Shown piece by piece: positions 1 through 64,000 of a stretch of DNA of 64,000 nt. The stretch covers positions 744,001 to 808,000 of the forward strand of contig JAPXFQ010002814.1 of the NCBI GenBank assembly GCA_028564705.1, in the 5' to 3' direction. The notes below the pieces were generated by a model. The model worked only from the letters and a program-made list of their open reading frames with translations. It did no database searches and had not been told where the DNA came from. How positions within the stretch are numbered: position 1 is the stretch's first letter; every line of letters begins with the position of its first letter. This DNA is from Apricaphanius iberus. Lineage: Eukaryota; Chordata; Actinopteri; Cyprinodontiformes; Aphaniidae. The position numbers were made by a program, and so were the translations under genes.

Positions 1-1226
1 GAAGTACTAATACTATTAACACAGATTTTATTACAACTAAACCAAATACAGAATATGTTATGTCATATACATTAACTTCCTGCTGTCCTTTGTGGATCTT
101 GTTTGTTTCTGCATGGATAAGAGGGAAGGATATTGATATAGTTTAACCCTTAATTTAATTTTCATTTTTCCAGTTTTTGATAATGTCCCACATTAGGTAA
201 ATTCAGGCCCACAAAAAATGGATGTACACTGTATGTTCTAGTCTGCTGTACAACAGAGAAACTGGGACTTTATAAGCTGTAATAGGTATACCAATATCAT
301 TAACCGGTGAAACAAACACATTTTTACATATATACTTTGTTTATAACCTTAATCGGAGCAGGAGCCATCACAGTCAACAGGAGCACATATGGCTGGCAAG
401 GCAATGGGAACACAGGTAAGCATGTTCTTTCACTGATGACTTTTAATGTATTCTTGTCATTCAATGCAGCTGTTTCATACTAACCATCACATTTCTCCTC
501 TAAAGTGTATTAGAATAATTTTTATTGTGGGTTTTGCTTATGTTTTTTAAAGGATATTTAGGATGGAAACGGTATGCACCGACTACTAATGCAACTACTA
601 GTAATATTAATACTAAGGGGCCACAAGGAGAAGTAGTGTTTTGTACTTTTACCTTGCAAGAAGGTCTTGGGCTCAAATGTAGGCCTGAGTTATGCACTTG
701 CATGTTTAGGTTTTCCTCAGGAGCTCTGGGTTCTCCCATATTCTAAAAACATGACTGCTAGGTTTATTGGTTACCCCAAATTGATCGTGTGTGTGTGAGA
801 GAGATAGAGACAGTGTGTGCTACAGATATAAGATATTACCAGATCTTACGATGTGGATTATATCAGTAACTGTTGAGATGAGATCGATTGTGAGTTGTGG
901 TGTGTGCATGATTGGTTACTCTAAATATCCTTTGATGGAGTGGTGACATGCCAAAGGTATATTCTTATGGATGATGGATGGATGGATTTACAACTGTTTA
1001 CTGGACATAACATGGATATAAGATTTCTACAACATAAAACCCAAACTTTATCGGTCATCATATTCACTTATCTGAGAATATGGATTTGGATTTTGTTTTT
1101 TTATGAGCTGACATAAGGATGAGCATTAGCAGAAATGGAGGCTTGAAAAAGTCTCATTTTTTCAACTAGGTTACTAAAGTATATATTAATGTATGTACGA
1201 TATGTGTCTATACTTGTGTATATGTG

Positions 1227-1228
<2 letters not shown>

Positions 1229-1277
<49 letters not shown>
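1229..1277. repeat. (TA)n microsatellite
   Basis: An uninterrupted run of about 24 TA dinucleotides. The open frame with a long Ile-Tyr run on the - strand across it is an artefact of the repeat. Confidence 0.95.
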
Positions 1278-1280
<3 letters not shown>

Positions 1281-1333
1281 ATGTAGTTTAAAGCATGAAC
1301 CCTTCTCATTACACTTGAGCTTTTTGCTCACAG

Positions 1334-1392
1334 GATGAAGATGATGAGGAAGAGTGTGGGCCACAGCACTTTCTCTACCCCATATGCTTACA
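1334..1392 (+). other. Possible host exon encoding an acidic peptide
   Basis: A 59-nt open stretch lies between an acceptor-like ttgctcacag and a donor-like gtaagc. It would encode an acidic run, DEDDEEECGP, followed by about nine more residues. Another donor-like gtaagc follows an open stretch at 363-415. I cannot name a protein, and acidic runs arise easily from GAT/GAA repeats. This is a suggestion only. Confidence 0.15.
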
Positions 1393-2559
1393 GTAAGCAC
1401 CGATCTTTACTTAGAGACATGACTTAGGTGGACAGAAAGTGCTCCAGACATCACTGTAGCATCAATTTGACTGGCATTTGCAAACCCGACTGAGTTCATG
1501 AAATGTGCTGAAGATGTAATTCTGGCACTCCTCTCATTTTATAAATGAGCTCTTACACAAGCTCATAAGCTGCCTGGGGCTCTGGTGATGCCCAGTAACA
1601 TGCTCACAATGCACAAAATGGTCTGTGAAAGGGCAGCGACTTGGGATACGAGGTTGCCAAAAAAAGATGTTCACTTGCATGTTTTCATGTATCTTATTCA
1701 CACAGTTGAAAAAATAAGGGTATTTATAGTGAGTGCAAGCTCTGTGATTGAATTAAAAAAAGTAGAAAACATGCATTCCATATTAGATGACTCCCAGTAC
1801 CTATTTGTTAGTTTTAATTTCACTTTACAAAACACTGAATAGCACTTTATGCATGCCATTTATGGAGCCTTGACTCAAGACTCAAAAAGTAATGCGCTAC
1901 TTTTGCTTGCTGTTTCAAGCCATTTCACCTGACAATCTCTGTACAGGGTGTCGTCCTTGTTTGCTGATAGTTAAGGCTGTACCTAACCCAGGACCCTTGT
2001 GGACCGGACTCCCATATATCCTGTAAATTGACTCATCTTGAAAATCCTAGAGCATCAACAAAAGTACAAGTCTCTCCATACCTACTGACACACTTGTTGA
2101 AGATGAGTAAAACATATACAAAATAATTTAATCTCTTAATACAAAATTTTATTAAAAAGAGATAGTGTGTGGTTTTTATTATTAATCTCTGGACATATCC
2201 ATCAAAATATTGTTGAAAATTATTAAAATGATGCTCAAGCATTGAAAAGTATTAACTGCTTCATAATATATAACCATAAAAAGCAAGTCTAAAATACATG
2301 GTCATGGATCCTAGTGTATGGGGGTCGACATATTGGACCCTGTGTTTCCTTCTACGTGAGCCGGACAAAATGTCTTTACAGATTTTTGAATTCGTGCTTA
2401 TATCCCTTTTCTGCTCGTTCTCATTAAAAGTTTAAATGAATAGCTCTATGTACAAACTTAAATTAAAAAAAACTTTCCGCAACCCTAACCGACCGACCTA
2501 CCTGATCCGAGATGCATCCTATACTAATATCAAATTGCGCAATCGCAATTTTTGGCCTG

Positions 2560-2658
2560 TGTGGCCATCTGTCGTCACTCAAACACAAAAATAACACTGG
2601 CTTGCAATTATTAAGGTATGTACTGCCCCCTCTCATCAGGAAACTACACACCGTCACT
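2560..2658. mobile_element. Right end of a TTAA-target MITE
   Basis: The sequence gtactgccccct followed by an end in cgtcact plus TTAA matches the right end of the element at 12848-13351. Only the end is recognisable and no left partner was found nearby. Confidence 0.4.
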
Positions 2659-3884
2659 TTAAGTACAGCTCTCAGGTTATGTATTATTATTATTATTATT
2701 ATTGCTGGTGCCTTGATAATTGACACTTTCGGCATCATATGAATTAAACAATTTTAATTTCATGAGTGTCCCTGAAATTTTAATTAGTATTTCATGACTT
2801 CATGTTTACAGATGAGGTCATTTTTTCTTAGCTATTTGTCAGAAACTGGAGGACAAGAGAACAGGCATATACGTTGTGATCTTAATTTGGGAAATTACAA
2901 GAAAGCTACTGGCCAAAAAACTCTATTGTTAAAGCAATGGCTGCGTTTAAATGCACCCAATAACCCATTCAAAACCGGAATATTAGCCAAAACCCGGTTG
3001 CGCACAGCCATGTAAACAACAGGAAAAACCTGAATATACTCATGTTTGGGTTTTTAAAAACCAGAATATTACCCCTTTTCTATTCTGAATATTTGGTCAT
3101 GTAAACGCGTATCGGCATATCCCCATACTGATTTGTGTTCTTCGCATGTTCTATTCGCAAGGAATCTTGGTGTTTTGAGTAGAAGAACTTCTTGTATGAG
3201 CTGTCTGGCATACAAATCCCATGTGTACTGCTATATCAGAATAGTGACCTTAACCCGACCATAACCCTAATATTGGCTCCATAAACATAGCCAATGATTT
3301 GGTAACTCTGATAAGCAAGGCTGAATGAGGACACTGAGTTTATCTTACCACCAAAACAGAATAGACCAAATTAGGGTTTTAAGACAAGAAAAAATAACTT
3401 TTATAAATTATTTTTCGATAATGGCATCTTTATCAAGATTAGATTTGTGACTGTAGTACATTAATCTTGTACTTCTAAGTTACTCTAACAAAAAAGATTA
3501 ATTATTTTTATCTTGTGCTAAAACCATATTTTTATGATTCAAAAATACTTTATTCATTTCAGGGGGAAATTACTACTATAATTCCCTTTTAAATATTAGA
3601 CTTTTTAGACTATATTTAGACTATTAGACTAATTATGGTATATTATAAGTTGTAGTTAGTGTTCATATTGATCATTGTGCCCTTCCTTTTTGAAATTTAA
3701 TGTATATCCATAACAACTATTATATGTTACCTTCATTCCTGAGTCAAGATGGGGGGGATTTTCTGTCCAAACATTACAAAATGATATGCTAAATGCTGCT
3801 GGGACCATGAGCTTTTGTCAGATCTAGGGGAAATTCATGTATTAATTTCTTAAATAAGTTCCAAAACTCCAGTTACCATTTTTC

Positions 3885-4655
3885 TAAACTATAAGCCGCT
3901 AATTTTTTTTCCCATGCCTTGAACCCGGCGGCTTATACAACGGTGCAATTTATTTATGGATTTTTATAGCTAAGGCACTAGAGGACCTTCTCAGGTACAG
4001 GTTACGTCCTTCACCTTAAAGCATATTGTGCCTTAAAGAGGTGGTCTTGAGATAGGAAAAAAAGAGAGAAATAGGGGAGGAAATTTGTGCAACCAAAGAA
4101 AGCAAACTTGGAACAGACAGATGACGAGAACAAGAGTACAAAAAAAACATTTTTCATGCACAAACCCTCTTTATGGAAAACAAATATGAGATATGAGAAA
4201 TATATATAATGCCGCTTTTTAGTTAAAGGCAGTCAGTCTGGCTTTTAAAGAAAGAAATAGAGCTGCTTCACGTACTCTTGGCAGCAATGAATCAATGGTG
4301 AGACGTTGGCGACGGCAGCATGAAGAACTGTCTCAAGGTTGTAAAAGGAACAAAGTTTTTTGAGGTTATAAAATAATACGTCCTGAACTTTCTTGAAGAT
4401 TGGCTGAACACACAGAGGATAACCGAGGTGTTTCCACCGTGTTGAAATGTTAATAAAATCGAAGCTTCACCAAACACCAATCTCATTACCGACTATACTC
4501 TCTGCGTGTACCCTTACATATAGTTATTAAACGTTAAAACACCTGCAGCTTTTAATCGGGTGCGGTTTGTATTTGTACACATTTGTGTTTTTCCCCTGAC
4601 AGAGGCTGGTGCAGATTATGATCAGGTGCGCTTTATAGTCCGGAAATTATTTACT
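3885..4655 (+). mobile_element. pogo/Tigger-like remnant
   Basis: The ends are related inverted repeats: aactataagccgc on the left, and the complement of gcgctttatagtc on the right. The interior at about 4267-4470 reads, with stops, as a pogo-type transposase N-terminal part: ESMVRRWRRQHEELSQ in one frame, then EDNRGVSTV in another. This helix-turn-helix signature is common in pogo-like (Tc1/mariner superfamily) transposases. The catalytic DDE part is absent, so it is a non-autonomous, decayed derivative. Exact ends are uncertain. Confidence 0.6.
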
Positions 4656-5829
4656 AAGAGCTGACTCTGGACAATCTTCAGAGACGGTACACAGATGAAT
4701 GTTCAAATAACCCCTTTCTCTATATGCTACACCCTTGAGAAATAGTTTTAGCCAATCAAGAAATGGTAAAATTCAGTTGTACAAACAAACAGCAGCAAGT
4801 TGAGCAAAATATTAATTTTCCAGCTGAATACATGCACGCATTAAAGGTTGGATTTATTTCTAAATTTTTTAGATTAATATTGTTATTCTGCTAACATGAC
4901 TTCATTTTACTATAGATAAGGGAGCCCGAATTTGGCATGCACTTAAGCAAGCATTATCTAAAAAAGAAATTATTTTACCGCAACTACCTTTTTCATGAAT
5001 GCAGTAATGAACAGCATTGTACAAAAATTGTTTCATTTATTTACATATTTATTTAAAAAACTTAATTATATGTTTTCTTTTAAAATTGAAGCTTAATTAA
5101 TTGCTGCAACAATGAGTTAATCAAGAATATAGTACTTCCACATTTACAAACATGTTTCTGCATGGTTTTGTCATTTGTATTAAATGGTGTGATGTAAAGA
5201 TTTTGTGTTCTTAAAACTGGAACTTTTTTTAACTAGAAAAATTCCTCAGAAGGAGACTTGTGAGTAGCGGAGAGAAAGAGACAGAAATACCGAAAGGATG
5301 CACTGATAAGGACGAGACTCTATTTGTGAGCTGTCCAGCTATGGAAATGATATTGGAAAACCAATTTTTCTCCTCTCGGGACAAGTAATTACCAGCAGCT
5401 GTATGTGTGTTCATGTACTGCATGTGTGTGATTATTGGGAGGGTGGGTAATATGCATGTATCTGAGGCCAGAGAAACACCTGCATCCCATATGAGCAGCA
5501 GTGTGTAAGTAGCTGAGATGTGATGATAGAAAATGCCACATTTCATATCTCACCCATTCATATGAAATCAATAGCCACGTCCTTGGCAGAATCCCAAATG
5601 AAAGGTAAATCGATGACATCTCCAGCTATGGATATTGGAACAACTGGACAGCCCCAGCACATTTTATTAAGTCAAGATAGCATTGATTTAAGACAGGCCC
5701 TGGCTTTTGTCGCTATTTGTCACTTTGGAGTCCTAAGCTCTCTGAGTACCACTATAACAAGGATACTGGGACTCACAAGGAGTAGTTACAATAACCATAT
5801 ACAGGGGAAACTCAAAAATGTATCGTGCA

Positions 5830-7085
5830 AAAATTAATTCATTCAACTTAAAGGGTGAAACTAACAAAATAATAAAGACACATTACATGCAAAGTGAAAT
5901 ATTTCAGGCCATAATTTTGATGTTTAATTTTGATGATTATGGTTTACAGGATATGAACACCCCAACTTCAAAATCTCAGAAAATTTGAATACTGTGGAAA
6001 AGTTCAATATTTTTGACTCAGTCCCACAGTGTACTTAGCTAATTAATCTAAAACGCCTTAAAAGAGTTCCTGAACCTTTAAATGGTCTCTGTCTGGTTCA
6101 GTAGGAATCACAATAATGGGTAAGACTGCTAACCTGAAAGTTGTGCAGAAAAAAAAAATCACTGACACCCTTCATTAGGAGGTAAAGCCCCAAAAGGTAA
6201 TCAGAAAAGAAGTTGGGTGTTCCCAAAGTGCCGTATTAAAGCACATTAATAGGAAGTTAAATGGAAAGGGAAAAAGTGGCAGAAAAGTGTGCACAAGCAG
6301 CAGGGATGACTGCAGGCTGGAGAGGATTGACAGGAAAATGCCTTTTAAAAGTGTCTGGGACCTTCACAAGGAGTGAACTGCAGATGGAGGTAGTGCATCA
6401 AGAGGCAAAACAAAAAGCCACCACACAGACATAAACCAATGTTTAGAGTATGGAGAGGTCCACAATCTAAGATGCTTGAAGTCCAGTGTGAAGTTTCCTC
6501 TGTCTGTGTTGATTTGGGGAGCCATTTCATCTGCTGGTGTTGGTCTACTGTTTTTTTTTTTTTAGAGTCAACGCAGCCATCTACCAGGACACTTCATGCT
6601 TCCTTCTGCAGACAAGCTTTAAGGAGATGCTGACTTCATTTTCCAGCAGGACTTCGGTCCTGCCAGCACTACCAAAGTAATAACTGGTTCAATGACCTAG
6701 GACTACTGTGCTAGTTTGGCCTGCAAACATGCCAGATCTGAACCCCATAGAGAAACTATGGGGCATTGCCAAGAGAAGGATGAGAGAAATCACACTACAC
6801 AATGCAGACAAGCTGAAGGCCACTGTTGAAGCATCCTGGTCTTCAATAAAAACTCAGCAGTGCTACAGGCTGATAGCATCTGTGACATGCCACATTGAGT
6901 CAGTAATTGATGCAAAAGGGTCTCAAAATTATACTTTTCTGAGGTACAACATTTCTTCGTTTAAAATCCTTGTATTGAGTTCATGTAATATTCTAATTTC
7001 CTGAGATTTTGAATTTGAACCAGCTGTACACCTTCATTCAAAATTAACAATTTAAGAACATGTTCATTTACTTTTTGAATTAGTA
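5830..7085 (+). mobile_element. Tc1-like transposon, decayed
   Basis: Related sequence lies at both ends in opposite orientation, for example aaatctcagaaaatttgaat near 5.97 kb against its near-complement near 6.99 kb. Between them is a broken Tc1-type transposase on the + strand. Outer ends and the TA target duplication are not pinned down. Confidence 0.7.
6124..6935 (+). pseudogene. Tc1/mariner transposase pseudogene (DD34E type)
   Basis: Translation across several frames gives the Tc1 order. It opens with a MGKTANLKVVQ start and an HTH part with KSGRKVCTSSRDD. The core follows at about 6490-6700, read as VLIWGAISSAGVGLL and then STQPSTRTLHASF. The last part, from 6708, contains WPANMPDLNPIEKLWG, the proline-rich stretch carrying the catalytic acidic residue (the Glu of PIE), then AKRRMRE and IASVTCHIESVIDAKG. 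Stops and frameshifts occur near 6163, 6376 and 6630-6700. The family normally has about 340 residues and moves by cut and paste with TA duplications. This copy cannot encode a working enzyme. Confidence 0.8.
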
Positions 7086-7194
7086 AGGTGGTCATGAAAA
7101 AATAGTTTTGCCTGTAAATATGGTGTTCATAACTTGTGATGTCTGCCCAAGATCTTACTTCTCACTACCAAGATAAATCGATCAATGCCATGTT

Positions 7195-7560
7195 CAGTTG
7201 TCTTCCAATGTCAATGTCAAATTTATTTATACAGCACATTTAGAACAGCAATGCTGACCAATGATCTTCACACAGTAAGGAAGGCAGTTTAAAAAACAAT
7301 AAACTGAAATTACAAAGAAAAGCAAAATATAAAACACTGATAAAATACTTAGTATGCTCTTCGTTGAAAGCCGTCTTATAAAAATAGGTCTTTAGAAGTG
7401 CCTTAAAATTAGTCAAAGCCAGAGAAGCCCTAATGTTTGCAGGAAGATTGTTCTATAGCCTAGGGCCTGCAACTGAAAAAGTCCCATCTCCTTGAGACTT
7501 TAGCTTTGTTCTAGGGAATCACAAGACTGTTCTGATTGCTAGATCTCATGGATCTAGTAG
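7195..7560 (-). mobile_element. LINE 3' end (L2/CR1-like), 5'-truncated
   Basis: On the - strand the sequence reads as the C-terminal tail of a fish L2/CR1-type ORF2 (GDGTFSVAGPRL, then NNLPANIRASLALTNFKALL), followed by a short 3' UTR. It ends in copies of acattg at 7199-7211, the short tandem 3' tail typical of this LINE group. The 5' part, including the reverse transcriptase, is missing, as usual for truncated insertions. Confidence 0.65.
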
Positions 7561-7599
7561 GGGCATGAAGTCATTCCCATTTTTAAGGGGGAAAAGACT

Positions 7600-10500
7600 G
7601 CTTCTGTGTCACATGATATTCACATTAACAGAAACCTGGAGTCAGTAAATCAAATTCTGGTAATTATGTTAAAAACAATTTCTTAATATGGAGGAGTGCA
7701 GTGCAGGTGGAGATCAATAAATCAATAATTACATTTTTTTATTAATATGTTGCATTGTTTTTTGATGATTATGGTTTAACAAAACAAAATTCTGTTTCTT
7801 AGAAAATCTAAACATTACATGGGCTAAATGAAATAAAACAGAAGGATTTTTGCTTCAAAATGCACTTTCATGGACATAAGATAGGCATACGCAATAGTGT
7901 GGAAGATTGCTGACGTGACAGTTCTCGAGCAGAGAATCATCATCCCGAACCTCAATGAGGGTATAAGCAACACAATATCACTGATAAATTAGCTGGCACC
8001 CCACTTTATATAGTTGTCAAGTGACATGTATAACAGAGAGTTTTTAATGCAGGTGGCAACAACGTTTCAAGAGCTGCTATGCAGATGTATGAAGGACATA
8101 AGCTAGAACTATTGTATTAATTGTTTTAGGCTTCTGTTTAACCATAGACGACCTTGGAAACATCTGATCTGGACTAAACGGACAGAACTGTAGCTTTTAG
8201 TATTTCATTTTGGGGAATCTAGTCCCCAGAGTCTAGAGGAAGAGCAGAGAGGTACAGTAGCCAGGCTTTCCTTTACTGACAAGGTTTATGGAGATGATTT
8301 CATTGTCCACTTGCTTATTAGTAACTGATTACATTGAGACTTTGTGTAACATTTAAGGGTTCTATTTATTCATAAATCATGAATTGTCATCCATTGTTAT
8401 TCGTTTTACATGCACATCCTACCCGTGACTCCTGGTTGCTTATAAACACTCTTCATTTCTTAACGTCAGTTCTTCCTTTTATGATTTGAAGGAATAAGCA
8501 GCAAAACCTCTCAACTAGTTACTGTGATGCCTGGCTCCATCAAAACATTTTTTTTACCCAGGAGAAACAAATGGCTCCCTTGTGCCACGGGCAAACAGGT
8601 TACGTGACATTCACAAGAATCCTCTGCGAGTTCATTTGGAAGATAATTTTCAAGGCACGCAGGCCACAGGAGAAGGAGCACGCTTACTGGGAAAGCAGTA
8701 ATGGCTGTCTGGGGAATTTCTGTACCACTGCAGGTCATATGGAGTATGTAATATGGAGAGAGTTTCTTATAATTAAGGTGACTGCTACAGTTTACTAGAG
8801 GTTGAGAATTAATTCATGAAAGGCTTCAGTGTATTTAATCGTTCTTTAGCTGGGATCTAGTTCTGAAACTAGTCAAATAAATCGGGTCATGTAGGTCTTC
8901 CACATTTGGTTGGTTTACTTCACTTGGAGCCATTATCAAAAAGTTTGATGTCCTATTTTCTTCTTTAGTTTTAGTTTCAGTTGAGAATGATTTAATTCTC
9001 TGTCTTTGTGTTTTGTAAAGCAAGGCAATGAGTTTTGAAATTGCTTTTTTTAATCTTGCTGATAATTGGGCAATTAGAGATTGGCCTTTAGTTCTGCATT
9101 GTGTCTTCCACGTTGCTTTTCAGTGGTGGTTTAATTACTACTATATTAACACCTGGGGGAAGACAACTGAGAGGAGGTATGTGTTAACTATGTGTCAACT
9201 ATTTGAATCAGATCAGATTTAATTATTTTTGGGGGTTTTTTTTAGAAAAGAACTCGGGGTAAGATATTGACAGTGAGAGGAGGAGCCTAATTGTTTAATG
9301 ATTTCATCAGGTTCTATTTGGTTTAATTCATGTAATTAAGTCATTTTCTCTACATTTCTGTTTATTGGGGATGAGATTGGTAGTGGATTCTGTACTGAAG
9401 TATAGACCATGCTTCTAATTGTTAGAATCTTTTCAGTAAAAAAGCTGGCATATTCATTGCAAGCCCTGGTGGAATGTAGTTCAAGGGCTACTCTCATTTG
9501 GGGATTAGTTAGTCTCTCAGCTGTTATAAATAAATTTTGTGCAAATAATGTTTCTGTTAATGATTTTAAAAAGGAAGAATCACCTTTTGACTTTCACAGG
9601 TGGATAATATCTGTTCAGTCTGTCTTTGTAGATATCATTCTGAGATCATTACAAAATGTGTTATGTGAGGATTTGATACACTTAAAAATGTTATATCCTC
9701 TTATATCAGTGTTGAGCAAGTTCCAAAAAAATTGTGATATATTTTATTCTCTTTATGGCCTATTTCTGAGAAGAGATGTACACATGGAACGGTAGATGCA
9801 TTTTTTGTGTGCCATTCTGTTAGCATTGAACAAAGCACAGGTTGAACGTTGGATAAACAGGACAGGTTCTGCTGCATGTGTCAACACAAACAATTATCAC
9901 GTTAATTTTACTACTTAATCTAACTTCATTTTGAGTTTTAATATATATTTATGAATATGTATTGTTTTGTTTTCCTTACTTTGTTTTGATTCCAGACTTC
10001 TAATTGTTTAAGTTCATCATAGAGCTTTTAATCCATCATAAATCATTCAGGTGTTGTTTCTATGGTCAATGAAATCTGCCAAGAGGCAGTCCGAGCTGTA
10101 GCTCAATGTAAACTTAAAAGAAACTGTGGCTCTAACCAATACGAGTTGGTGACGTCATGACAATCTAGCAGACATACGTTGTCAGGGAGCATAAACGTTG
10201 GAGCTGGGAAACTGAACAAGTTACTTATAATGGCATATGGACCTAAAAAAATTTACTTAACAGATCTGGTGGGACCTTTTTCAAGAAGGACGTTTTAAGA
10301 AAAACCAGACAAGCTTAAACGTTTTTCTGTTGCTTTCAACTCAGTAAACCACAAAATCAGAGTGGTATTTAATATTACCAGGGACACGTAGCTACACTCA
10401 GTTCTACATTGTAATGTAACATACAGAAGCATGTACAAAAACTAATGCCATACATGAACATGGTCACTTGAACTCCACAAAACTGAATGTTACTTTAGAG

Positions 10501-12840
10501 AGGTATAAGGTAAAAACCTAACTGCAAAGTTGACAAATTTGCATTCACAAGACACCTTAAACAATCTAATTTAGAAACTGCAAAGTCAATCCTGAGAGGT
10601 TTATATATTACAATAGAGTTACTAATGCATACATTTAATTAACTCTACAATATAAGCCCAACACTTTATGGCAGTGGTTCATATCTGTCTATGCATTGTA
10701 TACCAAATTATGCATTAGTTAAACATGATGTTTATTAGAATGGTAATCACAAAGTATCTTATAGAGAATCAACAGTAAAAATGTGTTACTGCAAAGTTTT
10801 GCTAATTAAACACCTGTAATTAAGTCCTTAGTCGTCTACATGATTTAATGATGATTTCAAAAGAATATAAGCAGTAATAAAGGTGAGACAGTTTTGTTTC
10901 CAATCCAGATGGCACGATGAAATCTGGCTCTCAGTCAAGGTGGATACCAGACGGGCTAATAGATTCCTATATATGGCCCCAATCCATCCCACCTCTATGG
11001 CCAATCAGCAAAGATAATCTTTTGAATTAAGAGAAAAAAAAATCTGGGGTGAACACTTTGATGAGATAAGTACCCTTTGTCAGTGTAGCCAATGGTATTT
11101 TAATTAAATATATGAACACATGGTCCTGTCCCAGATGCTCCAGTCTAAACAAAGATAGCATCATCTAATCAAAGACAGGCCCAGAGTGTTTTCAAGGGTA
11201 GAATTATTTTGTATTAGGGCCATTCTCCTTGGGGATTGAGCCAATTTTCTTTATTATGATAGAATCAGCATATTGTAGATTGGATGTGGCGATTGGATGT
11301 GTCACAGCAGGGTTGGTGGCTGCTCCAAGATGCTCAACCAGCATCTTATAATACTTTTCTTTCTGTTCATTTCATTCTGCTTCACTTTGCATGCCCAAAC
11401 AACAGTTATTTCCTCTGTCATTCCTTTTTTTTACAGGAGAGAGCTTCCTCGGGCTAGTTAATAAAACAACAAGTCACAATTCACTAAATCTCAGTAACCC
11501 TTTAGTCTCTGGAGTTGACTAGTTTGACTAGTCAGTGTACCATTTAAAACACTTTACTAAAATCAAGATTAGGCCAATTTATTGAAACAGTCATTTAGTT
11601 CACACTGTAAAGAAATTTTTTTATGTGAAAATCCCATCCTATGGTGCTCTGTTTCTTGAGGCTCAACTGCACAACTCCGACAAGGGAACTTCTATTTCAG
11701 GCTTTATACTGGAAGCACTTAATACAAGACAAAGCACCATAATATAAGTTTAATCACTATACCAATATTACAAACAACCAAAACTTAATATGTAGCACTA
11801 CCCAGTTTTATTATTGCAACGATATGTAATAAATAATTTGATTGTATTTGCATTTATTGTTTTTTGTGTTTTTTTAATTGTGTGGCAAACACACAAAACC
11901 TTAGGCAGAGCAAATAAAACATCCCATGATCAGCTTATCTGAATACAGCTTTGAGGCTTCCTGTCCTGGTGTGAACCTCTGGCTTAACAAAAACACCTGA
12001 AGGTAAGATGGGAACAAAGGACACTCAAAACCTAGTGATCCTTCATGTAAACATAAAGTTAGTAACAAGCCATCATTTCATTCACAGTATAGAACAACAC
12101 TAGCAAAGCAAACAATTGTGTAACTGTTGTTAGTCTGTCTGAACTGTGTGCAAGATAAGGCTTGGGTTACCCCATGAAGGATGGGTGGACAGACATACCA
12201 ACAGAATGACCGATGGATCTGATCCTTAAAAAGGGCGGAGAATAAATTCTTGAAATATAAATACCTTCTCAAATCCCGGTGTTTTCGAGATCAGGAAAAT
12301 TCTTAAATCAATTGCCAAAACTCTCTGAGAATGTGTATTAATTCTGGTTTCAACCAGCTGATCAAACATGGAAACGTGTTACAGCATAACACCAAATATG
12401 AGCTGTAAGGCAAAGTACCAGCCATCTATTCCAATGGAAACTGCTGGGATCAACCACATTAATGAGGTATCCTAAAGAGATGCTCTAACTAATGTGTACA
12501 CATCTGTTTTTATCACTCTGGTTCCATATAACTGATGCCAGCTACTATAGAGGGTGCCTACCCATAATGGTGCACAGTTTGAAATAAATGATTGAGTTGG
12601 AAAATGTAATGTTTTCTAATTGGGATGCTGATCAGCATGGTTAAGTTTGGTTTTTAGAATGAGCTGAGATGCTCTTTGAAACTAAAGCTGAATTAATGGA
12701 GATAATCTTTCTGGTTACATTTAAAAGCTAAGTAATGAATGTATTTTTCCTTACAAGATATTTTTTATTCAGATGACCTATTTTACTATTGTCATGTATG
12801 CAAGGTCTGTTTCCTATGCCAACGAAGGTTTAAGTGTAAA
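7600..12840. other. No gene recognised
   Basis: AT-rich DNA with no convincing coding exon, RNA gene or repeat boundary. The longest open frame (9409-9795, 128 codons, + strand) lies in T-rich sequence and resembles nothing I know. CCAAT-like and TATA-like words occur but without context that would make them meaningful. Confidence 0.4.
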
Positions 12841-12847
12841 CCCTTAA

Positions 12848-13351
12848 AGTGACAGTGTGTTGTTTTTGCCGTACATCTTTGAAAATAGCCATTAAAATAT
12901 TATGTAATAATAATTACGTAAAGCACATTAATTGCAAAATATTGGCGATATTGTAAAATATGACTTTAAGAATCAGTTTTAAAATAAATACGGGCAGGTC
13001 CTCTTTTCAGGGGAAAGCCATATTAGATGACGTTTTTACTTCTACAGAAGCCCGTATGGACAAAGAGCACGGAACAAGCCCGCTATTAAAACATTGATTT
13101 CCCCTCAAAATGCAAAAAAGTTTCGCCATAGATACATTTTTACCTCTTCGCTAGTTCCAAGCGATGAAAGAGAGACTGATGTGCTCGTCATGTTGCTGCA
13201 AATAGATAATTCTCAGGGAATTGAGCATTTGAAAACAGCACGAGTTGGACCTCCGTCATTAAGTTTCTTACTTGAAGACACAGATACCGCATGCTTGTGA
13301 TAATTTAAGTATGCACTGCCCCCTACTGGTTGAAAATTACACTCTGTGCCT
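12848..13351. mobile_element. TTAA-target MITE (Kolobok/piggyBac-like)
   Basis: Flanked by TTAA at 12844-12847 and 13352-13355. The ends are related inverted repeats: AGTGACAGTGTGT on the left, AGGCACAGAGTGT on the complement of the right. TTAA duplications are used by the Kolobok and piggyBac superfamilies. No transposase is present. A related end lies at 2.6 kb. Confidence 0.6.
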
Positions 13352-13479
13352 TTAAATAACAACTAATAGCCTAGAGCTTAAGAATGTTTAATTCATCTAA
13401 CTTTGTTAAGTAGGACACTAAGACAAGATGTCCAGTTTTGCACATTTACACCACTTCATGCACAATTAGCTAGCTTCTA

Positions 13480-13800
13480 CGGGCTCTGCTTGGATACTGA
13501 GGCCCTGCTAGCTTCTCCAGTCTCTGCTTGGAAACTGAGGCCCAACTACCTTCTCTAGGCTCTGCTTGGATCCTTAGGCCCTGCTGGCCTCTCCAGGCTC
13601 TGCTTGGAAACTGAGATCCTGCTAGCTTTTCCAGGCTCTGCTTGGATCCCGAGGCCCTGCTACCTTCTCCAGGCTCTGCTTGGATCCTGAGGCCCTGCTG
13701 GCCTCTCCAGGCTCTGCTTGGAAACTGAGATCCTGCTAGCTTTTCCAGGCTCCTCCTGGATCCCGAGGCCCTGCTAGCTTCTCCAGGCTCTGCCAACATC
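13480..13800 (-). repeat. 39-bp minisatellite
   Basis: About eight tandem copies of a 39-bp unit built around ggctctgcttgga, with variants aaactgag and tcctgagg. Part of the array repeats at 117 bp (three units), which shows higher-order growth. Since 39 is divisible by 3, the - strand stays open across the array (163 codons, 13470-13961) with a 13-residue repeat, RIQAEPGEG and variants. I see no evidence that this is a gene. Confidence 0.85.
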
Positions 13801-13979
13801 TTCTGATAACATGGCTTTTCTCTTAATGCTGCTTTGTTCATTGCTGATGTTGAATCTAAGATCAAGTGATCCTTACTGGGTAAGTACATCTTGCAACATC
13901 TGTGGCTCTTTGGACAAATGACTATGGATAGAACTGCCCAGCCTTTGTACATTCCCCTCAAATCTCAAAAGAGTTAACA

Positions 13980-15790
13980 GAGGACAGCCTGGATCTTTAT
14001 CCAGGATAGTTTTTTGCAAGTCATAAATAGACATGCCCCACTTTAGAGCTTCAGAGTTAAGGGTCGTGACAATCCCTGGTTTTCTTCTGAGCTTGGAGAC
14101 ATTTCTTCATGACCGCAATTTGGCTTGGGCCAAGGCAAGAAAAATGGGCTCTTCATCCGGTTGGCTTGTTTTTAGGCAGTTAAGAAATAAATGCTCTTCT
14201 TTTATTAAGAAAGCAACATCTGACTTTTATCTGTCAGCCACTAAAGACACCTTAAATGATCCCAGAAAATTTTGTAAGGCTATAAAACTACTTACTCTAA
14301 ACAAAGATATAATTAATGTTCCTCCTTTTATTATGAAAGAGTCTGCAATTGTTCATGACAAGCTGGAGATATTGAACCATTTTAATGAGCATTTTATTCA
14401 GTCTGGTTCTTTGTTTGACACCGCTTGTCCTTCTACTGTGACACCTTATAGAGATGTACCAGTCTCTACAAGTGTCTTCAATTTCACTCCATTCTTAGTG
14501 CCCGACGTTCATAAAGCCCTAAAAGAGCTGGCTCCTAAAAAACCTCCAGGACCTGACCTCAAAGAGCCTTACTTTTTAAAAATGGCTGCTGATTGTGTAG
14601 CAACTCTAACATACCCTTTAATCTCACTTTAGAGAGCAACACCATTCCCAAAATATAGAAATCTGCATTCGTTTGTCCATTATTGAAAGGGGGTGACCCG
14701 TCAAACTTAAATAATTTCAGGCCAATTTATAATCTTTCTGTTTTGGCCAAAACTCTTGAATCCCTCGTGAGTGATCGGATGAAAGACTTCCTGCATGCAC
14801 AGGACATTTTATCCCCAGTTCAGTCTGGTTTTAGGAAAAAACATAGTACCATCACAGCTGCAATGAAGGTGATAAATGACATTTCTGTTGCTTGTGACAA
14901 GAAGCAGCACTGAGCATCACTTTTTATTGATTTGTCAAAAGCTTTTGACAAGGTTGATCATGATGTTTTAAAGATTAGGCTTCTTAATTTGGGGTTCTCA
15001 GAGAAAACAGTCTAACGGTTCTCAAACTATCTTAGTGACAGAACCCAGTGCATTAAGCATGATGGTGTTCACTCTGGTATTTTACCAATCCTTAAAGGGA
15101 TGCCACAAGGCTCTGTGTTAGGCCCTCTTTTATTTACTATTTATATAAATAACCTTGATCGGTATGTCTGCAAACTTTCATTTTTATGCAGATGACAGTT
15201 ATTTACTGCTGTGCACCCTCTCTTTATCACCAATTGCAAAGCTCGCAGCCACCACTGTGAGCTGTACTCTCGTGTAGGCTGGTCTGCTCTGGCAACACGA
15301 AGGCTCTGTCATTGGTATACCTTTATATATAAGGCTATTCTTGGCGTGCTTCCATCCTATTTATGTTCACTTCTTACGAAAAAAAGTACTGGTCATTACT
15401 CTCTGCGTTCTCAGGCTGTTGTATTGCTTTCTGTCCCACATGTTAGAACTGAGCTGGGTAAAAGGGCCTTTGTTTGTTTAGAACCCTTTACATGGAATTT
15501 GCTGCAGAACGTCTTAAAACTTAGTAATTTGATTCCTTTGAGTGTTTTTAAGTAAAAAATGAGATGGTTTGAGTTGGATTCCCGAACATGCCAATGTTTT
15601 TAATTCAGATTTTATTGTAAGTGCAAAATTGGCCTTCCATTTATTTATCTATTTTTATTTCCATGTTTTTCTGTGTGTTTCTGTATGTATGTAATGTGTT
15701 GTAACTCAGCTGCCTATCTTGGCCAGGTCTCCATTGCAAAAGAGATTTTTAGTCTCAATGGAACTCTCCTGGTTAAATAAAGGATATATA
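13980..15790 (+). mobile_element. LINE (L2/CR1-like), pseudogene copy
   Basis: A non-LTR retrotransposon copy lacking its 5' half. In order it shows the end of the endonuclease-RT linker, RT blocks, a C-terminal domain, and a 3' UTR ending in cctggttaaataaagg, a 3' end typical of fish LINEs of this group. There are several frameshifts and stops. It is probably an old insertion. Confidence 0.8.
14033..15555 (+). pseudogene. LINE reverse transcriptase pseudogene
   Basis: RT landmarks are visible in order: LAPKKPPGPD (near 14545), NNFRPIYNLSVLAK (near 14715), SGFRKKHSTITA, DLSKAFDKVDHDVL (near 14930), GMPQGSVLGPLLF (near 15100), and the catalytic FYADDSYLL (near 15190). Stops or shifts occur near 14632, 14911, 15013 and 15200. 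Just after YADD the sequence jumps to the C-terminal domain (KAILGVLPSYL, HYSLRSQ, GKRAF), so an internal segment is deleted. An intact protein would reverse-transcribe its own RNA at nicked DNA; this copy cannot. Confidence 0.8.
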
Positions 15791-15799
15791 TAATATCAT

Positions 15800-17040
15800 A
15801 ATTATCAAGAAAGCTGAAAATTTCTAAACATAACATTAACAACAGATCATTGCATTTGGTCCTTCTCGGTAGATATGCATTCATAGAAGGACATAAAGTA
15901 TGTGACTAAGGATGAACAAAGAACACTATGATGTGAAATGTGACCACTGGACATGACTGATGTCATTAGTAGCTTCCAACAGGTTTTCCTTCAGGATCCG
16001 GGAGCAATTAGCTCTTTCCATCTTCCTTTTGACTCTGACCAGATTCTCTATTCTCTGTACCAAAAACAAAAGAAAGAGAGCTTGGTAACAACATTCTGAC
16101 AAGATAAATGGCTACAACAAACAATTTATTTAAAAACTGTGGGAGTTTGCTTTGTATCAAAATGTCATTAGACTGAAGTTAATACTTCACAGTGGGTGAC
16201 TGAAGGAGGACTTGTGTTTGCCTTTAATGTAGCAAGAAAACACTTTGTCTGGCTAGATTGACTTTAGGCAATTACTTTAAGGGCATTCCTCAATCAATAA
16301 AATGCTGTGTGTGTGTGTGTGTGCGTGCGTTTGTATGCCTTTGTGTTTAATACACAGCAATGTGTTTGCCTGTATTTTTTCTTCTTTTTTTTTTCGTTGT
16401 TGAAAACGACATGTTTTTTTATTAAACACTGCTGTTAAAAAGTATTTGCTGCCTTTTACATAAAGGTCTCCAATAAATTAATTTTATTAACACTGAATAA
16501 ATAAAAAAAAATTTAGAGAACTTTTTGTTCAAAAACAATTACCTAAAACCTGCATCCAAATCAATCCTACTGTATGTATTAAATTAATTTCTCACCACAT
16601 TACTTGTTCGATTTACTGTAATTAAAAGGAATGATTACATCATTTGGGATACAGAACAATCCAGAACAAAATCTAAATTACTTGCCCTAGTTATTGTCAG
16701 TATTCATGACTCGAAAAGAGACTGGGTAAAAATATTTCCATGGGTGGGATACAAGGCTATAACCAAAAATAACACAAACACTCATCTTACATTTGTAAAT
16801 AAACATTTTGATAATCTCCCAAGATTTATTGGAAAATATTCTGAGTATCTTTAAAGTTGTGGGATTTATACCAGACTTAAGGTCACACAGCTTTTTTGAA
16901 AAAGGACAGCAGGCCCACAGTCAACTGTGGTGGAGTTCGTGTAATGGTCTAGCGCAGCTTTGCTATTTTAGGACATAGGTCACTTTCTGTAATTGTTCAC
17001 TCAAATAGACAACACTAAAGGACAACAATCAGTGTATTGG
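15800..17040. other. No gene recognised
   Basis: AT-rich DNA with a short (GT)n run at about 16305-16330. No exon, RNA gene or element boundary can be supported. Confidence 0.4.
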
Positions 17041-17042
17041 CT

Positions 17043-17590
17043 TAAAGTGCAACTAACCCCAATATCAACTTTTTTTGCTGATAAACTATATGAATGTTTA
17101 ATAGAGCTGTCGACAAGTCTGGTAATTATTTTGGGTATTTTAGTTCATTTTATTAAAAATATTAATTTTGTACCAAAAAACGTTAGTGGAGTTCCCTCTT
17201 CATGTTAATACTTCTAAACATCCAGGCTTTGCTTCCGGCTCTTTGCCCCCCTCTGAGGCAGTGGAGCTTGAGTTGCTATTGCTCTTCAACTTTCTGCCAA
17301 TGTGTGTGTTACCAAAGACAGAAGCACTGAAGAATTGCTGTAGAAAGTAAGGATTTCCCTGATCACGTAGTTTCAGACTCGATTGGAATCGGACGTTACC
17401 TTTGGATCAGGACATGGATCTGTACCGGTCAATTTTTAAATTCTATGTGGGTGGGGCTGGTGGCTATCTCTACTTCAACTAGTTAATACCTTGTCCATAC
17501 TATTTATCTTTTATTCACCTAAAATAATACTCAATCCAAAAAGCTGAACAGGAACTACTTATTTAGGTGAAATTCAACTACCGCACTTAG
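17043..17590. mobile_element. Probable MITE
   Basis: It starts near cttaaagtgcaactaacccc and ends near a related inverted sequence (caactaccgcactta). The interior is non-coding. Inverted ends are imperfect and no target duplication is clear. Confidence 0.35.
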
Positions 17591-18219
17591 AATACACCTG
17601 CTACGGTTCCTGCTCCACATGGAACCGTAATGCCCATTCAAGTGTGATCTAATAGTGGGATTGCTGCAGAAGTTGTTGTCATCAGGTTCAGGATTTTTTG
17701 CCTTGGACAAATGACTTCATATGACTACTAATGGGGGTTCAGATGTTGTGGATGCTGTATGTACGCGTTGCCACACTGGAGACTGGAATTACGTGTCGAT
17801 TCAACCAAAGTTTTAATATGCAGAAACATTTCTCGAACTAAACCGATCAGAAGTCTAAAAGGCTCTGAACTAACAGTTTCCCGACCCATAAACTACACTT
17901 CAGTGGCAGAAAAGCCACCGGTAGGAATCTGGAAAATATTCAGGTAACGTGACCCCTGATATGTATATACATATTCTTGTTATTAAGTTCATTTAAGCTG
18001 AGTTGCTATTTTTATATGACAATTTTATGTTTAGGCTTCTGTTGCACAAAAGTCCAAAAGTGAATAATTGATGTTATTTATTACTTGATTTTTCAAGGTA
18101 CCTCGCAGAAGTGCTCTGTTAACAGAATTGCTAAATGTTAAAATAAGGTGAATAAAAAAGGTTAATTCTGGATAGGTTTCTTCACTCTTCTTTGCTCTTA
18201 TTTTATGTATTACCCATAA

Positions 18220-18570
18220 GTATCTAAGTATCGGATCGGGACCTGGTATCGGCAGATACTCAAAAGGCGTCTCTCACCCGGTACGACTCGACTCGGATCG
18301 AATCGACTCAGCCTCAGCATCTTTTACTCTCCATTGGCAGAAGTTGGGCTGAGCCGCGCCAAGCCGTTACTATTTTTCGTACCAGCTCTGCTGTGGTTCC
18401 ATCTGGGCTGAACTGGTACTGAAAAGCGACGTCAGACGGTTGTCGGTCCCTGGAGTTCCTGGAGATTAACTTGACAGCGTCTTTTAACAACATACTGACC
18501 ACCATTTTGAAACCTCGCTACAGCGAGTGGATGTTTTTAGTGTTTGCTGAAGAACAATGATGACGTTAAA
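18220..18570. mobile_element. Probable hAT-type MITE fragment
   Basis: Sequence around ttcgtaccagctctgctgtgg and ggtactgaaaagcgacgtc resembles non-autonomous fish hAT elements, with GC content well above the surroundings. Repeated ggatcggg/ctcggatcg words occur at its left. I recognise the style rather than an exact family. Confidence 0.35.
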
Positions 18571-19867
18571 AACCAGTGCTGTGATCCAAACAGAGTTTCA
18601 TCATTTCTGAGCTTGTTGGCTGAAGAGAAGATTCAGTGTGGGCTGTATGGAGCTGCTCGCTGTGAGAGGGTACTCGGAGCTGACCGAAGTTCGGAGCCGA
18701 TTTATCTCACCAGCAGGCCGAAGCAGAGAAGCAGAGAACGCCAAAGTCCTGAACTCGCTGTCTTGTACTCTCGGTGAGAAGCAAATTTCATGCCGCCTGT
18801 ATATTTTATTCACAATATTAACCTATTCAGCTCCATATTATATTCACTATGACAGTTTTTTTTTTTTATTACCGGTTATCCAAATTAGTTCTGATGCTAC
18901 TTTTTGTTTTTGTAAATATGAATGACCTACTTAAGTTTTCTGCAGCACAATAAGACATATTTGTTTCTATTCCTTAATTTGAATACCTATTGTATGTTTT
19001 TGAATGCACTGTAAGCATAGTACTTAAAAAAAAATATCTGCAATCAGTTGCAGCGGGATCATCAGGAGCAGGAAACCGGCTTATGGAGGGTGGAGATGAC
19101 ACAATGCCTTCAATCTGCCTTCATTCAAACCTTCATGGGATGCTGGGGCAGATTGTACACCATGACCCACAGACATGTGCAACTGGACCTTTGTTTCCGA
19201 ACTTTTTCTATACCTGTCCAATAAAAATGTCCAAGTTATATGCCTGTATTTTCATTTGCAGTTGCATTACACGTTGTTTGGTGAAATCATTTTACAATAT
19301 CATGTCTTGTATCAGGGTTCGGTAACATTTTTAAAATCTGTTAGCAACATTTGCTCTGGCTGTTAAAAGTAAAAAAGTCTAGGTCTGCTAAATAAGTAAA
19401 TTGCATAAATTCAAAAGCTGCTGAAAAGCCTAAGCCTATTCAAAGATTGGATATCTGTAAAACACATTGTAGTGGTGATTGAAAAAAACTGAAAACATTT
19501 TCAAAGCACACAGCTTCATTCCAAAACGGATACAGTTGTGATTTGTAATTCGTAGAATTTTTAGCATGTAAAGATTATTGTATATATGGTTAAGTGAAAC
19601 ATCTTAAATCAACAGAATTAAATGTAGAGCCTTTAGGATGGGATAATATGTAGCATAGTCCCACAGCTTTAACAGCAACAAGACCACAAAACAGATTTTG
19701 GACAGTTAAATCACATAATTTAAACTGTAGCAGTCTGAGGTTTTGCTACATTATGCATACAAATTGATACAATCGAAATATGAGATATCAACTTGAAAAA
19801 ACAGTCATGTGTCTGTCATGTCTAGCTTCCACAGAACAATGGAAACTCCTTACTGTAAGGGCACACA

Positions 19868-20072
19868 GAGGCAATCAGCTGTGTCGCTCCAGCGCTGGAC
19901 GTAGTTTGCTGCACATGTAGATGAATGTTTGTTCTGATATCCTAAAGTTGTGTAACCACTGAGCTTCGGTGAAACCCAGAAGAACGCCCCATCGCTGAAA
20001 GGCCCAGTTAAACAACCAAACCGACGGTCGGCTGCGACAACTTTGCAGGGTAGTCATCTGAAACACGCACAC
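19868..20072 (-). pseudogene. PIF/Harbinger transposase fragment (N-terminal)
   Basis: The - strand frame of about 65 codons contains LLGFTEAQWLHNFRISEQTF followed by IYMCSKLRPALERHS. This matches the N-terminal part of fish Harbinger (HARBI1-like) nucleases, just before the first catalytic Asp. It stops there and I see no DDE core downstream on the same strand, so it is a fragment. Such transposases normally have 350-450 residues and work with a separate Myb-like protein. Confidence 0.6.
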
Positions 20073-20314
20073 ACAGAATACTTATTACTAAAGCCAACTT
20101 GTCAACATAGGTTTTTTATGCTGGGCTTTAGCGAATAAATAAATACCTAGAGCGTATTTATAGCCTACCAAACCGGGGTAGTATTTGCATTGGCTTACCC
20201 ACACAAGCCGCCGGGTCCTGTCTGTAGCATCAAACTCCTGTAGGGCTTCTCACACTCCTTTGTACTACACCATGTTTTTCCTTGCTGCCTATAGCTTTTC
20301 CAGGGTCTTTATTC

Positions 20315-20470
20315 AATTAATCAATGAATCAAACTTTATTTATAGAGGGCTTATCCAACTACATAGCTTCTCAAAGTGCTTTACAGAGTAAAAGCACCCC
20401 ACAAACCCCACCCTTCCCAAACCCAAAATAAAATAATCACAACTATCGAATCATCGCTAGTTATCATAGA
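20315..20470 (-). mobile_element. Probable LINE 3' tail
   Basis: The motif caatgaatcaaactttatttatagag followed by ctcaaagtgctttacag resembles reverse-complemented fish LINE 3' ends, with a short tandem aatcaatg-type tail. Only about 150 bp is recognisable. Confidence 0.4.
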
Positions 20471-21309
20471 TGCTTGCATGTTGTGGTGGCCATGGGTGGA
20501 AGAACTGTGTAGTTATTAGGTTTATGGAGCAATCACATTGGGCCAGGTTAGCGTGAATACCTTTCTCCTATTAATAAATAAAAACATAATTTGTGACTGT
20601 CCTTTTTTGTCTTTGTCTGATTTTATGCAAAAATCAACTTTTTGGAGCTTTTAACCTCCGTGTAACAAGAGAGGAGCAGGCCAAGATATTACCCCGTCAG
20701 AAAAAGATCAGTTTAAAGTAACTTGATCTTTTGATAGTGGAAACACAGCTTTAGATGCAAAATAAAACAATATATTACATTTTGCTTTGAGCTTTTTTTA
20801 TGTGTTCTTTTTTTTTCATAAATGGTTATAATTTTGGTCTTGTATTTTAAATGGTTGCTTTTGTTGTGCTTTTGTATATTTCTGCTTTACATTTTTGGAT
20901 GCTAACCATGTTAATTTGTAAGCTGTAAGATACAAATGTCCAAACTAGTATAAAAAACCCAGCAGCTCTATTACGAGGATGCAGATAAAAGTGACCTCTG
21001 CAAATGAGCTTCTGTCTGTCCTGGGGATGCTGTGGCACAATGGTAAAACATTTGAAATAAAAATCTGCTCTGTGGCTTTTTCTATTGCATGTTGAGATGA
21101 TCATGTAAGACATTAATCGTAGACGCACCACAGACAGGACTCAGGAAACTCCATAGTAAACCTTAACACAGAAATTTGAACCAGAGATTGACAGTGAAAA
21201 AGTAACGTAATGTGGCTGAGTGTTACTCTAAGGGGTGTACTTTTGCAAATGTCAAAGTGAGAGGTTTTCCTAGCATATTTAGAAAAAATAAAATTTTCTA
21301 AGCTGAGAT

Positions 21310-23280
21310 GGGACTAAAGCATAAATTAATTCATGCTAACTACATATTGCTTGATGATAAAGTTGTTTATTGTCGGAAGGATAAACCCATTGAGTTGTCA
21401 CAACTTGTTTTCAAGGGGGTCCTGCATGCCTCACATTCAATACAAGTTATCACGATACAATTAAGGACACTACACAGTACAGTAAAATACATATACACGC
21501 ACACAAAAGAACAGGACAGCGGTCAATAAATCATTTTGCAACCAGGTTTGAACAGTAATTGAGAACAGAATGCAAGATTCAATGCAAGCATGAACAGTTT
21601 TTAGAAAGATATGAAAACAAGGCATGATTAAAGAAATTAAATGATGTTGAAGATCTGATACCAAGGGCTAGGGGATTCTAGCCATTTGGTTCTTCCAACA
21701 TAAAAGCTTTTCTGGCAGTTGTTTTCATGACATATGGAACAGAGAAAAAGGAATAGATGGAGTGTCTGGTTCGATATTTAGAACAATATTGCGTAAAATA
21801 TTGTTTGAGATATAATGGGTAGTTAAAGTGAGTACATTTAAAAATAAATTGAAACCAGTGAAACTGTGGTCGTGCATGTTGAGAGAGAAGCTGAAGAGAT
21901 TGTTACACAATGCAGACAATCAAATATAAATCTATAGATCCTATTATACACTTTGGTCAAGGTAGCTAACATAGATTTGGAGGCAGATATGTACACTACA
22001 TCACAGTAGCCCAAAATTGGGAAAATAAATTGCATAGCAAGTTTCTTTCTCACATTATATGTAAAGCAACATATTAAGACGCCAATTCACTTTTCTCACT
22101 GTATAATCGATGTGGGTTTTAAATGACAGAGTAGAATCTAACCAGACACCAAGAAATTTAATTTGATCAACTATCTGCAGAGTAGTACCATCTTTACAAG
22201 ATATTTTACAGACTGCATCAGAAATAGATCTTTCAGATTAAAAGGGAGATAGAAGATTATTAGTCTTGAGATATTCTGACAGTTGGGAGTAGACCAGTTT
22301 TTCCAGGATTTTTTAAATTGAACAAATAACAGATATAGGTCTATAATTGTTACAGTCAAGAACATAATTTGCTTTATAGATTGGCGTAATCCGTGCCAAT
22401 TTCCATATGTATGGTATTTTATTAGTGATCCAGGGAAGATGTTCACCCTTTACGTTCACCATTCTCCACAGAGCATGTCTGTCCAGCACTTTGTTATATT
22501 CAGTATAAGAAATAATCCCATGCATCTTGTACATTAGGTATTAATTGAAAACGGTCCAGGTTTATATTAACCAAGTCCATACAAAATAAATGTGTATTCA
22601 TTTTCTTATGTTGCCGGATTTTTATCAATTTTGGAGGTGATTTGGGGAGTTTAATTTTCCATACACAGTAAAAAATAGAGTGATCGCTAAAGCAATCAGA
22701 CATAACACCAGATTTAATAACCCTATCAGGATGTCAGACCAGTATCCAATCCAGCAAAGTGCTTGTTTTCTTGTGACTCCTGTTGGTTCATCTATAAACT
22801 GGGTGAGATTTATACCAGTGAATTTTATTTTAATTGTATTAGATGTTTTATCTAGCCAGTTCTTATTGAAGTCACCCAGTAGAATTAAATGGTAGATATA
22901 GAGAAGATTGTTGAAACCAAGTTGTTAAATGAGTCATGTGGGGAGGAGCGTGGCCTGTATATACTACCTATGTGTAAACACTTATTCGTGTGTAGTACAA
23001 TTTTTACAAATACTGATTCAAAACCCTGTGAACCAGTAGTAGAAGTAATAATTTTGGATGCAAGGTCTGCAGAGACATAAATAGCCACACATCCATGCCT
23101 AGTTGTTCTATCAGCTCTATATAGGACATATTCCATAATACTAATTTAATTATCTGAAATATCTTTATTAAGAAATGTTTCCGAAAGTGTAATAATATTC
23201 GGTTTGCGCAAATGAACCCATGCACGAAGTAGATCAATTTTAAGTACCAGACTTCTTATATTTAATTGAATTAAACAAGA
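21310..23280 (-). mobile_element. LINE (endonuclease plus RT), decayed copy
   Basis: A long non-LTR retrotransposon copy on the - strand, reading from about 23.28 kb down to 21.3 kb. It contains an AP-endonuclease domain, an N-terminal RT piece and a C-terminal tail with several breaks and at least one internal deletion. Confidence 0.7.
22170..23270 (-). pseudogene. LINE ORF2 pseudogene (endonuclease and RT start)
   Basis: On the - strand the endonuclease part shows LRKPNIITLSETFL, then YRADRTTRHGCVAIYVS, then IGSIYRPRSSPHDSF and ILLGDFN, and near 22.70 kb SDCFSDHSIFYCVW. This is the EEP-nuclease order: TET-like, YRP, GDFN and SDH motifs. It then continues to RITPIYK, CNNYRPISVI and ILEKLVYSQL, the first RT blocks. 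The region around the catalytic YxDD is missing, and stops and frameshifts separate the pieces. An intact relative would nick DNA and prime reverse transcription; this copy is dead. Confidence 0.7.
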
Positions 23281-23704
23281 TACATGAAAAGACTGTTAGG
23301 TTGCAACTCTTATGAGTTAGACCACATACACACATACAGATGACATAAAACACTAAATGACAAGTTAAGACCATCAAAGATGCACAGGCTATATTCTGAA
23401 TACTTCTAACACATCACACAGCTTGTACAGTTCCTTCTTGAGCCGTTAATATGTGGCTCTTCCTATCTTTCTGCAGCATTTGTTCGACTACTGTGACCTT
23501 AGATTTTTACCCTTACATGAGTTTCAGGCTTTTTTTCATCCATCTAACTGAAGGTAATGACCCCAAAGCTTAGTAAGACTTATCTAAGCTCAGAGCCTAA
23601 CTCTTATATCTTTCTATGGATAGTTTTGAAATGTTCTTTCTCCCCAAGCCAACAAAGTGGGTATGTGTCGTTAATATAAGAGAAAAAATAACCTATCGCT
23701 TGAG

Positions 23705-24652
23705 AGGTGGACCGGCTGGCTTCCTGGTGCAGTCATAACAACCTGGAGCTGAACGCCCAGAAGACAGTGGAGATGATCATGGACTTCAGGAAAGTCACAG
23801 CCCCACCGTATCCCCTCACCCTGATGGACTCTCCCACCCCCATCTCCATCGTGGACTCCTTCCGTTTCCTGGGCACCACCATCACCCAGGACCTCAAGTG
23901 GGAGCCAACCATCAGCTCCCTCATCAAGAAGGCCCAGCAGAGGATGTACTTCCTGCGGCAGCTGAGGAAACTCAAGGTGCCGACCGAGATGCTGGTGCAG
24001 TTCTACACGGCCATCATCGAGTCCATCCTCACCTCCTCCATCACCGTGTGGTTCCCCGGCGCCGCAGACCGGGACAGACACCGACTGCAGCGCATCGTGC
24101 GTGCTGCTGAGAAGGTGATTGGCTTCCAGGACCCGGAGGCGTGTGGGTCGGATCACAGCTGACCCTTCTCACCCTGGACACCGACTATTCTCCCTCCTCC
24201 CCTCAGGCAGGAGGCTACGGTCCATCCAGACCCACACCTCCCGCCACCTGAACAGTTTCTTCCCCTCCGCCATCAGACTCATGAACAATAACAAGACCCG
24301 ATAGTTCAGTTAAAGACCCATGTAGGATAGAACCATCTGCACTACGTAACTTTATTTTACTGCACTGTGTGGTCTGATCACACTTAGATCTGCTGCTGTC
24401 ATTCACCTGCACATCTGTGAATGGAACCCTGCTGCTGTTCTTATGTTAAAAGGATGTTTATCTCTTCATAGTTCTTTTATATTACATACAGATTATAATA
24501 TTTATAAAGACTTTAGCCTTATGGCTCATTCTTTTTATTTTATTTTATTTTTACTTATGTTAAATGTTTTATGTGCACAACTGTACCGGAAAAAATTCCT
24601 AGTTTGTGAACTTGTTCTCAAACAATGGCAATAAAACCGATTCTGATTCTGA
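23705..24652 (+). mobile_element. LINE 3' half, GC-rich and comparatively young
   Basis: This + strand copy begins inside the RT C-terminal region and runs to a 3' UTR ending in ataaaaccgattctgattctga, a short tandem tail. It is clearly more GC-rich than its neighbours and has one long open frame, which suggests a more recent insertion than the adjoining LINE. Confidence 0.75.
23707..24303 (+). pseudogene. LINE ORF2 C-terminal part
   Basis: The 151-codon frame 23707-24162 contains NNLELNAQKTVEMIMDFRK, then SFRFLGTTITQDLKW, then RMYFLRQLRKLKVP and YTAIIESILTSSITVWF. This is the conserved domain downstream of the catalytic YxDD in L2/Rex-type LINEs. A frameshift near 24.12-24.16 kb moves the last part to another frame (24119-24304), with DPSHPGHRLFSLLPSGRR and LNSFFPSAIRLMN, the usual C-terminus. 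The upstream endonuclease and catalytic RT core are absent. Long open frames on the other strand here are shadows. Confidence 0.8.
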
Positions 24653-24839
24653 AAATTATACTTCTTTATGTAGTCCTTCTAGGTATTTTCATTTTATGAA
24701 AATCTAGTCATAATTCTGGGAAATGTATTCATAGCATTTAATATGAAGTATAACCTTTTTATTTAAATAATCAGTATATATACATTATTGAGAGTCTTCA
24801 GAAGAAAACTCTTAGACATAAAACAAGACCATGGTATTT

Positions 24840-24990
24840 AAATCATGGTATTTTCATATTTACATATTTATTTATCCCCCCATTTATTTATTTATTTCCA
24901 CATTTATTCATGCATTTGTTTCCATATTTATTTATTTATTTATTTACCCATTTCTAGATCACAATTATTTACACATTTCTAGATCACATT
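24840..24990. repeat. ATTT-rich simple sequence
   Basis: Interspersed runs of atttattt, with ctagatcacaattattt-like phrases repeated at about 24955 and 24978. Low-complexity DNA without coding meaning. Confidence 0.8.
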
Positions 24991-25289
24991 TATTTACAGA
25001 ATTACAGGAGTGTATTCTAATAAGGCGAGTGTTTCTAATACTGACCTAAAGCCTGATTGGTCAGCTTCAATAAATATACCATTTTACGCCTGCTAGAGGC
25101 GGGACTCCTAATTGACATTGACATAAACTTTGGTCTAATTCTCCCGTTTTTAGTTGTTAACAATTGACACCACTGGGGGCCAATAATTTCGAGATAAAAA
25201 CATTAGGGGGGGAAAAAATCAGGGGCCCCTCTCCCTTTTCGGGCTCTGGGTTGTCAGGTTTACTTTTCTCCCCACTACAACGTCCCTGA

Positions 25290-25575
25290 TAGTTTGTTAA
25301 CACCGCCCCAAATGGCAGTGTCAGCAGCGACAAGATTACATGTTATGTCTACGGTTGAGGCCGTTGGAGGAGCGTTGCAGTCTCTGCGGCGCTTTGTGAG
25401 CGTTGGCTCCGTCAACTTTTCAAGCTTTTCCTGCATTTCACTCGTCAAAGCGCATAACGCTAGCAACACAGAAGTTCATCTAGTTGAACTTTTGACAGTC
25501 TTAACGCTCTTGACGCAGAACAGCAACCAATCAGAGCATCTCACTGTAGTGACGTTGCACAATATCGATGCTGCC
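25290..25575. mobile_element. Partial Harbinger-type MITE
   Basis: Phrases including gacaagattacat, cgttggctccgtcaac, aacagaagttca-like and caaccaatcagag also occur in order in the element at 61058-61824. This copy is diverged and I could not define its ends. Confidence 0.5.
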
Positions 25576-26484
25576 TAGAAGAGAAAGGACCACATATGAG
25601 CTTTGCAAGCTTCAGCTTAAAAATGTATTTTCTGTGTATATGCAGGTAAACATAAATCAAGTGATTCTGTAACATATGTAAGATGGATTGTCTCTATAGG
25701 CACCAGTCCCCCATGGTCCTGAAATGAATCAGGCAAGCACAGAAAATGAGTGTGTTCTTATTGAGTTATTAGATAATGTCTACCTTTATACCACACTTTA
25801 AGTTTTTATGTATACCATATTGGAGGTGATGTAGTCAGTCCTCTTTTCTTAAAGAAAAATGGTTTCCTGAAAGAGAGACACAGTTTTACTCCTGGCTTGA
25901 ACCAAAATCATATGTATATCAAGCCTAAAAGTTCCCTCACATCAGGCTAAATAACAGATAAATCTTTTGTACACTAATCAGAGTATGACTATTTATTATA
26001 ATTAACCAGGGCGGAGGTAACTGAGACCCTTAGCAAGTTGTTTAGAGTCTTATTTTATTTTGTTTCTGTTAAATTTTCTGTTCGAGGTGTCTATTATCTA
26101 GTAATTCATGAATGATTCATTCCTATAGTACTCTAAGTAATTTGTTTCTCAGTTCAGGGTCGCTCAGCACCAAGGAGTTACAAGGCAGGCATCCAGCTAT
26201 GATAAGTACAACTTCATTGAATTCTAATTCATCATTCCTCTACCAAATGCAACCATTAGAGCAAATGGATGACTTTTTAATTGTCTGTCTGCTGTTACAC
26301 GTCAGCAGTTTTTATTGATGGTAGTGTCTAATGCCGTGTTCAATTACTTTCTCTGCTTTATTTTGATATGAGGTTCACATTAAGCTTCTCACCTATTGAC
26401 ACCTTCCATTTCTCCTTAAAGTATTTTTTACAGGGGGGGACAAAGTCTTATCCCGAAGGAATTTCTTCCTTTTGAAATGTTTAA

Positions 26485-26700
26485 CTGGCATTAGAATAGA
26501 ATAGAATAGAAAAATCAATTATTGTTCTAAAACAGGTAAAGTCAGTGACGGAGAGTATCAATATTCACATAAAAACAGTATAAAAACAGAATTCAGACTA
26601 ATATGTACATTAAGGAAAAAAATGACAAAACAAAAGCACTCTGCAATAAAAAAAATAAAGTGACACAAGATCTGAATGTGCGGTTTGAAGTTATGGGAAG
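26485..26700 (-). mobile_element. Probable LINE/SINE 3' end with gaata tail
   Basis: The pentamer repeat agaatagaatagaata adjoins sequence that reads as a reversed retroposon 3' end (aaaatcaattattgttc). The pentamer would be the 3' tail. The body is too diverged to assign. Confidence 0.35.
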
Positions 26701-26719
26701 AAAAGCATGCAGTCATCTG

Positions 26720-27345
26720 GGGCTGTTTACACGATAATGTATTTCAGAAAAACTGAGGTTTTTCGCCGCGTTTTGGCCTGCCATTTACACGACGATGGGG
26801 ATTTTGGGGGGCAGAAATGCAACTTTTCTTAAACAGGTTCCAGAGTGGAGAATTCTGAAAATGCTGCATGATTTGTTCTCATGTAAACACAAACCCGGGG
26901 ACTTTGGAAAACTATGACATAACTGCCAGCTGCTCAGAACATATTAGACATACACACTTCACCAACTTTTCATTGTTCCCCTACCCCACACCTCCAATAA
27001 TACCCAACTGCAGCCGCAACTCTGTCTCTTTCCCTCTCTCTTTCTCAGACAGCTTGGGATGTGTCGTCTGTGTGACAGCAGAGGGATATTTCAGCTTGCA
27101 GACAGTTTGCGCAATGTTTCTGATTCCCCTCACAAATAAAGAGGGACCCACGGGAGAGGAAAGCAGCGCTGTCTGGTTTTACTCCTCAGACAAGCGCAAG
27201 CGGGTTGCCATTCCTAAATTGTTTTTTCGGCTAAGGAGGAGGAAACCGCAGGAAACCGTAAGACATCAATCTATAGGCCTGGCATATGTACTACATCATT
27301 TTCAATGAGCTCGCTCTGCCATGTAAATGCAGTGTCATTTTCATC
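26720..27345. mobile_element. Probable MITE (tttacac/catgtaaa ends)
   Basis: The left part has ggctgtttacacg and ccatttacacgacgatg, and the right part has ccatgtaaatgcagtgtcattttc, so complementary words occur at the two sides. The open frame of 146 codons across it (26868-27308) has no recognised domain. Confidence 0.4.
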
Positions 27346-27352
27346 CACACAT

Positions 27353-27712
27353 TGTTGGAACTAACCACCTTGCTTAAAACCCAGTTCTATAGTTCCATGC
27401 ATTTTACTTTATCAGAGATCCAAGAGATGAATCCAGTTTTTTAAGTTTATTAAAGCAGATCAAATGTTCATGTTACAGGGCGTCTGAGTAGGTCGCTCAG
27501 AGGGGTCAGCGCACAGTCTGACGAAGTCCTTCTTTAAAGCATCACATTATATAGCTTTACATTTGCACATGATTAGTTCTTCTCCTTGTTAATATGGCAT
27601 TATGGGCCATCTCCCTTATGTGCATATTCAACATGAAAGTTTACCGAGTAGTGGAAAAACTCCAACATATAACTTTACTTGTCAAACCAATGGAAAAACT
27701 CCAACATCACTG
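27353..27712 (-). mobile_element. Probable solo LTR of an old retroviral-type element
   Basis: Read on the - strand, it has a start in TGTTGGAG, a TATATAA box near 27.55 kb, a short R-like stretch with an AATAAA signal near 27.45 kb, and an end in TTCCAACA. These give the short terminal inverted repeat TGTTGGA/TCCAACA expected of an LTR. The outer end could instead be near 27.67 kb. No gag, pol or env sequence adjoins it and no target duplication is clear, so it is called solo and tentative. Confidence 0.4.
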
Positions 27713-28084
27713 CAGGCTTTTATCAAACTAGTTCTTTGCTTTTAAAAGTTCTTATCATTGTTCCAAAAGAATTTCTTAAACCGTGCTGCTGGAAAATCAC
27801 ACTACTACAACAAAGAAGTCCCATCCCTTAATAAAATAATTAAACTCTAATTGAACTCTATAAACCTTAATAAAATACATGGGGCTTTTAATTTAATTCA
27901 AATGTAACTTGATTTTGGATAAAACAAAAAATATGAACAACATAAACAATGAGACCTCATCATGAGAGTATCCACTTTGACCACTAAAGCTTTGGCCAGA
28001 GGGATAAACAACATTCTTTTTATGTCACCATCCTGCTCAGACATTTAAGTAGGACAGTTATAAAAAACACAGCAAAAACCATTG

Positions 28085-30830
28085 ACTTGCAGTCAGGGGG
28101 AGGAAGGTGAGGCCGTGCCTCACTTGTCATCATAGAAATATAAAATTGAAAAATAAATCAAATTGTTATATTTATTCAATGATTTGTATTTTAAAGTTCT
28201 TTTCCATTTAACTTCCCCATTTTTAGATATTTTTTTTCAAAATCGCTAAATTTCACATTTACCATTTAAATACTAAGAAGAGACGAGCGTTGAGGCATCA
28301 CCCCGATGAGCCTCACCATGGATTGCGCAATGACTATGCTAACAGTGCTGGCATGCTAGCAGTGAGACCTGTTGCTGTTCCTCTGCATGTCACTATTAAA
28401 ATGTTCGAACACTTTTACTATATGAACAAAATTTCTATATTTTAGCTGGTGTATATAACGCACAGTGTTTTCTTTGCTATCAACAACTCCTGTATTTGTG
28501 TGTGTATTCTTGTGCTAAGCAATCCTAAAACTGCTGCTAAGAGGCACTAGGTGAGGCACGCAGTTCTTCTGCCTCATGGCAGGGGTCGCTGGTGATCCCA
28601 GGGATTCTTCTTACGACTCCCAGGCCTACAGTTACCAAGTGAAGTGCAGTCATTCAGTGATGTTTTTCCTATTGCATTGCCTTATTTTAAAAAGGGAAGA
28701 TTACATATCTAAACTGAAAGAATTGTCTAAACTGGATTTTCAATCGAAGCAGGAGATGATAATGAAAAGAAGACCAACACCGGAGCTAAAAGGTTTGCTT
28801 CAGACTACGGTAGAGAAGACCTGCTCTTTTCAAGCAGTGTGGTACACACGAAAAGGCTGGCTGTGTGGATGTCCAGCAAGAAACCGCCTTTTCTGCTTTT
28901 CCGGCCTTCTTTTCTCAACTTGTGACAATGTCTTGACTCAGATGGGATATTGCAACCGGAAGAATTTACAGAGAAGCCTCATCAAACATGAACGGTCGAC
29001 TGCACACATTCAAAGTGAACTTGCAGTAAAAACGTTTGGTATGTCCAGGATAGACTTGGCTTTGGACGAACAGCAAAGACTGAACATCAGCATCCACAAT
29101 GCCAAGGTAAAGTACGACCGGGAGATTTTAAAAGATGTCATCAATGCCACCTGCTTCCTCGGCAAACAACAGCTGGCATTTCATGGAAATGATGAAAGTA
29201 CAGACTCTGCTAATCGTGCCAACTATGTTGAAATGTTACATGCTTTTGCTGAGAAAGATGACAGGTTAACGAAACATTTAGAGACATCAACTGTATTTTC
29301 TGGCCTGTCAAATAGAATAGGGTACGATTTAATCGAAGCAGTCGGTGGTGTCATTAGAAATGACATTAAAAGGGAGATCAGTGCAGCCCCATTCGTTGCT
29401 GTGGAAGTAGATGAGACCACAGATGTTACAAACCAAGCTCAGATTTCAGTCATATTAAGATATGTGGCTATATCTGAAGCAGGCTGTGAGGTGAAAGAAG
29501 CCTTTTTGGGCTTCGATGATGTGAGTGAGGACAGTCCTGCCATTGCCGATTACATCCTGAGAGTGTTGGAAAAGTACGACTGTGTTGACAAGCTTGTACC
29601 TCACACCTATGATTGGGCCGCTGTAATGGCTTCAGAGTTCAATGGTGTGCAAGCTAAAATGAAAGAAAAAGTGCCCGAAGCCATATTCACGCATTGTTAC
29701 ACACACAAGCTGAACTTGGTGCTCTTGCATTCAGCAAAGTGAATGCCGGAATGTCACACGTTTTTTTAAAACAGCTGAGGGACTAGCGTCATTCTTCAGC
29801 AAGTCCACCAAACGCACTCACTTGCTAGATGAGGTTGTCAAGCGCCGTTTATCCAGAGCAGCACCTACAGGATGGAGCTCTAACTCTAGGTTGCTGCAGA
29901 CAATAAGCATGCACCAAAATGATCGGCACACGATATTTCATGTCATTATGGAAAATCCCGACATCTGGTATAATGACACACTGTTGATAGCAACAGTCGA
30001 TTAGATGTAACCTAAAACGAGTGTTCTGTAACATTCTGGAAAACGTTAGCAGTCAAATGAAGGCCAGGTTTTATCATTTTGCTGAGCTGGCTTTCCTTGG
30101 TTTGGTTCACTGTACAAAATTCGGTGTAATGTCACAACATTTTGATGACGCGAAACTGCAGAGCCTGTCAAAATATGGAAGATTCTTTGACTTTGTCAAA
30201 CTAAAGGCAGATCTAGTTGGACTGTATAGCTCCCAAACGGTGAGGGAAGAATGTAAATCTCCTGGACAGCTTCTCAGCTTTTTGGCCCAGAAGGATCTCA
30301 TTGAAACTGTTCCAGAGGCGACAAAGTTGCTCCAGCTCGTGCTCACTATTCCCGCTACCACAGCATCGGTGGAGCGGTCCTTCTCTGCCCTGAAAAGACT
30401 AAGGAAAACATACAGTCAAAACAGGACTGATCAAGGCTTTTGGCAGTGATCTCCATTGAAAAAGAGAGACTTTTAAAACTGAGGACAGATCAGGAATAAT
30501 TCTACAAACAAGTTATTGATTATTTTCCTAAGAAGGAGCGGCGCATGGACTTCATTTATAAGTAAAGGTATGTCGTGACGTTAATAAGATTTTTGTAAGT
30601 TATTTTTTCTCTGTGCAAGTTTGTATATGTAAAGAATGCTTATAATGTCAGCATTCTTACATATAAGCCTGATATGAAATTTCTCTGGAGTGGCTGCGGT
30701 TTCTTTAACCGAGAACTAAGCCCAGTATGTGTACGCCAGCATCTACATTATAATACATTCTACACTGACTGTGATGACGGTGGTGCCTCACTAGCCATGA
30801 ACCTCACCGCACGTAACTGGCACAAACACA
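28085..30830 (+). mobile_element. hAT-type transposon, decayed
   Basis: A transposase pseudogene is flanked by aggtgaggc/gcctcac words near 28.10 kb and 30.79 kb. Exact TIRs and the 8-bp duplication expected of hAT elements could not be fixed. Confidence 0.5.
28576..30560 (+). pseudogene. hAT transposase pseudogene (ZMYM1-like type)
   Basis: The first frame (28576-29742, 388 codons) holds a TTF-type zinc-finger region: AVWYTRKGWLCGC, RNRLFCFSGLLFS, then SLIKHERSTAH with the terminal His. The RNase-H-like core start follows (FVAVEVDETTDVTNQAQIS), where the Asp of VDETTD is the usual first catalytic residue, then THCYTHKLNLVLLHSA. At 29742 the frame is broken. It resumes at 29822 (KRRLSRAAPTGWSS) and 30021-30449, which carries PATTASVERSFSALKRLRK, the hAT dimerisation motif. 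A last shift separates SIEKERLLKLRTDQ. Unlike DDE integrases, hAT enzymes form hairpins on flanking DNA. The breaks make this copy inactive. Confidence 0.75.
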
Positions 30831-31029
30831 ATAACCTCTTTTGTAAGACAGAATAAAAAATATAACTCTTCAACATTCAAACAAAAACGGCTTCATTATG
30901 TAAACAACCCCTCAAAGATGAGGGTGGTTGCTGCAGGGGAGACATTGCTGGGGGATGGGTGGCTGACTGATCAAACCTGGGTGAAGGTGGGGAGAGTAGA
31001 GGACAGGGAGATGTGGTTAAATCTGCAGA

Positions 31030-31470
31030 GATCAGAAAAAGGGTCTGGGGTGCTGTGTTTGGAGTCTGGTCACATTGTGGAGGACAACACAGGCCAGTGC
31101 AGCATTAGCAGAGGGGGGGCATATATCAAGATAAACTGTGTAAACTCCCAGGATATATAGCACGGCCTTATGCCAACAGTTCAACATCTCTATGACAGGT
31201 AAATGCACAAAGTACACTATCTATTGTTCACACACAGCAAGTCCCCCTACTCTTGTCTTACCACTCTCCTTGGTTCTGTTGGCATGGAGCAGATGAAAAC
31301 CCTCCATGTTTATGTTTGAGTCTGGTGTTAGTGCAGTTAGCCATGTCTCGGTCAAGCAGATCAGGCTGCTCTCCCTGTAGCTACTTCAATGGCAGGTTAC
31401 AGTCACCAACTCATTCACTTTGTTTGGGAGAGATCTTACATTTCCCAGGATGATGGACTTGATTACATGC
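31030..31470 (-). pseudogene. LINE endonuclease-domain fragment
   Basis: On the - strand the frames give LICLTETWLTALTPDSNIN, GFHLLHANRTKESGK and a VNNRW-like phrase. These are the TETWL and DRT-type motifs of the AP-endonuclease domain of L2-like LINEs. The RT domain does not follow. Small shifts break the frame. Confidence 0.6.
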
Positions 31471-31899
31471 CTGTACCTCCTTCCCCTGCTTTGACGCCTA
31501 ATCCCAGTGCAATTGCCATGTCTTGTCCTTCTCAGATCATAGGGGATATTTGCTCAGTCAGTGGAAGTCATTACAACAGAGCTACTGAGAGCTAGTAGCT
31601 GACCCCTCGTGTAAATGATGGCAGATCAGATTCTAAAATACCATAAAAAGGTAAAGAACATGATTGACCACAGAATGGTTGACTCCATTGTAAGAACAGC
31701 AGTCCACAATAATGATAACAAAAATACACAAAACTTTAAGGAGCAAATATTTAATATAAGAAAAATCTCAGGATGGAGTTTATAGCTGCTAAAACATACA
31801 GCCTTCTAGTGTGGTGCCAGAAGTCCAAAGGTTAGGTGAGTCAAATGTGCTTCGTAATGCTTATTTCTTCTTTTATTGGAATTATATTGTCTTGTCATA

Positions 31900-32381
31900 C
31901 AGTGCCTTGGAAAATTATTCCTACTCTTTGAAATCTTTAATGTTTTTGCCATTTTGCAACCACAAACTTCAATGCTTTTCATGTAAAAGACCGAAACCAT
32001 GTACCACAGCATTTCAGTTTTGAAGTAAAATGATAAATTGTTTTTAAATGTGTGATAAATATCAGAAAAGAGTGCCATGCAATTATATGCAGTCACTCTG
32101 TAGACATACTTTGTAGAACCAACATTTGCAATTACATTGTTCACATTATGTCACTACCAGCTTTGCAGATCCCGGGAGCAGGTTTTTTTTTTTTCAACTT
32201 TGCAAAATGTAATATTTGGAAACGTTTTGGAAACTACACAGTCTATCCTTCCACATAAAAAAGTATGCCATACTTTAAGTTGGTCATTACATCTAATAAA
32301 ACATATTTACGTTTGTGGCTCTAACTTGACAAAAAAGGAGAGGGTTCAAGGGGCATGATTACTTTTGCCAAGCTCTTCTTA
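31900..32381. mobile_element. MITE with CAGTGCCTTG-type end
   Basis: The left end is cagtgccttggaaaattattc. The right end is gattacttttgccaagct, whose complement is similar. Fish genomes contain many elements with this end. The interior is non-coding. Confidence 0.5.
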
Positions 32382-32399
32382 GTTTGTAACGGATTTTTT

Positions 32400-33578
32400 G
32401 GTCTGTTTTTGTAGTCCTTAACCACTGCTCTGATATGTCTACTGATCTCAAAACAACTAATAACTCGTTTATATGCGGCATCATGTCTCCAAGGCATGTG
32501 CTGCAAACCGCGAATGCAATCACCAGCCAGCGTGATCTTAATTATTAAAAGTCTGCATTCTTTATAAGCCTAATAGTTCTGGTTTAGACCTTCACGCAGC
32601 AGCAACGCAGGAAGCCAATAAACAGTTCATGAAACTGGCCAATGTGGAACAGGAAACTGCGTTTAGCGCTGTGATTAATGGGGTCAATATGCCGCTGATG
32701 TGGATATGCTGAAACATGTCATCTTAATCATAACAGTGCTTGTTCTGAAGCAAATTATTTCATTACCATTTTAAAGCATCTTTCTGTATTGCAAAAAGAA
32801 AATGCTCGAGCACTGCCTGCTTTAGGCGTAGAAGATGTTAAGTGCTAAGCTCAAAAAGGAGAAAGTCTGTCATTTCACATGGGTTCTCCCCCTGAGAGTG
32901 GAGCCATAATGGCAGGGTGTGTACAACATTTTAGTGTGGAAACAGTGTGCCATCATTGTCAGAGCTTGTGAACTTTTCCTTTTTTGTGTGCTGTCATGTT
33001 TTGTCAAGTGAGCCTATTGATGTAGCTCTGGTAATGTCTTTTGTGTGTGTTGACACAAGTTTCTGCATGCAGTGCTGATTAGACAAGTTCAATATAACCG
33101 CGTTAGAAAAATGTTTTTCTTCACAGGCTGCCTAGCAGAAATGGCAGCTCATCCAAGCACTGGTGTATTTGTCACAAGTAATTAATTTTTCCTTCCATAA
33201 AAAAACGCCCACTGGGATGATGGAAAAGGTGGGTTCATTAACCCTCCTCATCCGAGCTTCCTGTGGCACTTTACAATGTATTGGTTGCTGGTCTCTCCAA
33301 CTGTCCATGACAGGAAAATGTGCAAGAATGGAAAGTATTCTATTCTAAAATGGCTGTTTTGCTTTAGGAGTCAAATGAATTTCTGTGGCAGCTCAGCCCA
33401 ACATTTTTAAATGCTTTCACAGCTCTTTCACACTCAATTTCTTCTTTTACCCAAGACACATCCAAAGATGTTCTCTCTATTTCTATTTTTGCTGTCCTTT
33501 CTCCACAACTTCATGGTGTTCTCTTTGTGTTATCGCGTTCACTTTAACTTAATAATACCAGTGCTGTAATTAAAATAG
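32400..33578. other. No gene or repeat recognised
   Basis: Less AT-skewed DNA including a stretch at 32590-32880 without repeat signatures. Nothing can be assigned. Confidence 0.35.
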
Positions 33579-33584
33579 CTTTTG
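33579..33584. repeat. Target-site duplication, outer element (left)
   Basis: CTTTTG, immediately before the left end TATGAAGG. The identical hexamer follows the right end at 48150-48155. Confidence 0.75.
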
Positions 33585-33671
33585 TATGAAGGTAGATATG
33601 TTTCAAAACATCTGCGGTTGTAATTTGGATCCACACGTCTGTAAATCGATCTGCACCTCTGTAAATAGAAT
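33585..33671 (+). repeat. Outer element left TIR
   Basis: An 87-bp arm matching the complement of 48063-48149 with about five differences. It and the following 200 bp contain repeated words of the type ctgtaaat and cttgtatttt that may be sub-terminal protein-binding units. Confidence 0.75.
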
Positions 33672-34075
33672 CCGCACACTTGTATTTTAAATATGAGCTT
33701 GTATTTTGGATGCGTAAATCTGTGTATTGCGATGTGAGAAGTTGCACATGAAATCCAAACTTGTACAGCTGAATTTTCACTTGTACCAAATTAATCAAAA
33801 ACATGCGAAATAAATTTGAGTGTGTGTCAAATTTTCACCTGTGAAAAATGTTCTCACAAATTCGCTTTGCATTTTAAGTTGTAGAAAAGAAAGTATAAAA
33901 TGCCTAAAACTCTATTTCCACAAGTCAATTTTCCCACTACAACTACAAGTCAGTGAACAGAACTTCTCGACTGTGCGCACACACAACTCTCTTGCTACGA
34001 CTTCGAGTTTTGATAAAAAATTTTTACCAGTTTCTTTCAAAACCTGCCTGTGTCAAGTAAGGTGTAGCTGCAGCC

Positions 34076-34081
34076 CCTACA
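34076..34081. repeat. Target-site duplication, inner transposon (left)
   Basis: CCTACA directly before the left end. The same hexamer stands directly after the right end (47549-47554). Confidence 0.9.
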
Positions 34082-34129
34082 TATGGGCTTAATATAAGGC
34101 CATATATATTTCACAGATATATATGAATG

Positions 34130-34290
34130 TTTGCGGAAAAAAACAGCGTTTGCATTCATAAGTCAAATCTGTATGCAAAATAAAAGTTTGCAAATGTGTA
34201 AAAAGGATTTGCATGGTTGTAAAAAAAGTTTTGCATTTGTGGAAAAAATACACGTGCTTTTGCAAAACTTGCTGTTTACAGATGTGACAC
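34130..34290 (+). repeat. Degenerate sub-terminal repeats
   Basis: Short units of the form tttgcat/tttgcaaa followed by tgtgtaaaaa, ggttgtaaaaa, ttgtggaaaaa or ttacagatgtg occur several times close to the end. The same array is present in the right TIR. Such arrays often bind the transposase in other DNA transposons; here that role is inferred. Confidence 0.5.
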
Positions 34291-34358
34291 AAAAACCTGC
34301 ATGTGACACTCTGAAGTTTCGGTTGTGAATTATGTCCCTTTCTTTAAACATCTACCTG

Positions 34359-34455
34359 ATTGGATGGTGACAAATCAAAGTGTCCAATCAGAGAGCAGAC
34401 GGTTTCCAGGCCTGTCTCACCGCTGCAAACTCTTAAGGTGGAGCAGAGTTCCGAG
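34359..34455 (+). promoter_or_regulatory. Putative promoter in left TIR
   Basis: An inverted CCAAT box (ATTGG, 34359-34363) and a direct one (CCAAT, 34384-34388) lie 70-95 bp upstream of the exon 1 ATG at 34456. The sequence between is GC-richer than the rest of the arm and has no TATA box. The identical region in the right TIR (47175-47271) would drive the - strand gene. Confidence 0.45.
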
Positions 34456-37400
34456 ATGGAGGAAGGCGCGAGCTCGTCTGCTACTCAGGTACGTTATAAT
34501 TTATGATATTGTCGAAATTAAAGTTCACATTTAACGTTAGCCTACATTTAAATTTAAATAGCACAAAATAATCTTGCTTAAGCAAATTGTTTATTTGATA
34601 GCAGACAACTGAACATAGCCTACTTATAAACTATTTGTTAATAAGCCTGTTTACGGAAGAGCGTTATAACGATGATTACGTTTACAATGTATTATAATTT
34701 TCAACAAAGTGTGTTTTATTATTATGTTGGTAGCTAAGAAATAGCTTTTCCTAGCTAGCCATGTTGTAACCCCAAGCTAGCATCTGCACCGGGGTTTCGT
34801 CCGACATTTTTGGGAACCACACTTTAAAAACCTGTCTGAAAACATACTGGAGAGTAAGGTCCTGACCATGATCAGTTGAGAAGAGTCACTATAATACAGA
34901 AACATTATTAACCAGAACGTAGGTCCGTACAACCCGTTTCAGAAAGCAGGTTTTGTGAAAACTGTTAGTTAACAACCGTTGATTAGCAACCGACTGAGGA
35001 ATGTATTACAAAAACAATTACATGTACCAAAAACCTTACTGGATCAGATGACAGTAACAATCTGATACCAGTAAATAGTCCTGAATGTGTAACAGATCAA
35101 CACTGGGATTCATGTTAATCAGAGATCAACAAACATCAAATCCTGGAGGAGGAAAGTGATGTTCTCATATATTTCATCCAGATCATTACTGTATTCTTTA
35201 AAATCCTAGCACCCAGTAACTTTTTCTCCATGCAACTCAGGTGTACCATCTCACCTAATTCTACTCCTTTTTTCCAGTTTTTGTCTAAATGATTACTATC
35301 ATGTGAAATAATCTTTTTGTTGTTGTTGACCGAAATAAAGCATATTATTATTATTATATTATTCTCGCATCATCATCCTGTTAATCTAGTTGACATAATC
35401 TTTAGTTTAGCTCACAAAAAGGCCAAACTGTCCTTTATATCTAAACCATGCTCAGCCAAAACCACATCACCTGGAGAAGTTTCTGCAGAAGTCAACTGTT
35501 CTCTGGGATATATTTATCACTGCACTTCCCCCAAGTTGTAAATGGAGGGTTAAAATCTGCTGCTTCATTTGATTTTTGTGCATGCTGCTGCACACAAATC
35601 AGTGAAAGTAGAAAAGATTATAAAATAAATGAAATTCTAAGTAAGACTGAGAGAGAAATTTACAATGGCCAATACTTAACTGCTATAAACAAAAGATTGG
35701 TTCCCCTGAAATGACAAATCAATCCCATTGTTCTGTGCATTGATGACATATATGCACATTTCTATATTTTTTCTATAAATTACATTTAGTTTGCTCATTA
35801 TCTGTATTGTATAAAATAACTTGCCTACAAATATCTGTCGATGGTTCTTCTTACTAAACACAAGATTTTGTATTTTATTTCACCCACCTTATCCATCATA
35901 TTTGGATAATAAGTTTCTTGAAAGTTCAGTGTCACAGTGTTTTGTTGCTAGTATTTATGAAAATGTATGCATGTCTTCCACAGGAACAGAAATCGTCAAT
36001 AGAGAGAGCTATACGCAACTTTGTTAATGTTCTATCAAATGCCCGGCCCCAAGTGGAAGGTGTAACTGGAAGAACACGTATACAGAATAGTCAGCCACCA
36101 GCCTGCCCGCAGACCACCAGAGAGAACACTCAAAGTGAAATGCAAAGGTATCTGTTAACTAGTATAATTGAAAATGTTTTATTTAGCAATTTTTTACACG
36201 ACATTTGGCTCTATTTTCTGTTAAGTATTGTAATGCCTCATTTGAGGTTTTTTCTCTGTTTTTGTTTTTCCATTTTGATTAATTTATTCATGAATAAATT
36301 AATTATAGGTCGTTTCCAGCAATGTTTCAAAGAAGACAGAATAGAGGAAAGCGGCCTTTTCCAGCACCAAGTGTCGTCATACCAGTGGCTCGCCACATAG
36401 AGCTCAGTTTCTGTCTTCTGCCTGGTTCTACTACAAAAACTCCCAAGAATGAAATAAGGCTTCTTCAAGCTGGACTGGGAAGGCGGACAATTGACATAGC
36501 TGATAATGCTGATCATGAACAGGTAATTATTTTTCCCTTAGATTATTGGAGTCTATTGATAGAAATTGGCACTTGCTTCTCCTGGAATACTGTAGTTAGT
36601 AGTTCTTGGGAATGTAGTGGACTGATCTTTGAAATGGCACTTTGTTTTCTTTTTTTTCCATTTAATTATTTCTGTTCCTTTATCTAAACCTAGATCACCA
36701 AAGCTCTTCATGAGGAATATCCCAAAATGACCCTTCTTTTTGAGGGACAAGAAGACCATCTCATCCCCTGCACTTCTCGGATTTTAGCTGACAGTGACCT
36801 CTTTCTGGTGGCTGGAAGAATGATTGGACATTCCATTCTGAACGATGGACCTCGTCTTCATGGGATCAGTGATGCAATCATTCACATGCTTCTGTATGCT
36901 GACAAAGACACAGTCACAGTACACCTGGAAGATGTGCCAGATATTGATATCCGGACAACGATCCAAATGGTAAATAATAAAAAGTTAAAAGCCTTTCTCA
37001 GTTAATTTCTCTACTTATGACTGGTCATGAATCTTAATTTAGTCCTGCTTTTTTTTTCTGAAAATTAAAACATGAAAATGTTATTATATAAATTTAGGGT
37101 AAACATTTAAACTAGCAACTATTTTTTTGTTTATTTGTTTGTTTTATTTTAAATTAAGCTTGATGGCCACAAACCCCTGTCCGAGGAGCAGAGGAATGAA
37201 GTTTCTGCTCTAGCTATATCCTGGGACTTGCCACCTGTGAACACTGAAAATCGTAGATGGCTGTTCCAACAATTACTACATCATTCAGTGAGATGACACC
37301 TTAGTTATTTTAGATAGTGTTTTTGCGAAACTCAGCAGTAAACAATCCCATGTAGTTAGGAAAAGTTATTCAAATCTGCTAACTAAATCCTTACCAAACA

Positions 37401-40002
37401 ATTTATTCACCAATGTGTTTGAAAAGGTGTGTTGTAACGTGTTAAAAAGTTGAACTTAAACCCGGGTATTGTTTTTCGCTGTAACCATTCAAAGTTTAGG
37501 TATAGAATACTTATTTTTCTCAAAATTCCAAAAAGTTCATATTGACCTTGGATAGCTTGTGATGAGTCATAATAAGAGTTTTTTTTATCAGGATTCAGAC
37601 ATTTTTGCAACCATTTATTAATCACTGAGACCTTATTAATGTATAAAACAACTATGCCACCCATTCCCACTCACCTCTCCCAATACAGGTTCAGGGTTGA
37701 TTGCATAATAGCCTTATACGGTCGATTGCAGCCATCTGTCTTTCGCCAAAATCGTCTCTTGGATGCAAAACGAACACACAGTCATTTAATTTAAAAATAT
37801 AGTTTTATTGGTATAATACATGTACATCACTTCAGTATTCATCACTGTCTGTGTCATCTCCATCATGATTTGAAATTTTCTAAACCCAAACATGCTGAGA
37901 TGCACTTAACTAAATTTTTCTTGCAGCTGCACCGCTAGTTGCTGCAATCTCCATGGCAGTTTCAGCTGGTGAACTTTAGAGGCTCTTCAGGGCCCATGGG
38001 ATCAATTGTTGGGACCGGCTTATAACTATGTGCACCTAATGTCCATCCATAACCATTGGGTTTAGGAACATGGTCTGCAGAAGCATCCAATTCCGTGTTT
38101 GTAGGTAGGCATGAACTGAGTGTTTGGTAGCAGCACCTTCTGTTGGTAGTAGAGTTTCTGGTTATACAAGCCCTGCTGCTGCTTTCTGGGAGAAAATGTT
38201 ATATTAGATATTAACCAAAAGTGTTCCTGGTGCATGATAAATGTACTGAAAAATGGCAGTACCTGCCTTTATCACTGCATCCCGAGTGGCTCCTGTGTCA
38301 AGAAATATGATATGATGTGGTCATCAGTTGGCCTGCCCCCAGCACATAACCAGCAAAAGTTACACTAAGTTTTGTTTCGTATTATTCCAAGTGAAATCGA
38401 AATACTGCATTATCATCTTGATCATCATAATAAATTATTAAATTACTTTTCAAATAAGGTTGCTTTCATATATTTTTCTGCAGTAATATGGTCTCAGTGA
38501 TTAATAAATTGTTGCAAAAATGTCTGAATCCGGAAAAAAACTCTTATTTCGACTCATCCAAAGGTCCAAGGTTCCAAACACATTGGTGAATAAATTGTTT
38601 GGTAAGGGTTTAGTTAGCAGATAAATCAAATATCTGACAACATTCCCTAACTAATATCTCTATTAAACTCTTATCAAATTCTTGAGGTGATTGGACGAAC
38701 CATTAGGCAAACAAAGCAAATCCGAAAGGGACTCAAGGATACCGGTCTCTGGAATCTGCTACAAGAGAGGCCCGAAACTGCGTCAATCATATTCCCCCGT
38801 AATGCCGAAAGTGTTCTGACTGTCCAGGTACAGGCCAGCTTTTACTTATATCGTTGTTGATATACACAAGACCATATTTGATAAAACAAATGTAACTTCA
38901 ATATTTGGTGGGTTGAATAAATCTTTGTTTTTGCATTTTCTTCCTTTTCAGGCAGTTCTCAGCCACATTGTTTGGCCAGGGGAAGACAGTGATGAAGATG
39001 ATGATGCTCCTTACTCACAGTGTGTGCAGAATGAGATAGCAGGGTTTTTGAGAACTTTTATTGAGACAGGTGAGTACATTATTACGTTTAATATTTTTTG
39101 CAAACGTTGCATATTGTCCCAGGTCACAACCACCAGACATTTCAAGGAAGAGTTTCACTGAATTTTTAATGTAACAATGTAAAATTCCATTAAAATACAA
39201 TGATAATAATATAGTTAAACTACTTTTCTAAAACCGAAAAATCAAGAGTTCTTCAACTCAGAATTGGAAAAAATAGAGTTCAAGTTTTGACTGGAGTTCC
39301 AGGTGTTCAGAATAATATTGCATCAGCAACAAAAGAGGGAGAGCTCATAAAAAAAGAAAGTAAAGTAAATGTCTGGTATTAGCTTCTCCAGAATTTCCTC
39401 TAGTTTCTGCTCTTTCCGGTCACTCCTCTCCTGAGACTGATAACGATATCTACGGGGCACCGAAGCAGTTGCTGGACTTGCCAACTGCAGCATGTTTCCC
39501 AGTCCCAGCTGAGCTGTGCCCAACATATTGTTGGAATGTAGATATTAAATTCCACAACCCGAAATGGCGGCCGCTATTGGCTGGTAGATGTAAACACATG
39601 GGCATCGTCGTGCCTGTTGAGGTATATTTTTATTCAGATATTTTTTAAGGAAATGCTGAACTTTCATTCTGCACCTTTCAAAACGCCCCAGGGAGGTATT
39701 GCCTTTTTAAAAGTATAGCTTTTAATGAAAATGTTCCATATTCAACATTTTAGTTTAATTTTACTTCATATATTATCATTGCAGCCACTCCTCTGCAGCT
39801 CAGCCACCTGGTGAAGTTTTGGGTCGGATGGGAAATCCCCACTGGGCAGATGAAAGTCGAGGTAGTCAAGGGAGACTACCTCCAATCCTCAACATGCTTT
39901 GCCACGTTGCGCGTGCCTGGGCACTTAAATGAGTATACTGTCTTTGCCAAACATATTGATAGCTGCATTAGAACTTGTGATACTGGTTTTGGCCTCATTT
40001 AG
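34456..40002 (+). CDS. HECT-type E3 ubiquitin-ligase-like protein of the transposon
   Basis: Spliced CDS with exons 34456-34488, 35984-36147, 36309-36522, 36694-36969, 37159-37287, 38687-38827, 38952-39069 and 39785-40002. All borders are GT-AG and all phases match, giving 430 codons and TAG. Residues 1-11 are [11 protein letters not shown], shared with the transposase gene. Residues 12 to about 100 are Ser/Gln/Arg-rich. From about 145 it resembles the lower N-lobe of HECT domains (LFLVAGRMIGHSI), followed by an acidic insert (EDSDEDDD). The C-lobe is near 365-430 with SSTCFATLRVP, where Cys396 is the expected thioester cysteine, and the end is DTGFGLI. The match is to the G2/M-phase-specific E3 ligase-like proteins common in fish. 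The HECT part is about 285 residues against about 350 normally, so the E2-binding N-lobe seems shortened and activity is uncertain. Whether it helps transposition or affects host proteins is unknown. Confidence 0.88.
37375..38621 (-). mobile_element. Inverted-repeat element nested in intron 5 of the HECT gene
   Basis: The left arm starts tctgctaactaaatcc and the right arm ends in its near-complement. Further matching blocks lie at about 37560-37640 and 38490-38580 (agacatttttgcaac and similar). The interior reads on the - strand as a broken C-terminal ORF: PNGYGWTLGAHSYKPV, then after a stop NCHGDCSN-x-RCSCKK, then GDDTDSDEY. This recalls the cysteine-rich C-terminal tail (C-x-C clusters and an acidic end) of proteins seen in other fish transposons. 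No target duplication was settled. Confidence 0.5.
39323..39526 (-). other. Unassigned short ORF in intron 7 of the HECT gene
   Basis: A 67-codon frame opposite to the HECT gene. The first 50 residues are GC-richer and look protein-like (MLGTAQLGLGNML, then RYRYQSQERSDRKEQKLEEI, which could form a helix). The tail is AT-rich and no splice donor follows. It may be a remnant exon of another nested element. No function is proposed. Confidence 0.2.
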
Positions 40003-40243
40003 TCCTGGTTTATGCATGTTGATTGTTTGTCCTTGCAACCGTTTTCCCTGCCCCTTCCCGAAAAGCTGTTCTTAGTCCGGGATATTTCATTGCTTACCCC
40101 AGTGTGGTAATTTGTTGAAAAATTTTCAAGGATATTAATTTAATAAATTCTTAATTGAAGATTTAAGTTTTGCATATCCATACATTTGTATTTAATCCAA
40201 AGTAAGAAAAAGGTTACTGTTCAACATGTACACTGATCGGTTT

Positions 40244-40249
40244 AATAAA
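40244..40249 (+). terminator. Polyadenylation signal of HECT gene
   Basis: AATAAA about 240 bp after the stop codon at 40000-40002, followed by a T/G-rich stretch. It is the best 3' end signal before the opposing gene. Confidence 0.6.
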
Positions 40250-40287
40250 GACAGTGCAATGTTTTGAATTATCTGGTTTGTCTTGGC

Positions 40288-40293
40288 TTTTAT
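40288..40293 (-). terminator. Polyadenylation signal of transposase gene
   Basis: AATAAA on the - strand about 300 bp after the stop codon at 40592-40594. It lies about 40 bp from the opposing signal, so the two mature 3' ends would overlap by a few tens of bases. Confidence 0.6.
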
Positions 40294-40591
40294 TACAATT
40301 TCCATTTTAGTACCTTTTCATTTGATCCATATTTATGTTCTTAACAACTTTGTTCACAGGTAGCCTACAATACAATAATTTACACAATTTAATCATTTAA
40401 AGTAGCAAAATCGAGAGTAGAAAACCACTTGCCAAACCTGAACAGGATATAAATGTAAGCTATGCATTGCAATTTACCCCCCAGTTGCACACAAATATTC
40501 ATGGGAAATTTTTGACAACATAAGTGATGGCACTTGGGGGTTGCTAGTGACTCAGTAGACTTTCAAGTTTTAAGATGTTTAATGATTATGA

Positions 40592-43500
40592 TTAACACTG
40601 TTGTGGTTCAACACTTTTTACATACTGGACAACCGAACTGTATATGTCGGCCCCAAAACAAGAAGAAGGAGCCATGGGATCGAAAAGCTGGCTCAGCGTT
40701 TCCAAATCCTCCTGTTGAAGTGGAGACACCAGCTCTGGGATCTGTATGCCTACATGGTCCATGTTTGTAATGTCTAATTCTTGAAAGGTGGCCTGAAATT
40801 AAGCACTATGTGAGTAACAGTAGGATTTCGCATACATTTGAGATCAACAAAAATAAAAAAAGGCAAGCATGTATTTTTAACAAAATGGAAATTTAGTAAA
40901 CATAAAAATGTTCAGTCTTACATCAAGATTTTCAGGAGGGCTGACTGGATTCTGAGTCTTCCCAATTTCCCACAGCTGGTTTGGAGTGTAGTTCTGTTCA
41001 GTCCGCAGCGAATGGTTGTTCCAACCCACAGTGAATGTATCCAAATCTCTTTGGATGCGGGGTAGAAACACATACTGTGCACAAATCAGGTTTGTGCTGT
41101 TTGATGGATCCAGCTGTCCATCCTCCTCAAGACCATGAAGGACATCATAGTAGATGTTTGTCACAACATTCCAAACATCCCGCCATAGCCGCTCTATCCT
41201 GAAAACAGACATTTTAAATTATTTGCACAAACCAATGTTTATTGCAAAAACACTGTTTTAAAGAACAAGGAAGTAGAACAAATAAAAGATATTGAAAAAG
41301 AATAAAATAAAAATTGGGAAATGGCATCACAGAAGCACTAAAAAAAGGGGGAGGAATCTCAAAACAATCATTTAATGATACATTTTAAGATAGAATTTCT
41401 CAATTTCATGGAACAGAAAAACATTTCTTTTAAACAGTTCTGAATGAAGTGATTTGTTAATTCAAATTAGGAATTTTAACAACAAAGCTTGTGGATTCTC
41501 CAACGTGACAAGCAAACACCTTAACGCAGCAGATGCAATAGCTAATTACAACTTTGCATAATTACCTTTGGTTGTGGACACTTTTTCCGGACATAAAGCT
41601 TCCCCTTTCACAGCCTCGAACATCAAACATGTATCGAGCAATGTCAACATTTTCCACTCCTTGGTCTCCTCTCACACTAGTAACAATCATAAAAGCACAA
41701 TAAATAAAAAAAATACACTTCATAACAAAACTTAGCACACCCTGAGAATCCACATCAGAACAAGCTGAGTGAAATGTCTGTTATTGGTAGGAAACATGAC
41801 ATGATTTGATGGTGTTTGTTGAGAGCACCAACATGTAGGTCCAATATTAATTGCAGTTATCCCAATGAGAGTGCTGGCTGTGGCAGATTGAACCCACTGT
41901 TTACCTGCTCAAGTCCATGCCTATCTAGATAAAGCAGGCAAGATAATGTTACAATCAAGTTTGATATTCTCTGTCCCAGGAATCTCAAAGTCTGGCCAAG
42001 GGACACTGTTCTGCAGGGTTTATATATTTCACTGCTCCAACACACCTGACTTAGATTAATAGAGTGTGCAGAACCTTACAAGCAACTTGATCAATTCCGT
42101 TTAGATCATTTTTCTTCCTCAAGGAAAGCGCTAAAAATCTGCAGGACAGTGGCCATTGGTTGCAAGAGTATGAGTCTCGGCTTTAGCGCTTCAAAGTTCA
42201 GCTGCTGGTCAATAAAGCCCTGACTGGTTTAGGACCTACCAGACCCCTCACGTCATCTGGATCCGGTCTTTTATCAGTTCCCAGAGTCAGAACCATACAT
42301 GGAGAAGCTGCATTCAGCTTCTATGCTCAACATGACAGGAACAAACTCCCAGAAAGCCTAAGATCAACTGAAACACTCAGTTTATTTAGATCCAGGTTAA
42401 AGACCCACCTTTTCTCAACTACATCTGATCATTTGTATTCTACATTTCTAAAGTTTTTTTTTTGGGGGGGGGGGGGGGGGGAGGTGGGGGGGGGGGGGGG
42501 GTTGAATTTTTAAGTAATTGGTAAATTCTTTTTTCATTTATTAATTTTAAATCATGCTGCTTGTTTTATGTGGTATGAAGATTATGTTGAAAAGCATCCT
42601 GTTGTTGAATTGTGCCATACAAATACACTTGCTTTGCCTTTAAAAGGGGCAAGACATCATAAGTGTCTGGGAAACACATGCAAGGTAAAAGCAATATGAC
42701 TTATGAAATAATTATGTACTGTATACAAAAAAATTAAATAATCATTTTAAGCTATAATTTATTCTTTAACTCAAATATGAATCTGCATCATACCGAGATG
42801 GACAGCCGTGGCGCTCTACAGCTTCAAGGAAGAAGTCCAGAGCTGTAGATGCCTTGTTGTTGTTAGCTGCATTCAGGTACAGGATCTATGATAACACATT
42901 TTGTATTTACTCCGACAGCCAGTCAAATAGGTTGGTTACAAGTAAAAATTGTTGCCATTCCTGCTTCTATTAAATTTCAGTGACTTAAAAAGCATAGGGT
43001 GAGGAACAAAAGAAATGATAGGGAACACAAACCTTTCTTGAAAAGCCATCGATGCTACCAAACATCACAATCCCATATCTGCACAGTAATAGACACAAAG
43101 AGGACTGCTAACACTGTAATCCATTAAGTATATACCACAGTTACATAAGTCTGTGGGTGTGATAATTATTTTTACTTTTACTGTACATTAAACTCACCTG
43201 ATTAACTTGTGGTTGGTGTCAATATGTACAAGAAACAGAGGACCAGGAACACAGTATGCCCTTCTGACTACACAACCAAGATTTGCCATCCTCTGAAGTA
43301 TTCCTGCACTGTCCACACGATGCATGGAATCCCATACTCTGGTCCACTGCACTCTGTGGCCCAGTGCCCTCAGATGTCCCTTCACCATTCTGTGGCCTGC
43401 AACAAGACATATTTGAAAAAGAATGACCAAACATTATATCTGATATTTATGTAAATTGATAGTACAGTTTTTAAGTCAAAAATCTGACACACTTGCATGG

Positions 43501-46500
43501 AGAACCATTACATTAAACACTATTACGATGCATCTTATTAAATAGTTTTCACCCTTGCTTTCTCATTGTATCAAGAATAACTTAACATTTAATGAATGAT
43601 AACTTTATTTCATTTAACTGAGTCCTCAGCATGTTACAGTAGAGCATTAATCCTCCTTACATTGTGAGCAATTATTGGAACAAACTTCCTCTACTGGAGG
43701 TATTCCATTTTATTAATTTAAGTTCAAATCTCAGAGTCCTTTTACTTTTAAATTGTTGAGAAGCATCTGGCTTTTACTTATCCTAATGATCAACTTCCAT
43801 CTGCAAGGTCATTAAATTATAATATTACATTGCCATGTTCATTCACTGATAACTAAATGCAGATTATAACTTACTCTGTATGAAACATGGAGGGGAACTG
43901 AAAAAAAATCCTTAAAATAAAAGAATTTACAAAAACTCAGAAAAGGCTGTGGCATGAAAAGTCAACAGGTCAAACTGACCCAGATTTCTTGATTGTTGCT
44001 TGATTGTTGATACCAAGCCATCAAGTTCATCATCTGACAGTGAGCTGTAGGTATCTCTAATTGAAAGGCCCCATTCCCTCTTTCTACGGTGGATCGTTTT
44101 TACTGATACACCAAGAATCTTGGAGATACAGGGCACAGAAAGGTCCATCTTAATTAGTTCTTGAAGGTGGTCTTCAGAAATGCTCAACCTGGGGCGCCCC
44201 CGTTCACTAGCTATCTTGTCGAGTAGAATGGCTGGCCTTCTCCTGTCCATTTCAGATTGGATGAGGGCAATAAGCTGTTCCAGACCATCAAGTACCTAGA
44301 AAAATGTTTTAGAAAAGAAAAGAAATAACTCCTTACCAACATCACATATCGGATGTATTGATACAGAGGTTTTTATTACTTTTAAGTAGAAAATGTTTGT
44401 AAAGAAATACATGTCCTAAAAATTTCAAGTTGTACCAGAAATAATTCCAATTAACCCACCGATAGTGGAAAATTTACATGAGCTGAAAAGGAGAGAATCA
44501 GAGTCATTGTGCTTGTAGTGAGGAACTCCACATGGTCAAGGTCCAATGGCTGCTGCAGGCAGGCCTGTTCCAGTCTGTTTTGCAACTGTTGTAGGACTTG
44601 TCTTCCTAAATCCACCTGATAAGTAGGAAATGGAATTATTAAACTATTGATACTACTATTGATGGAAAATATTGCACAAGCAGCTTGATATGTGCCAATG
44701 CACATCAGAAACAATTAAGAATATTATACAGATATTTGTACATTCATTGTAATGCATTTGCCACCCAACTGTTTACACAAAATAAATTAACTTAGACCAT
44801 TTTTTTCGTTACATATGCAAACAACTGAAATCAACTCACCATGGAGTCAGAGTAGGCCCCCGTGCTAGAGAGAAGTAGACCAGCTTCCTCTGAGTTTACA
44901 GCCCCCTATTATGACAAACAATAACAAAATATGTAAGCATGTACCCATCTCTCCTGAAATATGTACTCTGACAAATCCAAAGTTACACTTCTCTATGTAA
45001 CCGTAAACAGGTTGAAGATATCAATTTGCTGAGAGAAGGAACAGTCAGAGCAATCAGAGGACAATAGCAAGATTAGTTCACAGAACCAAATGGGATATGT
45101 CACATTACATCATCAACATAGCAAATATCTGTTATCCGAAGAACTGTGGGAAACCAAATTTTACCATTACAGACACAAACACTACTGCTGCTGCCCTAGT
45201 CAATGTGGAAGTTTGAATCCACTGGTCCTCTGAATGGATATTTAACCTAATTAAAGCTGGACTACGTGGGTTAAAATATTGGTGCATAGAATCTTAATTG
45301 AATTTAGAGTACCGTAAATGCCACTGCTTAATAATACACATAGAGGCAATTTAAAAATGAACTATAAAGACATCCTTTAGAAAAGTTATGTGCAATTACT
45401 TTAGACCATGACTGGACACTCTTGTGTCTATTTCACAGTCATTGATACACAAAATAAAAATGATGTCATTACTTGATTGTCTTTCTAAAATATTCTGTTT
45501 TCAACATTATAAAGAAAGTTCCCATTTTCAAAATATGATGAAAAAATTACTGTGACGTTGTCTTTTACATCCATTGACTGTATAATGTCCAGCTTACACC
45601 CGATGTGTCAGGTCTGTTATCTACAGCCGGAGAATCCGAGAATGTAAAACGGTACTGTTTGACGAGATATTGATCAGGAAATAACATGTCTGTTCGAGTT
45701 CTGCTAAATCTTCTTCCTGCGTAAATCATGATTGTATTAAGTCATTATTGTTGATTATTATTAGTGTAATACTTGTATTAATTCAGCTTTTGCAGCTTTG
45801 GAACCGTGTGGTGGTGACAAGCGATGTCTGACAGCTGCTTCACAAGGTTGAGACTGGTATGAAATCAGGGAACTTGTCAGCAAGCATAGGTGAGCGAGGA
45901 GATTCCCTTTACGGAGTCGGTTACCATGGTAACAGACTTGGGGTGACGCATTCTTCGTTTTGCTGGAATTGGACAAGTTTGTTTCCCGACCATACTCCAG
46001 CTTTATAGCCTGGGTGCCAGCCGAACTTAGTCCCGACATGGACACAAGTAATCAGATTAAAAGCCTGATCGGACTAAAAATGCTTCGTGTAAACATGCCA
46101 GTCAGATTACACTGACCCGATCAAACTCATTTGGATCAATTGATCAATTCGGATTGAGAGGGACTGTGGTTTTGTCCGATCGTCATCCCGATTGACGTCC
46201 ATGTACACACCTATTCGGATTGATGGGGCGAAATAAAGCCGCACATAAGACGCTTCTCCTAGACAGGTGCTCCGCCGGGTGCTAATTTGCCCAGCGGAAG
46301 AAAACAGATGAGGGCCGCTCTCCTGTCCTCCGCTGTAACACCGTTGTAAAAAGTTACTGCGGTGTTAACTATAGGCAGATAGATATAGATATAGTTAACT
46401 ATAGGCTATTAATGTTGTAAGTCAACAGAAAAAAAATGCAAGGGAGAGGACGCACGGACAACGTGGTGTCAGCAGCGCATTAATAAAAAAAAAGAATTTT

Positions 46501-47174
46501 AAAAGAGGATCAGATAACGTGCATTTTCTTTTATGTTTCGTTTAAAACACGCCCCATAATCACAGCCCAATGGAGCAGATCAGTCACATTCTGATTAGAA
46601 ATGGTATGGCTACGTCAGGCTACCAGCTTTCTGGAACAGACATCAAATCCTAAATACACCCTTTCATTTGAGGGAAGTTTGTTTCATCAAGAAAAACTTG
46701 CTAAAACAAAACGTGCAGGAAACTGACCCTCGAGGACCGTTATACTAAGACAACTTCATCGGAGAGATAGTAAAACAACTGATGACTTCAACATACTCTT
46801 AACATTAGCTGGGTTCCCAAAAATGTCGGACGAAACCCCGGTGCAGATGCTAGCTTGGGGTTACAACATGGCTAGCTAGGAAAAGCTATTTCTTAGCTAC
46901 CAACATAATAATAAAACACACTTTGTTGAAAATTATAATACATTGTAAACGTAATCATCGTTATAACGCTCTTCCGTAAACAGGCTTATTAACAAATAGT
47001 TTATAAGTAGGCTATGTTCAGTTGTCTGCTATCAAATAAACAATTTGCTTAAGCAAGATTATTTTGTGCTATTTAAATTTAAATGTAGGCTAACGTTAAA
47101 TGTGAACTTTAATTTCGACAATATCATAAATTATAACGTACCTGAGTAGCAGACGAGCTCGCGCCTTCCTCCAT
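40592..47174 (-). CDS. DDE (rve-fold) integrase/transposase of the transposon
   Basis: Spliced CDS, exons in transcript order: 47174-47142, 44905-44840, 44615-44460, 44295-43980, 43396-43198, 43078-43033, 42885-42794, 41676-41566, 41198-40922 and 40792-40592. GT-AG borders and phases fit throughout, giving 498 codons and TAA. The N-terminus is [11 protein letters not shown], encoded in the right TIR. Residues about 118-165 hold GRPRLSIS and an HTH-like stretch ([16 protein letters not shown]), likely for DNA binding. The catalytic core has VHIDTNHKL (Asp250), VRGDQGVEN (Asp307) and RIERLWRDV (Glu342), a D-D-E triad with 34 residues between the last two. The C-terminal tail ends near [11 protein letters not shown]. 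The family is the integrase-core proteins widespread in fish and fungi. It should cut the TIR ends and join them to a staggered 6-bp target. No disabling change is seen. Confidence 0.9.
42180..42640 (+). mobile_element. LINE 3' end in intron 7 of the transposase gene
   Basis: The + strand reads as an ORF2 C-terminus: [15 protein letters not shown], then [20 protein letters not shown] and [14 protein letters not shown] 3' UTR follows, broken by a long T/G tract. It is 5'-truncated. It lies opposite to the transposase gene within the intron 41677-42793, so it does not disturb coding. Confidence 0.65.
42454..42501 (+). repeat. T10 followed by long G tract
   Basis: Ten T, then 18 G, A, GG, T and 16 G. 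Such a run could form a G-quadruplex on the + strand. It is also the kind of sequence that is easily mis-sized during sequencing. Confidence 0.9.
46040..46620. mobile_element. Probable MITE in intron 1 of the transposase gene
   Basis: Higher GC than the flanks, with repeated words such as agtcagatta, cggattga and tgtaaaca in both orientations, as in fish non-autonomous hAT or Harbinger elements. Ends are not resolved. Confidence 0.4.
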
Positions 47175-47548
47175 CTCGGAACTCTGCTCCACCTTAAGAG
47201 TTTGCAGCGGTGAGACAGGCCTGGAAACCGTCTGCTCTCTGATTGGACACTTTGATTTGTCACCATCCAATCAGGTAGATGTTTAAAGAAAGGGACATAA
47301 TTCACAACCGAAACTTCAGAGTGTCACATGCAGGTTTTTGTGTCACATCTGTAAACAGCAAGTTTTGCAAAAGCACGTGTATTTTTTCCACAAATGCAAA
47401 ACTTTTTTTACAACCATGCAAATCCTTTTTACACATTTGCAAACTTTTATTTTGCATACAGATTTGACTTATGAATGCAAACGCTGTTTTTTTCCGCAAA
47501 CATTCATATATATCTGTGAAATATATATGGCCTTATATTAAGCCCATA
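46812..47548 (-). repeat. Inner transposon right TIR (737 bp)
   Basis: The complement of 34082-34818. It carries coding exon 1 of the transposase gene (47142-47174, - strand) with donor gtacgt, the CCAAT-box promoter region and the sub-terminal repeats. Confidence 0.95.
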
Positions 47549-47554
47549 CCTACA
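47549..47554. repeat. Target-site duplication, inner transposon (right)
   Basis: CCTACA, the second copy of the hexamer at 34076-34081. Confidence 0.9.
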
Positions 47555-47593
47555 AACCACGCCCCCGGGCGACTCAGACACAACTGAAGCAAC

Positions 47594-47687
47594 ATGGCCG
47601 CCGCAAGCCGTGTCTCTCACGGCAGGAGAAATCACTCTCCTCGCTCTTCAGAGAGCTTCTCCTTCGGCCCCAACCCCTGGAATGATG
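47594..47687 (+). pseudogene. Orphan first coding exon of the outer element
   Basis: ATG in a good context (caacATGG) opens 31 codons starting MAAASRVSHGRRNH, rich in Ser and Arg, and runs directly into the donor gtaagt. No matching downstream exon exists before the element ends at 48149. The layout parallels the inner transposon, where exon 1 lies near the end and is followed by a long intron. It is probably what remains of a full-length relative's gene. A host exon is an alternative, since the outer element surrounds it on both sides only by inference. Confidence 0.45.
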
Positions 47688-48062
47688 GTAAGTTAATCGT
47701 GTTTTATTTTCTATTTAGTTCTATAATTTTGGAAGTGCTAATACACTATAATAAAGTTATTTTAGGCTTGCTAACATATCAATTCCGAAGGCAGCAAATT
47801 CAGCTAGGACGTGCTGTAGGCTACTCAAGCCACCTGAAATGTAGTTAATCCTTTACTCAAAAAAAAAAATATATAAGCATGTCCAGAAAGTATAACCGAC
47901 TTTTCTCCGCTGTAGTATCCGTTTTGAGCTTGATAACTTTGCCTGAATTAAAGCTAAGCAACGAGAGGCAAGGGAAACATTACCATAGCAACGCTTAGGC
48001 ACACTTGATCCGGTAAATCTCTGTTACAGAGTAACGTGAGGTTACAGACTTAAGTACATTCT

Positions 48063-48149
48063 ATTCTATTTACAGGCGTGCAGATCGATTTACAGTCGTG
48101 TGGATCCAAATTACAACCGCAGACGTTTTGAAATATATCTACCTTCATA
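48063..48149 (-). repeat. Outer element right TIR
   Basis: The complement of 33585-33671 with about five mismatches. Confidence 0.75.
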
Positions 48150-48155
48150 CTTTTG
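48150..48155. repeat. Target-site duplication, outer element (right)
   Basis: CTTTTG, matching 33579-33584. Confidence 0.75.
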
Positions 48156-48235
48156 TCACAGAGTTTAAACATTAAATATCTAATATATGTTTAATCTGTT
48201 GCACATGATATGAAGAAAAGCCTGATGACTAAACT

Positions 48236-48500
48236 ATAAACAGTCTTTGTCCATGTGTGGGGTGTTTAGAGATTTTACCTGCCTTTTCCTGACCATTGAC
48301 CTATACAAGTCCTCTGTGGAGGGAAGGTCAGCCCAGATGATCCTCTTTGCAGACCTAATTGTCCATTTTATTTTGGATCTGCCCTGTTTTGTTGATGAGT
48401 CAAACCACATAGTACAGACACAATAATGGCTAGGTAGAAGATGATCAGCAGCTCCTGTGGAAGGTAATGTTATTTGAGCTGTTGGAGAAAGCATAGTCTC
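48236..48500 (-). pseudogene. LINE ORF2 fragment
   Basis: An 86-codon - strand frame with GRSKIKWTIRSAKRIIWADL and STEDLYRSMVRKRQ. It resembles the late RT/C-terminal region of L2-like LINEs (compare LQRIVRAAEKVIG in the copy at 24.1 kb). The preceding RT core is not recognised. Confidence 0.4.
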
Positions 48501-48599
48501 TGCTTGACTTCGTCTGAACAGTGCCTATGTGTGAGGATCATCTTGGGAACCAAAAAAGCGTGGTTCATCTGCTAAAGGTACTCACAGGTGGCTGAGAGT

Positions 48600-50630
48600 T
48601 GACGAAGACCTACCCATCGGAGCACAATCACTGATAGCTATCCACCCCCAGTTGTATTTTTAAAGCGTTTTTGCTTCTGCATATGTAGTGAAGAACTGGG
48701 GTGGACATTTTAAAAGCAGCAGGTGTTTTTAGCAGTGCAACCATGGTGAGGTTCCATGTCCAGCGATCTGCAGGGGGAGGGTTCCTAGTCCTGCTTAAGA
48801 CAACTGAGCATAGTGTTCCCTGTATTTGTTCAGTTTAGTGGTTTTGTGTGATGAGGATCAGTTCAAAACGGGAAGCAACATTTACCTGAACTACTGAAAC
48901 CCTTTTTTATGGGACAATTTCCTCCACCGCTCCTTGCTGTGACACCTGTTACAGCTCAAGTCATTTGCTCCATTATGCGGTTTGAAAGGAGAGAGGACTC
49001 TGTCATGGTGCTGCCTGAGTCTGCATTTATGATTGGTTCGGAGTAAGTAATGACTGTTGTATTAAGCTACCTGATAGGCTGTAATAGAAAGTAATGGGAA
49101 ACCTTTTTTTTTTAAATCAAAATGTTGTATCTATATCATTTTTTGTTCCTATCGCACTATGCGTCCATTGTAATTTTTATCAAATCATCGTTCAGCCCTC
49201 TTATCTACTTATTTTTTCCTGATTTTATATCTTTAGTGCATGAGTCAGAATGAAAAAAATGCATCTATGTTTTGAATAAAAGTACAAAAACGAACTCTCT
49301 TTACAAAAATGTGTATGCGAATGACAACCAAATAGCATCATGACATTCTTAAGTGACTGACACAGAGGACATACAGCGTATCAAGTCTTAGCATGCTCTT
49401 AGTGGCTCAGGCTTGGCTGCATGAACACTTATACATCTTCACACTCATCGCTTACATCATTCAAAGTGATCCCACCATCCTCAAATTTGCCCCCTGAGGC
49501 TGTCACAAGAGCATCAGACAGATTCTGAGGACACCATGCATGGCACCATTATCCGAGCCCAGTAATGGATTCCCTCAATGGTCAGCCTGTCACGGTCAAT
49601 GTTTGCCCTGACATTTCATGTAACGTTCTTCTCCCTTGGTGAAATATTGTATTGCTGCCAGCTAGTGATGACAGTGTTTCGCCAAACTGGTCGCCATTGT
49701 GTTTCTCCTATAATTTTACTTCTTGTCTTTTCAGCCTGTTAATTCTCTGGTCTTAACATTGCACTTATGTTTCTTTCATCACTTAGATGCACAAGCAAGA
49801 CACATTTATGGATTCCAGTTTAGCTGGCAGTGCTGTTGTTTGTCGATGCAACACTTGATTGCTATTTTAATTACTTTTTAAGACATGAGTCACCCAACTA
49901 TTAATTACTTTTAAATTAGAGTGTGCATGCATTAAAAACATATAAAACAATTATTCTATGTTTACTTTAGTCCCAAAACCACTAAACATTGTAAGGCACG
50001 GATAAAGTGTGATAACCTTGTTATAGAATTCTTCCTATGGACACTGTGACCCCAAAAAGCCATTGAGTTACAGATGCTTCAGAAAATCCCCAAAGGCGAA
50101 ATGGGTTTGACATTACTTAATGCTACAGACAATACAGGGTGACATATTCAATATAAGGGAATCAGTGCTTTTATTTTTATATGTATGTTTAAATCACAAA
50201 GGACTTGGGGGAAGTTTGCATTATCATTTATTAACCAACACTTCTTTCTTTCTTGTCATGAGCTACTTTTGTAACTCTTTTTGCTCCAGCTTATAAGCAT
50301 CCAGTTTCACATTAACAGCTTGTCATGCTTGTGCTTTCTTTTTTGAACTTTAACATGTTGTAATAAAAATGTTATGATGTTAGTGGGTACTGAACAGTTT
50401 GCTCCTTCACTTTGTTATACTTTTGCAGTTTTAATTGTTTCATATGTTATTTTCCTAGTATATTTAGGAATGATTTGCCCTCCAGTTTCCTTATGGATGC
50501 CTGTTATCCACTTTGAAAGCTGATGATTTAAAGCAGTTTTCAATATTCTTGTCAGAAATTATGGATTTATGACTGCAATAAAATTGTTGGAGGCTGTTGG
50601 AGGACATTATTAGGGTCTGTTCCTACTTTC
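48600..50630. other. No gene recognised
   Basis: Non-repetitive AT-rich DNA. The stretch 49360-49690 is less AT-rich but gives no open frame with a known motif. Confidence 0.35.
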
Positions 50631-50639
50631 TCTCCTACT

Positions 50640-51117
50640 TCTCCCCAACTGCATGATGTGCTGTCAGTTCAAGCGCTAACCTGCTTTCTCTTAGTCTCTT
50701 CTTATAGTAGGTGCTCCTGACCGTCCTGCTTGACGACCCTGACTAAGATGGCATTGCAGTGACGGAAAGTTCTCCACGTCCTGCAACAAACTTCTGAAAC
50801 AGTTCTGTTGTTCTTTCTGTGTCTCTGTTCTGTATCTCTGTTCTGTATTCTCCAAACCACAGACGGTCTTGGCAGATGACCGCTTGTGCTGAGCCTGGTT
50901 CTGCCGGAGGTTTCTTCCTGTTAAAAGGGAGTTTTTCCTTTCCACTGTCACTTCATGCTTGCTCAGTGTGAGGGATTGCTGAGAATTACACAACGCAATC
51001 TTCTGTGGTTCTCTAATTTCTACATTAAACATTGTATTGTAATAACTCTTCTTGTAAAGTGCCTTGAGATGACATCTGTTGTGAAACGGCGCTATATAAA
51101 TAAACTGAATTGAATGA
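50640..51117 (+). mobile_element. LINE 3' UTR
   Basis: It contains gagcctggttctgccggagg, gggagtttttcctttccact and gtgccttgagatgacat, followed by gctatataaataaactgaattgaatg. This is a 3' UTR found at the end of abundant fish LINEs, with the aattgaat-type tail. No coding part is present. Confidence 0.75.
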
Positions 51118-52639
51118 CTGCAATGAAAGTCTTCTGACATGAGGCTGATCAGGGATATAGAGATTTGACCAGCTATGCTAAACAAGCTTTTAAAAACATT
51201 CAATAAAATGCCTATCTCTTACCACCGCTGCAGTTTTAGCTTAATATAATTAATTATTTTCGCTGTGGCATCTTCAGCACTGAAAATAACTTAAACAAAC
51301 TTAAAACCTTTCCACCAGAGACTGGAAGAGTTCAAAGACTGGAAAATCCTACATGGGTAGCTTGGATTAATGTATCAATAGAACAAAATTGTATCAATAG
51401 AACAAAAGGAGGTAAATTACACCTTTATTAGGATTTCTCCAAATCCACAAATCAGTGACTGGTAATGATTAAGTCTGGAATTTTGTACAGATTTCTTACT
51501 CTATATATAAATAATGTGTTTTATGTGTAACAAAGACAAGAATGATGGCTACATTGAAAGCATCAGCAGGCATCTAAAAATCCAGCCACCATGTCATCAT
51601 TTATCAGAATCTCCACTTTGTAACCTGAGTGGTTCTTGTTGAATGAAAGTGCTATTTGAATGTTAAGAAAAAGTGTAAAAAAAACAAAGTGTGTTAAAAA
51701 ATATCAGGATTTGTGAGAAAGGAGAAAAGTCATATCTTTGGATAACTTATTGCCACATCCCCACTTTGATGGAATCCTAATATTTAGCCCCTCATTTGTT
51801 TTTTTATTAGTTTTTTATCCATGTTTTGTTTGCCAGAATCCATGACTGATATCCAATTAGAAGCCCAACAGATTTACTACGGCGTTACGCCTATAGCTAT
51901 AGAACTCCACTTGATATATATATATGTGTAATAAATCTGTATTAGAAATTGCTGTGGGTCTTTTTTTGTTATTATATGGACATGGAGACAGAAAATAAAA
52001 AGGGGAAAAGAGAGACAATGACGAGAGGTAAGGAAGAAAAAAGCTAAGAGGGAGAGGGTGAGTTGAAGATGCAAGAGAGGAAAGGGAACAAAGTAAAAAA
52101 AGAAATCTTCTCATTTGTAAAACTCTTTCATGCAAGACCAATGTCTTAATATCTGAAATTCCTGTGTATTTGTGTTGCATTTCATTTTTAAGCTTTTCAT
52201 CAGAATCAGTCTCCCTACTTGTAACATAGACACTTTTAGTCAGCTTATGCAGTCTAATAAAACTTCTAGTTTCCAGTCAACGTCCTGCTGGTAGAGTGTG
52301 TCATGTTAGAGGAAATAACTTCAGCAAATCAATTAAGTTTTTTTTATGTCAATAAGACTTTGAACAGGGAGCATTTTGGATGAAGAATAAATCGAAGGTC
52401 AGACCTTTCAGAAATCCCTTGTCACCCAAACCCTTACTGTTTGATAGACAAAAATACTTGGTGCCACAGACCTGTTTTAATGGTTGAAGTAAGTGCACGC
52501 CTTTTTTTTTAAACATTTTTTGGTTATTTACTGATTCTTCAGAAGGATATTTGTATCATAGCAACAAAATAAATTTGCCTTGCAGAAGTATTCAAGTCAT
52601 TGATGCTTTCTCAGATATAGTCAATTCAGCAACAACCTG

Positions 52640-52642
<3 letters not shown>

Positions 52643-52686
<44 letters not shown>
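52643..52686. repeat. (TA)n microsatellite
   Basis: A run of about 22 TA units. Confidence 0.95.
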
Positions 52687-52693
<7 letters not shown>

Positions 52694-52961
52694 TAAATAT
52701 ATGATAAGTAGCTGGTCTAATAAAAACAAAACTGAGGTTTCAAAAACGTCTTGTTCTATCGTTATATTTGGAGTTAAAAAAGGAAGCTTGCAACCCTAAG
52801 TAAAAAGGATACAAACATTGCATACGAGTAAGATGCCCTACAAACCTGATTCTGTCACCCTAGATTCTATCAAAAGGAATGAGCCAAAATTCCAGCAAAC
52901 TTTTGTGAGAAACTTGTGAAAGGAGACCAAGAAAATATGACTCAACTGATAAAGTTCAAAA

Positions 52962-53352
52962 GTAGGGATGTGTACTGGCAAGAATCTGGCAATACAATAT
53001 GTATCACGATACAAGGGATACATATGCATAGTATCGGGATATATTGCAATATATCACAATATTATAAGTAAGACTATACATTGTAATTTTTAAAACTAAA
53101 TTGAACTATAGAAAATCTGTCACAACATACAACACTATAGTTGTATTTCTGGATCTAGTTGATCCACTGGAACAAAGGTGAAAAAGCCACCATAGTTTTA
53201 ATTTTATGACAAAGATTACTGTAATTATTAATGGTTTAACACAAATTCTTAAAAAATAAAAATCGATACTTTGCTTTTGAATATAGATACAATATTGCAA
53301 CATAAAATATTGTGATATATCGGCATATCTATATTTTCTTACGTCCTTATTC
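52962..53352. mobile_element. AT-rich inverted-repeat element
   Basis: Words such as tatcacgatac/gatatatcggcatatc and gcaatatatcacaatatt recur as complements on the two sides of a roughly 390-bp stretch. It looks like a MITE of the kind with cgatat-rich ends. Confidence 0.4.
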
Positions 53353-55501
53353 AAAAGTTAATGCCATCTTTTAAGGGAAATGTATGTAAGAAAATTTCTG
53401 TCTTGCCTTTTAGCAAATGATTTTGGTAATCCTTACTGAAGTCTAACATGAGACATTCAGTCAGATTTCATATCAGCATTAGACATTGAGAGTAAATACT
53501 GCCTTTTTTATATATAGTAGTTTTGAATATATATTTAAACACTTAACTTGAACTGCATATATAATTTCACGCCCCCCTGTGAAACATAGCAAAGCTCTCT
53601 TCAGTCAGTTTTCAGGTGCTGGTTATTAAGAGACCAAAGCAGCACCTGCAGACATCCTCCAGCCAGTTTATCCACCTTTTATCGATGTTTCTCTCATGCG
53701 GTGAGGTGAATCACTGAAATCACTTGTTCTCAAATACCGCATGAAAAGGTACAACTCAATTTCCCTGTAATCCCATTTTTAGAGCTGAGGGATGCAGCAT
53801 TACACTGAGATCAGTTTTCACCCTCTTAACATGTCCTGTTATAAACAAACATTGTGAATGTGGGAATTTGTACAAATGGACAGCTGATTTGCAATCTAGC
53901 CTGGTTGCCTAGGATCTGAAAATTGTTTTTACCTTTCATTTCCAATTACGCCTAGTCAACATACCAGAATAACATACAGGTTTATCAATCTGAACAAGTT
54001 TCTGTGTATTCTCTTCATTTTTTTACTTTAAATATGTAATTTCAGTTAAACCTTGAGGTTCTCAGTGCATTCCAGTGACTAAAGAAATAATTTGAATTAA
54101 TATAATTTTCACTACATGAGACCTGAATGTGAAAGTATCTCTAGCCTATAGTAAATGAACAGTAAAATGTTGTTCCACATTTTTATTTATATATATTGTA
54201 TGCGGTTTATAAAAAAAGCTATTTTCATTTTTTATCAAAACATTTCTGACTTCTGCTTTTAATCCCCTATTTTGGGTGCTTTTTGTTTTAAAATCCTTTA
54301 CAAGACTTATCCTACAAGCTTCAACAACTTCCAGTCAACCAGAACAAGTTGGTCAGCAGGGTATAATGGGTATAAAGGGTATGATATGTTCATGAAACTT
54401 GTCATAATACTAGAAGATTAAAACAGTGTTTTAATTGCTCATGGAAATCATTAAGAGATTGTAATTTTGTATTTGGCTGCTTTATTAATTACCTTCTAAT
54501 GGGTGTATCTCACAATTTATTGATGTCTGTAAGCAAAGATAAATTCATTTTACACATCATTAAGAAACTTGTTTCCTGGAGAATATTAGACAATAATATG
54601 TTAAACATTCACTTTTTAATGCAAACACCCCCTACTTGTGGAGTTAATATCTAAGTTAATATAATTGTTGCTGGAATCTGAGCAAAATTTAATTCGATTC
54701 AGCCTTGGATATATAAAAAAATGTTTCACATTCCTTTAATTGTATTAAAGTAATGGTTTAAATCTAAATGAAGTGGCTTTTTAGGCAGTTTTTGTTGACC
54801 CTAAACCTCAAACATGCAGGAGATAAATTTGGAAAAAAAATTCAGTGATGGGAAAGGACTATAAGATTTTTTTTTTCTTTAAAAGTTTTACAGTGCTTTC
54901 ACTTTTGCAGTAGGCGCTCAGGGAATTTATCATACAGGCACAAAAAAAAGTTACAATTAAATCATATTTTTTTTCGCTTTAAATTTTATGGAAAAAGCCA
55001 ACCTTTTTCCACACACATTGATTCACCCGATGTCTATCGATTTCTTTTTTTCTGCCAGTCCTTGGTGGATCAATTGGTATGTTTTGGGTCTACAGTTTTT
55101 TTTATTTATGTTCTCTACAGATTATCTCACATTTTACTTAAAGGTCCCATATTATGCTACATTTAGAAAAAAAATAATATTTCAATGAGGCCCCCAGAGT
55201 ATATATTTGCCGTGTGTGCAGGAATATTCCTCTCAGATTAGGCATACAGCATGCATCTGAAACCTCCTGATTCTGGACAAGCTGTTTTGGTTGCACTGTG
55301 GCTTTAATGCAATGCGCTGCTGCTTTCAACGCCCCCTCCCTCCCGAAGGCCGTGCCCCCACCAACCCGCAACCATGACAACGCAGTCAGAGTTTGTAATG
55401 ATGGCCGCTAGCAGGAGCGCGATATTCCAAACTGATATATTTGACTGTGACCGTTCTATACTACGCGTCAGTGGTATAATGAGACAGAAAGTTTCGTTTC
55501 A

Positions 55502-55800
55502 CACACAGCTACATAGCTAACAGCTACAGCTGACGTTACACAGCTAATCGCTACAGCTACACAGCTAACCTTACACAACTAAAAGCTACAGCTAACGTTG
55601 CACGGCTAACAGCTACAGCTGACATTACACAGCTAATCGCTACAGCTACACAACTAACCTTACACAACTAAAAGCTACAGCTAACGTTGCACGGCTAACA
55701 GCTACAGCTGACATTACACAGCTAATCGCTACAGCTACACAACTAACCTTACACAGCTAAGAGCTACAGCTACACAGCTAACAGCTACACAGCTAACGCT
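55502..55800 (+). repeat. 89-bp minisatellite in the TTAA element
   Basis: About three copies of an 89-bp period (starts near 55530, 55619 and 55708), made of smaller agctaca/cacagctaa units. Copies two and three share changes such as ctgacatt, so the array grew by duplication of a variant unit. Confidence 0.85.
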
Positions 55801-55841
55801 CGGTCTATATTGCCAACACATCACTCACATTGATTAAACAT

Positions 55842-55869
55842 GGTCCTCTACATACGTATGTAGAGGACC
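55842..55869. repeat. Perfect 28-bp palindrome
   Basis: The left half GGTCCTCTACATAC is followed without spacer by its exact complement. In RNA or single strands it could form a cruciform or hairpin. Confidence 0.95.
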
Positions 55870-56172
55870 CAAATAGAAACAGCTTGTGGGAGGCTCTTTC
55901 ACAGAAATGCAGGGAAGGAGAGATACTGAGAGATACTGAGAGCACAGACTTGCACACACTTCAGGGGGTCTCCACAGACACCGGTAACTTATAATTATGT
56001 GTGAAAAACATGAAAAAGTGCATTTTGCATAATATGGGACCTTTAAGAACTGTTGAAGACACAGTATAGTTTATGAGGAATTTTTAAGACGGTTAGCTGG
56101 CCAAGTGTTACTGTAGAAAAGCAGTTCCAAACTAAGACACTTAGAACACTATCCCTTCCAGTTGGTAAGATT

Positions 56173-57267
56173 GGGCCTCATTTATCAAACTTGCGCAGAA
56201 AACTGTGTATATTTTGGGTGTATATTCCAAATATGCAAGACCCAACGTGGGATTTATGAACGTGTCGGATCCGCTTAGATGTGTCCGTGAATACCTGCGC
56301 TTGTTGATAAATGTCACGGATGAAACAAGCGTATTTATGACAGTCACACCTATAAATATTCACCAACCGCCTCTTCCACGCCTTGTTTTAGCGACATGGC
56401 TGACCAGCAGACCACCAAGATTGTTAAAAAGAGAAACTTCACTAGCAGGAAATAGGTCACAGGCAGACCCAGCTCCATGGTGCGTCTTGTGTGCGTCTTG
56501 TGTGGAGGGTTCCATGCAGTTATTCATTGTTATATTACACAGCTGGTGGCCAGAACACCCAGTATGGATAGCACTTGTAGTGGGACCGGAATGTCACGAT
56601 GCCGCGGTTCTGCGCATTTTGCGCACAACCCAAATCTTATAAAAACATCTAATCTGTAACCATACATTGCATATCATGTTGTACATAGAACATTTCTAGT
56701 TACTTTTTATTAATTTATATTCATATCTTTTACAGATTGTTTACATAGTAATTGCTTCACTGCCACTTTAGGTCTATTTAGGTTTTTATTTTTATCTAAG
56801 CCACATTACGGGAGAGAGAAATGTTTTTTATTCTTCGATTTTTCTGTATGCTGATGCTATTGAGAAATCGACAATTTGTGGGAGACTTTAGAGTTTGACA
56901 TTTTGCACATTATTTAATGACAGACTATCATAGAAAACCCTTGTTTATTTAATATGAAAGACGATCATGCCATAACCCAAACATAACTTCATGAAATTAC
57001 ATATTTGTAATGTAAGAGGTGTAGACATCATTTTTCCAGCACGGGAATGTTTAAAATTGTCTAAATCTTGAATTTATGCATGTTTTTTGCGTGTTGCGAT
57101 GAAGGTTGAAATGGGTGTAAAATTTACACCAACTCCTGACTTGGTGTATATTTTTTGCGCATTGTACACTCACGTCCAGATTGGTAAATGCAGAAAAGTG
57201 TACATTTTTTGTGTACGCAACATTTACACCCTGATTTGGTCTTATGCAAGTTTGATAAATGAGGCCC
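56173..57267 (+). mobile_element. Harbinger-like MITE, about 1.1 kb
   Basis: A TIR of about 22 bp starting GGGCCTCATTTATCAAACTT at both ends, with ATT on both sides as a possible 3-bp duplication. A small frame near 56395 begins MADQQTTKIVKKRNFTSRK then stops. This resembles the start of the Myb-like accessory protein of Harbinger elements. The rest is non-coding. Confidence 0.65.
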
Positions 57268-57539
57268 ATTGTCTTTACAATAAGTGTTGTTTGGTTTAGC
57301 CCGCTGTTCTGGTGTACAAAAATTACATTTTAGATTTATCTGTCCAAAACCAATACAGATATTATGGTCATGTTCCGCTTTCTCTGGGGCAAACCTTAGG
57401 CTGGCCTTCATGTTCTTATTATAAAGCAACGGTTAACTTAAAGACCCACTCCCTAACTTTTCCACCATCAAAACAAGTGTTTTTGTGACATTTACGTGAC
57501 ACATTTTTGACGTTCGTTTTCAGAGCTGTTAGTACATAG

Positions 57540-57960
57540 GAGGGTCCTCGTGCTGTATACCACACCATCTGTTTTTAAGACCTGGCTTAAAGCTTCATTT
57601 TTGATGAAGCTTATAATTGGAGTGGCTTAGGTTTTCCTGAGTTATCCCTGTAGTTATGCTGCTATAGGCTTAGAATGTTAGAGGACAGACTCACCACTGT
57701 TCTTCACTCTTCTACTTTCCTCGTCTACTACTCTCCAGATGTAGTTTTTTCTGCTGTTATTGCCAATGTTAACCTTCTTTTCTCTGTGTTTTCTCTACAT
57801 AGAAGCTCCAACTGGTCTGGTATCCTGCTCAGCTAAAATGCCCTGCTGGATGGGGAGCATAGATTTGAATGAATCACCCAAGGACCGCTTCCCCAGATAT
57901 ACTGATTTTGTTTCACTTTACGGCAGTATGCTACGTGCTACCTAATGATATAAACAAACC
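57540..57960 (+). mobile_element. LINE 3' end remnant
   Basis: The sequence reads FKTWLKASFLMKLI in one frame. It continues to agttatgctgctataggctt and a pyrimidine-rich stretch ending ctacatagaagctcc, an arrangement found in 3' UTRs of fish LINEs. An exon-like open stretch at 57782-57945 lies within it and is not taken as a gene. Confidence 0.5.
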
Positions 57961-58107
57961 CACAGTTTTGAGACTTAACGCTGTGTCCACACTGAACGCG
58001 ATAGGTGCGACTATAAAGCGCGATACACGCCTAGCTTCGCATGCACATTTGCACCTTGAAGCATGTACAACGCGAACTGGTTGCGCTTAAAATATGGTAT
58101 TTTCACG

Positions 58108-58395
58108 CGCAAACTGGCCTTCAGCGGAGCTGGGGCCAGAGTGCATCTATTGTGGATTATGGACCGAGCTGATGTGCGTGTTCGGCCCGGGCTTCACCGG
58201 AGCTGGGGCTAGAGTGCAGCTGGCGGTGGATTATGGACCAAGCTGACGGAGGATTGCATGTTCGGCCCGGTCTTCAGCGGAGCTGGGGCTACAGTGCAGC
58301 TGGCGGTGGATAATGGAACAAGCTGACGGAGGACAGAGTGGATTATGTGTTCGGCCTGGCCTCCGGTAGAGCTGGGACTGCTGCACTGGGGGTTT
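58108..58395 (+). repeat. Tandem repeat, unit about 78-86 bp
   Basis: About three and a half GC-rich copies built on cggagctggggct, gtgcagctggcggtgga and gttcggcccgg. Confidence 0.8.
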
Positions 58396-58701
58396 GGTGA
58401 GCTACAGATACAATCTAGCTATGGAGGGATCCATAAACAGCAGCGAGCCTCTCATAAACACCGGCTCCTCGCCGCCTGGAGAACGTGACCTGCTCGCCCA
58501 GTTTGTGCCGTGAAGGTCCAAGCTTCGCCTACTGCAACACCAACTACATTTCTGAGCAGCTGTCCATCTGTCTGCGGTTCATAGAAGTTTATCATATTTG
58601 AGCAGCGTGGGACGTGGTGCGGGAGCTGCTACCAGGAAACCAGGTGAGGAGGCCGTTTCAAGGCTCACTTCTTGGCCGAGAGGTGCTTTTACAGCAACAA
58701 T

Positions 58702-58722
58702 GGCTCTTTTAAGAGCCACCCA
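58702..58722 (+). promoter_or_regulatory. Histone-type 3' stem-loop motif
   Basis: A 6-bp stem GGCTCT/AGAGCC with a TTTA loop, followed by ACCCA and preceded by caacaat. This is the layout of the 3' end signal of replication-dependent histone mRNAs. A purine-rich ttaagagc 14 nt downstream could be a weak downstream element. No histone coding sequence is visible upstream. Confidence 0.5.
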
Positions 58723-59189
58723 CAAACCTCTTAAGAGCATTCCTGTCTAAATAGTTTATTTTTTTATTTCTGTCTCTGTAAAGCAAACTGCTTGTGTCAT
58801 GTAGCTCGGGTTGATTAGCCACGATGTTTATCATTATGTCCTGCTGAGACCCCATGACAGTCACAGAATTACTGAAACTCTGTCCCCTGATTGGTTGTCG
58901 CGGCGCGATTTGACACTGGAGTTCAGATTTTTCCAACTCGAGCGATAGACGCCATGAGCGCGAATGCACAAAATGCACCACATAAAATGCAGCCCGAATT
59001 TTCCATCGCATCTGTAGCGCGAATTGTTCACGCAAATCAGGCAGAAAAGCTTTTTCGCGACGCAAATCTGCTTCTGAAGTGTCGCGGGACACAAGTCGCG
59101 CTTCATCGCGCTACTCCATTGATTTTACATGTAAACCTGAAGCTCTAGTCGCTCCTATCGCGTTTGGTGTGGACACACTGTAAGCCATG

Positions 59190-61050
59190 GCAGATTAACC
59201 AAAGAAGACGTTATCAGAAAAACTGAGGAAAAGGAACTGAGCTACAAGAGTTGAAAGCTGCCAGAGCTTCACAGCTGCAGAAGTCTCGTTGTGATGATTA
59301 ATACCGGGGCACGACCATTGTGAATCGGGGGTAAGGAATGTTGCATCATGCTGAGCCGTGGAGCTGTACACTGAAGCCCAATGACCAGGCTGGTCTCCTC
59401 GATAACAGCACATGTTACGCTGTTCCCGTTGCCTGCTCGCTCATAGAGCAGAAGGCTTGGAGAAGACACAGATGAGAGAAAACTTCCTTCACTGCTGTGA
59501 AAGATTTTTTTCTGTCAAACAGTTACTCATCTTAGATCAAAGTAGGATTAACTTCTAAAACTCAGTGTTACAACTTTTCCATTTTGTTTGGTCAGCCGCT
59601 GTGTGAGAGAGATTAAAGATACAACAGGATATATGGATGCTGAACTAGCCATGATGCTACTGGATTGGTAAGTATTAAACGCTTGTTCCAGGGTTGTTTG
59701 GGAATGATGATGTGATTCCCCAACTGACATGGTGTTAGTTTGATGTTTTGTTGCTTTGGTTGGTGAGCTTGTAAAACCGTCAGTACAGTTGATCATACAC
59801 GCTCCATAGAGATTTGGTTTTGCGACAGTGAGGTTACGCCGCAAACCTTGAGATAGTGACAGAGGGCAAATATCTGCAAAGTCTGTCTTTAAGGTATCAG
59901 ATTGTTCTCTTTAATATGAGGGTGCAAATGATAACAAAACAAGCTTAAAAACAGGTTGGGGAAAGGGTAAAATTATATTGCAGAGGGTAAAACTCTTATC
60001 CACTCTTCAAGACAGTTTTTTCTTCCGACACTAATTTATTCAATGTGCACTCTTTCCCCTCCAGATTTATTCTGGAGTGACGTCAAAAAGTCACACTAGA
60101 CTAGATGATACATGATTTTACTTCCTGTGAGATCTACCTGGTTGTTATGCATTACCCCCAGGATTTTGAGGCACTTTTTTGTGATTCCTTTAAGCTAAAA
60201 AGTCTAATGTTATGTCAGCTTTTTGTGAAAAGTTGCAACAAAAGTTGCAGTGTTTTTTATTTACATTTTTTTTTTCATTTTTCTTTTTGGCAAATCACTT
60301 AAATTATTTTTTTTTAAATCCATCAAAATGTTACATTTTTAAATTCCAAAAATTTTATTGTAGTACGTGCACTAGACGAACGGCTCCCTGTCCGCAATAT
60401 GTGTTTAGTACAGGTCACGGTCTGAGATGATACTTATATGCTCTCCTTAAAATCCTTTTTGATCGATTCAGTTACCTATACTTTGTAAAGTTGAAATTAC
60501 GCATTATTGTGGAAAACGAGGTCTTCCTTCTAAGAATGAGGCTCCAGTCTGGATCGGCGTTTTATGTATTTTATTATGACCAGCCCTGTACATGAGCCCC
60601 TCTGGGCAAAACTCAAATTCTCCCACGCCTCAGATCATGTTTGCCCGTTCTCCGTCATGCTTCTGACTTCTGTCTCAAAGTTTTAAAGTTAACCAAAACA
60701 CCCATCAAAAATACTCAGATCAGAGTAAGTTGAAGGCCTCTTCACTGATTCTAATATGACATCATATTCCCTAGATGCCTTTGCTAACAATTACTTCATA
60801 AATTTACATAACCGTGAGAGATTGAAATATTTCTATAACAGCATCAACACCAAGTATTTAGGGGTGTGAATTGCAATCTGTCAAAATGAAGCATTAAGAT
60901 TTTTTTGTCACCGTTGAAAAATTTTTTTTTCAAAGGCAGATAGTGTTTGGTTAAAATGACCCCTGTTGCAGAACATTATCCGTGAGTGATCTATGTAAAA
61001 TTCTGATGAATTCTGATGAAATTCTTTTTTTTCAATTTTCGAGCTTAAAG
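59190..61050. other. No gene recognised
   Basis: AT-rich DNA with long T runs near 60.25-60.32 kb. No supported exon or element boundary. Confidence 0.35.
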
Positions 61051-61057
61051 TGCCTTA

Positions 61058-61824
61058 TGCTGCATTCAGACCAAGCCCATGCGTCAGCAACAGTTGCGGC
61101 AAGATTACATCTAAAGTCTATGGTAGAGTATGTCAGAGGTCTGTCAAGGGCTCTGCGTTGAGTACGTTGGCTCCGTCAACAACGCTTGCGTTTCATACGT
61201 CAACGTACAAAGCATGCGTCACAGAAGTTCAGCAAGCGGAGCTTTTGACGGACCCAACGCAGTTAACGCAGTGCGGCAACCAATCAGAGCGTCTCACTGT
61301 AGTTATGTCACTATACATGTATCTTGAATGAAGCATGGGTCCAGTGAAAAAATTTTCAAGAAACGCAAATTTAAAAAATCAGAAATAACACCGAGGTTAG
61401 ATAGACAGGTGCTCCTAAAGAGGAACAGGGAACCTGTACTTGGTGTCCTGGTAGGAGATTTAAGCTCCGATGCGGCCGAGGAGGTCGTAAAATTAGGCGC
61501 GGGACAGACGGAAGTAGCACAGAAAGCGAACCTCATCCATAAGCAGCTCCTGGAGCAAATGGTTAAACTCCCCAAACTCAGAACGCATCTGAATAATGGG
61601 TGCTAATGCACCCGATGTCAACTTTGTCTAGCTTTATCTTGCTAATAAAGCTAAGTCACTCTCTCGTTACGATCCAGCATAGTTCAGAACATACGGCAAC
61701 AGAGGAAGCCATGCGTTGTTTTTTCCTCAGAAACAGACTATGGAAGCCAAAAAGTTCATACGTCAAACTTCATCCGTTGAATGCGTTGCCTGACGCAGAC
61801 CAAATGTGCGGTGTGAATGAACCA
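61058..61824 (+). mobile_element. Harbinger-type MITE, 767 bp
   Basis: TTA at both ends (61055-61057 and 61825-61827). Related inverted ends: TGCTGCATTCAGACC on the left, TGGTTCATTCACACC on the complement of the right. A diverged partial relative lies at about 25.3-25.6 kb. The interior carries a 92-codon frame. Confidence 0.6.
61328..61606 (+). CDS. Hypothetical 92-residue basic protein inside the MITE
   Basis: An open frame starting MKHGSSEKIFKKRKFKKSE, strongly Lys/Arg-rich for 40 residues. A moderately acidic middle follows (VGDLSSDAAEEVVK), then a helix-like tail (IHKQLLEQMVKL). Neither an HTH nor a DDE motif is visible. It could be the end of an accessory or DNA-binding protein of the autonomous parent element, or chance. 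No splice sites clearly flank it. Confidence 0.3.
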   Translation: MKHGSSEKIFKKRKFKKSEITPRLDRQVLLKRNREPVLGVLVGDLSSDAAEEVVKLGAGQTEVAQKANLIHKQLLEQMVKLPKLRTHLNNGC

Positions 61825-62192
61825 TTAGGTTACATGATTTGAATAGGTTTTGAGCATAATTATGACTGGGCTAGCTCTAATTTCGCTTTGGAAAAAAATA
61901 AATAAGAAAGAATGAAGGAGCACGATTTCTTATGAAGGAAGTCTTGGGGATTGGAATAATTTCAAGCTTTTGGAACTGGGAACATTTGGGCTTTAGTTTG
62001 ACTCTCTCATCAGATCTAAAGTTCTGTTTCTCTAAACAAGATCATTCCAAAAATTACCTACTGCAGGTAAGATGCTGATTACAAAAAACTCAGAGAAGCC
62101 CATAAAAAAACAACCCTTTGAACTTGTACTTGTAGAAACTCAAAGGTTAAATGCTCCACATAATGTAGGGCGATATCCTATATTTTTCTTAC

Positions 62193-62367
62193 CTTTAAAA
62201 GCAGAAGGACATGTTTTTAACAGCTCATTTGGTAGTTGTACTAATTGACAGTAATACATGGCCATTTCTGTCCAAGATGGATGAATATTTCCTCTGAGAA
62301 CATGGCCTGCCATTAGCACTGCCATTTTCCTTGACATGGGCCCATAAACAGTGGTCAAAGCACGGTA
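62193..62367 (-). other. Possible host coding exon
   Basis: A 175-nt open stretch on the - strand ends in AAAG followed by the donor gtaaga. It encodes about 58 residues with balanced, protein-like composition (TTVYGPMSRKMAVLMAGHV, then HPSWTEMAMYYCQL) in DNA that is otherwise full of stops. The acceptor side (ttaatttggtgag) is weak. No transposon motif is present. I do not recognise the protein. Confidence 0.35.
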
Positions 62368-62399
62368 CTCACCAAATTAAAACACTAATTCAATCTGAA

Positions 62400-64000
62400 G
62401 GCTTTACAATATGATAAATAAAGTTTGATGTTGTAAACAGTGCAGAAAGTAAGACTTCTAATGCATTTAGTTATTAGAATTCCTTCATGTTCAGTGTTAA
62501 TTAGAATGAATTTGTCTCCTTTTGGCTGCCTTTAATGTCAAATAGCGAGACAAAAAATACATCCATGTTTTAAGTCCAAATAATCCAAAAGCACTACTGT
62601 CTTGAACACTTCTTTATTTCTACAGCTTCTTTGAGAAAAATATATTTCTATATGATTAGGTGTGGAGGCTTTTTTGAATAGAACACAATGACATGAAAGT
62701 ACTTTTTTATATAAGAGAGAAACAACAGTGTACGAGGACAGACTCCCAAAAAAGAAATTTTTTATGTCTTGAACCTGAAATTAAGCAGAAAAAAGTATCC
62801 TGTTTTGCATGAAAATTAAAAGGCCTAAGGGCATTCATTAGTTTATTTTCCTACTTTTCAGTAAAAGCCTTTTTTGTCCCACTGACCTTCAATAGCAGCT
62901 CACAATATGCCAAAGACTCCTATTTAATTGCATTAAACAGGGCTTGAAATTCTCGGAGACAAAAAACAGAAGCATTAATCAAGTCTTTCTTTGTTTGAGC
63001 CTTGGATGTATGGCTATTTGTTGTGAATGATCACTTTACCTGACCAGTACTGCTTTTGTATATTGATGTCGCACCATTCTCTTCAGTTTAAACAGCCTTT
63101 ATGCATGGCACCATTTAATTTTTATCTAAGGCTTTAGAGCCCAACATTTTTAAAGTTCACTCAGAGAAGCAGAAAATAGCCAGCATTATCACCAGAGACA
63201 TTGCAGACGCAGGCTCCTCCGCTGATTGGTTCAATAGAAACTAATCAATATGCAATCATCATTCTATTTGCTCTCTAAAGGAATAATTTAGTCACTCTTT
63301 CACATTATTGGTGGCAGGAAAGTGGACTAATAAAACTGTGGACATAACTGGACCATTCAGAAGAAAATCAAGCAATCCAGTGCCTTTTCCATCCAATAAC
63401 TGACAGTATTGTTTTTTATGGGACCTGCTGAAAACTGGGAAATAATAAACCTGATGTGTTTGATACCAAAGTTAAGTTAAAAACAATAAAATATACTGAT
63501 GATAAAAATACAAAGAGCATTGAATGCCTCCCTTTTAACCACATTCATCTCAAAAAATAAAATAATTTAGATTCAGTAAGAGACATGTATAAAGTTTCTA
63601 GAAAATGCAACATCCCATTCCAGTACAAAATTTGTGGTACTTTGTAATTTGTGTAGGTATTATGCGGTTTTGGCAAATTATTTAATTATTTGTTGTTTTG
63701 TTATTACTATATGTATTTAAATAAAGCAGCTTGAGCTTCTAAAAAAATCTGACCTCAACTACACGAAATATATTAACTATCCTCAAGGGCAGTGTCCTGT
63801 ACTGGATGTATAATTTTTAACCATATGTAAATTAGAGAAAATCCACCAAAATTCTAACTTGTTACCATATACTTGTTTTAAAAGTTCGAAAGTTATTGGG
63901 CGTGATATTGTAACCCTGATACAAAAAACAAAAAAGAAATAAGCAACAAAAGCAACTTCCTCCAGCAGAGAAGCAGACCTTAATTTTACTGAAACCCTTC
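62400..64000. other. No gene or repeat recognised
   Basis: AT-rich, repeat-poor DNA. The block at about 63100-63300 includes TAAT-containing words and a cgctgattggttcaatag CCAAT-type phrase, but nothing that can be called. Confidence 0.35.

Follow-up and report, generated by a model that had tools for sequence, protein, structure and literature searches.

Introduction

The maize transposon MuDR carries two genes, mudrA and mudrB, which encode a transposase and an accessory protein and are served by promoters in the two terminal inverted repeats (TIRs). The RAG transposon also combines a transposase gene, in this case Transib-like, with an accessory gene, and Polinton/Maverick elements have long TIRs, a retroviral-type integrase, and DNA polymerase B and capsid genes. 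In the available parts of the literature, Mutator TIRs are described as harboring promoters (PMC3310237), one transposon is proposed as the source of RAG1 and RAG2 (PMC4411706), and the target site duplications (TSDs) of Polintons are given as 6 bp (PMC10045372). IS3EU/GingerRoot elements are there characterized by TA..TA termini, TSDs that are usually 6 bp, and a DDE transposase without the HHCC motif (PMC10045372), while fungal members of this type have TAYGG..CCRTA ends and carry alpha-kinase and TET/JBP genes (PMC12730594).

We analyzed a 64-kb stretch of contig JAPXFQ010002814.1 from Apricaphanius iberus (the window), in which an earlier note had described an apparently intact transposon pairing an integrase with a HECT ubiquitin-ligase-like gene. 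We consider it highly probable that the element is an IS3EU/GingerRoot-type cut-and-paste DNA transposon with two genes, both starting in the TIRs, and that the copy in the window is young and carries an internal deletion. The anatomy of the element, the pairing of its genes, the start exon shared by the gene models, the deletions, and the remnants were all read from sequence.

Anatomy of the element and its two genes

The element spans positions 34082-47548 (13,467 bp). When the outer ends were allowed to lie up to 40 bases from those expected, the longest exact inverted match consisted of mismatch-free TIR arms of 737 bp, with outer ends exactly at 34082 and 47548. A separate inverted-repeat search recovered identical arms at 100% identity, in agreement with the repeats first reported. 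The left arm (34082-34818, + strand) starts with TATGGGC and the right arm (46812-47548, - strand) ends with GCCCATA. Comparison of the flanks confirmed the CCTACA duplication at 34076-34081 and 47549-47554, such that the borders read ...CCTACA/TATGGGC and GCCCATA/CCTACA.... The ends conform to the TA..TA and TAYGG..CCRTA rule, the TSD is 6 bp, and the predicted integrase is a DDE enzyme without the HHCC zinc motif; by termini, TSD, and transposase, the element fits IS3EU/GingerRoot. It differs in its HECT gene and TIR start exon, neither of which is described in the available parts of PMC10045372 and PMC12730594; 'hect' occurs 0 times in these texts. Among the papers listed in literature searches that did not extend to most subscription journals or to Repbase reports, none describes a HECT gene in a transposon of this kind. 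The main text of PMC4255032 does not contain 'hect', and the available parts of PMC5753468 and PMC12763893 mention IS3EU without HECT.

Both multi-exon genes proved to be in frame as claimed, since GT-AG models that count a TIR exon gave open frames of exactly 498 and 430 residues. For the 498-residue integrase (- strand), the predicted first coding exon (47142-47174, 11 residues) lies within the right TIR, and predicted exons 2-10 fall within 40592-44905 (44905-44840, 44615-44460, 44295-43980, 43396-43198, 43078-43033, 42885-42794, 41676-41566, 41198-40922, and 40792-40592). A 459-residue version matched the Pfam family rva_4 (PF24764, E 2.5e-74), and a zinc-binding integrase domain was not among the five Pfam families matching up to E 1. 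The gene model and alignment gave D250, D307, and E342 as the DDE residues. Judged by its model, the integrase of the window copy is whole. With both ends also whole, this copy may be mobile, as was suggested earlier. Comparison of an integrase profile with solved structures yielded nothing at E 0.01 and nothing of note to E 10, and PHROGs gave weak transposase matches for protein P0002.

The integrase exons (1,497 bases) showed zero differences between the window and copies C1927, C1406, C1965, and C952, three of which are on a shared assembly node. Overall, the window and C1927 differ by 10 mismatches in 13,053 aligned bases; by rough reckoning, the identity of their integrase exons is not significant alone at that rate. 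Against the decayed copy C1404, the integrase exons were 94.3% identical and other sequence 87.8%. We used this comparison in place of dN/dS, which was 0.65 over 290 codons for the window and C1404 and is uninformative on purifying selection.

The HECT-like gene (+ strand, 430 residues) has its predicted first coding exon (34456-34488, 11 residues) within the left TIR and its remaining predicted exons within 35984-40002 (35984-36147, 36309-36522, 36694-36969, 37159-37287, 38687-38827, 38952-39069, and 39785-40002). A 411-residue version matched Pfam HECT (PF00632) at E 1.4e-6, with 28.7 bits against a cut-off of 23.9. Fish homologues, which are database records and at least partly predictions, matched the same family in 12 of 15 cases at E 0.001. 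The closest, P0121, scored 24.0 bits, P0122 scored 13.8 bits, below the cut-off, and P0123 had no match at E 0.1. The C-lobe cysteine aligned weakly with AREL1 and HUWE1 chains (E 0.015-0.022). Both the HECT domain and its C-lobe cysteine are thus recognizable in the predicted protein, with weak scores. A HECT profile matched nothing among solved structures at E 0.001, and P0121 was without any match in PHROGs.

The full HECT protein of the closest relative is 714 amino acids long, with two zinc-finger-like motifs and the HECT C-lobe cysteine. Alignment with C1927, at 18.2 kb the longest copy in the genome, placed the junction of a 5.2-kb internal deletion, with a 2-bp overlap, at 36730-36731 of the window; the extra 5.2 kb in C1927 contains more HECT exons. 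Relative to C1927 and to P0121, P0122, P0123, and P0127, the in-frame deletion removes ~285 residues, among them the two zinc-finger-like motifs and the first part of the HECT region. An insertion in C1927 was ruled out, because the exons of the 5.2 kb encode residues that occur in the homologous fish proteins P0121, P0122, P0123, and P0127. With the HECT gene internally deleted, the description of the element as apparently intact does not stand, and from these alignments the window copy is predicted to be unable to make a whole HECT protein. Every copy read across the gene had a HECT lesion (deletions in the window, C1406, and C1965; a one-base frameshift in C1927). The C1927 frameshift is possibly an assembly error. 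A further 416 bp of HECT intron (37926-38341) present in the window are absent from C10, C952, C1406, C1927, and C1949, through either an insertion or a deletion.

A candidate start exon within the TIRs

Both gene models need a first exon in a TIR, with the same 33 bp at each start, and both genes appear to begin inside identical TIRs. The ATG and splice donor of this exon are present in the diverged TIRs of C1404 and in one of those of C1724; the ATG is gone in C1843 and C765. A CCAAT pair in the TIR also recurs in diverged TIRs and is whole in only four of seven other TIR sequences.

Within four other fish species, the N-termini of integrase and HECT proteins match. Agreement at 8 or more of 10 residues occurred in 8 of 18,468 integrase-HECT comparisons, compared to 0 of 220,590 when HECT-internal methionines served as the control and 4 of 223,722 with integrase-internal methionines, all 4 in the mixed protein P0051. 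Looser thresholds were not clear of chance, as 6 HECT records agreed at 6 or more of 10 residues (mean 1.8, maximum 6, in 300 size-matched draws) and 4 at 5 or more leading residues (mean 0.65, maximum 4). The matching N-termini point to the same two-gene arrangement in other fish. P0051 (Brachyhypopomus) and P0281 (Gymnothorax), both left out of the pair counts, contain integrase and HECT-family residues in a single protein and may be gene-model joins.

Pairing of integrase and HECT genes

Within this genome, integrase and HECT matches were found in all seven long copies of the element's family, the HECT match often being partial. In diverged families, a HECT match lay within 20 kb of 14 of the 70 integrase loci among the matches listed (expected, 0.10), and 13 of these 14 pairs were convergent. 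Together with the shared N-termini, these counts support the earlier suggestion that the two genes travel together, and we regard the pairing, as it appears in this assembly, as real. The paired loci probably include duplicates.

Fish proteins of both multicopy groups are annotated as uncharacterized proteins or cell-cycle E3 ligases. The idea that one mobile unit explains both expansions survives in part: such a unit contributes to both but may not account for all of either, as, among the matches listed, no partner was found for 56 of the 70 integrase loci or for 30 of the 44 HECT loci. At C1839, HECT was absent from the 9 kb downstream of the integrase, and the C1005 pair had no flanking inverted repeat within 9.9 kb.

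Alternative explanations and a proposed mechanism

Perfect TIRs, a TSD, and two models open in frame would also suit an intact autonomous element with both genes complete and working in the window copy. This is very unlikely given the ~285 additional HECT residues in C1927 and the fish homologues. In C1927 these residues come from the missing 5.2 kb, and they include the pair of zinc-finger-like motifs and the beginning of the HECT region. Derivation from a Polinton/Maverick, with which the element has long TIRs, a 6-bp TSD, and a retroviral-type integrase core in common, is likewise very unlikely: its termini agree with IS3EU, and a limited ORF search revealed no polymerase or capsid-like gene. 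The longest stop-to-stop ORF is 180 amino acids, and none of 10 ORFs chosen from 111 (82-180 amino acids; three overlap HECT exons) matched Pfam at E 0.01, a search that short-exon genes could escape; for the 5.2 kb of C1927, the Pfam scan covered pieces only.

A further possibility is that the HECT gene is a fish gene that was captured and travels as a passenger, playing no part in transposition. The lesion in each copy read across this gene, alongside an unchanged integrase coding sequence, would be consistent with that. We consider it improbable, since convergent pairing in diverged families and start exons shared within four other species suggest that the two genes have long been associated and argue against a single capture.

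In the two-gene transposon that we favor, each TIR would supply a gene start, consisting of the upstream region with the CCAAT pair, probably a promoter, and a first coding exon of 33 bp that is identical in the two TIRs. The right-TIR transcript would be spliced into the integrase, and the left-TIR transcript would join the same start exon to the convergent HECT-like gene. The DDE integrase would cut at the TATGGG termini, and insertion at a target cut with a stagger of 6 bp would result in the CCTACA duplication. The gap left by excision would be copied from the sister, and failed copying could yield internally deleted copies, such as that in the window, or remnants of 34-123 bp. The whole HECT protein would most likely be an accessory ubiquitin ligase, with the transposase or a host factor as its target.

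Such an element would resemble MuDR in serving two genes, for a transposase and an accessory protein, from putative promoters in its two TIRs; it differs in its unrelated transposase and in a first coding exon that is apparently in the TIR and common to both proteins. It is like the RAG1/RAG2 transposon in combining a transposase gene with an accessory gene but differs in both, the RAG transposase being Transib-like. A broader model, for and against which we judge the case evenly balanced, is that the element represents a widespread class of two-gene transposon in fish. In this class, the TIRs would supply a promoter and common first coding exon, so that the transposase and a dedicated HECT ligase share N-terminus and control; the ligase would serve transposition as a cofactor or act in counter-defence, and the two halves of such elements would make up part of the 'integrase-core' and 'G2/M E3 ligase-like' expansions. 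Linking two multicopy fish protein groups to one mobile unit means that such annotations need re-reading. The suggested architecture, in which one inverted repeat is transposase site, putative promoter, and start exon, also raises the question of why a predicted ubiquitin ligase should be part of a transposon.

Copies and remnants in the genome

Searching the 1.195-Gb genome for a 28-base terminus pattern, with up to 2 mismatches allowed, gave 19 matches, of which 17 were exact and 2 had one mismatch, while the reversed control gave 0; the element is therefore a member of a repeat family. The terminus was on 14 contigs, of which 7 have long copies (window included) and 7 have short ones. The flanks of the long copies differ from one another. 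Since C10, C952, C1406, and C1927 are on one assembly node, there are fewer than seven independent long copies.

The genome also contains five remnants of 34-123 bp. Examination of six remnant loci (C630 and C906 counted as one) for a TSD revealed exact 6-bp duplications at three and duplications with one mismatch at two; none was found at C194. These small remnants suggest excision with failed repair. Because they occur alongside recent copies in a single genome, the outcomes of excision and repair can be read there directly. Apart from the window copy and C1965, each long copy was represented by one flank only, and C1965 has 7 shared flanking bases rather than 6.

The element and its copies

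The element, a real transposon with two genes, was active recently and fits a known superfamily; the copy in the window is not intact. As the earlier note had described, it lies at 34082-47548, between terminal inverted repeats (TIRs) of 737 bp that are 100% alike end to end in an inverted-repeat search, with the target-site duplication CCTACA on the left and right. Its terminal sequences are TATGGGC at the start and GCCCATA at the end. Across the genome (1.195 Gb, 1,979 contigs), a 28-base terminus pattern gave 19 matches, 17 exact and two with one mismatch; its reversed control gave none genome-wide. These matches lie on 14 contigs (C numbers), seven with long copies (C1836, which contains the window, C1927, C1406, C1965, C1949, C952 and C10) and seven with short ones (C194, C453, C630, C906, C1053, C169 and C823). 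The flanking sequences of the long copies are unlike one another. At the right ends of C10 and C1965, the TIR terminus is partly duplicated in tandem. The assembly is interrupted at this element family, since C1927, C1406, C10, C952 and C1949 each start exactly where the element starts or are broken at window position 36730.

A whole integrase and an internally deleted HECT-like gene

Our exon models predict an integrase of 498 residues (10 exons, minus strand) and a HECT-like protein of 430 (8 exons, plus strand), the lengths read originally from the sequence alone. A 459-residue version of the integrase matched Pfam rva_4 (PF24764) with E 2.5e-74, and the gene model and homologue alignment give the DDE residues D250, D307 and E342, with 34 residues from the second D to the E. 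Across its ten exons (1,497 b), the integrase does not differ among the window, C1927, C1406, C1965 and C952; since the window and C1927 have just 10 mismatches in 13,053 aligned bases, gaps not counted, this identity is weak evidence for selection. The exon model gains support from C1404, a decayed sister copy, whose sequence is 94.3% identical to the window in exons (874 aligned bases) and 87.8% in the other sequence between the TIRs (2,890 bases); for three integrase exons, no counterpart was found in C1404.

The 411-residue version of the HECT-like protein gave a HECT match of 28.7 bits (cut-off 23.9). The longest copy, C1927:1-18181, is longer by 5,164 b at the junction of window positions 36730 and 36731, a segment that bears additional HECT exons. 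Because the encoded residues are kept in the public proteins P0121, P0122, P0123 and P0127, against which the window protein is ~285 residues short at this place, the segment was lost from the window copy, and the earlier description of the element as intact does not hold. The break points have 2 bp in common. C1406 and C1965 carry different deletions within the HECT gene, and the copies on C1949, C952 and C10 start or end inside it. One HECT exon is frameshifted by a single base in C1927, C1406 and C952. As these copies have an assembly node in common (each differs from C10 at 0 or 1 positions over 10,368 b), the frameshift may reflect a single event or an error of the assembly.

The HECT protein is a putative ubiquitin ligase. 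Its family profile matched AREL1 and HUWE1 with weak E values (0.015-0.022), the C-lobe cysteine being aligned in these matches, and E6AP was listed at 0.25 and 0.81. The part missing from the window holds two zinc-finger-like motifs weakly similar to RNF125, XAF1 and RAD18 (E 0.039-0.08). Inside the HECT part of C1927 lies a Tc1-like transposase (element positions 5938-6750, minus strand), with DDE_3 under its cut-off and HTH matches over theirs.

Named relatives of both element proteins, among the best 120 of each, are fish, the exception being a second label that P0002 and P0122 carry. Four relatives of either protein (P0020, P0115, P0232 and P0267) bear the public names of a bacterial toxin, regulator or enzyme, evidently annotation slips.

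Pairing of the two genes elsewhere in the genome

Genome searches gave 103 integrase matches (92 of 642 candidates scored) and 113 HECT matches (101 of 240 scored), which clustered, among scored matches and omitting the seven contigs with long copies, into 70 integrase and 44 HECT loci. A HECT match lay within 20 kb of 14 of the 70 integrase loci, compared to 0.10 expected by chance, and 13 of these pairs were convergent (the exception is C1736), bearing out the earlier note's proposal that the genes travel together. Judged by their near-equal spacing, the groups C1005/C112/C1092, C136/C1390/C1898, C1001/C371, C1175/C1604 and C191/C1259 seem to be duplicated contigs or recent copies of a single locus; independent cases, counting C1612 and C1736, are perhaps seven. 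C1404 also has both genes, convergent and wider apart, with its integrase outside the 70 loci. No partner turned up for 56 of the 70 integrase loci or for 30 of the 44 HECT loci; as these loci come from the scored part of the candidates, this does not establish solo genes.

A predicted start exon shared within the TIRs

The same 33 bp (11 residues) opens both gene models, at 34456-34488 (plus) inside the left TIR for the HECT-like gene and at 47174-47142 (minus) inside the right TIR for the integrase. Database proteins of other fish likewise share an integrase/HECT N-terminus within a species: MDESASTSVT (integrase P0001) and MDEGASTSVT (HECT P0121) in Melanotaenia boesemani, MEDGGGASAAQ (integrase P0002) and MEDSGGASAAQ (HECT P0122) in Oreochromis niloticus, MEEPEANSSGTQ in both P0007 and P0189 of Dissostichus eleginoides, and MAANFSSGTS in both P0049 and P0245 of Trichomycterus rosablanca. 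Comparison of the records beginning with M (114 of 120 listed integrases and 162 of 167 HECT proteins, P0281 excluded) gave 8 of 18,468 pairs at 8/10 identities or better, four within one species and four between species or unattributed. Control comparisons at internal methionines gave 0 of 220,590 for HECT proteins and 4 of 223,722 for integrases, every one in P0051, a mixed integrase-HECT record. At looser thresholds, the excess was not distinguishable from chance. Melanotaenia P0004 and P0123 have just MAEAQ in common; their consecutive LOC numbers suggest neighbouring genes. P0051 (Brachyhypopomus) and P0281 (Gymnothorax) each combine integrase and HECT-family residues in a single record, and may be tandem elements or gene-model joins.

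Diverged TIRs were compared within this genome. C1404 and one of the two C1724 TIRs retain both the ATG and the splice donor; the ATG is gone from C1843 and C765. An upstream pair, CTGATTGG...CCAATCAG, a putative CCAAT promoter, is whole in four of seven other TIR sequences (C1843a, C1404, C765a and C765b). The element would work like MuDR of maize, a functional likeness for which we claim no kinship. Mutator TIRs contain promoters, according to PMC3310237.

Kinship and transposition

The termini, target-site duplication and transposase fit IS3EU/GingerRoot, the likeness lying in these three features as described in PMC10045372 and PMC12730594. Since TET/JBP and alpha-kinase genes occur in fungal IS3EU families (PMC12730594), accessory genes are known in the superfamily. 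The word "hect" is absent from the text of both papers, and we found neither the HECT partner gene nor the start-exon arrangement described in the literature searched. A Polinton identity was not supported: in a limited search, the element showed no long ORF, and ten of its ORFs matched no Pfam domain.

Remnants with both ends kept measure 34 bp (C823), 53 bp (C169), 78 bp (C453), 123 bp (C1053) and 106 bp (C630, and again on C906, whose matching flanks led us to count the two as a single locus). Their 6-base flank repeat is exact in three loci and has one mismatch in two; C194 has a single end, with no flanking duplication found. Such remnants could result from cut-and-paste excision followed by gap repair that was broken off, and simple internal deletion is a possible alternative origin.

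Outside the element on either side, an 88-nt inverted repeat (94%; 33584-33671 and 48063-48150) brackets it, so the host site may be another repeat or transposon. Elsewhere in the window are two long open frames, at 28555-30446 and 23704-24159; by eye, the final residues of one resemble a hAT transposase C-terminus, and the other resembles a piece of LINE reverse transcriptase.
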